Source of the DNA: Spirometra erinaceieuropaei
Taxonomy: Eukaryota; Platyhelminthes; Cestoda; Diphyllobothriidea; Diphyllobothriidae
Direction: 5' to 3'
DNA length: 64,000 nucleotides
NCBI GenBank assembly: GCA_902702965.1
Contig: CACRXP010000396.1
Coordinates: 103,193 to 167,192 of the forward strand
Shown: piece by piece, positions 1 through 64,000 of the stretch
How the letters are laid out: each line of letters starts with the position of its first letter
Position numbering within the stretch: the stretch's first letter is position 1
Made by a program: the position numbers and the translations under genes
The notes under the pieces: model-generated
Seen by the model: only the letters and a program-made list of their open reading frames with translations
Database searches by the model: none
What the model was told of the DNA's origin: nothing

Positions 1-1560
1 CGCAATTACTATCAAGCAAAACGTTCATAAATTCGACCAAAAATTGACGTTGCGATATATTCGGGCAATTTCCTATGCTACTACCTACCCTGGACTTCGA
101 TTACGCATCTGACCGTGTTTTTCTTTGAGAGGAGAGCAACTTACCCTCGAGAGTCCTACAAAGCAGAGCTTGCCGCACTTGCGAATTGTTTTTTTGTCTG
201 TTGCCAACCGTGAGAATCAGTTTGCTGACACACAGGTTATTTTTAGAGAACCCGAGGTTTTGTCGATTTTTAAAAGTCAGGTTAGCAAATCCGTGCCACT
301 TGGCGCCATGAAACGCAGTACTAACACACGCAGGCAATCTTTCGTTTAAAGGAGCCGAAATTGTTTTGCCGCTTGGCAAATTATACGTCTAGCCACAGAA
401 ATTACTACCACCGAATGGTCATTTTCAGTTTGGAATATATGGAACAGTACATTGCATGCGGTCTACCTTCAGCAAATACGTAATTTAGAGATTAAACGAG
501 TAACTCGCTAACACTTTAAGCATTGATATGGCCACTTTCGTGCATTCATAATCGTAGAACGGAGCCCAAAAGTAAGCAAAGATAGTCAAAATGGCACGTT
601 TTACGTTTTCGGTGGAAAAACATCAGTATTTGTTTTAGCAGCGTGAAAGAAACGGTCAAAATTACCAAACTTTTCTTCGGCTTCACCGCGTGCAAAAATC
701 CAAAGTACCCAGGCATCCGTCAATGGAATGCGGTATTAAAGCTCCCTTAAAGATTTTCCCTAATAAAGTTCTCTAATTGATCGAAAGCATATTCGTTGTC
801 GAATTTTGTTGTGGTGTTAATTTTTTCGACGATGAGGTTTCATGTCTGGGTGAGTCTTCACATGTGACCCAAACGACCATTTACATTAAGAAGAACGCCC
901 AAACGCTCGCCTTCAAGCAATATCTTACTTTAAAGATTTTGGTAAACGCATAATACAAAATCCGTCTTTATGGGCAATGGATTGAAAACACTGAAAATCA
1001 TGAAGTATTCAGCGATCACTCAAGGCTGGTCTGAAGTTCCACACAATCCAGAACCAAGAAAATGTGCAAATTAATTTCCTGGAAGACAAGTTCCCTTTGT
1101 ATGCACAAAATGGTATATTTGTGATTACATCTGCTAAATCTGCTAATCTACTTATTAGTCGCCGGCCAGCCTGATAACATATGACCTTTTGAAAACTTTT
1201 ATTCCTATGACGTCCCTATGGGTGAAGTCAAACAAAATCCTGTTTGCTTTATCGAACTGCATCTACACCAATGCATAAACGTAGAAAATATAACGAATAC
1301 TCAGGAGACCGTTTTGGAATCTACACAGAATAAACTCAGCCAGCAAACCACCGTACCTTACATTGCACTAAATCTTAAAGGATGGTTAGGTGTAAACTGC
1401 ACAACAATACTATTCTCTATTTGCGTTGTCATATTTTCTCAGTTTTTGCATGGACAGGTTTCCTTTGCATCGTAAACTGGGGGTTTACTAAATTGCATTT
1501 ATTTCTGACATTTTCGGAATTTTCCGCTTTTTTTGCAAAAATTGGTATTTCTAAACATTA
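1..1560. other. no recognised feature
   Basis: AT-rich sequence with only short, unconvincing ORFs (for example 125-349 on + and 101-379 on -, which overlap each other). No repeat family defined elsewhere in the window was recognised here. It could include upstream intron of the TM9SF3 gene, but no exon matching the lumenal domain was found. Confidence 0.5.
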
Positions 1561-1574
1561 AGAGTTCTCGGAGA

Positions 1575-2010
1575 ACCTGGTTCAATAGGTGTAACTTAAA
1601 CGGCCGAAGAAGGACCATGACCTGGATCTATTCTGGTTACCGTGACAATTCTATCTGCAGGAAACGTGTAGACTGACCAGACCGGATGTTGTCGGAAGAC
1701 GATGTATGCGAACACAGAGTGAGGTAGAAGTGTGAGATGTGGTTATGTAGCCCCACCTGATGGACACAATACTATTGAGGTTGGTATTAGGGTTAATGGT
1801 TAGGGCAACTATTTCTCTACCATTCAAAGTACAACCGCGCGTTCCCAATAGCTTTTATTTTGCATACAACTACTTGACCTCGTCACCTGCGCGTTGTCCG
1901 ACCCAACCTGTCGAAACCCCGTCACCACCGGTTCGGTATTACAGGTGGTTGGGGTTTGTTTACTTTGGGTGGGGCTATATAACCACATCTGACCGGTAAA
2001 AGCTTCGAAA
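1575..2010 (+). repeat. long interspersed repeat E, copy 1 (carries a MITE)
   Basis: This stretch matches 16420-16930 in opposite orientation. Shared blocks include the phrase about the TCTATCTGCAGGAAACGTGT region near 1652-1670 and the GTCGGAAGACGATGTATGCG region near 1692-1711. The MITE at 1736-1989 lies in the same relative place in both copies, so the two copies descend from one composite. No protein is recognisable. Confidence 0.75.
1736..1989 (+). mobile_element. short inverted-terminal-repeat element (MITE M2), copy 1
   Basis: The left end reads GATGTGGTTATGTAGCCCC and the right end is its near-perfect inverted complement, GGGGCTATATAACCACATC. The element is about 254 bp with no ORF of its own. 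The interior has a degenerate run of TTAGGG-like words near 1785-1805 and a GGTATTACAGGTGG block near 1936. Size, terminal inverted repeats and lack of coding fit a non-autonomous DNA transposon; the superfamily is not clear. Confidence 0.75.
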
Positions 2011-2941
2011 ATGCATGTCAGATGAGTAGACCTAGGTCTCATCAAGTCTGTCCATGCGTATAACTGAGCAAAGACTTCTCCGATAGAGAGGTTACTGGAG
2101 CAACAGTTTCCGTAAGATCAAGTGTTGAGAGGTCGGCCAGTAACTAGTAAGTCCGAATGGAATCAGCGGATGCAATCCTAAGCATATCATTCTCTATGTG
2201 TCAAGCGAATTCTTCTTCCGTAAAATTGTCATGGAGTTTTGGGGGACGGTAGAGTCCGCCGAGTTACAGGGTGTTCTCCAAATATCAGCGAATACTCTGA
2301 GGTTTTCAAGGTTACCATTCGACTTGCCGAAAAGATTGGTTCTGCGGTTTGTTTCTATCACTCTCTGTAAAATAAGATATTTCATAAAAGAATACATCGG
2401 TTTAGTGGGTTCTTAGACGTTTTTCATGCAACTTTCCGTTTTTGAGTCATATTCGCATACTCACCAAACATGGAACCTCATCGCCCATATGCCTTTGCGT
2501 ACTTGAAAAGCCCCTAATAAGTTGCCCATTCAAAAATGGCATGAATATGACGGATGTCCATGCTGTTTACCCTTTTCTAAGGCAAAGTCAGGAAGACAAT
2601 TTCAACTTTTGATCGGCTTTCTCATTTCCCTGAGAGACACTGCCAAGTGTTCTGATGCTTGCTTACGGTCTCACTTTTCTTTATTTGTAGGGGCTATTTT
2701 CGCTGTTTACTTGTAGCCCCCCTTCGATTATAACTGCACAACAGAGTAGCTATGTTAATAATAACTTATTATCCATATTACTAATGCCCTGCCCACTCCG
2801 TTTCTGAATTACATATTAGCAGACACTAGGTCGCACGAAAGTATCCTACCTTATGCTCAAAAGTTAGAGCAGTCCATTGTTGATGGGTCTTTCCACTGTT
2901 GCGTATGCTATATTCGCAAATGACAGGACAATATGAGGTAG
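2010..2941. other. no recognised feature
   Basis: Unique-looking AT-rich DNA. The small ORFs at 2198-2416 (+) and 2194-2397 (-) overlap antisense and show no family resemblance. Confidence 0.5.
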
Positions 2942-3201
2942 GATGTGGTTATGTAGTCCCACCTGATGGGCACGACACTGTTGGGGTTGCGGTTAGGGAC
3001 TGGGCTTAGGGTTAGAGGTCAGGATTAGGGGTTAGGACCACCATTTCTCAACCACTCAAAGTACAACCGCGCACTCCCAATGGTTTTGACCTCGTCGCTT
3101 GTGCGTTCCCCGGCCCCACCTGTAAAAAGCCCAATACCACCGGTCCGGTATTACAGGTGGCTGGGGTTTGTTTACTTCGGGTGGGGCTACATAACCACAT
3201 G
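2942..3201 (+). mobile_element. MITE M2, copy 2
   Basis: Begins GATGTGGTTATGTAGTCCC and ends GGGGCTACATAACCACAT, the same inverted ends as the copy at 1736-1989, in the same orientation. The interior at 2980-3045 contains repeated TTAGGG-like words (degenerate, not a true telomere array), then a block of AATACCACCGGTCCGGTATT type that is itself palindromic. Confidence 0.75.
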
Positions 3202-3263
3202 CGACGGAATAATCATAATCTATCTAATAGAACCGTGAAAGTAGAACGGATGCATTATTGTAT

Positions 3264-3325
3264 ACAACAGTGAAATAAAATAAAATTAAATTAAAAATAA
3301 AAGAATAAAATAAAAAATAAAATTA
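3264..3325. repeat. low-complexity A/T-rich tract
   Basis: Degenerate (AAAATAAAAT)n tract. The following 3390-3600 holds loosely repeated GTTAAGG/GTTAGGG words and ends in a fragment of a MITE M2 right end (CTACATAACCACATC at 3590-3604). Confidence 0.7.
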
Positions 3326-3604
3326 GGTAGGACCGATACATGTAGCAGGACATGTGAATAGGGACCGCTTGCAATAGGGTTTTGAGCCAACTTCCAGTGA
3401 AACTGGGGTTAGGTTTAAGGCCAGATTTGAAGTTAACGTTAAGGTAAGTCAAAATTACGTTTAGTTAAGGTAGTGGTTAGTGTTAACTGCGGAGTAAAGG
3501 ATCTGGATAGGGTTAGAATCAAGATTAGGGCAGCGGTTTGGTTTTATATTAAAATCATTGTTGTGATTAGAACACGGGAATATTTTGCCTACATAACCAC
3601 ATCT

Positions 3605-4290
3605 TGCCTAATATGGGTACGTTAGAACAAAAGGTTGTTTGTAGGTGTTCGTTTCGCTTTTCATCACATGAAATGACGCAGATTTACAAGTAAGACTTTT
3701 TAAAAGGAATAAAATATTCGGTTTTGAAAAAATAACCTTCTTGTTTACATCCTGTCTCACCTAATTTACACGGAACAAAAATTAATTCTCAAGCGCAACA
3801 AGTTTTGTTTGATTTAACACTCCAGTTTAAATTACTTTACTCTCATAAAAAGGACGCGCGCGGATGCGCAATCTTAATTTAAGAGTACTATTAACATGGA
3901 AAATTTCCCGAATACAAGGTAGCGTGGGGTTCCTCTCAAATTTATAACCATTCTGTCCGATTGACTTAATTAGAGGCATAGTCTGCTTGAAAAAGGAGAT
4001 ATTCTCCGCAACGGGTTAGAGTTCTGGATGCTTAAAAATGATCGTCTTATTCCCCGTCATTACATTTCATGAGTTTGATGTCTTTTCGGCAAACTGGAAT
4101 TTACTTTGATAAGTATTCGTCTCTGGAGCTCACTCCTCCCCCACCCCCATGAGGTCTTCGTCGTTAACGTCTTCTTAGTAGTCGTCAACATCATCAGAAG
4201 CGGAAATGTCGACATGCCGCCACCTCGGCTCGACCCCTAACTAATGTACACAACCAGAGAGCTGGTTAGGTCAAGTGGTTGCGATCATGA
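3605..4290. other. no recognised feature
   Basis: No gene or repeat recognised; a short C-rich tract (CTCCTCCCCCACCCCCAT) lies near 4133-4150. Confidence 0.5.
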
Positions 4291-4292
4291 CT

Positions 4293-4545
4293 GCCAAGGG
4301 CTCGTTGTCCTGTCGGTAGCGATCGGGAATATACAGTGGCAGAGCGCCCCTTAGCCCGATTGCAACCGACAGGACGACGAGGCCGTGGCCCAGTGGTTAG
4401 GGGTGCAGGACTTCTAATCAACAGGGCTCGGGATCGAGCTCCAGGTGTTCCACGCCTCGGGGTTAGATATGACTGGCTGACGACGACTTCTAAGTCCAGG
4501 AATGGGAATACAGCGTTAGGTCGACGACTCAGTGCACTTTCCTCA
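4293..4545 (+). mobile_element. SINE-B (tRNA-derived) copy, degenerate hammerhead region
   Basis: The tRNA-like head is at about 4381-4445: a box A word TGGCCCAGTGG, an anticodon-loop-like GGACTTCTAA and a degenerate box B. It is followed by the conserved TCGGGGTTAGATATGACTGG phrase. The hammerhead-like part (4471-4515) keeps CTGACGA and a 4-bp stem II (GACT/AGTC), but the GAAA box reads GGAA. An inverted head fragment (4300-4345) precedes it. The GGACTTCTAA loop resembles tRNA-Arg(UCU), so that parent is a guess. Confidence 0.7.
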
Positions 4546-4559
4546 CTATAGACAATCTG

Positions 4560-5000
4560 ACGCGCTTCAAGCTATCACGGTCCGCCAAAAGCCAGGACTT
4601 AGAGGCTTGCCAACTCGTACCTTGCAGCGTGTGTTTGTGTGTGGAGTGGCCAACTGGTAAACCGGGGGGATCAGGCCGCAATGGCTGCTTCTTAATGTGG
4701 CCGCTATGGAGCCCCCCTCCCATAGTGGGTTCCGAGCTGGGTGTGGCGGTACGTTTAGAGATGACTCCGCCTTCGCTAGCCACTTGCGCCCTCTCGCCAC
4801 TGATTTTCTTGACTATTTCTTGACATCGAGCCCATGTTGGGGGGAGGAGAGAGTGCGGTAGATGCTGTGCAAGTCTGCCGTCACTGTAAACTAATTCGCG
4901 CGCATGTCAGCGTGCCTGCTCTCACCCTGCTGTGGAGCACACGCTAGACATCGTCGAGCATGACGCTCAAACTGTCGTTTCCTGTTGTGTGGTGAGGATT
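4560..5000 (+). repeat. interspersed repeat D, copy 1
   Basis: Carries the diagnostic D core GTAGATGCTGTGCAAGTC near 4857, followed by the CTGTGGAGCACACG block near 4930. The left half (4560-4780) is present in opposite orientation at 34480-34720. No coding region is preserved. The class of repeat D is unknown. Confidence 0.75.
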
Positions 5001-5468
5001 GGACGGTATGCGACACGCCTAGGCGCCATTTGGAGCCCTGTCGGCTAGTGCCCCCATGGCCATCCCTAGTCAGCTTCAGACAGTTTTCCACATTTAGCAC
5101 TACTGTCACACCCCGTGAGTACCATTTTTCTGAACTTTGAGAGAGGTCTTTTAGTCTTTCATGATTTCTGACGCATACTGTGGATGGCTTTAGTAGGCAC
5201 GGTAGTGCCTGAAAGTCAATTCCTGGCTTCATGGCAACCGCGACTAAACTAAGTATTCACAAATACTGTTACATTTGACTCCCAGGGGGTATGCACAGTC
5301 ACGAGGTGCTATCAGTTCAGCTTGGACTCATACTATCTATAATACGACGACCTTGTAGTCGTTAATGAAGGGACAACCCCATTTCGTCGTCATGTGACTT
5401 TTATGACAAGTCTCCCTGTTAGGGGAGTCCGGTTAGTCGCGTGTCTGTGGGTCACGCGCAGACCTAGA

Positions 5469-5590
5469 CTCAGCCACTGCAACCCCCCCTCTCCGCCATT
5501 CAAATTCTTCTTAACTCTCATGCCGATGGATGGGGCTGGATATGGAAAGAGGATGACTTCGATGCTGTGCGAGTGATCACCGCACGTTAA
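5469..5590 (+). repeat. direct repeat, first copy (second at 6004-6125)
   Basis: Both copies share the order CAGCCACTGCA, CTCATGCCG(A/T)TGGATG, GGATATGGAAAG, GACTTCGATGC, GAGTGATCAC. They flank the D copy at 5590-5990, so the whole block may be one larger composite repeat. Confidence 0.65.
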
Positions 5591-5990
5591 GGTGTGTATG
5601 CGTCTGCTATGCCATGATACAGCAAACCATGTTCCTCTCAGCCTGATGTGCGTTGGAAGTTCTCTGGCACATGGTTCCCTGCGCTTGAGCGCCCGCTGGG
5701 TATACAGGGCGTGTGCATGAATGCCTTATCATCCTCCTCTTTCTGACGCGTCGTCGGTTGTCCTGGTCAAGTGTTTGTTATGGGCCAGGGGGTGTGTTTG
5801 TATGCCTCGCGCCATCCACCTGTGTCCGCCCCCACCTCCGGTCTTTTTGACTATGTCTTCATACCGGGCCCAGGTGGGGAGTAGGAAAGAGTGCGATAGG
5901 CGCTGTGCAAGTCTACCATCACTATAAAAGGAGTCACGCACAAGTTGCCGTGCCTACTTCACCTGCCGATGGACATCTTCGGGCATGACG
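5590..5990 (+). repeat. interspersed repeat D, copy 2
   Basis: Contains the TGTGCGTTGGAAGTTCTCTG block (near 5648) seen again at 7075, and the core ATAGGCGCTGTGCAAGTC near 5896. Confidence 0.7.
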
Positions 5991-6557
5991 GTCAAACTGT
6001 CGTCAGACTCGGTCACTGCATTCCCCCACTCAATTTCTTAACTGTCATGCCGTTGGATGATACTGGATATGGAAAGGGAATGACTTCGATGCCAGACGAG
6101 TGATCACTACACCCACTTGGAGGTGATGAGATCTTCATCCTCTGCGTCCTAACTATATTAACTCAAAGTTAGTGGTAGTCTGAGGCGACCCCGGACCGTA
6201 GCTGGCTCCGGCCTGGCATACCACGTTGATTCTGTGGAAATTCGTGTCCCTCTGAGTGGCAAAGTCCACGCTGTTCTGCGCGCGACCACAAATGCAGTAG
6301 TACTACATGTGCAAACAAGTGTTTTGTCCCATTCATCTATGCCTATCACGCGTGATCGCAGACATTTACACGCTGCACAGATGCGTGCTCGTGAATTTGT
6401 GTGCATAGCTCCAGCATTTCTAGCCCCCCATCACCAATGGTGGTAACCTAGACAGTTGTATTATTTTCTTCGCCTCCAACTTTGCGAAATTTGACGTTTT
6501 TTGTGTCAACTGCCGCTGTGTACTCACCTCACTGGGTGTCTTCTGCTCCGCCTGCAG

Positions 6558-6635
6558 GTTGTTTGGGTTGAGTCCGGAATGCCATTTGAGAGCCGCTACG
6601 ACCAGTACCTGGATGTGGACTTCTTCCAGCACAGG
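6558..6635 (+). CDS. TM9SF3-like exon (end of lumenal domain)
   Basis: 26 codons, phase 0 at both ends, from CTGCAG|GTT to AGG|GTAAGT. Encodes [18 protein letters not shown] and then DVDFFQHR, the stretch just before the first membrane segment in TM9 proteins. This is the first exon seen; the N-terminal roughly 195 residues must be encoded upstream. Confidence 0.93.
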
Positions 6636-9600
6636 GTAAGTCGCTCAGCGCTGAATTTAGTTATTTGCCCCCACCCGCGTGACACTGCCCCCCCCCCCAC
6701 CCGCCGTTCGGTAAGTCGCAAAAATCCGGCAAACCAGCACTGCCGAGGCCCTGAACAGAGAAATCTGATCCGGTTTCACGACTCGAGCATTTTCGAAACT
6801 ATCTGTGGCCTGGTTCCCATGGTTGTTCAGCTTTTTTTTTCAACATATGCCACTCTTCCTCATACATTCTGCACTACCTACCGTACATCCGGCCGCACTT
6901 TCCCTGATCGGCTCAGATTGCCTAATCTAGTAAAAGCGTTCGGTGGGGAAAAGGGGGACTGGTCAAATTATTTGTTTACAAGGTTTGTGAGCGTCTACTG
7001 TGCCGTGAACTTGCCTAAAAGTCTGTGAGCGTCTGCTCTGCCAGGATCAGCAAACCATCGCCCTCGCAGCCTGGTGTGCGCTGGCAGTTCTTCGGCACCT
7101 GGTTCTCTGGCGGTAGATACGCTTGCTCACCCGCTGGGTGCACAGGTAGCGTGCATGACTGTCCAGTTGTCCACGTCTTTTCTGTTGCTGTTGCTGTTTT
7201 CGGTCAAAGTCCTGGTCAAGTGCTTTGTTGTGAACCAGGCGGTGTGGTGTGGAGCGCCAAAGTGCGGGTCCGGCCGCGCCATCCACCCGCGCCTTGCCCG
7301 CCTCCGATCTTCATGACACGATCTCGACACCGGCTCAGATGGGGAGGCGGGTAGAGTGCGGTAGATGCTGCGCAAGCCACCATGCCTGCTTCAACTTGCT
7401 GTGGAGAGCACATGGTGGACATCGTCGGATGCGACGGTCGAACTATCATCATCATCAGTCAATCATCCCTCCGCAGCATCCTCTGATTTAAGAGTTAACC
7501 TTCTGGACGGTAGTCAGCTTTCATGCCCAGGCATTCCTTCGTGTGGACTTTGTGTTTAAAGGATATGCTTGTTCCTTCCCCCCCCCCCCTCCGCCGCCGC
7601 ATAGGTCCACTGGTTCTCCATCTTCAACTCCTTCATGATGGTCATCTTCCTGGTGGCTCTGGTCAGCATGATTCTCCTGCGCACTCTTCGCAAAGACTAC
7701 GCTAGGTACAACAAGGAAGACGCACTGGAAGACCTGGTGAGTAGACTGTTTCCACTCTGCTAACTGTCTCTGCCATTCTGGGCTGTCTATAGCTCGATTC
7801 AACAAACCTTGTCTATGTCCGCCGCGGGTTTACTTGTACTTGATACGGCTGCGTCATGCCTGATCTAGCCGGCCTCGATGATGTCCCAAAGTGTACCTCT
7901 CCACGCGTGACGATCCGAATACTGTGATCGGACATCTTTCATGAGGTTTCTTGGGAATTTCGGATACGGGCGAGTCCCCAACAATCGCTCGGATTGTTTG
8001 TTCGAGGTTGTCTCCTCTAGCGCTTTGGCTTAAAAGCCTAACCACAAGGCAGCGGTGGCAAGTAGACTTATTTAATGGCGGTTTACGGTCGCCATGTCAC
8101 AATGCCGTCATTGGGTTTTGCGGCTTTTTATAAGGCTTTCAGCGTGCCAGACCTCAGGCCACCGCATCCTGATAGCAATGTCGCTGCTGGTCGGCGACTG
8201 CTTACTCGTCAGACCTGGGTCTGCTTATTTTGCAACTAACCCCCGTCACTGAAGGTCGTCCCACTATCCGCCGCCACCTGTGGACGCGCCGGGTAGCCAG
8301 CAGCTAGGCTAACGGGCAACCCGTCTTCCCGCGGGTTTGCCTACTAAGCGATTTCCTTTTCGCGACTATGTAGTGCAATTCTGATGACCGGTATGCGTCC
8401 ATCTCCATTCTTCCCTGACATGAACTGACTTATGCGGGAGAGAACCACGGTTGTACAGTACTGATTCACATGCGATCTTCCGTACGAATCTGATCCGTCT
8501 TCCACCCCTCCCCCCCTCGTTCCTTGTGAAGACTCGATATGTGTCTGCAGAGCCAGGTCGTGTGTGTGTTGTACGTGTAGAGTGGCTATTTAGCACCACC
8601 AGCCACTCCGCCCGATCCCACCGGTGTTCCTGATCCCGTCCTGACAGGTGGGTGAGGGAGGAGAGGGTGAAGTAAATACTGCGCAAGTCACCGTCCCTAC
8701 GCCCAGCACGCTTTAAAGCGCACGATGAGCGTTATCTTTCGCAATAGTCTAGTTGCTGTGTCTGGTCGTATTTGTTGGTCAGCGTGGTGTGTCCTGTCAG
8801 ACAGAGCGCCATGAACAGTCACGGCCTTCTCCGTCAAAAACATCCTCGCAGAAGCATCGCAGCTTATCCCACAGTCCGTTGGGAGACCGAGTTACCCTTT
8901 CAGTCGATAGCTCTACAGACCATAGCCGCGAGATTGCGACGCAGGAGATTGTTTATTGTGAGAACAGTATGCACAGAATTCGTGTTGGATTAACCGCTTT
9001 CTCTCTGTCTCCTGACACACAACGGAAGCATCTCCGAGTCATGCCGGTCGGAGCCGCGATCAGACGTAGTAGCTAATGAGTCACAAAGTTTGAGTCTACG
9101 CATTTCAAAAAAAGGCTTCGAGTAACTCATCGAAAGGACCATTTTGACATGCTCCTTTAGTCCGGCGACAGACCCAGTTATCCTCTCAGTCGGCAATCTC
9201 TCAGGCCACGACTTAGTGAGTAGTGGTAGTTTAGATGCTTGTAGGATTTATTATAGGAATAAAAGTAAGGGCCCGATCGGCGTGAAGCAGAGTATTCCGA
9301 TATCGGTGTCATTGTCTCACCATCTATCCTTCCTCCTGTGGTGTTTCTATTATCAAATCCGAGCCAAGTCGACTGGAGATGGTGGGATCGGGCACAGTGA
9401 CTGGCGTGCCTATCTGCCTCGGCCTAACGCCCGCCACACAGTGTTGTTTGGTCTTACCCTGAGCAAAAGAACAATGGTGCACTATCCTTCTTTGACGGTG
9501 GTGTGGTGACTTCCTGTGCTTCTCTCGCTCCACTGAGCACGGATAAGGTTAGCTGGGTTGCATCCTTCTCCACTTCCAGTCTTCGCTTAGCTCTCATCTT

Positions 9601-12600
9601 CTTCCGTACCCGCTCAAGGGCGTGCGGGAATAGTTTTTTCGATGCCAGGCGGTAAAAACACCCTGTGACGTCAGTAGAAGGGCGCTCTCCAATCGTTCTT
9701 ACAGAATTCACTCGTTCGGTTGTGCCTTGAAGCTCTCTCTCGAGCCCAACCAACGACCGCACGGCGGCGCGTAATATAGGCAGAATGTTATTACCGACAA
9801 AGACAAGGTTGATTAGAATGGCCACTTCTGGCTTATTAGCTGTCGTCAGCAGTCAGCACCCTTCCTATAGTTGTATATACCCGATCGCAATAGACAGGAC
9901 AGCGAGCCCGTGTCTCAGTGGTTAGGGACGTCAGACTTTTAACCAGCCTATATCATGCGCCGCTGTCCGGCTGCTCATTTGGCTCAAGAGAGAGCCCGTA
10001 AGTCCCAACGGAACGAGGCGTTGCACTTCTAACCAACAGGTCGCGACTTCGAGCCCCAGGTGTTCCACACTTCGGGGTTCGGTGTGGCTGGCTGATGACG
10101 ACTAATAAGCCAGAAATGGCCATTCCAGTCTCCCTTGTCTTTGTCGATAATGCCATTCTGTCGTAAAGGGACGCTCACCAATCGTTTATACGAAACACCT
10201 TGTATCTTACGGGCTCTCTCTTGCGCCCAACCAGCAGCCGCACAGCGGCGCATGATATATAGGCAGAATGTTATTACCGACAAAGATAAGAGAGGCTGGA
10301 ATGGCCATTTCTGGCCTACTGGCCGTCGTCAGCCAGTCATACCCAACCTCGAAGTGTGGAACACCCGAGGCTCGAACTCGTGATTTGTTAGTTAGAAATT
10401 CGACGCCTCTAACCCATGAGCCGTGGGCTGACGATGGTTTACAAGTCAGAAATGGTCATTCGAGTCTCCCTTGTCTTCGTCAGTAATGCCATTCTGCCTA
10501 AGAGGGGGTGTTTAGCGCCTTGGTGTTGATAGCTATTTTCTGCTCTACTTATCTCGGTGCATCAGTTATCGGCATATATATCCTTTGCGGGTGCGGCTGG
10601 CTGACGACGGCCAATAAGTCGGAAATGGTCATTCCAGTCTCCCTTGCCTTTGTCGAAAGTGACAATCTCAGCAACTGGCTACCAGCAAAGCATTCGCTGC
10701 ATATATTACTCCTCGATTCAGCAGGCGTTGTCTGCGTTCGTCGCGGTGTGGTCTGATAGGCGATTTTCTCTTCACGACTATGTAATGTAACTCCGGTGAT
10801 CGGTATGCATCCATTCCCAGTCTGCCCTGGCACGAGCTGATTCACCCGTGATTTTTGAAATCATTGTCCGTCTGAATCTGGACCGTCCTCCATCTCTCAT
10901 TGCTCCTCGCGAGGACCCCATACATGTCTGTAGGACCAGGCGGTGTGTGGCACGCGTAGACTGGCCACCTAGCGCTACCAGCCGCTGTGCCTCATCTCGC
11001 CCCCGGTTTTCCTGACTCAGTCCTGACACCGAGCTCAAGTGGGTGAGGGAGAGGAGGGTGCGCTAGATGCTGCTCAGGTTCACTATCACCATCAACTAAT
11101 TCGCGCGCAAGTCACCGTCCCTGCGCCTACCATGCTTTGGAGCACACGGTGGGCACCAATGTTCGCGATAGTCGAACTGTTATGTCTGTGTCTGGTCGTA
11201 TCTGTTGGTCAGCGTGGTGTGCCCTGCCAGACCCAGTCATCCTGTCGGTAGATGATCTCTCAGCCGCCAACTTTTTGAATTGTGGTAGTCTAAATGCGTA
11301 TTGGATATCTTGTAACCCAAGGTTTGTGAGCGTCTGCTATGCCACAATCAGCCAACCACGGCCCTCGAAGCCTGGTATGCTCTAGCACTTCTCCGATACC
11401 TGGTTCTCTGGCGGTAGATGCGCTTGCGCACCCGCTGGGCATACAGGTCGTGTGCATGGATGCCCAGTCGTCCACTTCTTATCTGTTGTTGTTGTTGTTG
11501 TTTTCGGTCAAAATCCAAGCCAGGTGTTTGCCGTTAATCAGGAGGTGCGGAGTTGAACGCCAAGGTGCGTGTTCGGCCGCGCCCTCCCCGCCTCCGGTCT
11601 TCTTTGCTGTGTCTTGACACCGAGTCGAGGTGAGGAGGGGAGACGGTGCGGTAGATGCTGCGCAAGCCACGCGCAAGTCACCGTGCCTGTTTCACCCTAC
11701 TGTGGAGCAGCACATGGTGGGCATTGTCGGATGCGACGTTCGAACTAGCGAGATCTATTATAGGAATAGAAGTAGGGGCCCGATCGGCGTGAAGCAGGTT
11801 TCTCTGTCTCACCATCTAGCCTTCCTCCTGTGATGTGTTTATTAACAAATCCGGGCCAAGTCGACTGGAGGTGGTGGGATGTGTCTATCTGCCTATCGGC
11901 CTAAAACAGTGTTGTTTGGCCTCACTCTAAGCAAAAAAAAACAACAGCGCCCTATCCTTCTATGACGGTAACGTGGTGACTACCTGTGCTCCTCTCACTC
12001 CAATCTTACGGAGGTTTACTTGGTTGCATCCTTCTGCAACTCCAACTCCGCTCAAGGGCGTAGGGTAGGCTTTTTCAACGCCGGTTTACAGCATTCGTAA
12101 AAACTTCCCTGTGACGATTACAGCGCCTGAAGTGCCATTGAAGTATCCGCCCTCCGGTTTCACTGGGAATGACTACCCGCATTGAACGACTTCTAATGAC
12201 GTCTACAGTGAGTGCTTTAAAACAGGCCTCAACGTACAGTAGGTGGGCTAACTCATGAAATGTCAACCGAAATGCGTTTTCCTTTCGAAACGATTAATTA
12301 AGTAGCGTTGTGAAACCAATCATCGTGCAACATAATGGTATCACAATTCAGTTACCTCAGGATGCCGGCTTTCGAAGGAACTTATTTCTGCATGCAACAG
12401 CTGCACTCTGTAAAAAATGACTACTTATGTAGCATGCACTTTTCTCATTAATGTTCGATGTCCCTAAAAGTCGATTTATATTTTATGGAAAACATGCATA
12501 TGCATATTCATTGTTTGCTCAGTAGGCAGGAAATCACTTTTTCCTCCAATTCTATACTCGAAAGAAGGGTACGATTTGGTTTTTAAAAAAGTTTCTAATT

Positions 12601-15600
12601 ATGGGATTTTTTAATGAGGTGAAATGGCTGTTCATCGAACGTCATGAATGAAAATATGCATTCTTTTGCTCATTCAGAGTAAATTACGTCTTCTTTCAAT
12701 TTTACACTCGAAGGAAGAGTTTAATTTGGTTTTATGAAACTTTTCCAATTCCCGAATAATTCTGAACCTGCTCTACCGTTACACTTGGATTCAGGGTTTC
12801 AAAAGTACAAGCTGTATATTTTCCGTTTACGGAAAACCACACATTTCTCTACGGTAATGAAGGGAAGCGATATAGCCTTCATAAAATTAAGCAGTGGATT
12901 TGAGCCATATTGTTAACTTTACAAGCAACACTAGTAAATGCAGAGACATGACGTTTTATGAACGACCATTTCACGGTATTTAAAAGTTCCACAATTAGAA
13001 ACTTTTTTAAAACCGAATTATGTCTCTCCATCGAGTATAAAATTGGAAGTAGGCGTAGTTATCTACCGAATGAGCGAAAGAATGAATATCTTATCATGTT
13101 TTCTATGAAATATAATTGACTTTTTAAGGGTATCGAAAATCAATGAGCAAAATGCATGCCACGTAGGTAGCCATTTTTGCAGACTATAGTTTCTGAATGC
13201 AACCGGACAGAGGTTCGTTCGAAAGCCGGCATCCTGAGGTAACTGAAATATTATAGAACTATGTTGCAGGCTGACCAGTTTTACAACCCATCTTACTTAA
13301 TCTTTTCGAAACGAGAACGCATTTCGGAGTTTCGTTTGACATTTCACGAGTTAGCCCACCTACTGTAGTAACCGCCACCTCCGATTTCGCGGGTATTTTC
13401 GATCTTTTTTCATTACCACTGTGTGTGAGCGCAATTTACCCCAACGGTCACGATTGTTAGACTATCTTTTGAATCCAGACCTGATCCTCTGGTGGTTTGA
13501 CTGATATACACGCGCTACCAGGACACACACACTTCGTCGATCAGGCAGCTAGTCAAATGGAGTCTTTTTTTATCCAGACTGGGGATCGTATGCCAGACAC
13601 TTATCGCTACCGTGATCACTACCGGGTCTGACTGACTTCGCAATTTCAGGCTCGCCGATTCGCGGTCAGCGTTCATCTGCAACGATGAACTCCATACAAC
13701 TGAGGATTCGGTAGAATTGATTTACATTAGGTGGGCTAACTCATGAAACGTCAACCGAAATTCCGAAATTTGTTTTCGTTTCCGAAAGATTTATTAAGTA
13801 GGGTTTTTAAACTAATCAGCCTGCAGCACAATTCTATAATATTTTAGTTACCTCAGGATGCCAGCTTTCGAGTGAACTTCCTTCCGGCTGCATGCAACAA
13901 CTACATTCCGCAAAAAATGACTACTTAAGCAGTATGAATTTTTCTCATTGACTCTCGATGCCCCTAAATGTCCCATTATATTTCGTGGAAAACGTGCATA
14001 CAATCATTCATCCATTTGCTCATTCGGTAGATAAGTACGTCTCCTTCCAAGCTTATACACGAATGAAGGGTATAATTTAATTTTAAAAGCGTTTTCCAGT
14101 TCCCGAATAATGTTGAAGCCGCTCTACCGTTACACTCGAATTCAGGGTTTCCAAACTGCAGGCCGTATTTTTTCCGCATATGGAAAACCGTAAAGTTCTC
14201 TACGGTATTCAGAGGAGATCATATGGGGTTCATAAAATTTAGTACTGGATTTGAGCCATATTGTTAACTTTGCAAGCAACACTAGTAAATGCAGAGACAT
14301 GACGTTTTATGAACGACCATTTCACAGTATTTAAAATTTACACGATTAGAAACTTTTTTAAAACCGAATTATACCCTTCCCTCTAGCATAAAATTGAAAC
14401 AAGACGTAATTTCCTACCGAATGAGTAGAAGAATGAATATTTTTATGCATCTTTTCCATGAAATATAATTAGACTTTTAGGGACATCGAACATTCATGAG
14501 AAAAATGCATGCTACATAAGTAGTCATTTTTTACAGAGTGTAGTTATTGCATGCAGAAATAACTTCGTCCGAAAGCCGGCATCCTGAAGTAACTTAATTG
14601 TGATACAATTATGTTGCAGGCTGACGAGTTTTACAATCCTACTTAATTAATCTTTTCGAAACGAAAAGCCATTTCGGAATTTCGGTTGACATTTGATGAG
14701 TTAGCCCACCTACTGTACCTAGAGAATCAGAGTTTTACAGAGGCGTAGTGGAAACACTTTCGGCGAGGATTTCTCGTTTTCCAGTTTCTTCACATTTAAA
14801 GCGTTGTTAGAAGTTCGCTCATCTGTGAGCTATTTAACGCTTCTAGTCTCTGCCGTCAGTCAGCCCCAGTAGTCGCGACAGGCTTCCTCCATTCGACTAT
14901 CATTGAACTAAGCCTGACCTCAGCTGACCTCAAACTGCGTACTCGGAGCAAGTCGCAGGTTTTTGGTGCGACTTACGGCAGCCGCTGTGACCTCGTAAAA
15001 CACCCCTGAACAGACAAGACCTTATCACACAAAAGGCCAGCAAATGCACACGCCTCGCCCTTTTTGCGTAAAGCCGTCTGTGGGGAGTCAGTGAGTCTAG
15101 CCGTGTGCATTCAGAACTGGCGCGTAGCGCGCACATCATGTCTCCTCTGCAAGTGAGAGTGTAGGTAGGGAGCCTTGTCTAAACAGCCACTCCTCTGACA
15201 AACTCAGCGCGGCTGTACACCCTGACGGAGAAATTGTTCAGGATTAAGTATATGCACAGGGCGAGGAAGAACTATGGAAAACTGCCCACAATATTTTTAA
15301 AAGTGGGTGTTGTTCTGTGGAGTTTTTGGTCGGCCCTTCGGCAGCAGGAGGGCATTCGCTGACCCCAAGGAGTCGGTTCTGCTGAAATGTCTACATAGGT
15401 TTATTGTTCTTCACCCTTCCCCCCACACACGTAGTCCTTTAGTAAGAAGAAGGCTCATTTTCAACATAAATTCCTCACGGAGAGCAGTCAGATAGTAAAA
15501 CATACTCGGCATATGTCTGCCAGTAAAGCAGGAATGTTAAAACGTTGGCGAATTTGTTAAACAGCAGTTAACAGTTTTTTGCTCCGTGCATATACATAAT

Positions 15601-18600
15601 CCTTGCCGGTTAACGGTCGCCTTTTCACTGCTGCTCACTCCTGCACGCTGCCACATAATCCAGTAATCTACGAACTCCAACTCTGAGTCTGGAGACTTTA
15701 ACCCTCTCCGAGGACTGGACCTCGAGTGATCAACGAAGCAAATACCAGTTACTTGTGCACTTTAGAGCTTGAGTTGAATTCTTTGTTCATGCGCGCTTAC
15801 TGGTGGCATCCTTAATGGGCGGGTAACCTAACCCAAATGTGATTAAACTCGCGTCGTCCGGCAGGGCCTCGTAGCTCAGGTGGTTAGAGCGTTGCCTGTA
15901 CTAAAGCCTCCCCCTTACTGTGTGGGTTCGAATCCCACCGAGGCGCCGAGTTTTTCACAGTTGGGTCAATCTGAATTATTCAAAAATCTGCCAAAACATC
16001 CTTAATGTGACAACAATTCACACGTTTTGGGAATTCGTGAGAAGTTTCACTAGTTGTCGAACTCAACAGCCGAGGCAGGCGCATTTTCGCTTATATCTAG
16101 GCGTGGCATTTTTAAGACCTATTCGCCGATAATTTACATTTTTTTAAAAATGAAAGCCCTGTTTCGACTAGAGCTAAGTGGATATCTCAAAAGTAGTGCA
16201 AAGTCAGGTATCATGCATCTGGTATTTCGTCGTAAACAACGCGGTGCACCACAATCGCTAAGACGTACTGGTGCCTTTTAAAGATTCTACTCTGTATTCG
16301 CATACGTCGTCTTCCGATGATACGACAACATCCGGTCCGGTCAGTCTTTTCGTGACTCGTAGTCATTTCTCGCGCATCCTAGTCTATGACAGGAAATTTT
16401 GTACGAACTATTCCTCCGTACTGCTGACTTTCGAAGCGTCTACCGGCCCCACCCGAAGTAAACAAACCCCAACCACCTGTAATACCGAACCGGTGGTAAT
16501 GGGGCTTTTATAGGTTGGGTCGGGCAACGCGCAGGTGACGAGGCCAAGTAATTGTATGCAAAAGAAAAGCTATTGGGAACGCGCGGTGGTACTTTGAGTG
16601 GTTGAGAAATAATTGCCCTAACCATGAACCCTAATACCAACCTCAACAGTATTGTGTCCATCAGGTGGGGCTATATAGCCACCTCGTACCCCTCTACCTC
16701 ACTCTGCGTTCGCATACATCGTCTTCCGATGATACGACAGCATCCGGTCTGGTCAGTCCTTTCGTGACTCACAGTCATTTTTTGCGTACAAACAAGCACT
16801 TCCTCCGTTTTTTCAACATTAACCACACGCTTCCTGCAGATAGAATTGTCAAGGTAACCAGCATAGATCCAGGTCATGGTCCTTTCTCGGCCGTTACACC
16901 TATTCAACCAGGTTTTCTGGGAACTCTTAATGGTCGGACCGGGTTTGTTGAACCGTAGCGCTTTCCAAAAGGAACGGTTCGGGGTCTGGAGAGTATCACT
17001 TACTGTGAGAGCCCCTTGCTTTCGCCGAGACCGAAGACCACTCGTACCAACTCAAGATTTGCTAGTGAATCAGCAGACCCTCAGCTGGGAAATGCGCAAC
17101 TTTGGAGCAGTTATTGTCTCAACGGCACTCAGTTAGTCTGTTTAACTCGCCGTACATTGACCCCAGACATCACTAGCCCTCAATCATAGGAGGGGGCGTG
17201 GGTATTCGCCGACCTATCCTGATTTGAGCCCAAAAATAAGCATTTTAGTCCTATTTTGGCGGACAATAAATGACCATAACACATTACTGCCAAAAGTGGG
17301 AGGGCGACTGGAATGGCTGTTTCAGACTTACTTGCAGTCACCCGCCAGTCGTACTCCATGACCCGGCCTCCCGTCTGGCTGACCGACTATGCTTTGCCTT
17401 TTGACTGCGATGTTTACCACAGTCATATTTTCGATTCCTTCTGTTCCTGTTTGCACTCGTTCTGTCACCAACGATTAAGGTCACTTCCTGGTCTGGCCTC
17501 AAATCAACAACCCTGGTTGAGTTTTCTGTTTTTTGACCTTCCAGCAGGTGAAAACACAAAAAAACAAGTCGTATTTCTCACCTTTACTGCCACGTCGGTT
17601 TTTTCCATACACCCTGCTAAGCGGCGCATGATATAGGCAGTATGTGCCGCTGTGCGACTGACGGTTGGGCTCGAGAGAGAGCCCGTGAGGCACAACGGAA
17701 CGCGCGAGTTCCTTGAGAACGATCGGTAAGCGCCCCCCTACCAGTGTATATTCCCGATCGAAACCGACAGGACAACGGGCTCGTGGGGCGTGGTCCTCTA
17801 ACAAACAGGTCGCGAGTTCGAGTCTCGGGTGTTCAACACTTCGGGGTTGGGTATGACTGGCTGACGACGATTACTAACCTAGAAATGACCGTTCCAGTCT
17901 CCCTTGTCTTTGTCGGTAATAGCATACTGCCTATATCATGCGACGCTGTGCGGCAGCTGGTTGGGCTCGAGAGAGAGCCCGTAAAGCACAACAGAACGAG
18001 TGAGTTCCGTAAAAACGATCGGTGAGCGTCCCCACCATCATATTATGACACGTGATGCATATACGAACATAAGCTGGCTGTGGGACGAGGCGACGAATTT
18101 TCGGAGGTGGCTGTCCGCACCTCTGAAATGAGTCATGAGTTTAACTTTGCAATCACCGGGATAATCGTGTACTTCGGAAACAAAACAGGCCGAGAAGTGA
18201 TTGAAGCCTGGGCTTCGGATTAGAACTCAATGAATTTGTCGATTCGGTGCCTGCGTACAGAGCCCTGTGCGATTGTCTAGTACGCCTTATAATTGTCGCT
18301 TGTTCTGTTGTTGCTGCTATCTCTGACGATAGATTCCCGCACTAGTTCTAAAGCTCAGAGCAATAAACGGACTTTCCCGGTGCACGACCAGTCTTCTTTT
18401 TCTTCTTCTTCACACCTGGAACTCTAACTTTCGCCTCCATTCGGTGTGTCTTGTGTCTGACGCTTGCCAAGTGGCGCCTTAACGGCAACCAGCCTCACGC
18501 TCTTGTTCCCTGTTTTTTTTCCCCAAACTAGGAGCGCGAACTGGGCGATGACTACGGTTGGAAGCAGGTGCACGGAGATGTCTTCCGCCCACCCGTCGGC

Positions 18601-21600
18601 GCCATCTACCTGGCCAGCCTCGTCGGCACGGGAATGCACATCGCACTGGTGAGCGTGGCCGTCACTGCACTCGCCTTCGTCGGGAAGATGTACACTGAAC
18701 GCGGTGGTCTCCTCTCCACTGTCATCTTCGTCTACGCCCTCCTCTCGCCAGTCAATGGCTTCTTCGGTGGACGCCTCTACCCCCGACTGGGCGGTGAGTC
18801 CTTCTGTCTGCGGGGCACTTTAGCAAGGACGCTGTACCCCCCCCCTCGTACATTTGCTGCCCCATAGATGCCCTGGAGCAAAGTGGTGAGGGGGGGGGTC
18901 AGATTAGATCACGACACGTATCTATCTGGATGCGCAGAGTCCGAGCCAGCCCACCGGTGCGATGGCACGCCGGTGAGGCTCGGAAACGCGGCCCCCTTTG
19001 GCCAACAGTATTACTTGGCTACTAGTTTTATCAGTACATGTGTTACAGTTAGCAGACCTGGGTTTAGGATCAGGATTGGGCGAGAGAGTTAGGAGTTAAG
19101 GGATTAGTGTTATGGTTCGAGTTAGGGGTAGTTGTTAGTGTTCGGTTTGAGATTAACTGGATGGCTTGCGGTTACGACCAGCGAATACTTCCTCAATTCC
19201 ATTTGGCTGTCAGGAATTACGCTGGTAAGGATCGGATGAAGGCCCCCAAGAATCTGTGGCGTACAAAGAATACCTACTATACTTATTTAACTGGGTTTTA
19301 GTCCGACACGATTACTTGGGTTTGGTGTTTCATCGTTCAAGGATGTTTCGTCTGTTGTAAACGGTCTGGTGCATTATCTACAATGACCTCAGCTCAGAGT
19401 TTAGAAGCGATCGCAGTAGACACTTAATGTTTATTTTTTAGTTGTCCTACTCGATTGCGGTTGCCATATGTCAATGCATCAAAACTTTTCCGCCCGAAAA
19501 ACGAATTTACCAATTATCTATACTTATTCTGCCATTCGTCTATGCGTGCATAGGCTCCGCCCGTAAAACCCCTATTACCACCTTTCCCGTAAGACAGGCT
19601 CCTTTGGCTGGTCGCGTGTTTCGGGACTTTCACCCGATCGTTGCCATTACGCTTACAGTTTAAGTTGGGCTTGGTGTTTGGCTTTCGGTTCACGAGGTTT
19701 TCAGCGGGTCATCTTTTTCAGCTTTTGAAGATATGGTTTACAGCCATTCTTGCACCCACTTCTCGCAGCTTCCATCTACGGTTTCCGTCTGATGGGTCAC
19801 CTACTTGGAGAGGGGGTTCAGTTTTGATGACCTTGGCAGTCCAATCACCATTACTCCTACAGGAGTGGGTTTCTATTGGTTACTTATAGCGAGTTTTGTG
19901 TTGCGAACTGCTTACGCTGGAATTCCAGTATCCGTTAAAACAAACAAGAACCTTTGCGTTTAAAGCATTCGTTTTTCTCTTAGTTTTACACATCCTTCGG
20001 TATTTTCCCATGCCCCCACCCATATAACCCCTAGTATTACGGTTACCCATATTGAAGGCACCTGGGTTTCCCCATTTCTCTGTGCGGCCGCGTTTCCGAA
20101 CCTCGCCGACAGACCTTAGACGTAGACCTTCACGCTCCTGCAGCCAATTCCATCGCTCGTTGGTTGACGGGCTCGGACAGTCGACTGGGAGTGAGAGAGT
20201 GAGACCGACAGTGGGGCGTCCATCGTCACCAACGCACATCAATGCATTCCTCACTCACGTGGATCTGTCGCAATGCGCTTAGATTCGTGACTTGGAAGAT
20301 TTCCCACTGAGGGGACTTCAGTGACATATTCTTGGTGTAATCTTTATGTGAGATCCGACTTGCCCTTATAGTGGCTTGGTACATGCAGTGGGGATCACAT
20401 CGAGTGCTGCACGCGTAGACGAACTGCTTACCTTTGTTTAACCCCTGCACTCGCACCCACCCCAGGTCGTTTTGCCATTGTCTTGCCACCGAAGCAATGA
20501 GGGGAGAGTGCGGTAGATGCTGCGCAAGTCAGCCCGCCTTAAAACTGATTAACGCGTAAGTCACTGATTCTGCGCCCACTCTGTGCGGGTTGCAATGAAC
20601 GTCCTCGTTCACGACGGCAGTTGCTATCTCGTGGACCCTTCGTCCGACCCGTCGGCACTGAGGGGAGTACAGGGCTTTGCGTTGTTTCCAGCTTGCCCAC
20701 TTGAATTCCTGTCGACAAGTCGTCGAGCATTAAACGCAGCACAGTCCAGATCCCTTGGTTGACCTTCAAAGGGTTGGACCCAGTTAGATTAAATTCCAGT
20801 TTCAGTAAGCGCGGAATTTCATTTCCTATCCAGTGGCCTGCTGACAACATTCCCTGTTAATTATGGCCTTTCCTCCTTGGGACATTTCTGGTCGCCAGTT
20901 CTTTTATAGTGTTTGTAAAGTCACGTGGTTTCTTTCGAAGTAACTCCCCGTTGTTCATTGTGTTGGGATAGCTACTGTTCTTCGCTGCTGCATTAGTCCG
21001 TAAGGCCATTTAAAAGTGGTGCAATTGATGAACCGGAAGTTTGATCATTCCCCGGTATCTACGTTTTTCGGGTTGTCCTGCTACCACCGGCGCCCTGCTT
21101 NNNNNNNNNNNNNNNNNNNNNNNNNNNNNNNNNNNNNNNNNNNNNNNNNNNNNNNNNNNNNNNNNNNNNNNNNNNNNNNNNNNNNNNNNNNNNNNNNNNN
21201 NNNNNNNNNNNNNNGTGGATCAAACAGCTCTTCATCGGCAGCCTCCTCCTGCCCGCCCTCATCTCCGCTATCGCCTGTGGCATCAACGTACTGGCCACCT
21301 TCTACCAGACAAGTCGAGTCATACCCTTCCTCAGTATGCTCGCCGTGGTGTCCATCGTCGTCTTCGTCATTGTGCCACTCAACCTGGTTGGCACCGTGAT
21401 TGGTCGCAACGTGGGTGGCCCGCACAGCAATCCCTGCCGTGTGAACGCTGTACCGCGACCCATCCCCGAGGCCAAGTGGTTCACTCGACCCCTTGTGATC
21501 AGCCTCCTCGGTGGCATCCTGCCGTTTGGCTCCATCTTTATTGAAATGTAAGCACGGGCCCACCCTCCTCATCCTCCTCCAATTCAAACTACTGATAAAG

Positions 21601-24599
21601 TAGTGCCAAGAAGCGTTCCTTGGCTGGAATTACAGTGTGCGTGACCGACCTCACGAAATGTTGGCCGAAATTCTGAATTGCACTTTCGACTAGGAAGGAT
21701 TAACAAGGTGGCGTTGTAAGAGTAATTATTATGCGGCATAATCCTGTAGTATTTCGGACTCATCAGGATGTCCGCAAAAATGACTACTTAAGTAGCATGC
21801 ATTGTGCACATTGATTTTGGATGGTCTCATAAATTCAAATATATTTTATAGAAAAGATATGCAAAAATATGCTTTTTACCCGTTTGGTAGAAAACACATT
21901 GTCTTCACATTTTATACCCGGAAAAAGTGTATATTTAGGATTTGAAAAACTTTCCCAATTCCCGAATAATTTTGAGCCCGATCAGCCGTTGCATTTGCGC
22001 TTAGCGATTTCAGTCTACAAGTTGCATGACTTCCGCGTAAGGAAAATCATATGTTCCTCTATGCCTTTATAAGGATACTGTATAGAGTTCATAACATTTT
22101 GCAATGGATACAGGATGTATTGTACACTTCACGAGGAACATTGATAAAAGAACACGTACGATGCTGTATATATGGACATCGCACGATCTTAAAAACCTCA
22201 TAATTAGGAACTTTTTAAAACCAAAAGATAACCTTTTTGGGGTATAAAATATAAAGACAATGTGGTTTTCTACCAAACGTGTAAAAGAAAGCATATTTTG
22301 CATATGTTTTCTATAAAATATATTTGAATTTGTATGACCATCCAAAATCAGTATGCAAAATGCATGCTACTTAAGTAGTCATTTTTTGCCGGGTGTGGTT
22401 TCCGCGGAAAGTCAGAAAGAAGTGCATTCAAAAGCGGACATCCTGGTGAGTCCGAAATACTACAGGATTATGCCACATGGTAATTAATCTTGCAATGCCA
22501 CCTTATTAATCCTTCCTAGTTGAAAACGCATTTCAGAATTTTGGCCAACATTTCATGAGATTGGTAGCGCACTGTATAAGGCACGGTTGGCCAGTAAAAC
22601 ATGTGTCCATGGCAAGATCTAATCGCCGACACCCGGAATTCAGGTTGGGGCACACCCACCTTTCGTGGGAATAATTCACGCTCCCTTTTAGTGACTCAGG
22701 AAGGGAGCCTGCTTTTTTCTGTTTAGCATCTATTTTGTTGGAACCGCAGTGCAACATGCCTTGTTTGCAAAAGCTCTGCTGATATTTGCTTGTCAATTGT
22801 GTTGAACACTTATTGTAGTCTGTGGTGGAACACGCAACGCGAGTTTGGGTTCAGCAACTCGAGTCAAATGCATTCTGTTTGAATTACTCTTATATTTCCG
22901 CGGCCCCTCGTGTTGTGAGAAATGTCATCGTAGGAAGAGCGCTCATTGACTAGGCTACGGAGCATGCTCGCACCGCTGCACCGTGGGGCTCAGTCCGGAG
23001 TTCTCACCGGCAGTCACGTACCGACCAGTCATGTTGGCAGGATAGACAACTGACAAGGTCAGGCGATGTCGGGATGGGCATTTCCGGCTTATCGACCGTC
23101 ATCAGCCGTTCATACCCAACCGCATGTCTGTGTGATTTAGGATTCCAATCCGATGTTCTTTGGTTATGGAGCGTTTTTAACTACACTGCTCTACCATCGA
23201 GCAACGGGCCCGTGGTCCTGTCGGTTGTGATCGGGAAGTATATTACCGTAGAAAGAGCGTTTACTGCTTAGGTTTCGGGACGTACCCGTCCTATTGTGTT
23301 CGAGGGCCTAGTCCAGAGTTTTCGCAAGCAGTCGCACATCGACCAGTAATGCAAACAGGGATCCTACTGACTGGACAAGTCAAACTACTTCATCGCAGTA
23401 TCAAGTCATTGTGGATTTTTTACACCGGAAAAACCGTGCCCAGCGCACAGGTGGTCCTTTAATGTCCCATTGTCGTTCCCGAGTTTCGCGAAGCTCTTCA
23501 GTCAAACAAGTAGTGCTAGCACTTTACATTGCAAGACAAGAGAGATTATGTTGGCAGAATGGCATTACCGACAAATGTCCGTGATAACATACTGCCTATA
23601 TCATGCGCCGCTGTGCGGCTGCTGGTTGGGCTCAAGAGAGAGCCCGTGAGGCACAACGGAACGCGCGAGTTCCGTGAGAACGATCGGTGAACGCCCCCAC
23701 CATTGTATATTCCCGATCGAAACCGACAGGGCAACGGGCTCGTGACCCAGTGGTTAGAGTCGTGGACTTCTAACTAACAGGTCGCGAGTTCGAGCCTCGG
23801 GTGTTCCACACTTCGGGGTTGGGTATGACTGGCTGACTACGGCTAATAAGCCAGAAACGGCCATTCCAGTCTCTCTTGTCTTTGTCAGTAATAACATACT
23901 GCCTATATCATGCGCCGCTGTGCGGCTGCTGGTTGAGCTCGCGAGACCGCCCGTAAGGCACAACAGAACGAGTGAGTTCCGTAAGAACGATTGGTGAGCG
24001 TCCCCTACCACCAACAATTTCTAAATTGGAGTATCTACCAAAAGGCAGACAGGGAATGCTGGGGGACCTACTGACGAGCCGAACCCTTCACAGCTGTGCC
24101 ATGCAGCGGCAGAATATCCGGCAAAACACGCGTGTATGGTCTTTTGGCTGCTACCTGTGATGTTAGTACGAAAATTACCTTACCCTAGGGGTTTAGTTTT
24201 CGGCCACTACCTTGGCTAGTCGCTGTATGTGTACCCCTCAGCATTCAGAAGGCGCGACTTTTCCAGTGATGACCAAAACGCCAGCAGAAGTTGCTGGAAA
24301 GCCTACTCGCTACTCCGACTGCTTTTTTTCTGACTCCCACGGCATCGCCTAACGTTGTCTGTTTGCGCATCCCCTTAGGTACTTCATCTTCACCTCCTTC
24401 TGGGCCTACAAGATCTACTTTGTGTTTGGCTTCACCCTGCTTGTCATCCTCATCCTGATTGCGGTGACCAGCTGTGTGAGCGTTGTCTGCTCCTACTTCC
24501 TTCTGAACGGCGAGGACTACCGGTGGTGAGCTGCTCTGCTACTTTGTTTGCCCTTGACCTCTTCACTGATTGGCGCCTCTGCGTGTTCCAGTGTGTGCT

Positions 24600-24631
<32 letters not shown>

Positions 24632-27600
24632 GATGCCAGTTGGTGTGTGTGTGTGTGTGTGTGTTGAGTGACTAAAGGGCTGCCAGTTAGGCTACAACGG
24701 ACATTCACCAATGCGACATCCAAGTAACCCCTATAGTAGCCTGTCGTGTGCGTGGCACGCGTAGACGGGTTTTTAGCCGCTGCATCTGCGCTCAACTCCG
24801 TTTGTCATTCCTCTGCCTTGTCATCAGAGCAGGATTTATGAGGGAGAAGAGAGCGTGGCAGATTCTGTGCAAGCCAGCCTCACTACTACTACTACTACTA
24901 CTTTGTTTGCCTTTGACCTCTCTTGCCCCCTTCCAGATCCTTCACCGATTGGCGCATCTGCGCGTTCGTGTGTGTGTTTGTGTGTATGGATGCCACTGGT
25001 GTGTGTGTTGAGTGACCAAAGGACTGGCATTCGGGCATTCGCTGATGGGAGATCCAAGTAACCCTTATTAGTAGCTTGTTAAGTCTGGAACGGGGAGCAG
25101 GTCGTGTGCGTGGCACGCGTAGACGGGTTCTTAGTCGCTGCACCCGCGCCCACCTCCGTTTGTCATTTCCCTGGCTTGTCACCAGAGCACGATATATGAG
25201 GAAGAAGAGAGCGTGACAGATTCTGTGCAAGTCGGCTTCACTACTAACTACAGTAGGTGGGCTAACTCATGAAATGTCAACCGAAATTCCTAAATGCGTT
25301 TTCGTTTCAAAAAGATTAATTAAGTAGGGTTGTAAAACTAACTAGTCTGCAGTATAATTCTATCACAATTCAGTCACTTCAGGATGCCGGCTTTCGACTG
25401 AACTTCATTCTGGCCGCATGTAAAAACTATACTCTATAAAAAAGAACTTCTTAAGTAACATGAATGTTTCGCATTGATTTTAGGGGCCCCTAAAAATTCA
25501 AATATATCTCACGGAAAACATGCATAAAAATATTCATTCCTTCGCTCATTTGGTAGATAATTACGTCTTCTCCCAATTTTGTACTCGAAGGAAGGGTATA
25601 ATTCGGTTTTCGAAAACTTCTCCGATTCCCTAGGAATTTTAAACCCGACCTGCCGTCACACTTGGATTCAGGGTTTCCAAACTACAAGCCGTATATTTTC
25701 CGCGTACTGAAAACCACACATTTCTCTACGGTAATAAAGGGGGACCATATAGGGTTCATAAAATTCAGCAGTGGATTTCAGCCACATTGGTAAATGCAGA
25801 GACATGACGATTTATGAACGGCCATTTCACGGTATTTAAAAATCCCACAATTAGAAACTTTTTTAAAACCGAATTATGTCCCCCTTCGAGTAGAAAATCA
25901 GAAGACGTAATTTTCTATCGAATGAGCAAAAGAGTGAATATTCTTGTGCATGTTTTCCATGAAATATAATTGGACTTTTAGGGACATCGAAAATCTGGGA
26001 GAAAAATTCATGCTTTTTACCTAGTCATTTTTTGTAGTGTATAGTTTTATATGCAACTGGAAGGAAGTTAATTCGAAAGCCGGCATCCTGAGGTAACTGA
26101 AATATTATAGAATTATACTGCACGCTGATTAGTTTTGCAACCCTGCTTAATTAATCTTTTCGAAACGAGAACGCATTTCGGAATTTCTGTTGACATTTTA
26201 TGAGTTAGCCCACCTGCTGTAGTTAGTAGGGAGGCCCACTTGCACAGAATCTGCCCCGCTCTCGTCTTCCTCAGAATGCTCTGACAACATCCCGCTCTTT
26301 GGGCGCGTGCAGTCGACGTCGCTCGAGACGGTCAGATTGTCGAATGCCACACTCGAGCCAACTGTACATGCGAAGTCTGGTTTCTGTCGTTCGGTTGATG
26401 GATGATTTCCTGCATCCCGCCTCATGGCCACTGCAGGCATCTGCTTGTAGTTGCAGATGCGTCTTCAGCCCTATCTAGGTCTAGCATTGGCTTTTTTGCC
26501 TCTGGCAGGCGACTTGCTGTATTGATGTCTAATTAGTCTTACTGAGGGGCGCAGAGGAGAAAATGTTCTGGACAAGGCCAGCCCATTAGCTTTGTTCACT
26601 CGACTGCCGGAACTCCGACATCGGGGTCCGACATCGGACAAACTCCCTATCCCCGGACAACTGTAGCTCACTCTGCATGAGCTACTGTCCACGGCACTCT
26701 CCCTCAGTCGTTTGACATTCAGCCTGGCGCTCGACTCCGTTTTATCCTGCCACCCGTCCTACGCAATTGCATAGCTGTCTGATTTCCTGGCGGTTTTGAC
26801 GATGTCCAATTTGCCCTAGCACGCACCGACAACACTGCCTTACCATCTTCAGGCTGTGATGATCTACAGGACTTAGCGCCTCAATTGAATGAAATGTCTG
26901 ACTCAGTCGGAGTTTTGATCGACACTGTAAAAAGCACAGCGTGCACTTCTCCGGTGACCGATTTGCTCGCCTCTGTCGGCACCCTCTACCACCTTAAACC
27001 CCCCCCCCCCGTCCCGCCCCCGACGGATCTTCCTCTGCACAGTCCCCTTTTGCAGGACCAGGCTCTCCACTTTCCCGCCTCACTGTCTGATCCTGTCCAC
27101 CCGTTTACGTCCCTTCGTAAAGAATGTCGAGGAATTAGTTTGTGTGACCTCGTGTTTCGTCTCTCACTCGGCAGGCAAGGAAACTACGCTCGCTTGATGC
27201 TGTTCCACAGTTCTTCTTGCCGTCACCGTTGATAGTGACTCTAACATTGATGTCGTAAACGACGCCCCACCGTCTGTGGAGGCCTAGTTAGATTCAGCAA
27301 CCAATCAGCGCAGAGGGCGACGTTGTCCACCTCTGAGCCTCCTACCCCATCCTCTCCGCCGATTGGTCAGCGTGCATTGCACTAGTGTCAGAGCATTCAC
27401 CTGTCAGCTTGCGGAAGTGAACCGTTTCAAACATCTACGGGAAGTTTTTGCCAAATGAACAGAGTGAGGACGACATCCCCACTCTAATCGATGCTACTTG
27501 CAGGGTTTTTGCGGCTGTCAGTGGTGTATACGGACCTGTCGCCATATGTAAAACCATGCGCCGTCTGAAGTGCCTGTGTTTTTTCCTCCTACATTCAACA

Positions 27601-30600
27601 GAAAGTAAACATCTGAGTGGACAGGTAGACTATAGTTTTTTAAAAAAACCTTCAAATGCCAAATGTGGCCTTTTTCGATGCCTCCGGGGAGTACTGTGGT
27701 TTTGTCTGGCCGACTATATCTCCAACTTCCGAGACAGTGAAGAGTCGCCACCTCATGTACTTTGGCAATGCACTTTGTCAGCCCAAGAGCGAACCCGATC
27801 AGACCTTCAGCCGTAAATTTCTGCTGCCAGCACGATCGTAGTGGAGACCAATTGAAAAGATTGACAAGCTGAATGAAGTCCAACCGAAGGAGGATTCCGC
27901 CTCCGAGATCCTTCGATGTCCAGAAAGTGGCCGTCAATCGCTCAGGCACTTCTGGTCGCAGATCTTGTGCCACACTGCTTCCCGTTGTCTGAGGGTAGCG
28001 TCCTTTGAGCCAGTTTTAACGACTGTCAAGGAGACATCACCCGCGTTCCATTCATCTGCCGTAGTGAGAGAAGATACATTACCGTGGATATACGTACTCA
28101 GCTTTGTTGTCAACCCTAGAAGTGTATCGGTAAGATCTTATTTCGTAGCCGCAACCGTAGGGCGTTAGGGTCAGGGATTAGCGTTAGAGGGGTCATGGTT
28201 CACGGAACCTCAGTCTATCAACAAGTGCAACGACATTCCCACTCCATATTCCGTGCTGAGGCATAGGCTGGCCAAACTAATTGACCACTCGGAGAGCGCG
28301 CAAGCCGGTGAGCCAGATGGCCGAGCCATCATCACGCCAGCATCCAGCACGGGTGACGAGATTTCAGCAATTAACAACTTTCATGCCAGCCATCAAGCAA
28401 TTAGCGCACCAGCGGGCAACAATCCTTGATGAAGGAGAGCGCGGTTAATTGCTATAGGTATGCGGTAGCATAGCGACCGCAACTTCCTGTGCACGAGTCA
28501 CCCTTTTCTGCCACTGTCCCTGATGATGGGTTGAAGTGAGAATTCGAAAAGTCAGGCGAATATGGCCCTTGTTCCAGCGATCGCTTCTTCTTCTGATTTA
28601 GGGGTTGGTGTTAAACTCCCTATTATCACCAGTCCCGTATGGCAGGCGCGACTGCGAAATAAAATCCGACCGCAGTGTATCGAAGTCGGCTTTTATCACC
28701 ATACACCGGGACATATTTGGTTTGTACTGGAAACCCCTCCAATCGCTACTTGAGTAGTACATAATGTACATATGAACAATATTTCCGTTTTTTGAAATTT
28801 CCTTCCTAGTAGATGCCGATGTCCCTCTTGCTAGTAAGGCATGCTGGCTGTTTCAGGAGACATATTCATCAGGTCTTTTATACTTCGGAGATGCCTTCAT
28901 TCCAAGTGAATGGCGAATCTTAAAAACAGGCAAAATCTTCCATCTGTCGCAGAAAAAGGCGTTATTTTCTTTCAGAAGAAAAGGTGGCGAGCAAACATTG
29001 TTTTGATAATTTCTCTTTAGGTCGGTACAGTTATATGGGAGCGAGATACGGTAATTGAAAAAATCGGTAAAAGTTAGTTCTTAAAATGAAGGCTATCAAG
29101 AGCGGAAGGGCGCAGAAAGTTGCTTGTTGTTAGTCAACCTTTGACCACGGTAAGCGCGGAGTCTGAACGGGGTTATTCTGGACGCATAGGGTCGGTTTTC
29201 GTAGCTTGATGGCGGTCGCTTCTGCTGTCGCTAACAGGCGCTGCCCCAGTAGCTTAGGGCACCTCGAGGGGACTTTATAAATCACACGAAATGCTTCAGC
29301 GGGGTCCACACGATGCCCTAAATCCTCTGCATGCGCAAGGATGGCGCTGTCTATTCTCCTATTTTCACCTTTGCCAGCCATGCGAGAAGGCGCTCTCGTA
29401 TTCTTTTGGAAGGGCGCCGAGTCGTACGACCAATATAACCTGCTCCACAGGAGCAAGTGAATGAGTAGATGCGCATTGAGACGGTCTGAGGTGGCAGCCT
29501 ATCCTTGCCTTCTCCGCGTAAAATGGGGTTAGTAGAGAATAATATGCGAGCCCTTGCTGCTGGGAAAGTTCCCGAAATAGCTTGGTGAAGGCGTCTTCTT
29601 AGGAGTTCACTCGCAGCGTCTCCTTGGAAAGGGACTTTGAGGAAAAACGTTTTCTTTTCGGCGGTCAGTGTGGTTGGTTTTGCGGGTCGTTCGGCAAGGT
29701 TCTTTACAATTAACCTGTCAGGATACCGGTTTTCGCGAAACAAATCCTGGATTTTTCTAAATTCCTTCTCGATACTATCTGTTGAACAGATATTTTTTCC
29801 AGTCCTTTGTGCCAAACACCTGACTAGATTTCGTTTTTGTTGGAGAGGTACGAAAAATTAGCATGGGAAACGAAATGTTGTCATTTGCCATCTGAAGCAA
29901 TCATTGTATTTTAGCCTCCAACATTAATTCACACCGACGCCGTTTTCCGTGTCATATTGCCTGATCCTTGACCTTTCAAGTCTCTCCTTATTACCTCCTC
30001 CTCCTCCTAGGCAATGGGTCAGTTTCTGCTCGGGCGCGTCCACTGCCGTCTACATCTACCTCTATTCCATCTACTACTTCATTTTCAAGACCAGGTAGGA
30101 GCCTTTTTTGTGCCCGAAACTTCCTTTAGCTTTTCACGCCGGTGCCCTCCAGTTGACTCTGCACCACCCACGGAAGGGCATTGGTTGTCATCATATGACC
30201 TTGAGCATTCTTAACCATCCAATGTTTTTAAGCAGGAAATTGCTCTCTCCCTCGCCGGCTGTCGGGATTTCCAACCAGAGCGAGCACACCATTGTTCCCA
30301 AGCCTACGTAAACCCCGTTGCTCTGCTTGGTCTCGAAAGTAGATGTCAGCATCTAACTCTCTATGATACCCTGACGGCGGCGGCGAATGCCGAGACCTTG
30401 AGGGATGGCGAGGAGCGTTTACGTATGACCTGTGGCTTATATATGTAGCATGTTCGCTTGATTAGTGTTTAGCCACGCCTGCAAGTATTACAGCCACAGA
30501 GTTCATGATTACTCATTGATCGGACTCGAGAGCCTGCTTGTTTCGCTACTGGCCTTCATTGAAGGCTATTTCCCTATCCGCCGCTTGTGGATGCATGGAG

Positions 30601-33600
30601 TAGCTTGCAGCTGGGCTATCAAACTAGCCGCGTCCCATTATTGCTGGCCTAAAAGGCATTAAATAATTAATAGGGGTGTTGGCAGATTTTGATCTAACTG
30701 TGAAAAACTTGACAACCTTACTGTCGTTGGTTCGAATCTGGCTGATGGCGTTGAGTTTTTCACAGTTGGGTCGAAATGAATTATTCAAAATCTGGGCAAC
30801 GATGGGGAGTAGAACCCCCAACTAACTTCAGCTAGCCTAAAGACCGTGTTATGCGTTTAATGCTGGTAGCGGGGATTTTACAGGACGTAGAGCATAAAGA
30901 CACAGAAAATGGATAAATTTCTGCCGAAAGTCTTATCGCACGCTGTCATTTGGCAAAGAAACTGAGCGCGGTAATTAAAAAACAAACAAAAACCGGTTTT
31001 CAAAAATAACGCCGCTAGCAAATTTACATTTAGTCAGGAAGGGAAGGAAATTTCAAACAATGGGAATGGTAAGTGATGTTTACAGTCGCACTGAATTTTA
31101 GAGTATATTTCTGGAGTTGTCATTTACTTGCGGTCCTATACCCTATCGTTGCCAAAATCCGCCACAACACCTATTAATTAGGTGAGCCTGGTAGTCTTCT
31201 GGTTAGTCGCTTAAGAAATCCTGGTGGATTTCATATGTTGCAGTAGACTGGGTGAGTAACTTCACCCAAATGTGATTAAACGTACGGCTTCCGGTGGGGC
31301 CTTGTAACTCAGGTGATTAGAGCATTAACTGTGCTCAAGCCTCCCCCTTGCTGTCGTAGATTCAAATCCCGCCGAAATGGCCAAGTATTTCAGATTGGGG
31401 GTCAAAATGAATTACAGATTTAGCAGCCAGAGCGAGAGAGAGTTTTGTTGATAGAAGCGAACAGGCGAGTTCCAGGTAGCAGTTCAGAATACGACGATGC
31501 GATCACTGGAACAAGAAATTTATTGGTCTGACGTTTTGGATTCTCACTCGAATCCATCATCAGTGCGCATACGGTCCCACGGCAGCCACATGCTATAAAT
31601 ACTACACGCCTTGTGTCACCATCACCTTTATCTGCGAATGTCTCTGATGATGGATTCGAGTGAGAATCCGAAACGTCAGGCAAATAAATTTCTTGTTCCA
31701 GTGATCGCATCTTCGTCTTCTAGAGAATTTTGTTTCGATCGAAATTAGCGAAGTAGGTGGCCTGCATTCCTTGCTACTCAGGCATTCCCTGGCGTGATTG
31801 CGTTTTACACCTCAAGTTCGGGCAGGGAAACGGCCTCCACGACTGACGCGAGCGAGGTGAACCAGGTAATTTAGATTTTTGTCTGACATAGTCATCGACG
31901 TATTATGTCCAAGCAATTAATGTTGTTCGCGCGGAAGACACTCGTGGCGGGTCTGGCAGAGGGTTTGGTTTGCATGGTTATGCTGGTGACTATGGTCTTC
32001 AACAATTCTCCGGTGCATCCGCAACTTAAAAGAGACGTTTATAGATTAGATGCTAGTACAGAATGCGTTCTTGACACTTTTCTTTGAACTGCCAATTTAG
32101 AACCCTCTCGGCTGGCCGCACGATAAATACCGTTAATGTCGAGATAATTAAATAGTCATTTCTTGCCTATTAGCCGTTTCCAGCCCACCATATTTCAACT
32201 TTGAGTTTCCATCATCCCTCGAGGAAGAGTGGGGGGGCAGAGGATGAGTTCATGAACTGAGCTTTACCGACGTCTCAGATACGTTCCCGTTTCCGCCCTT
32301 TCATGGTGCTGTGGTGACTCATCCTGTTAGCCTTGGCTTATTCAGCCTCGTATTACAACGGTGTTCGGCGCGCGCACTTTGACCTGCCAATGTGTTGCTG
32401 ATTGTCTGTCAACTATCTGTAACCGACCTCTGGAAGGCTCGCGTGAATTTTACCCCCCCCCCCCGCTCATCACCCGACCGATTAATTTGTCACTGTGGCT
32501 CGTGCAAATTGCTCTGGACTTCTTGGGCGCCTCGGTGAGCAGGTATTGCGTGCTGGTCACATCTTTTAAGAAAGCTAAGGTCATCCACCGAGCCAATGCG
32601 AGGACGGCCAGACTGGCGGCACACTTGATCGAGCCGCGCGCACCCGCATCCCGCCTATCAGGCGCTGCACGTGAGGCACGAATTACTTCGAACAGGCAAA
32701 CAAAGTCATGCAGGGCTAACAGCTCGCGACCAGTGTGGAACATCGGCGCTACCCAAAAAAACGAAAGCATTTCGCGCGAACGGCGACGACTAATCAGCGC
32801 GCCACCTGTAACGGGCCGGGCCGACCGGCTCATTTTCGCAGATTCGGTGACCAGACTGGACTTTTCTGATCCGTATATGGTCATCACACACCCGTAGCGC
32901 AACTTCAGCCCGAGGTTGCGTGCGTTTGGAGCCTGGGTTAATAACTGTGGGTCAATGCTCTGGCACGGTTCATTTATCTCTTCCAACTATACTCTAAACG
33001 GGCCTATCTTGCTTCATCAAATCAAAATGATAATTTAAAAAACCCGACAGGGAGTTCATCACTAGTGTGACCAGACTTTGTAATTCTCATTGACCTCCTT
33101 ATGATTCACAGGCAGATCGCTAAGAGTGCAACAGGCCAGACGCAGACAGCTGTTTCACGGTCGTTACCGATCATCAGTGCGTCATAGGTCTTATGGAGTC
33201 ACACGCCTACTTGAAATGTTTATGTACCTCATTTCCCAAGGCCAATGACGTACTGATGATCGGTAGCGACCGTGAAACAGCTGTCTGCGTCTGGCCTGTT
33301 GCAATCTTAGCGAGCTGCTCATGTATTATATATGGTATGTGTCTCATGGTACAACGTTCGTTGCCGCCAGTACGAAGCTGGCGTATCGAGTGAGATCCTA
33401 ACCACAACAGCGAGGGGTCACTCTCCGTATGATTCTCAAGTGCTCCTCGTTCGACTGTTTAGCCTAACCCCCGCCCCAGCAGCAACTAGCACAATGGGTT
33501 GTTTTATGAACCCTAGGTCTTGTAAACACAGACCACGCCGGCTGGAGAGTCAACTTTCTCAACTCCCAGCGTGGCTCGTTGCTTTGCAAGGTTATATTGC

Positions 33601-33889
33601 TACTTTTACCTCAGCACTTTCCTATCCTGTCTTTGTCTGATGTTTTCAGAATGTTTGGACTCTTCCAAACGGTCTTCTACTTTGGCTACATGGCGTTCTT
33701 CTGCGTCGCCCTGGGATGCATGTGTGGTGGGTTTCCCTTTCCGTATCTATCGAACATCCTATTTACCCTTCCTACCCGTGTCTACTGAGTAGTATAAATT
33801 GTGTTGTTCTAACTTCTTCAGGAGCCGTTGGCTACTTGGCGTCGAGTGTGTTTGTGCGTAAAATCTACTCGACCGTGAAGATCGACTAG
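6558..33889 (+). CDS. TM9SF3-type nonaspanin (transmembrane 9 superfamily), 3' eight exons
   Basis: Eight exons on the + strand join in frame into the C-terminal two-thirds of a transmembrane 9 superfamily protein: 6558-6635, 7605-7736, 18532-18793, (gap)21215-21547, 24379-24525, 30011-30094, 33650-33726 and 33822-33889. All visible junctions are GT/AG and the phases agree. About 395 of the usual roughly 590 residues are present. They cover the end of the lumenal domain (DFFQHR) and nine hydrophobic segments, with family signatures [101 protein letters not shown] and the C-terminal KIYSTVKID. The short Lys/Arg-containing tail after the last membrane segment is characteristic of the family. 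TM9 proteins reside in Golgi and endosomal membranes and are implicated in sorting of membrane proteins; the TM9SF3 assignment rests on the segment order and tail. The 5' exons were not found in the window. Confidence 0.95.
7020..7450 (+). repeat. interspersed repeat D, copy 3 (intronic)
   Basis: Begins GTGAGCGTCTGCTCTGCCA and carries the core GTAGATGCTGCGCAAGCC near 7360 and the GTGGAGAGCACATGGTGGAC block near 7401. The same long order of blocks appears at 11320-11740. Confidence 0.75.
7605..7736 (+). CDS. TM9SF3-like exon (first membrane segment)
   Basis: 44 codons, phase 0 at both ends, acceptor ATAG|GTC after a C-rich tract, donor CTG|GTGAGT. Encodes [20 protein letters not shown] (first membrane segment) and the cytosolic [15 protein letters not shown] loop. 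Confidence 0.95.
7745..8370. other. intron sequence, no recognised repeat
   Basis: Part of the 10.8-kb intron after the 7605-7736 exon. Nothing identifiable. Confidence 0.5.
8380..9640 (+). repeat. segmental repeat containing D core, copy 1
   Basis: Parallels 10770-12060 block by block: D core (8672 versus 11063), TCTGGTCGTAT.TGTTGGTCAG (8761 versus 11191), CAGACCCAGT.ATCCT.TC (9169 versus 11229), AGGGCCCGATCGGCGTGAAG (9269 versus 11775), AAGTCGACTGGAG.TGGTGGG (9366 versus 11859). The second copy holds an extra D unit at 11320-11745. Confidence 0.75.
10086..10130 (+). ncRNA. hammerhead ribozyme-like motif in SINE-B
   Basis: Type I arrangement. Stem I pairs GGCTGG (10086-10091) with CCAGTC (10125-10130), one G-U included. 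The core is CTGATGA (10092-10098). Stem II is GACT/AGCC around an AATA loop (10100-10111), with one A-C mismatch. The GAAA box is at 10113-10116. Stem III is the self-complementary ATGGCCAT (10116-10123). The predicted cleavage follows the U at 10124 (AUU triplet). Stem III has no loop, so as in other minimal hammerheads two molecules may need to pair. Activity is not shown. Confidence 0.6.
10294..10338 (-). ncRNA. hammerhead ribozyme-like motif in SINE-B
   Basis: On the - strand: stem I GACTGG with CCAGCC (one mismatch), CTGACGA core at 10332-10326, stem II GGCC/GGCC with loop AGTA, GAAA box at 10311-10308, stem III ATGGCCAT, cleavage U opposite 10300. Stem II differs from the consensus GGCT/AGCC by a compensatory T-A to C-G change. 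Confidence 0.6.
10595..10639 (+). ncRNA. hammerhead ribozyme-like motif in SINE-B
   Basis: Stem I GGCTGG with CCAGTC, CTGACGA at 10601-10607, stem II GGCC/AGTC with an outer C-G pair (10608 with 10621), GAAA at 10622-10625, stem III ATGGTCAT. Stem II has one C-A mismatch. Lies on the sense strand inside the 10.8-kb TM9SF3 intron. Confidence 0.5.
10770..12060 (+). repeat. segmental repeat containing D core, copy 2
   Basis: Second copy of the unit at 8380-9640. It holds a D unit at about 11320-11745 (core GTAGATGCTGCGCAAGCC near 11651) that copy 1 lacks, and a TTG trinucleotide run near 11483-11500. Confidence 0.7.
12237..13365. mobile_element. fold-back element with TA target duplication, copy 1
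   Basis: Starts CAGTAGGTGGGCTAACTC and ends with the inverted complement GAGTTAGCCCACCTACTG. TA flanks both sides (12235-12236 and 13366-13367). The two halves are near inverted complements over most of their length, for example GATGCCGGCTTTCGA at 12361 against TCGAAAGCCGGCATC at 13219. This copy is about 150 bp longer than its relatives because a sub-block (CATTC.TTTGCTCA to ACTCGAAGGAAG) occurs twice on the left. No ORF. CAGT ends and TA duplication suggest a Tc1/mariner-related non-autonomous element. Confidence 0.85.
13725..14715. mobile_element. fold-back element, copy 2
   Basis: 991 bp, ends CATTAGGTGGGCTAACTC and GAGTTAGCCCACCTACTG with TA on both sides. Same arms as copy 1. Only about 360 bp of other sequence separates the two copies. 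Confidence 0.85.
14730..15800. other. intron sequence, no recognised feature
   Basis: No family resemblance found. ORFs of 60-70 codons on both strands look like chance. Confidence 0.5.
15814..15995 (+). mobile_element. SINE-A (tRNA-derived), copy 1
   Basis: tRNA-like head at 15869-15945: GCCTCG pairs with CGAGGC, box A TAGCTCAGGTGGTTAGAG, box B GGGTTCGAATCCC. It is followed by a shared tail GAGTTTTTCACAGTTGGGTC and a GAATTATTCAAAA block. The same head plus tail recurs at 31.3 and 43.5 kb, so this is a dispersed element and not a functional tRNA gene; the anticodon arm also pairs poorly. Confidence 0.8.
16286..16930 (-). repeat. repeat E, inverted copy with internal direct duplication
   Basis: Inverted counterpart of 1575-2010. 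A block of about 95 bp (TTCGCATAC.TCGTCTTCCG to GTAGTCATTT) occurs at 16286-16382 and again at 16690-16786, on either side of a MITE M2 copy, as if the MITE inserted within it or the flank was duplicated. Confidence 0.7.
16440..16685 (-). mobile_element. MITE M2, copy 3 (inverted, one end eroded)
   Basis: Right end TGGGGCTATATAGCCACCTC; left end reads CGGCCCCACCC, so the outer part of that terminal repeat is lost. The interior matches the copy at 1736-1989 closely, including TGCATACAACTACTTG-type blocks. Confidence 0.7.
17285..17480 (-). mobile_element. SINE-B, degenerate copy
   Basis: On the - strand, the GACTGG...CCAGTC outer stem survives (17306-17352) and a GAAA box is present, but the CTGANGA box is lost (reads CGGGTGA). 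Confidence 0.55.
17618..18035 (+). mobile_element. SINE-B, rearranged copy
   Basis: Starts with an inverted scrap of the CATACTGCCTATATCATGCG block, then a direct unit with GGGCTCGAGAGAGAGCCCG near 17666, the tRNA-like part with box B GCGAGTTCGAGTC near 17811, the hammerhead region at 17855-17899 (CTGACGA and GAAA intact, stem II weak), and a second CATACTGCCTATATCATGCG block at 17923 that begins another unit. Confidence 0.75.
18532..18793 (+). CDS. TM9SF3-like exon (cytosolic loop and next two membrane segments)
   Basis: Starts phase 0 after CTAG and ends one base into a codon before GTGAGT. Encodes [20 protein letters not shown], a hydrophobic segment ([20 protein letters not shown]), the YTERGG turn and the second segment ending [17 protein letters not shown]. 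The intron before it is about 10.8 kb, the longest in the visible gene. Confidence 0.96.
18800..20390. other. intron sequence with scattered repeat remnants
   Basis: 19040-19140 holds degenerate GTTAGG words; 19550-19600 resembles the GTAAAACCCC/GGTATTAC interior of MITE M2. Otherwise nothing recognised. Confidence 0.5.
20395..20600 (+). repeat. interspersed repeat D, partial copy
   Basis: Core GTAGATGCTGCGCAAGTC near 20513, preceded by GAGGGGAGAGTGCG. Confidence 0.65.
21101..21214. other. assembly gap (N run)
   Basis: 114 N. It hides the splice acceptor and first bases of the TM9SF3-like exon that becomes visible at 21215. Confidence 0.99.
21215..21547 (+). CDS. TM9SF3-like exon, 5' end inside assembly gap
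   Basis: The first visible base completes a codon begun in the gap; the frame predicts about 7 missing exon bases. Encodes [20 protein letters not shown], a second segment through [13 protein letters not shown], the [14 protein letters not shown] loop and the start of the next segment, [12 protein letters not shown]. The codon for Met is split AT|G by the donor GTAAGC. Confidence 0.95.
21633..22574. mobile_element. fold-back element, divergent subfamily, copy 3
   Basis: Ends CAGTGTGCGTGACCGACCTC and its inverted partner GAGATTGGTAGCGCACTG, flanked by TA. The internal arm words CTACTTAAGTAGCATGCA occur in both halves. About 942 bp. The different tip sequence marks a subfamily shared with the copy at 50155-50920. 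Confidence 0.8.
22990..23260 (-). mobile_element. SINE-B, - strand copy
   Basis: Contains the - strand hammerhead region (23068-23111), tRNA-like words at 23140-23215 and the CGGTTGTGATCGGGAAGTAT head block near 23221. Confidence 0.65.
23068..23111 (-). ncRNA. hammerhead ribozyme-like motif in SINE-B (weak stem I)
   Basis: - strand core CTGATGA (23105-23099) and GAAA (23084-23081) are intact, with outer C-G and stem II GGTC/AGCC carrying one wobble and one mismatch. Stem I has only three contiguous pairs. Probably decaying. Confidence 0.4.
23565..24015 (+). mobile_element. SINE-B, tandem 1.4-unit copy
   Basis: The block ATAACATACTGCCTATATCA occurs at 23582 and again at 23891, giving a 309-bp unit. 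The unit contains GAGAGAGCCCGTGAGGCACA, the ATTCCCGATCGAAACCGACA head, box A (CCCAGTGGTTAGAG), box B (GCGAGTTCGAGCC) and the hammerhead region (23827-23871). Here the core reads CTGACTA instead of CTGACGA, a change expected to abolish activity, while all stems are kept. The copy continues into a second partial unit. Confidence 0.8.
24379..24525 (+). CDS. TM9SF3-like exon ([10 protein letters not shown] region)
   Basis: 147 bases; begins with the G completing the split Met codon and ends TG|GTGAGC, splitting a Trp codon. Encodes [18 protein letters not shown], a long hydrophobic stretch and [10 protein letters not shown] tandem copy of repeat D begins only 15 bases beyond the donor. Confidence 0.95.
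24541..25245 (+). repeat. tandem pair of repeat D units, period about 359 bp
   Basis: Two adjacent units begin ACTTTGTTTGCC at 24541 and 24900. Both have TGTGTATGGATGCCA, GTGGCACGCGTAGACGGGTT and GATTCTGTGCAAG.C. The first has an expanded GT tract, and a CTA trinucleotide run (24884-24901) joins the units. Confidence 0.8.
24601..24664. repeat. (GT)n microsatellite, two tracts
   Basis: Uninterrupted GT at 24601-24628 and again at about 24642-24664, separated by ATGGATGCCAGTTG. The equivalent place in the next unit (24965-25008) has only short interrupted GT. Confidence 0.95.
25251..26219. mobile_element. fold-back element, copy 4
   Basis: 969 bp, ends CAGTAGGTGGGCTAACTC and GAGTTAGCCCACCTGCTG, TA on both sides. 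It sits between two repeat D tips that face each other (see 26222-26300). Confidence 0.87.
26222..26300 (-). repeat. repeat D tip, inverted
   Basis: Inverted complement of 25205-25250 (ACTTGCACAGAATCTG against CAGATTCTGTGCAAGT). With the D unit to its left it makes an extended palindrome centred on the fold-back element. Confidence 0.7.
26300..28190. other. intron sequence, no recognised feature
   Basis: Several open frames, including 26885-27232 (+) and 27448-27816 (+), the latter overlapping 27518-27973 (-). None resembles a known domain. A C-rich run lies at 26999-27017. Confidence 0.45.
28193..28429 (+). pseudogene. Penelope-like element family 1, C-terminal fragment
   Basis: Encodes [20 protein letters not shown] and continues to a stop at 28427-28429. 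It matches the ESWFSGPQFINKHND part that follows the GIY-YIG domain in the ORF at 43929-44522 and the fragment at 38854-39048. The endonuclease and reverse transcriptase parts are missing, so the copy is 5'-truncated. Confidence 0.75.
28512..28600 (+). mobile_element. Penelope-like family 1 terminal repeat with decayed hammerhead
   Basis: Follows the coding fragment on the same strand. CTGATGA at 28520-28526, a wobble-rich stem II, GAAA at 28546-28549 and GTC at 28551-28553 are present. Stem III lost its C (AAG in place of ACG) and the first stem I pair is broken. Then comes the CTTGTTCCAGCGATCGC block typical of this family's ends. Confidence 0.65.
29130..29815 (-). pseudogene. Penelope-like element family 2, GIY-YIG end (frameshifted)
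   Basis: On the - strand one frame (29815-29351) ends in [20 protein letters not shown], a GIY-YIG nuclease start with its Cys pair, then [17 protein letters not shown]. The continuation is in another frame (from about 29390 to 29133): [20 protein letters not shown] and the terminal [21 protein letters not shown] frameshift between these makes it a pseudogene. The upstream reverse transcriptase palm is absent. Known Penelope-like proteins end with a GIY-YIG domain, which supports the call. The same C-terminus appears on + at 63854-63940. Confidence 0.8.
30011..30094 (+). CDS. TM9SF3-like exon ([12 protein letters not shown] region)
   Basis: 84 bases, acceptor CCTAG|G completing Trp, donor AG|GTAGGA splitting an Arg codon. 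Encodes [20 protein letters not shown] and YYFIFKTR, the penultimate membrane segment. Confidence 0.95.
30685..30805 (+). mobile_element. SINE-A, rearranged fragment
   Basis: Keeps box B (GGTTCGAATC, 30730) and the GAGTTTTTCACAGTTGGGTC tail (30754). An inverted partner of the tail (TAACTGTGAAAAACTT) lies at 30697, so the piece can fold into a hairpin. Confidence 0.65.
31245..31425 (+). mobile_element. SINE-A, copy 2
   Basis: Shares ACCCAAATGTGATTAAAC upstream, box A AACTCAGGTGATTAGAG, CTCAAGCCTCCCCCTTGCTG, a degenerate box B (GATTCAAATCCC) and the TTTCAGATTGGGGGTC tail. Confidence 0.75.
31541..31568 (-). ncRNA. hammerhead ribozyme remnant (Penelope-associated)
   Basis: - strand CTGATGA (31563-31557) and stem II are kept, but the first base of the GAAA box is A and stem I no longer pairs. 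Likely inactive. Confidence 0.6.
31639..31682 (+). ncRNA. hammerhead ribozyme (Penelope-associated), intact core
   Basis: Stem I pairs TGTCT (31639-31643) with AGGCA (31678-31682), including one G-U. The core is CTGATGA (31644-31650). An extra U is followed by stem II GGATTC/GAATCC (31652-31657 with 31664-31669) around a GAGTGA loop. GAAA is at 31670-31673, stem III is the minimal self-complementary ACGT (31673-31676), and cleavage is predicted after C31677 (GUC). Hammerheads with two-pair stem III are known from the terminal repeats of Penelope-like elements and are thought to work as dimers. It lies on the sense strand of a TM9SF3 intron. Confidence 0.8.
32361..32986. other. two long antisense ORFs, origin unknown
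   Basis: A 178-codon ORF on + (32361-32897) and a 178-codon ORF on - (32450-32986) overlap almost fully. The segment is more GC- and CpG-rich than its surroundings. Neither translation resembles a family I know; both carry hydrophobic and Arg-rich patches. It may be a foreign or recently inserted piece, or chance open frames in a GC-rich stretch. It lies in the 3.5-kb TM9SF3 intron. Confidence 0.35.
33122..33310. repeat. large near-perfect inverted repeat (hairpin)
   Basis: Arms of about 63 bp: GCAACAGGCCAGACGCAGAC on the left (33128-33147) pairs with GTCTGCGTCTGGCCTGTTGC on the right (33283-33302), and ACCGATCATCAGT.CGT pairs with the ACG.ACTGATGATCGGT at 33248. The loop is about 60 bases. 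Few mismatches, so formation was recent or pairing is maintained. Confidence 0.85.
33650..33726 (+). CDS. TM9SF3-like exon (last membrane segment, first part)
   Basis: 77 bases, acceptor TTTTCAG|A, donor G|GTGGGT. Encodes [20 protein letters not shown] and LGCMC. The next intron is only 95 bases. Confidence 0.95.
33822..33889 (+). CDS. TM9SF3-like terminal exon with stop codon
   Basis: Acceptor TTCAG|GA; encodes [20 protein letters not shown] then Asp and TAG at 33887-33889. The KxD-type tail is the expected end of a TM9SF3 protein. The 3' UTR starts with a C/T-rich run (33910-33945). No canonical AATAAA was found in the next 400 bases, so the polyadenylation site is not assigned. Confidence 0.96.
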
Positions 33890-34329
33890 AGGGAGAAATA
33901 CACTGCCAGTCTCCTCCTCCTCCCCCTCCTCCTCCAATTCCTTCTTCTCCTTACTTCGACCTGCCTTTGAAAACGCGTTCCTTGGGTGGATTATAAAGAA
34001 CTGTTGACCCGACCCCTTTAATGTCCCCGTCGCGTTCGTTGCTTATCGACTGAGACGTGTATTTCGTTGGTTTTTAGCCCCCCACGCCGATGTATTTCCA
34101 TTCTGTATCCATATATTCACAGAAGCTAGTGCACCAGTGTGTGCTCTGGCCGCGTATCGTGCTCATAATGCTTTTCTTTCACCTCCTTCTTCATTTCTTT
34201 TTCTTGCCGTTGTCGCTTTTACGTTGACGCTATCGGGCTGATTCCACCGTTATTGCTGTCGCGATTCTGCGACTAAGGGAAATTTACAAGGTTTGTCACC
34301 AGACTTCTTCACTTACTACTGTTGTTATG

Positions 34330-34935
34330 AGACTCAGTTCAGATGTGATAGTTCGACCGTCATGACCGGCGATGTCCACCGTGTGCTCCACAGCACGGTG
34401 AGGGCAGGCTCAGTGACTTGCGCAGCGTCTATCTCACTCCGGCTCAGTGTTAAGACATGTTCAAGAAGATTGGAGGCGAGGGAGGGGCTCAGGTGGCTGG
34501 CGCAACCGGAGCCATCCCTAGGCGTGCCGCCACACCCGGCACGTATCCCATGGACTGGGGGTGCCATAAAGGCCACATTAGGAAGAAGCCTTTGCAGCCT
34601 GACTCTCAGTTTACCAGTCAGCCACTCCACACAAACACACTGAGAAGTCGAGTTATTCCGTCAGTTAGCAACCTTCCAAGCTACGGCTTTTAGCGGACTG
34701 TGATAGCTTCAAGCGCGTCAGATTATTTATAATGAGGAAATTGCGCTGAGTCATGGACCTCGCTCTCCATTCCCATTCCCCACACCCCAGCCGGTCCAGT
34801 TGTCTGGTGTGGGGACTGGGCGCGGTGACTGATATATCTAGTGACCTTGTCTGCGCGCGCTACACGCACGAACTGGCCCCGCGGACACGAACACCAGGAT
34901 TTCACCCAACGGTGTGGGCGGCGTGCATCTTACAT
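34330..34935 (-). repeat. interspersed repeat D, inverted copy
   Basis: GTGACTTGCGCAGCGTCTAT at 34411 is the inverted D core; 34480-34720 mirrors 4560-4780. The ORF-like stretches are not conserved between the copies. Confidence 0.7.
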
Positions 34936-35263
34936 GCCTGAGACTGCCCCTAATCCGGGGACTTAGGCTTGGGTTGATGTCTGCGTTAGGAGTGGGACCT
35001 AGGAATGTTTACGCTACCTGGAATTTCCCGCAAGACCAACTCTACTACCGGCGGGTTCCTGTTCCCCAGTCATACCATGGGTGGTTGCGGGCATGTCTCG
35101 TCACGGACCAGAGGTCTCAGTCGTTCATTCTAAGCAGACTGTCTTCTCAGCGTTGTGGTAGGTACGCGAAAAGACTGTATCAAGACTCCCGCTGTCATCC
35201 GGCCAAACCATCAGCATGCACATGAAGTAGTGGCGGGAGTGAACAGTGCTCTACGCGATGCAT

Positions 35264-35376
35264 CAGGCCTGGGGGGTGGCCGTGCGTCAGGGGTGTGTCT
35301 GGAGGTTAGCGCAGTTTTCGCGGCCATTGGCGGACAAAGAGGCGCAGTGAGATGGGGCATTTAAGCGGCTGCTACA
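35264..35376 (-). repeat. LTR remnant (3' side of gypsy element)
   Basis: Same-orientation match to 40161-40270 over about 110 bp. The rest of the LTR is too diverged to align by eye. Confidence 0.55.
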
Positions 35377-35522
35377 AGTCCCCTCCCCCCAGACACCAAG
35401 CAAAGTGGCGGGTTCGATATGCTGGCCAGCCACAAAACATGATGACCGGATCTTGTGCGTTGAATTGGAGGTGAGTTGTCGTTAGTATGTGGTGGTGACG
35501 TCACTGTCTTCGACTGGGTACA

Positions 35523-36200
35523 TTATTGGGGTATTGTTGGTTCACTGTTTGACATAATCAATGCTGACAGCGGCAGTCTTACCGTTACGTTTGATGACAA
35601 AACCTTTGCCAAATAGTCGAACGGGGGGTGTGGGGGTTGGAGTGGCAGACGAACAGCGTCATGCCGCGCCAGGACGAAGTCGCGCGTATCCAGGTCGGGA
35701 GGGATAAAGGAACTGACCGGTGACGTCCGAGGGGGCGTTGCATGGAGATCTCGCTTGACATTGCGTAGTCGGTCCACGCAACTGCAAGGCCCAAATGACG
35801 TAAGCGCATTTAAAGGAGGCTCTCACTCACCAGCCACAGTCATTGGAAAGTTCTGTGGACAAATTCAGCCACAGTGCGACCGATACCGACCTTGAGAGTG
35901 GATCGGAGGGAAGATTGTCGGACCATCAAGAAGAATCGGACTGGACTATCAGGGCAGTCTTGAGTTGTCGATGAAAATGTTCGACGAGGCCATCTGCCTG
36001 GGCGATAGTATACTGCGGGCCCGCATAACTACCTGAAGTCGAATTGGGATCCTCGGTCGTTTGTGACAGTCGCAAGAACTGCAAAATTGGACACCCAATG
36101 CGCCAGAGGAGCCCTCGCCACGGTTTCATCACTGATAACCGGAAGGATCACAGCAACCGGCCACCGAGTGAAACGGTCAAGCCAAGTCAACAGGTATAAA
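35523..36200 (-). pseudogene. gypsy integrase and C-terminal tail, broken
   Basis: - strand reading from 36200 gives LDRFTRWPVAVILPVISDET, then TNDRGSQFDF (the second acidic residue region), then in another frame PQYTIAQADGLVEHFHRQLK (36033-35974), and the tail PPDLDTRDFVLARHDAVRLP (about 35700-35641). Stops and frameshifts separate the pieces. The HDAVR.PLQPP motif is typical of CsRn1-like integrase tails. Confidence 0.8.
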
Positions 36201-37056
36201 GAACCGTTATATGGTGGAAGAGGTCGACGTATACATGGCTGGAACGCGCATCAGGAGTGGCGAAGGTGCCCACCAAGGTAATGGTATGTCGGTGCGTTGG
36301 CATGAGAGACAAGATCGGATCCTAAGCCATACACCCTCATTGATGTTGGGCCAGACGAACCGTTCAGTGATGAGCTCCACTATCGTCCGTACTCCAGTGC
36401 AGAATCATCTGTGAAGGACGTTTGAGACTTGGCGTCGCATACCTGTTTTGTACAGAGGGCCGTTCATGCCCGGTAGAACTGTCACAAGTGGTGGTGTTGG
36501 TCTCAGTGGAGAGAGGGGCATCTCGGAGGATGAGAGAAGAGGTCTCTTGGTGATAATGATAGTTTGTCATCTGAGCGTCAGCCATGAGTGTGAAATAAAT
36601 GGCGTTTTTCGTGACGGAGTCCACCTCGATTCTTGAAAGGGCATCTGTAACCGCGTTTTCCTTTTCATGAAAATGTTGAATGTCACAAGAAAACTGTGAA
36701 ATGAAGTCTAGATGACGAATCTCTTGGGGCGAGTATCGATCGGGGACAGGAGAGGGTTGCGGTCAGTAAAAACTGCGAATTCTCGACCTTCGAGAAAGTG
36801 TCAAAAATGCCGGATGGCTGGGTATACGGTGAGAACTTCTTGCGCGAAAAACCCTGTGTCCGGGTCTCTGACGGGCTTCGTTTCCTTGGGAAGAAAGCCA
36901 GAGTCTGTGGAACGCCAATAACAATTGGTTGAAGAGATGCATCACGGCAGTACTGGAAGCTTTCGTCATGAGAGTTAGAGGGACATCTGAGCGAGGGCGT
37001 ACAGGCAGAGTTTTGTTCGCAAGGGCGGCCTTGACGTCGCTGAAGGATTTAACGGC

Positions 37057-37676
37057 CTAATCTGTCATAACCAACATCTTCTTGGATTGCTTCAACAGGT
37101 TGTTTAGCGATTGCAATGTGGTGGCACCATGGGCGAGAATACGGTAGTAGTAATTTACCACGCCAGGGAAACGGCATAGTTGATTGATGGCTGTCGAGAC
37201 TTTATCAAGAACAGGTTTTATTCCCTCAGAATCCACTGCGTGATCCAAGAAGGTTAGGCTTGGGACTCCAAACTCACTAAGCAGCATTTATGACAGCGCC
37301 GTAAGAGTCGAGTCGTTCGAATAGTTGTCGCAGATGAACCTCGCGTTCTGATTGGTCAGAATTTTCCACCAATAAGTCACCGATGTAAACGTAGACGAAG
37401 TCGAGTCCTCACAGCACTTAATCAATGAATCGCTGGAAAGTTTGTGTGACATTCCAAAGACCAAAGAACATACATGTGAGTTCGGCGCATCACTGGCCTC
37501 AATTTACATTTGGTGTAAGCATGAACAAGATCAATCCCAGAGAATACGCATTAACCACGCAGAGAGATAATGCATTCTCGCACGTGCAGGACAGGATACT
37601 GATCAGGGATAGCCACCGAGCTCAGTACCCGGTAGTCGCCACACGGTCGCCAATGGCCAGTCCTCTTTAAAACAAC
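37057..37676 (-). pseudogene. gypsy reverse transcriptase core, broken
   Basis: From 37690 downward: KEDWPLATVWRLPGTEL, then QYPVLHVRECIISLRG, then DFVYVYIGDLLVEN at 37404-37364, then FGVPSLTFLDHAVDSEGIKP (37270-37211) and INQLCRFPGVVNYYYRILA. The catalytic YIDD box reads YIGD (Gly codon at 37381-37379), so the enzyme would be dead even without the frameshifts. Confidence 0.8.
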
Positions 37677-38255
37677 ATGTATCAGTATCAGTGTATTTCA
37701 GGGATTGTAGGTGTGTACCTTTGAAATCCCTATTGGTTACATGCAGTGGAAGTATATGGAGTAAATGGAAAGGAAGTAGCGCGAAAGAAATAAAAGCGGA
37801 ATAACTAAAACTGTACAGATGAACACAGAATGTCATGTGTTAACAGCATTTAAAGGCACATGATCTCGGTTTGTTGATTAAATGCAGCAGACAGTTGAAG
37901 CACACTTAAGATACAGGAAAAGAAGTCTAATTTTTTTAGTCTGCAGGCGTCGTGGGGAATGTGAGCAGCGTGTGCGACGTGGTCCAAAATTAATAAATTA
38001 CATGAACGTATGTTACTTGAATGTTGGTAGTAGCATCACCATAACACTAAATTGTCAGCGTCAGCTATCAAGGTGGCTGTAGTCCGGCGTTATTGTGGTG
38101 CGCGCTCCAATGTTGATCTAGACTCCGTTTAAAAGTGTCAACGGATCCAGACATAACAAAATCCTCAGTCAAAGCATTCCAAGCTGCAACTACTCTGTTG
38201 GAGAAGAAGGACTTTCCTGTGTTAAGTCGGGCACCAGTCACAAGCAGTTTGAGTG
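37677..38255 (-). mobile_element. LINE 3' end inserted in the gypsy reverse transcriptase
   Basis: On the - strand, after the gypsy words ASPLHP the frame runs into GKSFFSNRVVAAWNALTEDF and VDTFKRSLDQHW, the C-terminus of a non-LTR reverse transcriptase, ending with a stop at 38068-38070. The 3' tail ends in a TGATAC repeat (complement of GTATCAGTATCAGTG at 37680). Gypsy coding resumes immediately below 37677. The insertion is therefore younger than the gypsy element. Confidence 0.8.
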
Positions 38256-38705
38256 GATGGAGGGGTGATGCCCAACAGCTGTCGGACTGTCGAATGATGC
38301 CGAGCTCAAGCATGTGTTCGAACTCTGCCTTGACAATCTTTAAATAGCCCGGAGCAAGACGACGCCGTCGGTAAGATTTGGGAGGTCCAGTGGTAGAGAT
38401 GTGGTTGGCGATCGAGTGTTTGATGTCCACTTCTCAAAATGACGGGGTGGACTGCTTGAGGAGTGAGGGGAAAGGACCCTCAGAGATGGGCATAACGGTA
38501 AGTGGTTGAGGCACGTATTCACTTCAAAATGGCAGCGGGCACGAAGATTCGAGAGGCTGTCGGCCAGTCGGCGATCTCTCAAATCGACTAGCAGGTCGGA
38601 GTTAGTTGGAAAATCAGCTCCTATGAGGGCGGCAAAAATGTCGGCGAAAAACATGTCAAAGGGCCAGTCCAAATATGGGAATACGGGAATTGCGGAGAAG
38701 TGAAG
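38256..38705 (-). pseudogene. gypsy protease end and reverse transcriptase start, frameshifted
   Basis: One frame gives FFADIFAALIGADFPTNSDL and LLVDLRDRRLADSL, the protease flap region. A second frame, shifted near 38430, gives DIKHSIANHISTTGPP, then RRRRLAPGYLKIVKAEFEHM and LELGIIRQSDSCWASPLHP, the standard gypsy reverse transcriptase entry. The LINE fragment interrupts it at about 38255. Confidence 0.82.
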
Positions 38706-39240
38706 GAGGAGATACGATCGCTGGAACAAGTGCTTTTTTAGCCTGACCTTTCAGATTCTCACTCGAGTCCACCATCAAATACAAAGACAGATAAGGGTAT
38801 TGAATTACCCAGGTGCTGCAATATTTATAGGATGCAGTCGCGTGAGTCGCTAACTACTCGATTCATGGTTTTCCGGTCCTTATTCAATCAACAGGCGCAA
38901 CGACCTCCCCACTCCATATTCGACGCTGAGACTTAGCCTAGGCAAAGAAGTTAGCCGCGATGAGGGCGTGAGGATAAGCACTGTCCCCGGTATCAATATC
39001 GGCGAGCCAAACCACCCAAGAGTCCACACGAATGACGAACCCCGGTAGTCAGCCACTCAGCGGCGTACGGTGAGCGTGGGATCCGATAATCTTGACGGAC
39101 ATACAGACGAATAGCAACTGAATGGCAACGGCATACTTCAACACCTGGCCAGTCGGACTGTGATGTACTCGGGAACTGCCACTTTTGAGAGGCATGTAGC
39201 GGCCTAGAAACTACATCCCATAAATACTGGAATTGTTAGC
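38706..39240 (+). mobile_element. Penelope-like family 1 insertion in the gypsy protease
   Basis: Left: inverted terminal repeat (TCGCTGGAACAAGTGC, 38718) with a decayed - strand hammerhead at about 38747-38785. Then a + strand coding fragment 38854-39048: LLDSWFSGPYSINRRNDLPT to a stop. Right: a CATAAATACTGGAATTG scrap of the other terminal repeat. It separates the gypsy protease DSGA region from its flap region. Confidence 0.75.
38854..39048 (+). pseudogene. Penelope-like family 1, C-terminal fragment
   Basis: The frame gives DSWFSGPYSINRRNDLPTPY and runs to TAG at 39046-39048. It aligns with 28193-28429 and with the ORF at 43929-44522 on the stretch SWFSGP..IN..ND. Everything upstream is missing. 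Confidence 0.72.
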
Positions 39241-39257
39241 AGCTGTGACACACAAAG

Positions 39258-39336
39258 AGTTGCTTTGTTTGCCTTCAGCGGGACGACGCCAACCTCGGCA
39301 CCAGAATCAATGAGGAATTTGGTGCCAGCGATACGG
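39258..39336 (-). pseudogene. gypsy aspartic protease active site
   Basis: - strand reads RIAGTKFLIDSGAEVGVVPL; the catalytic Asp-Ser-Gly-Ala is at 39308-39297. The rest of the domain lies below the Penelope-like insertion. A CAG-like run (39363-39380) follows. Confidence 0.8.
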
Positions 39337-40160
39337 TTCCAGAGTGTGAAGATTGGCAGCACTTCCAGCAGCAGCAGCAGTGCCCTCTTCTGTCAGATGG
39401 ATTCGTTTCCCTGAGGCCGTGAGGGGTGACTTGAAAGAGAATGGATACAGACATCGTTGAACTGCCCCCCCCCAAAAAAAAATTATTGGTGATACCAGCA
39501 CTTGTTACTTGGAGATTGTGGACAGCGGGTGCTGGAAACGGAAGAAATCCGCCGGCTGTCTAGTGTTCTTCGCGATCGCTACCAGTAACGACAGTTAGCT
39601 GGGCTTTCAGTCGCATTAACACCTCCACGAATCGACCTATGCGTCCACTAGCTCCTTGGGTAGTTGGGTTGATAAATGACTTCTGGTCATGCAACACTGT
39701 GCTGTAAATCCCCGGGAGACGGTTGTTGTGGACGATACGTTTACGGGATTCCGGTGTTCGGAAACTCGGGGTTACCAACATCTGTGACGGACAAGCATGT
39801 GAGACCAACTGCAACCACACGCACACAGGCAATAATTTCGTTCCGTCTAATGTCAGAAGTCAAGGAGCTGTGAGAACTTCTTTATTCTGTACACAGGGCA
39901 GGTTGCGGTCATTTGACTGTTTGCTTGTGTGCCAGAGCAAAGCGTCTGTTCGGGAGAGCGTCAGCCACGGTGTTTTTTACGCGGATGTCACATGTCCGTG
40001 TCCACCTGAGTGAATGCTTAGTCGAGAGCTGGACATGTAATTGGTTGGGTTAGGGTCAGCGTCGGTTGGCATGACAACAAGGGAACGCGGGTAACAAACC
40101 AGACTGTCTGACGCTCGTGAGCCGTGACTCATCGCAGCTACACAAAGAGGCACCCACGCT

Positions 40161-40270
40161 CAGGCCTAGGGTCTGGCCGTGCATCAGCGGTGTAGGTTAG
40201 CGCAGTTGCCGCTGTCATTGACGGACAAAGAGACGCCGTGAAAGGAGGCATTGGGGCGGTTGCTAAAACA
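40161..40270 (-). repeat. LTR remnant (5' side of gypsy element)
   Basis: Partner of 35264-35376. The stretch 39840-40160 between this and the protease should hold the rest of the LTR and gag, but nothing is readable. Confidence 0.55.
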
Positions 40271-40413
40271 CTCTTTGCTGTCTCGGCGAAACATGCATAA
40301 CCTTCGCTTTCCTGCGACGACGATTCCCAATATTTCATAACCCCCATTTCTTTTGGCTCATAATTCAGTCCTACAGGTAACTACGCGGTGCGCTTATACT
40401 AATTTTCTGCATT

Positions 40414-40867
40414 TTGAACGGCCTGGACTGTTGCTTAGTTCCCAGTGATTTTTTCGCTCAAGCTAACGCGCCCACTTTGCGCGGTCATCCTCTAAAATTA
40501 CGCTTAAGTAAAGCAAGGGTCAATGGACGAAGGTTTTGTCCCAGTAACAGAGTGGTTGCGACGTGGAACGCCCTTCCTAGTGGTGCTGTACTCTCCTGTG
40601 TGTATTCATTCAAGTGTATACTCGAAACGTATCAAGCTTTCAAATTACCAGCCACACTGACACTCACATGACAAGCCACACAAATTACATATGTATATAC
40701 TACTTGCAATGAGCAAGTAGGCGTTCGCGTTTGACCTTTTCGCGTGCAATTATGTGAACAATCAACTTTTCACTTATCGGTGTTTTTTCTCACACAATTT
40801 GTAACCAATAGTTCGTTGAAAGGCGCCCGTCTATCTTTCCCTTAGTGAAAGTGAACTGAACTGAAAT
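40414..40867 (+). mobile_element. LINE 3' end (non-LTR reverse transcriptase C-terminus)
   Basis: The frame 40414-40671 contains LRGHPLKLRLSKARVNGRRF and CPSNRVVATWNALPSGAVLS, then a stop. This is the typical C-terminus of a flatworm non-LTR reverse transcriptase and is related to the fragment at 38068-38255. A 3' UTR of about 190 bp ends in GTGAACTGAACTGAAA (40852), a short repeated tail. 5'-truncated, as is usual. Confidence 0.8.
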
Positions 40868-40869
40868 TT

Positions 40870-41600
40870 TGCCCAGCCCGCTTTACTGGTTATCGGTGCC
40901 GGTGTCGATAATTACTTGAAGGCAAACTCGGGTAGACAGCAGCGTCTAGCGCTATCACATGGTTATTGTTGCGCATGTCGCTCTATATCTTTTAATACCT
41001 AGACCGTACATGGCGAGAATGTTCCATAAATGAATAAAGGCAGACAGAAATTCCTCAAATGAGATTTAAAATCTGTTCGTCACCTTCTGGGACGTTTTTT
41101 TGTACCGGTGTGCGTACTATCCATTCAATTTACTAGATATAAATGTCCTAAGGACACAAGAGCAAGGGACCGGGGTTATTCACACAATACCCACGTCCTC
41201 TAGCAACCAATCGGCTGTCGTGAGCCGTTTTATATGGAGGTAAAAAAATCACATAAACCAACTGTCCTCACGCACGCAGTCATCGTGGGTAGTCGTCCAT
41301 CTATAGACGCATTCGCGAAGCTATCCTATGATTTTAAACAAGGTTATTTAATCCTGTGTGTCTACTTGCCCGTCTGCGACTGTTCAAGTTGAAGGGGAGT
41401 TGTTTGGGAGGAAACGCCCAGCGGGTTATAACCATAACCGAACATAGGAAGGTGCTGGAAGGAGGCCTATAGAAGTGCTTAGGGTCTGAAAGCGTTTAAA
41501 ACTGAATGAAACGCTGCTAGCTGCAACTTCGGCTCAGTCATTTATCTCTTCTGGTATTGGAATATTTGTCAGTGTCGCGGCTCTCGGCAAGATCTTTTTC
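40870..41600. other. no recognised feature
   Basis: No gene or repeat recognised before the tRNA-Val block. Confidence 0.5.
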
Positions 41601-41737
41601 TCCAAACGGCAAAACCTAAGTAAAAGTTAATAAAAGAAAACGCGCTTAGGCGGTCTCCTTGTAGTGGGTGGGCGTCAGGTGTTGTGAAAATGGGCGGCGT
41701 TGTAAACCAAGAACGCAGTTAGGAGACCACGGAGCGT
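41600..41737 (+). repeat. duplicated 5' flank of tRNA-Val
   Basis: AAAAGAAAACGCGCTTAGGCGG to GTAGTGGGTGG here corresponds to AAAAGCAAAACGCG.TTAAACGG to GTAGAGGGTGG at 45705-45740, upstream of the second tRNA. The duplication therefore includes flanking DNA and is not a retroposed tRNA. Confidence 0.75.
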
Positions 41738-41810
41738 GGTTCCGTGGTGTAGTGGTTATCACGTCTGCCTAACACGCAGAAGGTCCCCAGTTCGAAACTG
41801 GGCGGAGCCA
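41738..41810 (+). tRNA. tRNA-Val(AAC)
   Basis: 73 bases. The acceptor stem GGTTCCG pairs with CGGAGCC (one T-G pair), followed by discriminator A. D arm box A TGGTGTAGTGG, anticodon AAC at 41771-41773 in loop CTAACAC, T arm CCCAGTTCGAAACTGGG with a perfect 5-bp stem. The sequence follows the eukaryotic tRNA-Val pattern (GTAGTGGTTATCACGT). CCA is not encoded, apart from a chance CC after the discriminator. No long T run follows within 10 bases, though TTACTTTTG is at 41820. Confidence 0.95.
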
Positions 41811-42171
41811 CCTGAGGTCTTACTTTTGCCTCATCACATGCCAACACCACAGCCTCGTGTAAATGCCGAGAACCCACGTGAGTGTCTGAATGCGCCTTTC
41901 GCCAGTACGTAATTCAACCACTTTCAGTCCAGGCAGACTTTTCTACTCCCTGCGCCGTACTAGATAGGACATTTCAGAGGCATGCATAAACTCTGCCAAT
42001 TTACCACCGTTTGTGCAGGCAGACTGCTCATTCCACGTGGATGAGAGAGTTTGCTCCCGGAAACGGATGTGCTTGCCCTGAAATATTACTATTTTAGGGT
42101 GACCTTGATATCCTAATAGCAATGAAAGCCGACTCTACGTTAAACTGTTGTCATTTGCCCATTGCTGCGAT

Positions 42172-42360
42172 TTGATTGGCTGTCGCGACCCAGGGGCCTG
42201 GCGTCGCTAACTGCGCAGATGACTGCTCGCTTGATTATTGGCAAATCGATCGGACGAGCGCTCTGTCACGCCATTTCCTGCTCACCCACGCTGCTGCGCG
42301 CACGCGGTTACTGCTCTCTCGTTGTCCATTGCCCGCCCTTCGGCGGGTCTTCACACGCAA
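42172..42360 (+). repeat. GC-rich block, duplicated at 45328-45500
   Basis: Shared words: TGCTCG.TTGATTATTGGCA (TTGATTATTGGCAAATCGATCGGA against TCGATTATTGGCAGATCGATCGGA, split by differences), CACGCCATTTCCTG, CACGCTGCTG. Copy 1 is downstream of its tRNA; copy 2 is 400 bp upstream of its tRNA. The block looks promoter-like (GC-rich, next to an ORF in both places). Confidence 0.65.
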
Positions 42361-42390
42361 GTACTTGTCTTTTCAACTGACGTGTTCGCC

Positions 42391-42680
42391 CTAGGCACTA
42401 GCAGGCGACATCGAAAGCGTCGACGCCATACCTCGTCATCAAGGAGGCGCAAGAAGAATACTCTGAAAGTCTGCCTGCGCTGGATAGTGGAAAATTTTGT
42501 CCAGGCGGCAAAGACCATAGAGGATATGAAGGTCAAACAGTCGGCAGGGACATGGGTGTTGCTGCGGCTCAACACCCACTCCAGCACCGCACGGGCCTGG
42601 GTTCCAGCGCATGGGTACCCTGGAGGAGCTGGATGAATTTACAAACGCTATATTGGACGCAAAGTTCAGACAGCAAGCGG
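42391..42680 (+). CDS. possible exon or short gene, unassigned
   Basis: Two frames stay open. One gives RRRKKNTLKVCLRWIVENFV and QAAKTIEDMKVKQSAGTWVL (part of ORF 42238-42636). The other gives MGTLEELDEFTNAILDAKFR ending at a possible donor CG|GTAAAT (42681). Neither resembles a family I recognise. The basic start and helical look suggest real coding, but the frame is uncertain. Confidence 0.3.
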
Positions 42681-42865
42681 TAAATATGCCCAGTAATTAA
42701 ACATTTTTTACTAGATTTCCTACCTCATGGCAAACGGGGGTGATAGTATTTCCGCCTTCGCGGATAGGACGTTAAGTATCCTGTTTGATGACAGGATTAC
42801 CCTACACGGACGTCTTACGGCCGGCCCCAGGGGAAGAGGGCTTTCTTTGAATCCAATTTTATTAT

Positions 42866-43027
42866 ATGTCATGTAACAACATAGATGCTTTCGCGGTGTG
42901 GAACGATGCGTGCAATTACGACCAACACCAGCTGGAGAAGGCCTTCCGAACTGCCTTGAGGAAGGCTTATGACAGATTGCACAAAAGAGGTTATAGGCAT
43001 TCGACCTCACTATGTCCGGACGGTTAG
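42866..43027 (+). CDS. possible 53-codon ORF or exon, unassigned
   Basis: Begins MSCNNIDAFAVWNDACNYDQ and continues HQLEKAFRTALRKAYDRLHK to a stop at 43025-43027. The composition (charged helix, little bias) looks like protein rather than noise. An alternative is an exon starting after an AG near 42885. No family recognised. Confidence 0.3.
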   Translation: MSCNNIDAFAVWNDACNYDQHQLEKAFRTALRKAYDRLHKRGYRHSTSLCPDG

Positions 43028-43439
43028 TGATATCTTTATAACACTTAAACCCTTAATTCATGTTTTTGTACTACTATTCTGCTGGCATACACTGTTTCAA
43101 TTGACACCGCAATTAATGTCGTCTTCTTTGATTTTAGACAACAACTATGACGGGAACATAAAAGACAGAAACCATTCATCCCCGGGGCCGGCCGGTCCCT
43201 CAACACAGCCCTAAATTGAGTCAATTGTACATATTACATTTATTCCCTATTTTTTGTACAGCTTTTCCCCCGTTCGTATTTCGCCTTTTTGGAGATTAAT
43301 ACTTCTAATATCTCTTTTAAATAAAAAGCCATTTAAAAAAAAAACCAGACTTCCTTATGTCCTGCTTAAGGGAAACCAACATCGGGGTGATGCAGGGGGA
43401 CAAACGGATGAGGTTGGGGTAGGGGTTATTTGTAAATAA

Positions 43440-43615
43440 AGGGGTGGGTGTTCCGTCCACTTAAGCGTCGTCCGGCGGAGTCTCGTAGCTCAGGTGGCTA
43501 GAGCGTTGGCTGTACTAAAGCCTTCCCCTTACTGCGTGGATTACAATCCCACCGAGACGCCGAGTTTTTCACAGTTGGGTCAATATGAATTATTTAAAGT
43601 CTGTCGAAATACCTG
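43440..43615 (+). mobile_element. SINE-A, copy 3
   Basis: Head from GCGTCGTCCGGCGGAGTCTC through box A TAGCTCAGGTGGCTAGAG and box B-like GGATTACAATCCC, then GAGTTTTTCACAGTTGGGTC and GAATTATTTAAAG. It directly abuts the Penelope-like terminal repeat at 43630. Confidence 0.78.
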
Positions 43616-43629
43616 TGAATGTAGGTTTA

Positions 43630-44710
43630 GAAGATGAAGATGCGACCACTGGAACAAGAAATTTATTGGCCTGACCTTTCGGATTCTAACTCGAATCCAT
43701 CATGAGAGACAGTCGCAGATAAAGGTGCTGGTGGCACAAGGAGTGCAGTATTTATAACACGTGACAGCCGTGGGACCATATGCGATACTGTAATTAACAG
43801 CTCTCTCAATCATCGCTGGGGTCGTAATTGATGCGGTAGTGGCTTGTCAGTCCGAGTCGTTAATAGCCGTGATTTCTTCATCCGTGCTGTATGCAGGTGT
43901 GACGATTCCTCGGCAAATTGGCTCACTGTCACTGTGATAATTGCTTGCCCGCGCCCTCCCCACGTGACTGATTCCTCTGCCCAGGGAAAATCTCAGAACG
44001 GAATATGGTAAAGGGGAGGTCATTGTGCTTGTTGATGAATTGCGGGCCTGAGAACCATGACTCGAGCATCTCGCGGCTCACGCGGTTGTCACCCCTTGCG
44101 AGGATTTCAGCCTCTTGAAATTTGAAAATATGACTGGGTCCCGTCGAGTGTGCCACCACCTGAGAGCTAGCGTCTTCATGCCTCATTGCTGCTGCGTGCT
44201 CGGCAATTCGCGTACGGAGTAATCTCCCAGTTTCTCCGACATGATTGCTTTGTCTGCAAATACACCTGATTCGGTAAACGACTCCAGACGTTTCCTGCCG
44301 TGGCAGTAGGTCTTTGGGTGTCATGACTTGGCGTCTGATGGTTGCTTCCGGCTTGTGTGCAACCCTAACTCCAAGTAGAGTGAGAAGACGATTGACGGCT
44401 TCCGTGACGTTCCTCACGTGCGCAAGCTCCCGCCAAATTTTGGGGCCGGTTGGATTTGGCCTCTGGTGTCGTTTTCGTATGTACTGGTTGACGAAGTTGC
44501 GCGGGTAACCATTGTCTCTCATTACCCGTCGAAGATATTATAATTCAGCAACCTTGTCTACCATTGCACTGCAGTGCGTCTTAACGCGCCGGTATAGCGC
44601 CCTTATGCAACCGCGTTTGAGAATCCGAAACGTCAGGCCAGTAAATTTCTTGTTCCAGTGCTCGCATCTTCACCTTCTCAGCTACTACCTGGAACTCGCC
44701 TGTTCGCTTC
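43630..44710 (-). mobile_element. Penelope-like element family 1, 5'-truncated, with inverted ends
   Basis: Coding strand is -. The left flank (43630-43790) is a terminal repeat in the coding orientation with a hammerhead remnant (core CTCATGA, GAAA present) at about 43660-43705. The right flank (44617-44710) is the same repeat inverted: GAATCCGAAACGTCAGGCC and TTTCTTGTTCCAGTG.TCGC. The ORF sits between them. The inverted upstream repeat matches the layout at 38.7 kb and 31.5 kb. Confidence 0.8.
43929..44522 (-). CDS. Penelope-like C-terminal region with GIY-YIG endonuclease
   Basis: 197 codons, uninterrupted. Residues 1-75 are the tail of the reverse transcriptase thumb (FVNQYIRKRHQRPNP). 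From about residue 80 the GIY-YIG fold starts: SGVVYRIRCICRQSNHVGET, GRLLRTRIAEHAAAMRHED, then HIFKFQEAEILARGDN and REMLESWFSGPQFINKHND. The Y..I.C.C....VGET....R..EH spacing is that of Penelope-type nucleases, with the catalytic Arg and Glu of the R..EH and E.W boxes visible. The reverse transcriptase fingers and palm are missing, so it cannot be autonomous. The open frame suggests a fairly recent insertion. Confidence 0.82.
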   Translation of the reverse strand: MRDNGYPRNFVNQYIRKRHQRPNPTGPKIWRELAHVRNVTEAVNRLLTLLGVRVAHKPEATIRRQVMTPKDLLPRQETSGVVYRIRCICRQSNHVGETGRLLRTRIAEHAAAMRHEDASSQVVAHSTGPSHIFKFQEAEILARGDNRVSREMLESWFSGPQFINKHNDLPFTIFRSEIFPGQRNQSRGEGAGKQLSQ

Positions 44711-45327
44711 TGTTAGAATGTAGATTTGTCTGCGCATAGCATCTGCGCAGAGTCTGTGCCGACTGTCTGACCGTCTGCGCAGATTCTAGACAGAATTGTT
44801 ATTAGGGGTACTAAGGCCACCTGTAAAAAGGAAACGGTGCAACACGAGAGTTCTAGGACGGAACATCTGTTGTTCTTTGGCACAAAAACCGAAAAAGTGT
44901 ATTAGCGCTACATGTTCGTTTTTATGTGGCAATTCGGACCTGTGGTAGCCCTACTCTTAGCGCCTGTCGAAACGCTGGGCCTCGCGCGAGTGTCTGCCAG
45001 TGCGCACAAGGGTTGTCTGGCGTTCGCCCACTCGCTTTTCAACTGGCCAATCAGATTCAGGGACAAGTTAGACGTGTTTTGGCCTAAGACTGACGCATCC
45101 CCTGACACACTTGGGACGCTGCTGTTCCGGGCATCGGTGATACTTTCCTCTGGCTGCCAACTTCCATTCCCTTCTCCAGTCGTTCTGTACAGAATATCCA
45201 ACCCACCCAAGTGGCGTCCATCTTCTCTTTCCACTCAGGACCGAGCCTGAAGGTGGTGGTGGCCAGCGCTCCTAGCAGGGAAATACGAATCCACACTATA
45301 TCCTCGACCTCTAATCTTAACTGCAAT

Positions 45328-45500
45328 TTGATTGGTCCCCAGCGGCCCTGGCGATTGCATCACTAGGGTGGGCAAATGAATGCGTGCTCGATTATTGGCA
45401 GATCGATCGGATGAAGCGCTTGCTTTCGCGATAGTGCTCGTGCACGCCATTTCCTGTTCTACCACGCTGCTGTGTGTGCGCAGTCGCTTCCTCTTTGCTA
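45328..45500 (+). repeat. GC-rich block, second copy (see 42172)
   Basis: Partner of 42172-42360. The following ORF (45553-45783) starts MFKPIPKKTLRRNDNQAVNE; it is unlike the sequence beside the first copy. Confidence 0.6.
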
Positions 45501-45807
45501 TACCTTATTCATCGACCCTGTTCATGAACTGTTTCCTGCTATTTTTAATATGTTCAAGCCGATACCAAAGAAGACATTAAGAAGGAATGATAATCAAGCA
45601 GTTAATGAAACCCTACGCCAAAATGCCGAGGATATGACGGCAAGTTGCCGGTCCTACTCTTCGTCATCGCCGTGGGGTGGTTTCGCCTCGTCAACCGATA
45701 AAAGCAAAACGCGTTTAAACGGTTTCCTCGTAGAGGGTGGCGCGAAATGTTGCATCAGAAGGACGGCGTTGCTGGCTAAGTAAGCATTTGGGAAGCGACC
45801 TGAGCGT

Positions 45808-45880
45808 GGTTCCGTGGTGTAGTGGTTATCACGTCTGCCTAACACGCAGAAGGTCCCCAGTTCGAAACTGGGCGGAGCCA
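45808..45880 (+). tRNA. tRNA-Val(AAC), second copy
   Basis: Identical over all 73 bases to 41738-41810, anticodon AAC at 45841-45843. Seven bases upstream (GAGCGTG..) are also shared. The copies are 4070 bp apart. Confidence 0.95.
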
Positions 45881-46059
45881 TTCGGTCGACCTTTTCTCAT
45901 CAACATCGCAGTCGTGTGCCAATGGCGGCGGCTGTGCAGGATTTTTGCTCAGCAAGTACATAATGAAGAACTTTCAGCCTTGGCACTGTTTCCTACCCAC
46001 TGCCTTATATGTGACTGGACATTTTGGGAACAAGCTTTGTCGCCTATCGCTTAGCTAAT

Positions 46060-48360
46060 ATATCAATGCTTGAGTGAGCAGACAACCGTCCACAGATAGT
46101 TGCTGCCGCCTCGATATGGAATTGACACTAGGAACCTACTTCACCGCGATAGAGTAAGTTGGCGATGCTTGACGAAGCTGTCCAATCTCATGTTTCATTC
46201 TGTCCCTGTACTGCCTGATCATGGTCAATGGAATAAACATCCAGTGGACGCTTGAACCAGCCGTAACGCAGGCAGAGGGTGGGACCACTTTGACCGATGC
46301 AACGCAACACATGCGCCGTCTTGATGCCAAGGCCCCTACCCGAAATGGGTTGAGGCGCCTACATCAAGCGCAACACCAGATCGATTTGACGGGTGGCGTC
46401 TATAGACGCCACTGTGGGATCCGTTATGTGAAGTTAGGTTCTGTGGTCTAACAGCTGTATCCACTCCGTAAGTCAGTCAAATATCAACTGGAAACTACTT
46501 TTCGGTGATAAGCAGTATGACGTGTGAATGAAAACAGGCAAAAACAAACTCTGACAGATTCGCGTTTCGTGATCTACGTGGTTAAAATAATTCCTATTTA
46601 ATTTAAATGAGTAGTATAATGATTTACACATGTAATCGGTGGGAGTGTGAAGGCATACTGACGCGTCCCCGCCCATTCTCACCTCGGACAAGAGTAGGCT
46701 AGTCGTGAGGGTAAAAGATAAGGAAGAATCCGATTCCGCACGATCAGTAACGACCCCTTATGGCTCAGGTATTAGAGCACTCAGTCAGTTCGCTTTCTAA
46801 TGGTGATCCCTACGTGGAACCTTCTGGCTGTGTGGACATACATTTCCTCAGTCTGCGCCGCAGTCATGTGCAAAAGACGAGAGGTTATTCAGACGTCCGG
46901 ATTAGCCTTTTGTTAGCAGTACATGATGACAGGGGTGTTGTGTGCGGAGATCCACGTGGCTGTACGGTCACGCCGGACCTCCGATACAGCTGGATAGACC
47001 GAAGGACTTTACACCGATCAGAGTATCCATCCGCATATGTACTACCGGCGACTGCCACTCACAAAGAAGCATCATAGGAGGCGTCATTTGGGCCGCGATC
47101 GCAGCAAGTGGTTATGAGCAAAACACCGACGATTCACACCAAACATATCGCTGATCCCTGTGGGTTCTTCTACTTCGTCCCCATTCTGACACTCAGCTCT
47201 CATCTGCGACTCAACGAGACCGTGCTCAGCACAGCGCCCAGGCTAGACGGGGGTGTCCTGCGTGTATGTATGTGTGTCGCATCGGCCTGGTCGGCCGCTT
47301 GCGAATCCATAATACTGAGACTGGCGCACCGGTGCCTGGAGCACCAACGAACTCTTGACGCCATCGCCTCAACTGCTCACACTGCCTACGCACATTCACT
47401 CACCGCATGGGCCTATAAGGCTACACGCGCCTCCATGACAACTTGCGGTAAAACACGGCAGGCTATACCATACCATCACAGGCGCAAGTTGGACTTGTAC
47501 ATCACTAAACGTCATAATGTTATTATATTACTGCTTTTATTTCAGTAACGTTAATTTTATAGTCTTTTACTAGGTCCGCTGAGATAGCACCAATTATCCA
47601 TAGACAGACTACTGTACAGCACATTTAGTAACGTTAATGTTTTTTATACTTGGAACAATTTGTTTATCAGTCTGGTTTCGAAAACTTTGCCAATCTGAAA
47701 AAAAACTTCTGTAGCTGTTGGATGTTTCCATTTTCAAATTTTTTATATAATTCGTCTTCCTTCTAACAAATAGGAAGTTAAAGGTTCAACACTTATGTGT
47801 CCTTCAAATAAACTGAAACTGAAATATCTCAACTAACCAACACTTAGACCATGCATGACCATACCCAACGCCACACAACGCAAGCACGTCACTGACACCT
47901 CTTACGTAAGTAATAACTGTGTTCCTCGGCTCCTTGCTCATGCTGTTCCCCGCTGCATGTGTGATCCGGACCTGAAACTACCACGGTGCGCCAAGCGCCG
48001 TGGCTTGGAAGGGTGCCGACTGACGCATTAACCCAGTCCACACAGTCTGCCCAGTTGAGTGTGTTTGTGTGAAGTGACGGACTGATGAGCTGATGAGAGT
48101 CAGGCCACTAAACGTCATAATGTCACCTGACCAACATCGTCTTAGCATTTATTTCGAACAGTTTATTATTTCTGTTATATTACTGCCTGTATTTCAGTAA
48201 CGTTTATTTTTATTTTTGTCCCAGGTCCGTTGAATGCGACTGTTGGCATCCAGTTAGTTTCCCTCAGAAACTGAGTGACGGACTGATGGGCTGATGAGAG
48301 TCAGGCTGCAGCTCCTCCCTCCTAACGTGACCTCTGATACGCATGTAAGATGCATACCGC
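46060..48360. other. mostly unrecognised; one short direct repeat
   Basis: TAAACGTCATAATGT followed by TTATATTACTGC, ATTTCAGTAACGTT and AGGTCCG occurs at 47506-47578 and 48112-48231. A tail-like AATAAACTGAAACTGAAAT at 47806 may be the 3' end of a LINE, but no reverse transcriptase sequence was recognised before it. The ORF 47108-47548 is unassigned. Confidence 0.45.
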
Positions 48361-48369
48361 CCACCCTCT

Positions 48370-49020
48370 GTTAAGTGAAATCCTGGTGTTTGCGTTTGGG
48401 GGGCAGGTCGTGTGTGTGGCGCGCGCAGACGAGGTCAGTAGACTATGTCAGCCACTACGCCCATTCCCGCACCAGACAAGTGACCGGCTCGGTCAGTGGC
48501 TGGGGTCTGGGAATAGGAATAGAAAGTGAGGTCGACGACTCGGCGCATTTACCTCAACATAGAAATTCGGCGCGCTGGAAGCTGTTGCTTGGAGAGTTGC
48601 CAACTGACTGGATAACTTTTAACTCGTGGCCTAGTGTGTGTTTGTGTGGACTGGTGGACTGACAGACTGCAGTGCCTTCTTAGTGTGATCTCCATGACAC
48701 TCCCACCTAATGGAGCATGACCTACCCCCTCCCCCCGTCCTCTTCTACTGTGTGTAAAATTTTGATTCAGTGTTCGCGTTGGATCAGGACATGTGTTGGT
48801 ACGCCTAAGTGCGGGTTTACGCCGTGCCAGTCACCTGCAGACTCGCCCGCCTCCGGTCTTTTTAACTTTGCCTTTACACTGGGTTCAGATGGGTGAGGTG
48901 ACAAGAATGCGATAGGTGCTGCGCAAGTCTTCTATCACTTAAGACTAAATCACACGCAAGTCAACATCCCTGCTCTCACCGTGCTTTGGAGCACATGGTG
49001 GATTTCTTCGTTCTCGAGGG
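48370..49020 (+). repeat. interspersed repeat D
   Basis: GTGTGTGGCGCGCGCAGACG near 48411 and core ATAGGTGCTGCGCAAGTC near 48912, then GGAGCACATGGTGGA near 48988. Confidence 0.7.
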
Positions 49021-49399
49021 TATATCTTTTGTGTGTCTTCACACCCGGTAGTCCATGCACGAATACCCCTCCGTCTTCCACACTCCTAACCGAAACTTCT
49101 ACAGAGTGCTGCATGAAATGACGTAGGCAGCTAAGACTAACTCCAATTGTCTTCCCATTAAACAAAAGTTTTGGGATTTTTCAGCGCTCTTGGATGACTA
49201 ACTAACTCGATTGTAGACCAGCACAGCTTACCCCGTCGAGGGAGGATGGAGCTAGGAATGGTGCCCTAAAGATTACTGGTAAAGCGCGCCGTCGCACGCT
49301 GACTGTGGCTTGTGAGCGCAAAAAATGTCGTCCTAAAACCAAAATAAACAACAACCTCCCTTTACGTCCCTGTGTCTCCCCTCAGTTTGGCAATGACGA

Positions 49400-49590
49400 G
49401 GGAATCAGGTGGTCACTCCCGGCTTATTATCCATCGACAGCCAGTCATGTCCACTTTCAAGTTTGGGCAACCTGGGCTTCGAAGCGCGAACCATTGGTAA
49501 CTTGTCGCTAAGCAGTTTTAGGCTTTAATATTGAAGTATGTGCCCGTTTTCCTGTCGGTTGCGACCAAGTATATTCACTGTTATGATTAT
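49400..49590 (-). mobile_element. SINE-B, strongly decayed
   Basis: CCCGGCTTATTATCCATCGACAG and GCCAGTCATG on + are the inverted hammerhead region with both core boxes damaged. CCTGTCGGTTGCGACCAAGT near 49549 is the inverted head. Confidence 0.55.
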
Positions 49591-50154
49591 GGGATGCGTA
49601 ACGGATCAGACGTGTCTCGTAACCTGATCCGCAGACGTTCTTTTGACCCAAGTGTTCATTACCTTTTCTGGACCGACTCTTAAATGTCATGTTCTGGTCA
49701 CTTTTCTCCAAGTTCTTCCTCAAATAATTTGTGAAAGCATTAACTCGACATGTATGTGATCATCGGGATTCTGGCAAACCTCAACTTTTCGGTTCGAGTG
49801 GTCGTAGCCGACTACCACGCGCATTATCAGTGATCATCCCTCTTATAAGGTACTGCATTCAGGGGAGTGTGGTCTCGGCCCCCATTCTCCAAAAGGCTTA
49901 CATCGTGCTCCATTAGAGTCTAAAAGCGCATATACATGACCTTCTTGTCTCAAACGTGGAAGATTGGCCGCATATAGCAAGAGAGAAAACGATCACTTTG
50001 CGGTCAGGTGATTTAAGACATTCGCATTTGATCATGTGTTCAATGACTCCAGTCCCATATCACAGCAATGAAACCTTTTTGAAGACACAAGTCCACAACT
50101 CACTGATGCTCGGTAAAGTACTCTTGAAGTCGTTCCTTCATCGTTTTCAGTGAG

Positions 50155-50920
50155 AATGACAGCATTTTTTCACATTGGTTTTCCATGGTCTTGTAAATTC
50201 AACTATATTTTATAGAAAAATGGACAAAAATATGGTTTCTTTCACCCCTTTGATAGAAATCATGTCAACCTCGTATTTTACACTCGAAAAAGAGTATTAT
50301 TAAGTTTCATAAAAGTTTTTAATCATTAGATTTTTAAGATCGTTCAATGTTTATTCATACAGCATTGTACCTGTCCGTTTATCGCTGCTCCTACAAGGTA
50401 GTCCGCATCCATTGCAAAATTTTATAAAATGTAAATGATATCTTTGTAACTGCATAGAAAAATTTGGGATTTTCCTTACGCGGTACGCATGCAGCTCGTA
50501 GACTGAAATCGCTAAACACTAATGCAACGATTGATCAGGCTCAAAATTATTCGGGAATTGAAAAAAAATTTCAAAACCTAAACATACACTTTTTTCGGAG
50601 ATCAAATGTGAAGACAATGTGCTGTTCCATCAAACAAGTAAGATGAAGCATATTTTCCTACATGTTTTCCATGAAATATTTTTGAATTTTTAAGACCATC
50701 GAAAATCAATGCAAAAGTACATGCTACTTAAGTAGTCCTTTTTACTCAGTACGGTTTCTGTGCGAGGTCAAAAAGATGCGCATTCAAAAAACGACATCCT
50801 GACGGTTTCAGAATTATGCCACAGGATGATAAATACTACAACGCCACCTTATTGGTCCTTCCTAGTCAAAAACGCGTTTCTGAATTCCGATCAATATTTC
50901 ATGAGATCGGTCACGCACTG
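50155..50920. mobile_element. fold-back element, left end missing
   Basis: Right end GAGATCGGTCACGCACTG followed by TA. The left arm starts abruptly at about 50155 within the GATTTTCCATGGTC-type block. Same subfamily as 21633-22574. Confidence 0.7.
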
Positions 50921-51236
50921 TAGGTCTCATGGTAGAGAAGTCACTGCGGGCTAACTCTCGATCCTGTATAAAGTCGGTCTATCCAATCAGCTTCTGATCT
51001 TCATAGTCAAGATGCTTAGAATGCCACGGTCATTTGAATTTGCTCAGGAAACTGAAATCTGAACCGGGGTGCTAAACTGATCCACTGTGTCTGCCCCAGG
51101 CGCTTGGTAATAACCATAACAACCACGACCGAGTGACAGTGTCGAAGTGCAATGAGGCGACAACAGGAAGGTTCTCCAAGCCACAAGTCAGGGTAGGCAG
51201 ATTAGGTTGCACAAGCTTTACTGAAGTCAGAGGGCG

Positions 51237-51548
51237 TGCAATCGGCTCAGTAAGCAGGCCTGTGTCAGCCTGGGGTAGCTAGGCGCACAAAAGCATGCGC
51301 GTGAGTGCCGGCCTTGAGTTTTGTTCACTCGCAGCCAATCATCGAGGGACGAGGCGTCAGGTGGCCCAGGGCTCTCAGTACACTGATTCCAAGTTATGCT
51401 CAGCTCCGGCAGTATAATCGGCTCAGTAAGCAGGTCTGTGTCTGCCTGGGGGTGCTGGGCGCACCGACGCGTGCGTGTGTATGCGTGCGTTGAGTTTTGC
51501 CCACTTGCAACCAATCAGCGAGGAACGAAGCGCAAGGTGGCCCCGAGT
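51237..51548 (+). repeat. tandem direct repeat, period about 176 bp
   Basis: AATCGGCTCAGTAAGCAGG at 51240 and 51416, followed in both by GTGTC.GCCTGGGG, GCGCAC, TTGAGTTTTG, ACT.GCA.CCAATCA.CGAGG and AAGGTGGCCC-like words. Two units only. Confidence 0.8.
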
Positions 51549-51679
51549 TTTCACCTCAGCTCCAGCGGCGAACTGACAGGAAGCTTAATGCGGACAAGAA
51601 GACGATAGGAGGGCGCTGCTGCGGTGGCGATCGCGGGAATAGACTGCCGCGGCTGAACAACGGTCCAACCTTTCCAACT

Positions 51680-51975
51680 GCTTGATTCAGTTGAAATGGC
51701 ATTATTGACAAAGACAAGGGAGACTGAAATGGCCATTTCTGGCTTATTAGCTGTCCTCTGCCAGTCATACCCAACTCCGAAGCTTGGAACACCCTAGGCT
51801 CGAACTCGCGACCTGTTAGTTTTATGTCTACGTCTCTAACCACTGGGCCACGAGTCCTTTGCCCTGTTGGTTTCGATCAGGTGAACCCACCGCTGACACC
51901 CCTACACCCCATCAGCAATATACAATGGTAGGGGCGCTCACCGATCCTTCTTACGGAATTCACTCGTTCCTTGAT
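51680..51975 (-). mobile_element. SINE-B, - strand copy
   Basis: The - strand tRNA-like part is at 51785-51870 and the hammerhead region at 51722-51766. Core reads CAGAGGA in place of CTGACGA; GAAA, stem III and stem I are kept. The opposite end is CTTACGGAATTCACTCGTTC. Confidence 0.7.
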
Positions 51976-52425
51976 TCAGTTATCTCAACTCGAGACAACT
52001 ACTCGCATGTCTCCATTCTCATCAACATTCCTCCCTGCATCTAACATTCGAACAAGTGGAATTGCAGGGAAGACCCTAAACACGATGAGTAGGCGCAGGC
52101 TTAAGTTGCATAAAGAGGCATTCATTTTTGAGATGCAGACGCTGGTGGTCTTCCAGGCTTGTGACAGAAACTGCATGCATTTGCGTTGCAATGCTCCTCC
52201 GCGTGTTCGTTTGTGCTAGTTCGTTGCGGGTGGTCGATTGTCATCAAACTGAACGGGAGTTCGCCCCCAAAGACTTTAAATTGCATGCCTTCTGGCAATA
52301 ACAATGAGTCCATGGTTTCGCCCTCCGCAGTTTTAACAAGGGTGGGATAGCGCCCTACGCTCCAAATAGACTGTCCTAATAAACCAACCGACAGCTCATC
52401 CAATTCGGTTCTCCAGTTCCATCAC

Positions 52426-53262
52426 NNNNNNNNNNNNNNNNNNNNNNNNNNNNNNNNNNNNNNNNNNNNNNNNNNNNNNNNNNNNNNNNNNNNNNNNNNN
52501 NNNNNNNNNNNNNNNNNNNNNNNNNNNNNNNNNNNNNNNNNNNNNNNNNNNNNNNNNNNNNNNNNNNNNNNNNNNNNNNNNNNNNNNNNNNNNNNNNNNN
52601 NNNNNNNNNNNNNNNNNNNNNNNNNNNNNNNNNNNNNNNNNNNNNNNNNNNNNNNNNNNNNNNNNNNNNNNNNNNNNNNNNNNNNNNNNNNNNNNNNNNN
52701 NNNNNNNNNNNNNNNNNNNNNNNNNNNNNNNNNNNNNNNNNNNNNNNNNNNNNNNNNNNNNNNNNNNNNNNNNNNNNNNNNNNNNNNNNNNNNNNNNNNN
52801 NNNNNNNNNNNNNNNNNNNNNNNNNNNNNNNNNNNNNNNNNNNNNNNNNNNNNNNNNNNNNNNNNNNNNNNNNNNNNNNNNNNNNNNNNNNNNNNNNNNN
52901 NNNNNNNNNNNNNNNNNNNNNNNNNNNNNNNNNNNNNNNNNNNNNNNNNNNNNNNNNNNNNNNNNNNNNNNNNNNNNNNNNNNNNNNNNNNNNNNNNNNN
53001 NNNNNNNNNNNNNNNNNNNNNNNNNNNNNNNNNNNNNNNNNNNNNNNNNNNNNNNNNNNNNNNNNNNNNNNNNNNNNNNNNNNNNNNNNNNNNNNNNNNN
53101 NNNNNNNNNNNNNNNNNNNNNNNNNNNNNNNNNNNNNNNNNNNNNNNNNNNNNNNNNNNNNNNNNNNNNNNNNNNNNNNNNNNNNNNNNNNNNNNNNNNN
53201 NNNNNNNNNNNNNNNNNNNNNNNNNNNNNNNNNNNNNNNNNNNNNNNNNNNNNNNNNNNNNN
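52426..53262. other. assembly gap (N run)
   Basis: 837 N. The fold-back copy that ends at 53406 begins in or before this gap. Confidence 0.99.
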
Positions 53263-53406
53263 AAAGCCTACACCCTGAGGTAACTGTATCATTATAGGTT
53301 TATACTGCATTATGATTGGTTTTACAACACTACTTAAATTATCTCTTCAAAACGAGAACGCATTTCGAAATTTTGGTCGACATTTCATGAGTTAGCACAT
53401 CTACTG
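53263..53406. mobile_element. fold-back element, right end only
   Basis: AAAGCCTACACCCTGAGGTA to GAGTTAGCACATCTACTG, then TA. The remainder is in the gap. Confidence 0.7.
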
Positions 53407-53995
53407 TATGTTTCCCCCTCCCCGCCCACTCCACGTGAACTAACTTCCTAAAAAGCACCTACTTTCTTCGTTTAAGAAAACCAAAACAGGCATGCAGTGC
53501 ATATATGATCTGTCTTTTTCATATATTTGAGAGCCCCACGTTTCCTCCCCTAAAAGGCCCCACCCGCAAAAACACCAATTACCGTTATGCCCGTATTACG
53601 TTCGGCTCTGCGTCATAGCTATGGTAGGGTACGCCTATCCATTTCAGAAAATGCAAAGGACTCGCATCCAATTTTCTCAGATCTAATCGATTTTCGCCCT
53701 CTTGAGTCTGGAATAGCCCACAGAAACCAAATGCTCACCTCTTGTAGGATTTTTTTAATGGCCTCGTTGTTGCGCGTCTTGAGGAAAATAGTGCATTGCT
53801 CACAGTGGGCATGACTCATCCATTTTTTTAATTTCACGCAGCTGATGTCAGCGAGTAGAAAATGGAAATGTTTTTCTCGGTTTAAAAAGGAGCATAAACT
53901 ACAGGATTTATCGTTGCCAAGGTAGTTTGCGGCTGCCTACCATTTGCTCCATGTCACTGAACGGCACTCAGAAAAAACATCAAAACTGCAAGGCA

Positions 53996-54926
53996 CAGTA
54001 AATGCGCTATCTCCTGACATGTCAACCGAAATTCTGAATTGTATTTTCGGTTCGAAAAGATTACTTAAGCCGGGTTGTAATATTTACTAAGGCGCAGCAT
54101 AATCCCAAAATATCATATTCACGTCAGAGTGCAGGCTATTGAACGAGCTCTCTCTGGGGCACCTGCAAAAACTGCAAACAGCAGAAAGCGACCACTTAAG
54201 TAGTATGGTTTTTCATCTGCGATTTTGGATGCCTTTATGCATTTTATAGAAAACACGCATAAAAATCTTCATGTGCTAGTAAATTACATCTTCTTCAAAG
54301 TTCATGTCTAAAGAAGGAGAATTTTGCGATTTTAAATGTTGTTAATAATGCGATTTTCAAAGATCGTGAAATGCCCATTCATAAAACATCGTATCCATAC
54401 ATTTTTCAAGGTTGTTTGCAAAATAGGCAACATGGTTCACATACATTGCACAGTTTTAGGAGCCCTATACTGCATCTTCATAATAGAGTAAAAAACACAC
54501 GAATTTCCCTACGAGGTTTGCGGTCTGAAAACCCTGAATGCAAGTGTAACCGACATTGAGAATGATTTTCAAAACCGAAAGCTACTCTTTCTTGAAGCCT
54601 ATAATTTAAAAAAAATCGCAATTTTCTACCAAATCAATGCAAAACTGTTTTGATTCCTGTTTTCCATAAAATAAGAGTCAATTCATTACTAAATTTCAAA
54701 TCAATGGGAAAGAGCATACTGATTGAGTAGTCATTCAGTACAGAATGTAGTACTTTCAGACGAGTGAGAAGAAGATTGTCCCAAAGCCAGCATCCTGACG
54801 TGACTGAAATATCTTGGCGTTATATTGAACACTGCTTAATATTACAGTAGTATCTAATCAATATTTTCGAGTCGAAGTCAAATTTCAGAATTTAGGTTAA
54901 TGATTCATGAGGTACTACATCCACTG
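53996..54926. mobile_element. fold-back element, diverged copy
   Basis: Starts CAGTAAATGCGCTATCTCCT, ends GAGGTACTACATCCACTG followed by TA; the left flank is CA and not TA. Arms are recognisable (CTTAAGTAGTATGG, AAGCCAGCATCCTGACGT) but eroded, so this is one of the older copies. Confidence 0.72.
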
Positions 54927-55539
54927 TAGCAGTTTGGAAGCCAGTCCGACTGATGAGTTCGCTTAGCAGGAAAAAGACAGGGAAGCATGCAATAGAACCT
55001 GTAGCCAAAGGACTGGGAAGTACCAGGGTGAGGTCCGGCTTGCCACCTGATCTGGTGGCTTGCACAAGCCGGGTGCGTGCGTAGACTGCTTCCAAGCCGC
55101 GCAGTGTCCCAGTTGTTCACATGCGAGCAAAGATTCGTAAGGTGGGATTTTGCTTTCTGATTATAAAATTCACAGGCGAAATTTGAGGGGTCGTGCACAG
55201 GCTCAACATCCTTCATTCATTTAATTAGAATAACACCTATTTTTGACCGTCATATATGAGTCGCGAAATGACAGCTACTAATAAATCATACTGATTATGT
55301 CTATTGGGAATTCATACGGAGGACAGAGTGCCTTACATTTTCGGAGTTTGTTTTTAACAGGCACGTTGCTTACAGCTAGAACACGCATGCTCGTACACCT
55401 GGTGCATGCACTTTGAACCACGAGACATTGATCGGAATCTGAGGTTCGGCCTTCAAACCGATCATTAACTTATCGCACCTGTAGGCACCTGATATACCGC
55501 ACTAGTTAAACAATGATTGATTATTGCTCTTATGAATTC

Positions 55540-56206
55540 GGATAAATTTTGTGGAAAGCAAGCCCAAAGAAGTTAGTTCTTGTATTCATTATTAGAAAAC
55601 TACTTCTTCCTTAAATTAATTACTTGAGAAGAATGTATTTTTCTGTTTTGCAAAGCGTTTTTCACTTCGCGAATAATTTTGAACCAGACTTGCCTTTGCA
55701 TTTGCGTTCAGGAGTTATAGTCTAAGGGAAAAATTTAGCAATCCTCTGTGCATTAAGAAGATACGACATGGATTGGGCCATATTCTTCATAAGGAACAGT
55801 AGTCAACGAGCGATACTTAGCCATTTGGGTGGCCTTTTTATTTTCTTAAAAATTCTCACAATTAGGATTGCTTTTTAAGACCTAAAGATACATTTCCCTC
55901 GAGCGTAGCATTTAGAGGAGGTATGAGTTCCTACCAAGTAAACAGAAGAAAAAAACATTTTGTGCATGTTTCCCATGCAGTCTACTTGAATTTTTTAAGG
56001 AAATCTAAAACCGACATAAAAATGCATATTACTGAGTTCAGTTTTTGCAGGTGGCCGGGAGGATGTGCTTCTGTAAATCGGCATCCTGACGTGTCTAAAA
56101 TATTTTGGATTATGCTTGATGATAGTAAACATTAAAAACTTACTTCGGCAATCAAACACCCATTTCAGAATTTCAGTTAACATTTGCTATGATTTTTCAA
56201 TTACTG
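55540..56206. mobile_element. fold-back element, left end eroded
   Basis: Right end TTGCTATGATTTTTCAATTACTG, TA. The interior shows the GAATAATTTTGAACC and AATCGGCATCCTGACGTG words of the family. The left tip is not found. Confidence 0.6.
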
Positions 56207-56559
56207 TAGATGTAACTTGTGTCACACATGATGAATCCTGCCTCCCAATCGAAATCACCCACTGTGCCTGAATGGACCTCTTTGGCGTTCCGAAGGATGG
56301 TCCAAACGTTTCCACTCATTCAAGGAATTTTTGTGTTTTTACTGTGCTGTATCATGTCTGTTCTCAAAATAGTTAGTAGAGATAGAGTTGTTAGTTTTCC
56401 TGTATGACCTTTACAATAATGTATTTCGAGGAAAAAATGCCTCGGACGGTGCGAAACGACTTCTTCAGACAATGACGAAATTATAATTATGGCCTAAAAT
56501 GTTCAGGTATCGTAAGCTTCTGTGGCGTAGTTTTCTGCTATCGTTTGGTGTCAGGGTGC

Positions 56560-56975
56560 ATCACTACAAAGGTGAGGGGGGGGCATTCACAATCGTGTTA
56601 CGAAACTCGCTCCTCTCGAGCCCAACCAGTAGCCGAACAGCGGTGCTTAGTATATGCAGAGTAGCATTGCCGACAAAAACAAGGGACACTGGAATGCCAT
56701 TTCTGGCTTGCGAGGCGTCGTCAGCCAGTCATACCTTGGTTAGAATTTCAAGGCCTCTAACCACTGAGCCACGGACTCTTTTTCTTGTTGCTCGCGATCG
56801 AAAATATACATCGAGTCCATGGCTCAGTGGTTAGAGGCGTTGGACTTCTAACTAACAGGTCGCGAGTTCGAGCCTCGGGTTTTCCACATTTCGAAGTTGA
56901 GTTTGGCTGACTGACGACGGCTTATAAGTCAGAAGTGGCCATTCCAGTCTCTCTTGTCCTTGTTGGTGATGCTAC
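56560..56975. mobile_element. SINE-B head-to-head pair
   Basis: A - strand unit (56580-56790) and a + strand unit (56810-56970) meet at their tRNA-like heads: CCACTGAGCCACGGACTC (56760) against GAGTCCATGGCTCAGTGG (56814). Confidence 0.78.
56687..56730 (-). ncRNA. hammerhead ribozyme-like motif in SINE-B
   Basis: - strand: stem I GACTGG with CCAGTG (five pairs), CTGACGA (56724-56718), stem II GCCT/AGCC with one C-C mismatch and loop CGCA, GAAA (56703-56700), stem III ATGG/CAT with three pairs, cleavage U opposite 56693. Both core boxes are intact. Confidence 0.5.
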
Positions 56976-56999
56976 TTTACACCACTACGGTAACATGTA

Positions 57000-57715
57000 G
57001 AGAAAGAGTGCCTGCTTTCATGAACCCCACGAGCGGGCGCAACTCTGCTGGTGTTCCAAGAACTACTGGACTTGTGATGCCACTGTGCTCCATCCTTTCG
57101 GATTGAAAATGGGCCCTTTAAATCCCTTTCGGGGAACGTGACTACCTTCTAAATAACATCAGAAATCATGGTAGACAGTTCGGGGTACTTTTTAAGTGGC
57201 CATTCCCCCAGTAATATCGATTTTGCCTGAAGGCAAAATATCGCGAGATGATTGGTGCATAGACTCATTTTTGTAACCCTATTTTAAGGTTACACTTGAA
57301 ATTTTACGAGTTTAAATGTATACTTTGTGCGTTGCATCTGAAAATTGCATTTTTCAAAGCAGTCCGTGATCTCACTCTTCCCACGCTTAAGCAATGATCT
57401 GTAGAATGTCCTTCCGTGGTTGCATCCTTACCCACGCTGTGAAAAGCCAAGCGAAATATCTACCTTCTGGATCATTAAACGACACATTGACAAGAAACGG
57501 TCCTTAAAATCCGCTTGTAAATAATTATGTCTAAAAAAATGCCTGATTCTCAGTAGCAGTGCAAAACATACATAAGGAGCGCCATGGGTGGCCTTTCAGG
57601 TGAATGCATATGCATGCAGTAAACGAAATGGTGTGCGTCAGCTGCGGTGAGATGATTAATGCTAGTCCAGGGATTTTGACTTCGCGTTTACTCTCTTAAC
57701 TTTTTTCTCGGCTCT
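57000..57715. other. no recognised feature
   Basis: Nothing identified. Confidence 0.5.
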
Positions 57716-57728
57716 TTTGTTCTCCTTA

Positions 57729-58365
57729 CGGGCTGATTATAGCGACGTGGCAGGAATAATTAGTATATTTTATGTAACGTCCCAATCGCCCTTTCGCCCT
57801 CCCCCCTTGTTCTTTCGCAAACTTTCCCTCTCTCCTCTTTCCTTCACTTTTTTGCCCTTTTTTCGCTCTCTCCTCCTCGTCTCCAAGCCCTCCTCCCTTC
57901 CGCTCTCCGCCTTACTTTTCTCAGAATTCCTTATCGTCTCTCGGTTCCCGCTTAACCTGAAGATCAATTTTACCACTTTTCGTTTCTGCCGCGCGCGCGG
58001 GAACTTTTGAATCGCCGCCGCCTATTGCTGGACGGATTGCTGCGACGTAGGACTCATAAGTAGTAAACTTCATTCAACCTTCCAGCGCGCAAAAAAGGTG
58101 AAAGGTATTACATCGAATCCCGTGACTTTCGCCTTCCAATTCCCCTTTCCGCCTCCCTCTGCCCATCGCTCCTCTCCCGACTCTCTCTTCCTCTCATTCC
58201 TTTCCTATTTCTTTCGCTATCCCACTTCCCCTCGCCTCCCCCCCACCTCCAATTCTCTCTCATCTATATTTTTCTCAAAAATACCCACCGCCTCACGGCT
58301 CGCGCATTACCTGAAGAGCAAGTCTACTACCTACTTTTCGTTTTTGGCGTGCGCGGGAACTTGTG
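57729..58365 (+). repeat. tandem pair of pyrimidine-rich units
   Basis: Two units of about 300 bp, each a C/T-rich stretch ending CCTGAAGA.CAA, TTTTCGTTT.TG and GCGCGGGAACTT.TGA (57956-58008 and 58310-58362). The strand bias (nearly purine-free over 150 bp) is strong in both. Confidence 0.8.
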
Positions 58366-58734
58366 AGAGGTCGGTGCACACACCTCTCAAGGGAGTTTCC
58401 TCTACCTGCATAGGAGGAGCAGTTTGTCTGTCAAGTGCCATTTTAACTTGTTTACCCTCCAACCGCTCCTGCTTCCTCTCCTGCTGGTTTGTCCTAGCTT
58501 TATGAAAAAATACTCTCATAACTTCCTTTCTCATGCAGTTATGTATCCTTCTTCCAGTAAGTGTTGTCGGTGTTTATTGACGTAAATAAGCTTTGGGTGG
58601 ACTGGTCACGTGTCGGGTGTGTAAGTCTCACCGCGGGAAGTTTTCCTCCCGAGCTAACGTTTGCGGGGCGGGTGAGCGTTTTCAAAAGGGTCTTTCAGGG
58701 TCTTTCGGCTGTCATCCTCAAATTCACTGAACTA

Positions 58735-59711
58735 CAGTAATTGTGCTAAGTCATGAAATGTTAACCGAAATTCTGAAATGCGCTTTCGATGCGAAAAGAT
58801 TACTTGAGTAAGGTTGCAATATTTATCCCCGTGCAGCATAATTTCAAGATATTTCAGTTGCTATGGGGTACCGGCTTTCAAATCAACTTCTTTCCGGCCG
58901 CCTGCAAAAATTACACTCTGCGGAGATTGAGGAAAAAAACGACTACTTGAGCAGTATGCATTTTTTCGTTGGTGTTGGATGCTCATATAAATTGAAACAT
59001 ATTTCATAGAAAACATGCATAACAATATTCAGTCCTTTACTCATTGGTAGAAAATTACATTTTCTCAAAATTTTGTACTTGAAGAAAGAGTCTAATCCGG
59101 CTTTGAAAATGTTTCTAATTATGAACTATTTAACGTCATGAAATGCTCGTTCATAAAACATCTTGTCTCTGCATTTACTAATGTTGCTTGTAAAGTTTAC
59201 AATATGGCCAAAATCCACTGCTAAATTCTATGAACCTCAAATGATCTCCTTTCAATAGCGTATATAAACGTATAATTTTCCGTGTACGGAAAATATACAG
59301 CTTACAATTTGGAAACCCTGAATGCAAGCGTAACGGCAGGTCGGATTCAAGATTAATCGGGAATTGGAAAAGCGTTGCTAAACCGAACTATACCCTTCCT
59401 CCAGAAAAAATTTTAAAAGATGTAATTTTCTACCAGATGGGTAAAGGAATGAATACTTTTATGCATGTTTTCTATGAAATAAATTTTAATTTATATGGGC
59501 GTCGAAAACCAACGAGAAAAAATCATACTACTTAATTATTCATTTTTGCAGGCGGCCAGAAAGAACTTTATTCGAAAGCCGGCATCCCGAAGCAACTGAA
59601 ATATCTTGAAATTATGCTGCATGATGATAAATATTACAACCCTACTGAAGTAATCTTTTCGAATCGAAAACGCATTTCAGAATTTCGGCTAACACTTCAG
59701 GAGACCTACTG
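58735..59711. mobile_element. fold-back element, complete copy
   Basis: 977 bp, starts CAGTAATTGTGCTAAGTCAT, ends CTTCAGGAGACCTACTG, TA on both sides. The arms pair through most of the length. Confidence 0.8.
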
Positions 59712-59714
59712 TAT

Positions 59715-61500
59715 ATGAGTCGGTTACTTGTACGACGCCGAATCTCTAGTCGAGGCTGAAACGAAGTGCTGACAAACCCTGAATCGTGTCATCTTCCCGC
59801 TTTTTTATTGCACAGAGCGATAAAACGATAGCCCAGATTAAAATTACATTCGTCCATCCGTTGCGTAAACACTGAAGTGTGATTTGTGTTTTGCGAAATC
59901 CCAAGTTCGAAGGCCTGATTCAGGGAAGATGGACAGAGTCAAATTTAATAGAAAAAAGGTGTTTATCCTCTTTTGAGGAAAGGATTTATCATCGTTGGCC
60001 ATTCGGATATTCGAGATGCCGGACAGCGTCATGGCGAAAATATACTGCAGCTAACGGTTAACGTGTTTAAGCCTTTTTTCCTTGCAGATGCCTGAAAGAG
60101 TTTCACGAGTGTGAATTGCCTGTAAGCATAGAGTTGCTCAAATAAGAATGGAGGCTTTGGTTCGTTTAAAAAGTGAAAGCGATTTTACCTTTTCTCAGGG
60201 GGGAATCCGAGGACGTGCCGTCAGGAACAGATTTTAGAGTGGGGTATGTTTATTAAAAAACGTTAAAGAGCACTTTATTGCAGCGCGTGAGCCGAGAACC
60301 ATTGGCGAAAACAACCAAGAACAACGTTAAATTCAAAATTGGAAAAAAATATTATTTGGGCCTGGTAGGATTTTTTTCACGTCAAGCAGTACTGCATGCG
60401 AAATTACACGCGGAAAATGCTATTTTCCTCAATAATTTTTATTGCAGCCAAAATACGGCTTTTCCTGTCAGAATATGAGCGTGTGTATTTTTCTTCTGTC
60501 GACATTTTTGTTGTTCATAAGGTCCCTGGCGGGAGACCTTGTCCAATTAGCTTCTTCAGATTAGACCGCAACAAAGCAGCCGTAGCAATGGCGGTATCAC
60601 TTTTTAACTCGACGCACTTTCCTTTGGAGACACTGCTAAGACCTCCAAATGTCCTCCACGTCGTTAACTTAAGTCGGAAAGCGCGAAACTGTTGTGCTTG
60701 ATAAAACATGTCATGTGATAGTCTACGCTTATACGCCCAAAGTACTCCAACTGATTTGGCATAAGCAATGCACCACTAATAACTCCTTTCACTGAAATTT
60801 GCCTTTCTATCGTTGGTGGTTTTGATACACTCACGCTTGTTTAAAGTACTTTCGTGCTCTGGTTGATGCACAGTTCGAAAATGGCTCACTGAGTATGTGA
60901 GACTTTGAATCTTCTCGGCGCCACAACAACTGTCATAGAACATGGAGTGAACATGCTTGGTAAACGTATGGTATATTTAATATCAAAAAAAGGCAACCGC
61001 ACTTGTCTAGGTAGGTAGTAAGTGGACTTCTGTGACCACTTAGGGACTGCAATAAACTTCCGTTTAATCCCCGAGGTCACAAACTAGAACAACCTCATTG
61101 TCGAATGTAATACTGCCTTCCCGTTTTGTATTTAGGTTTTGACAGTGTGTAAGTGGTCTCTTCTGATTAAACTGATCTCCCATTGCATCAATAAATCGAG
61201 TTTTAGAGTGGCTGTCAAAAGTAGCTAAGAAATCGCGGAATCAACGTATGTTAACTTCGATCTGGTTCACCTCAAGTGGAGAGTGACTCATTAAAAATGG
61301 CATAAAAGTGAAAAAAATCGTTGCACAGTTAAGCTTCGAGACACATTTTAGGTAGTGGACCATACGATCGTTAGCGAAATTGTCACCTAGTCACGCAGTT
61401 TTTGAATTCCGGTTGGCAACCTTGGGTTCCAGAGTGCTGGTTTGAGAACAGCGTATGACTCACCCAAGTAAAGTTATTATCTTCGATGCTTGACTGACCT
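59715..61500. other. no recognised feature
   Basis: AT-rich. ORFs at 60396-60701 (+), 60515-60709 (-) and 60886-61080 (-) have no recognised relatives. Confidence 0.45.
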
Positions 61501-61800
61501 TCTGAGGGTCACGTGCCAGACCGTTTGATGTGCCCTCTGTGGCATTCCCGCCTACGCGTGATCCAGAGTCACCCCTATTGCTTGCTGACTCATCCGCAAC
61601 GGGGATCAGATTGTGTGTGTGTGTGTTTGGCACGCGCCGGCGGGCTGCTTGGTTTTGTCAGTTACTTAGCTCACTTCCAGTGGTCTTGACACTGTCACGT
61701 CATCGGAACTAGACGGGTGGCGGGAGAGGGTGTGTCAGATGCTATGCAAGTCTGTCTCGCCATAAGTCAATTCATGCGTCGTGGCGGTCTCGTTTGAGGA
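61500..61800 (+). repeat. interspersed repeat D, partial
   Basis: GTTTGGCACGCGCCGGCGGG near 61625 and core CAGATGCTATGCAAGTC near 61736. Confidence 0.65.
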
Positions 61801-62289
61801 CGAGAACGTGATCCAGCGGGTGTCAGCGCAGCGAGCGTGGGGTGTATCTGTAGCGGGCAGCCATCATGACCGTTCTGGCGTCATTGTTAAAGAACTCGCT
61901 GCCTCAAGGTCGTCCATCCTTTTGCAGTGAGCCGTTCCAGATGCGCTGACTTGAAGTCCCACGATCGACAGCTCGGGCATACCTGCGTCCGCACAGCCGC
62001 AGGTGCCCATGCGGCCACTTGAACGCACCTCCCCCCATGCAACCACAACCTAAGCCACTGGAACACCAGCCCTCGGCAAATGACACGCCGACTGGACACC
62101 ACTTGGGCTTGGCCCACGAGCATACAAAAGCGGCTGCCACCACTGCCCCACGGACTCTCAGCGGTCGACACCAGCCCTGGCTTCGCCAGAGGCCACTGCC
62201 ATCAGAGAGGACAACTCCGGGTTCTGTGCACTATAAACCCCTCATTCTGGTGCCTTCCGTTTTCTCCCTACAACACTAGGATTTTCCCT

Positions 62290-62790
62290 GATTATTTAGT
62301 GCTCAGACTGCACACACTCACACCGCCTGGTCACAACAATGTCGTCGGAACAAGACGGGTGGCGAGAGAGAGTGTGTCAGATGCTGTGCAAGCCAATTCA
62401 TGCTAGATCGCTGGCGATACGTCCAGTCCGTGAAGTGATAGTTCGGCCGCCGCATCCAGCGATGTCCATCGTATGCTCCACAACAAGGTGAAGTAGGCAC
62501 GCTGACTTACGCTTGAATTGGTTCATAGGGGGTGTGGACTTGCGCAACATCGACCGCACTCCTTCTTCCTCCTCCCCATCTAAGCCCGGTGTCGAAACAG
62601 AGACAAGAAGATCGGAGGTGGGAAGGGGGGGGGCGCAGTTGGATGGAACGGCCGAGCCGGTACCTTGGCGCCCCACTCCACACCCTTTGGTCCACACAAC
62701 AAATGATCAGGATTTTAGTCCGTGAAGTATCCTGTGGATGTCTTCGCTTGTTGCGTTCAAACTGCCGATGGCCACCCGGACACAACCTCT
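62290..62790. repeat. interspersed repeat D, two facing fragments
   Basis: A + core CAGATGCTGTGCAAGCC at 62378 faces a - core GACTTGCGCAACATCGACCG at 62537. The second fragment runs inverted to about 62770. Confidence 0.65.
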
Positions 62791-63099
62791 CAGTAACCTC
62801 GTCCGGAAGAGAGGCTGTGAAGCCAGATGACCACCCAGAGGCTCAGGTCTTCTCCGGCGAGCCGACGACTGTAACGGAGGAAACTCTCCGACATACTAGG
62901 CGGTCAGCAGAAGAAGATAGAATCAATCATCTCAAAGCTGACCGACCTGGCAGACCATCTGCACATCTCTCATACTTTTGTATTCGTTTTTCGGAAATAT
63001 AGCTTACGCATTACAGGGCATTAGTACTTTTGTGATTGTCCTTCGACTTTTAAAATTGCCGTAAGTCGGGTGGACTTAGGGACTACTTAGTTGGTCTAT

Positions 63100-63650
63100 A
63101 CACTTATTAAGCACAAAGCCCAGCTTTTTCTGCGACGAATGGTGTTCTATTGCTTTATTCCACTCCCTCGTGATTAGTGCAATGCGATTTTGGATGGGAT
63201 AGAGGTCAAGGCTGTTGGCATGAATATGCTTCGCTGTGGTTTAAAAAATTTGACTGTAGTGGCAGGCTGAATTAGAATCATGCCTTCTATGAGCGGTGGA
63301 CAGGGGCATTATCCTGCAGCATTATACTGTTTACTCGACGTCCATGAATGTCGTTGTAACCGAAGTCATCCTTTACGGTGTCAATGACAGTCTTACTATT
63401 GGTCCTCTCCGCTGTTGGCCCCCAAACTGATCACTCTCCGAACCACCAGGCGTCGACACTTTTTGAAGGTTGCTGTCGATACAGTGTTTCCTCGTGGGAA
63501 GTTCTTCCCGGATATGACCATCTGGACCGGCATCAGATGCACGTCTGTAAACAAAACCTCATCAGAAAAGTAAATGCTTTTCCATCTGTGATCAGTATAC
63601 CCTTAGGCAAACATACAGCGTTCTCTAAAAACTTTCTCACTTAAAAATGG
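63100..63650 (-). pseudogene. DDE transposase remnant (Tc1/mariner-like)
   Basis: - strand words in the order expected for a DDE enzyme: RWKSIYFSDEVLFTDVHLMP (around 63587-63530; FSDE is the box of the first catalytic Asp region) and, lower down, KHIHANSLDLYPIQNRIALI then REWNKAIEHHSSQKKLGFVL (63230-63113), resembling the SPDLNPIEN box. Stops and frameshifts lie between. It could be a relative of the source of the TA-flanked fold-back elements, but no matching ends were seen. Confidence 0.6.
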
Positions 63651-63847
63651 CTGTGTCGTGGCGTTTTGCTGGTGGGGACCGAAAAAAATTGACGTGCCCT
63701 CTGTGAATATCCTTAAAAGGTATATAATAATAGCTTTTAGTGGACAACGGATATAACCGTTGTCTTGCTCGCTTGTGAACCGTATTGACCCACCTTGCTT
63801 AATTCTATGAACTGTTCTATTATTGATAAGTCCCATCGAGCTATCCT

Positions 63848-63975
63848 AAACCACTGGGACAGCGCCTGTTAGCAACAGCAGAGGCGGCCGCCATCAAGTT
63901 GCGAAAGCCGATCTTGTGCGCACAGACGAACCACGTTTAGACACCGCGCCTACAGTGGTCGAAGGTCGACTAACA
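63848..63975 (+). pseudogene. Penelope-like family 2, 3' end
   Basis: [20 protein letters not shown] then LCAQTNHV and a stop at 63938-63940, matching the C-terminus in 29130-29456 at all but a few residues. The 3' flank GTGGTCGAAGGTCGACTAAC also matches in reverse (29128-29150). Only the last 30 codons remain. Confidence 0.75.
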
Positions 63976-64000
63976 CAACTCTCCCGCGCCCCTGACGCTA

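Follow-up and report, generated by a model that had tools for sequence, protein, structure and literature searches.

A SINE-like repeat family of the tapeworm Spirometra erinaceieuropaei with a hammerhead-like motif that is partly decayed in most copies

We analyzed a 64,000-nucleotide (nt) stretch of contig CACRXP010000396.1 (the window). It contains the repeat family SINE-B, whose existence had been proposed in an earlier note and was borne out: the body module is present in 15 copies per 64 kb, on both strands. This count is from the last nhmmer round; each of the two preceding rounds returned 16. The SINE-B unit of approximately 307 nt comprises a tRNA-like head, a body and a tail, and it folds strongly (z -4.5). 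Because it is too short for a reverse transcriptase or GIY-YIG reading frame, SINE-B is not itself a Penelope-like element (PLE). A protein-level census of tapeworm proteomes returned no candidate SINE copy. DNA scans of viral and of prokaryote contigs gave no match to the SINE core, as expected for a tapeworm element.

Three copies cross a junction at which two units meet head to tail. The copy at 23576..24010 (+) spans 1.41 units and reads tail, junction, head, body, and tail, and that at 17642..18038 (+) spans 1.33 units with the same junction. The copy at 51694..51969 (-) is shorter than one unit and consists of the tail end, the junction, about 35 extra bases, head, and body. Its two flanks (51681-51693 and 51970-51982) form a 13-bp target-site duplication with one mismatch. 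This was the one clear duplication in a scan of 11 loci (10 of SINE-B and a pair of motifs near 33 kb, see below); two loci had weak repeats of 7 to 10 bp and eight had none. Tandem repeats finder (TRF) detected no long array in the window, where SINE-B copies reach at most 1.41 units. Other copies are reduced or inverted. A headless body module at 9782..9850 (-) faces the plus-strand copy starting near 9871, and the module at 56658..56734 (-) is paired in inverted orientation with the copy at 56823-56975. SINE-B 5' ends at first seemed to cluster at the hammerhead motif, but this weakened on re-check.

The head had been described as being of the RNA polymerase III type, with box A and box B. 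This applies to some copies. Properly spaced boxes were found in two of them, at 51797-51850 (-) and 56820-56874 (+); the remaining two such pairs in the window belong to tRNA-Val genes. The minus-strand copy has box A TGGCCCAGTGG at 51840..51850 and box B GAGTTCGAGCC at 51797-51807. In the copy at 56823-56975 (+), box A is TGGCTCAGTGG (56820-56830) and box B is again GAGTTCGAGCC (56864-56874). A third head (+) combines TGACCCAGTGG at 23743-23753, one position off the box A consensus, with GAGTTCGAGCC at 23786-23796. TGGCCCAGTGG has two exact matches in the window, one on the plus strand (4386-4396) and one on the minus strand (51840-51850). Exact GAGTTCGAGCC occurs four times, never in the copy that bears the motif at 10086-10130. 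That copy has GACTTCGAGCC (10045-10055) at the box B position and lacks a box A in register. Neither ARAGORN nor Rfam recognized a cloverleaf in any SINE-B head.

The 45-nt hammerhead-like motif lies in the body. At 10086-10130 (+), in copy c10015p, it reads GGCTGG / CTGATGA / CGACTAATAAGCCA / GAA / ATGGCCAT / T / CCAGTC. The core is complete (11/11), and stem I (with one G.U), CTGAYGA, GAAA and U16.1-U17 are present as described earlier. The 4-bp stem II is flawed here: position 10.1-11.1 is C.A, and the helix GACT/AGCC contains an A.C mismatch, while a perfect GGCT/AGCC is found in other copies. Stem III does not hold as it was drawn. Being a loopless, self-complementary palindrome, ATGGCCAT cannot fold into a 4-bp hairpin within one molecule, and full pairing requires two molecules or two tandem copies. 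The motif exists at 10086-10130 but is damaged there, and the earlier description had mixed features of different copies.

The best-preserved motif is at 10595..10639 (+), with a 6-bp stem I (one G.U), core 11/11, a 4-bp stem II (one G.U) with C-G at 10.1-11.1, stem III AUGGUCAU, and the predicted cleavage site AUU. It is paired throughout if G.U is included, and no tRNA-like head lies upstream of it. Complete cores are also present at 10294..10338 (-; C.A at 10.1-11.1, stem II GGCC/GGCC), 10422..10466 (+; U-A at 10.1-11.1, 5-bp stem II, stem I broken in register), and 17855..17899 (+; stem II broken), as well as in a divergent body module at 23049..23115 (-), which is 72% identical to the consensus and has C-G at 10.1-11.1. 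Single core changes were found at 23827..23871 (+; G8 to T), 51722..51766 (-; U4 to A), and 56905..56949 (+; A15.1 to G).

Across the family, the core (CUGANGA and GAA with A15.1 and U16.1) is complete in 7 of the 15 copies and scores 7 to 10 of 11 in the other eight. Even some copies only 72 to 75% like the consensus retain 11/11. The 11 core columns, at 0.903, were more conserved than the motif region as a whole (p 0.0006; 15 copies); stems I and II reached about 0.79. When the four most divergent copies were omitted, the values were 0.967 and about 0.82 (p 5e-5; 11 copies). N7 of the motif drifts at background conservation, and H17 is T or C in 15/15 copies. The inner stem III columns were also fairly conserved (0.83 in 15 and 0.91 in 11 copies). 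Stem I pairs in 75.6% of cells over the 15 copies.

Position 10.1-11.1 is the most conserved hammerhead pair after A15.1-U16.1 (PMC3088659). In SINE-B it pairs in 4 of 15 copies (CG in two, UA and UG in one each), and 11 lack a standard pair. The pair is kept in 4/9 headless or divergent copies versus 0/6 of those compared as headed. These counts could point to an ancestral pair retained in older copies, but one transition from C.A likewise yields C-G or U-A. The common C.A predicts weak cleavage or none for the copies that bear it.

We searched the window with two hammerhead models that contain no window sequences, R1 and R2, the latter built from 25 phage hammerheads. Both matched the motif in register. 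R2 ranked the 33-kb pair first and second, followed by SINE-B at 10595 (E 0.027) and 10086 (E 0.064). R1 placed 10086-10130 fourth (E 0.18). SINE-B accounts for six of R2's ten best matches in the 64 kb; one of the six sits in a shifted register (56905-56930, a partial match to the motif at 56905..56949). Individually, the SINE-B scores are marginal, with 0.027 as the best E value. R2's best match in 79.8 kb of control loci reached 12.0 bits versus 14.7. Six loci from the fifth and final viral hammerhead pattern, aimed at forms with a 3-bp stem II, were used as the R2 control; this pattern itself gave no qualifying sequence.

Across the whole window, Rfam reported nothing, whether at the gathering threshold or at E<=10, and the segment 9700-10700 was equally negative. 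For the segment around the 10086 motif (10072-10152) there was no hammerhead match, and for 10580-10660 the only match listed was HH9 (21.0 bits, E 0.0018 over 81 bases; gathering 52). As a deciding test, Rfam proved too blunt. At the gathering threshold, it detected 0/7 loci with canonical phage hammerheads. Of three of these phage hammerheads, two matched RF00163 with 28.4-28.5 bits, short of its gathering score of 34, and the other produced only weaker matches of hammerhead type. The Rfam negatives for the window therefore weigh little.

A descriptor was also used that demands a loopless palindrome and at least 4 bp in each of stems I and II and tolerates a mismatch at 10.1-11.1. It matched four times in the window, in two families without detectable relation. 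It was passed by 10595-10639 (+) and 10296-10336 (-) and failed by 10086-10130. In 3,240 Mb of sequence simulated with an order-1 Markov model (one strand), a single loopless-palindrome hammerhead fitting the descriptor occurred, or approximately 4e-5 per 64-kb window, a rough and optimistic rate since it comes from a single match and the descriptor was written after the motif had been seen.

The alternative that survives best, although we consider it improbable, is a chance resemblance: the SINE-B body would form ordinary SINE hairpins, either CTGGCT/AGCCAG or GCCA-GAAA-TGGC with a GNRA loop. RNAalifold indeed chose CTGGCT/AGCCAG (4/6 of its pairs), and the pairs of the rival hairpin hold in 85.6% of cells as compared with 74.9% for the hammerhead. 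None of the minimum free energy (MFE) structures of seven folded copies was a hammerhead. Hammerhead covariation was absent as well; the score was below the shuffle mean and was reached by 434/500 shuffles. This result covers 15 copies of one window; a lack of covariation in a genome-wide alignment was one half of the refuting test named in the earlier note. The rival hairpin, however, also lacked significant covariation (120/500 shuffles). Conservation separates the two structures: columns exclusive to the rival hairpin showed no special conservation (p 0.35 and 0.60), whereas core columns lying outside it remained conserved (p 0.008 and 0.0014). The in-register matches of R1 and R2 and the assignment of the best copy to a hammerhead family by Rfam also argue against chance.

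Less probable still is a fully working hammerhead in a lineage that is still spreading, with C.A at 10.1-11.1 tolerated in a dimer or with the help of protein. All six compared copies with head and body (c10015p, c10264m, c17785p, c23757p, c51693m, and c56834p) have C.A and a core of 10-11/11, natural hammerheads with U.U at this position occur (PMC3088659), and cleavage by one PLE hammerhead required the presence of protein (PMC11167929); yet U.U is described as supporting more cleavage than any other mispair (PMC3088659), so C.A should be worse, and the dimer energies of C.A copies lie well above the best fold. For the 10086 copy, the hammerhead was calculated at +0.6 versus an MFE of -12.1 kcal/mol as a monomer and at -19.5 versus -33.5 as a dimer; the respective values for the 10595 copy, which has C-G, were -5.0 versus -14.5 and -22.4 versus -31.4.

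The hammerhead motif looks real at the level of the SINE-B family and partly decayed in most window copies. We favor, with a probability of roughly 0.6, the reading of SINE-B as a retrozyme-like, non-autonomous SINE whose body contains a minimal type I hammerhead of the dimer type, descended from a working ribozyme; any present cleavage is hypothetical. The missing covariation, the absence of the 10.1-11.1 pair from 11 of 15 copies, and the greater stability of other folds argue against present activity. The earlier proposal of a further hammerhead family keeps part of its basis: the boxed head of some copies, the conserved core with free N7, the independent models in register, and the HH9 match speak for it, while the lack of covariation, the damaged copy at 10086-10130, and a stem III that cannot form as drawn in one molecule speak against it.

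Two other kinds of hammerhead motif are present in the window. The 33-kb motif at 33247..33291 (+; R2 E 1.6e-4) is unrelated to SINE-B but shares its 45-nt geometry; it has U.U at 10.1-11.1, the palindrome ACAGCUGU, and a GUC site, and its inverted partner is at 33139..33183 (-; R2 E 5.5e-6). A Penelope-type motif at 31638..31683 (+; R1 E 0.063, R2 E 0.99) has an extra U before stem II, the palindrome ACGU, and a GUC site. PLE coding remnants carry relatives of this motif at their ends. One PLE-type copy (43630-43710, -) lies by the PLE remnant at 43655..44618 (-), whose nearest proteins are from Sparganum/Spirometra and in which GIY-YIG was found only under the Pfam cut-off.

SMalpha of Schistosoma mansoni has a tRNA-like polymerase III promoter and a hammerhead with extended peripheral contacts. 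Like SINE-B, it is a SINE-like flatworm element of similar unit size (W36.2_W001, 335 bp) with a type I hammerhead (PMC8490949). Compared by description, the SMalpha hammerhead is of proven activity (same source), whereas the SINE-B motif is a 45-nt minimal form whose palindromic stem III has no loop and which usually carries C.A at 10.1-11.1. The minimal type I hammerheads of PLEs, as portrayed in PMC7761336 and PMC11167929, share with SINE-B the lack of a proper stem III, the dimer architecture, and the partial-tandem organization. Unlike PLEs, SINE-B has a tRNA-like head and no extra U before stem II, and its unit cannot accommodate a reverse transcriptase; its motif also differs in sequence from the PLE motif of this window. 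Animal non-LTR retrozymes have units of 170-400 nt, type I hammerheads, tandem copies, and strongly self-paired RNA and coexist with PLEs (PMC7229834). In contrast to these, SINE-B has a tRNA-like head and forms no long arrays in the window, and it is known here from DNA alone. The term undescribed member is therefore plausible for SINE-B, but it is not a new kind, given SMalpha and the minimal dimeric PLE hammerheads (PMC8490949, PMC7761336, and PMC7229834). Among the literature matches listed, there was no report of hammerhead-bearing SINE-like elements in tapeworms, to which SINE-B would extend such elements.

Judging from box A and box B, the head would act as an internal polymerase III promoter. 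The two longest copies contain no T4 terminator, so transcripts can continue into further units. Tandem or separate copies might then pair via ATGGCCAT and each cut at AUU|CCAGUC, releasing 307-nt monomers that may circularize. Multimers or circles would be reverse-transcribed, most likely by co-resident PLEs, which are the suggested candidates for the machinery that moves animal retrozymes (PMC7229834). In one PLE, the hammerhead was dispensable for insertion in vitro (PMC11167929). A tRNA-headed SINE copied by PLEs, with multimeric polymerase III transcripts, cuts by a PLE-like minimal hammerhead active only as a dimer, and re-insertion from multimeric or circular RNA, is possible but doubtful. 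If true, such SINEs would parasitize PLEs where LINEs are usual, with the shared ribozyme as the link. With a hammerhead SINE, hammerhead PLEs, and a third hammerhead family within 64 kb, and with shared junction habits, the question of which machinery moves animal retrozymes becomes directly testable. Reverse transcription of multimers or circles would lead to insertions across the head-to-tail junction and to permuted starts or ends. Among these traces, the junction, permuted ends, and one target-site duplication were observed.

The consensus of the 45-nt motif in the body of SINE-B copies reads GACTGG-CTGACGA-C-GGCT-AATA-AGCC-A-GAA-ATGGCCAT-T-CCAGTC. It contains all parts of the full type I hammerhead proposed in the earlier note, but with C.A as the junction pair of stem II (10.1-11.1) and, as stem III, a palindrome lacking a loop, which can pair completely only between two RNAs. 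According to PMC3088659, this pair is the most conserved in hammerheads after A15.1-U16.1 and tolerates U.U better than other mispairs; stem III is very often weak, according to the same source, and in many cases palindromic, which allows dimers to form. The copy named in the earlier note (10086-10130) has C.A at 10.1-11.1 plus A.C within stem II. Its best-preserved sibling (10595-10639) is paired throughout, G.U pairs included.

A descriptor scan of the window detected loopless-palindrome hammerheads at 10595-10639, 10296-10336 (-), 33247-33291, and 33139-33183 (-); the last two, termed the 33-kb pair, are not detectably related to SINE-B. Order-1 Markov sequence totaling 3,240 Mb, scanned on one strand, contained the simulated class (loopless palindrome, stems I and II each at least 4, stem II loop size free) once. 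This corresponds to ~4e-5 per 64 kb when both strands are counted, a rate based on a single simulated hit and on a class drawn up after the motif had been seen. With the palindrome not required, stem I at least 6, and stem II at least 4, the rate expected from order-1 Markov simulation was 0.003.

Iterated nhmmer yielded 15 SINE-B body copies within the 64-kb window. The 11 core columns, set by hammerhead numbering and not by alignment, had a mean consensus frequency of 0.903 in the 15 copies, compared to 0.79 for stem I and II columns (permutation p 0.0005-0.0006). When the four most divergent copies were omitted, the values were 0.967 and 0.81-0.82 (p 5e-5). The corresponding pairs of values (15 copies; four omitted) were 0.83 and 0.91 for inner stem III, 0.78 and 0.84 for the 3' flank, 0.67 and 0.70 for the 5' flank, and 0.67 and 0.73 for the free position N7. 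All 11 core positions were kept in 7 of the 15 copies, including copies 72%, 75%, and 83% similar to the consensus.

The body can alternatively fold into a CTGGCT/AGCCAG hairpin. This hairpin was paired in 85.6% of cells and hammerhead pairing in 74.9% (15 copies), and RNAalifold chose four inner pairs of the hairpin. Core columns lying outside the hairpin were still significantly conserved (p 0.008; 0.0014), and columns exclusive to it showed no significant conservation (p 0.35; 0.60). Covariation of the hammerhead stems, which the earlier note had looked to, was not found: 434 of 500 shuffles reached the score with the 15 copies from one window. It was likewise not significant for the hairpin (120/500 shuffles), and for a GNRA hairpin combined with stem I it fell below the shuffles.

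For copy 10086-10130, the hammerhead had an energy of +0.6 vs an MFE of -12.1 (dimer, -19.5 vs -33.5), and for copy 10595-10639, -5.0 vs -14.5 (dimer, -22.4 vs -31.4). The dimer hammerheads of the 33-kb motifs reached -31.7 vs -33.7 (-) and -27.7 vs -29.3 (+). The energies computed for 23828-23872, shifted by one base, were disregarded. Judged by these fold energies, the 33-kb motif is likely a working minimal hammerhead, and SINE-B is likely a weaker one.

Two models were made from phage hammerheads only, R1 from 20 and R2 from 25, the latter with N7 and stem II varied. R1 ranked the loci of the window in the order 33139-33183 (-) (E 1.5e-5), 33247-33291 (E 1.2e-4), the Penelope-like element (PLE) motif 31638-31683 (E 0.063), and 10086-10130 (E 0.18). 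R2 ranked the 33-kb pair first and second (E 5.5e-6 and 1.6e-4), followed by 10595-10639 (14.7 bits, E 0.027) and 10086-10130 (13.6 bits, E 0.064), with the PLE motif at rank 8 (E 0.99). Six of the ten top R2 matches in the window were SINE-B copies, of which that at 56905 was aligned in a shifted register and that at 17855 matched in the core and stem I alone. The top R2 score in 79.8 kb of control contigs was 12.0 bits. Taken singly, the SINE-B scores are marginal; E-values of both models are rough, and copies within one family are not independent.

In Rfam searches, no hammerhead was found in the window at the gathering threshold or at E<=10, nor in 9700-10700 at E<=10. These searches are a weak test, because the gathering threshold misses three phage positive controls: two canonical type I hammerheads reached 28.4-28.5 bits (RF00163 gathering, 34), and the third was not listed under RF00163. 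Short pieces of 81 bases covered 2 of the 15 copies. For 10580-10660, picked after the descriptor scan, the only match listed from 4,227 Rfam families was Hammerhead_HH9, with 21.0 bits and E 0.0018 against a gathering score of 52; the tool omitted a second match that overlapped it and belonged to its clan. The piece holding the copy named in the earlier note (10072-10152) gave no hammerhead. For the 33-kb pair (211 bases), no hammerhead was listed; there were miRNA-precursor matches, which we ascribe to the inverted repeat, and one weak riboswitch-type match.

Mapping of the copies gave a SINE-B unit of 307 nt with modules H (tRNA-like head), B, C (core motif), and X (tail). Copies 23576-24010 (1.41 units) and 17642-18038 (1.33 units) cross a head-to-tail junction. 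A shorter copy, 51694-51969 (-), begins within the tail, passes through the junction, where it has ~35 extra bases, and terminates within the body. The junction, ACCA followed by (T/G)TGTATATT, is shared by all three. A 13-bp target-site duplication (TSD) with 1 mismatch surrounds 51694-51969 (-); none of the 10 other loci scanned (9 SINE-B and the 33-kb pair) had a convincing one. The box A/box B head described earlier is present, but confined to some copies: two have a properly spaced pair (51840-51850 with 51797-51807, -; 56820-56830 with 56864-56874, +), and exact TGGCCCAGTGG additionally occurs at 4386-4396 (+). T4 runs were absent from 4 of the 6 stretches checked, including the two longest copies; the other two had one each. 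A single unit was far better folded than shuffles (z -4.5; 0/100 equal).

Six of 13 5' ends, hand-picked from 20 mapped pieces (7 were left out as short or joined to a neighbor), fell inside 15 nt at the motif's upstream edge (unit positions 224-238; p 0.002 vs uniform); with all 20 pieces, the same test gave p 0.02. Similarity loss in old copies could imitate this clustering, and such ends would not be a product expected from type I cleavage. Near the motif's upstream edge is also where members of the PLE family and of the 33-kb family start.

The 33-kb pair lies in an inverted-repeat element (33100-33330) with 93-nt arms, 88% complementary and spaced 45 nt. Each strand carries one minimal hammerhead, whose 10.1-11.1 pair is U.U and whose cleavage site is GUC; this is a better ribozyme candidate than SINE-B. 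The PLE-type motif CTGATGA-T-GGATTC..GAATCC-GAAACGTC has six clear copies in the window, several adjoining PLE coding remnants. Members of this Penelope-type family (31486-31721, 43630-43710, 38702-38780, 28517-28594, and 44614-44677) carry the palindrome ACGU and one additional U separating A9 from stem II. A PLE reading frame, 43929-44537 (-), has 88 related proteins at E<=0.001; the top-ranking ones are from Sparganum proliferum and Spirometra (best identity, 78%), which assigns the window to a diphyllobothriid tapeworm. The S. proliferum and S. erinaceieuropaei genomes contain 36,816 and 35,223 SINEs, respectively, and nearly 200,000 PLE copies each (PMC8166898).

Head-to-head inverted junctions are common to the three families: SINE-B (9852/9871, 10420/10425, 17638/17639, 23575/23576, and 56768/56823), PLE (31563/31644 and near 44619), and the 33-kb family (33192/33238). 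The inverted piece at 23575/23576 is a weak match (E 0.07). An Anolis PLE is known to form partial tandems and to carry hammerheads in its pLTR, with cleavage that is assisted by protein (PMC11167929).

Some SINE-B copies have box A and box B, some cross the unit junction, one is flanked by a TSD, and the family has a conserved core. SINE-B RNA would be transcribed by pol III, cleaved as a dimer, circularized, and reverse transcribed by a PLE. The hammerhead need not drive insertion, because catalytic ribozyme mutants of the Anolis PLE showed normal insertion in vitro (PMC11167929). S. mansoni has a SINE-like element, SMalpha, whose type I hammerhead is active (PMC8490949), and hammerheads of retrozymes and PLEs are already known (PMC7229834, PMC7761336). 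Among the matches listed in searches of openly accessible literature, we found no description of a tapeworm SINE that carries a hammerhead.

The window also contains two tRNA-Val(AAC) genes (41738-41810 and 45808-45880) with equal scores, both on one strand and separated by ~4 kb. A tRNA-like gene at 15865-15946 was called tRNA-Ser with anticodon ACT by ARAGORN, with a weaker Rfam score (37.3 bits), and is possibly intron-bearing or a pseudogene.
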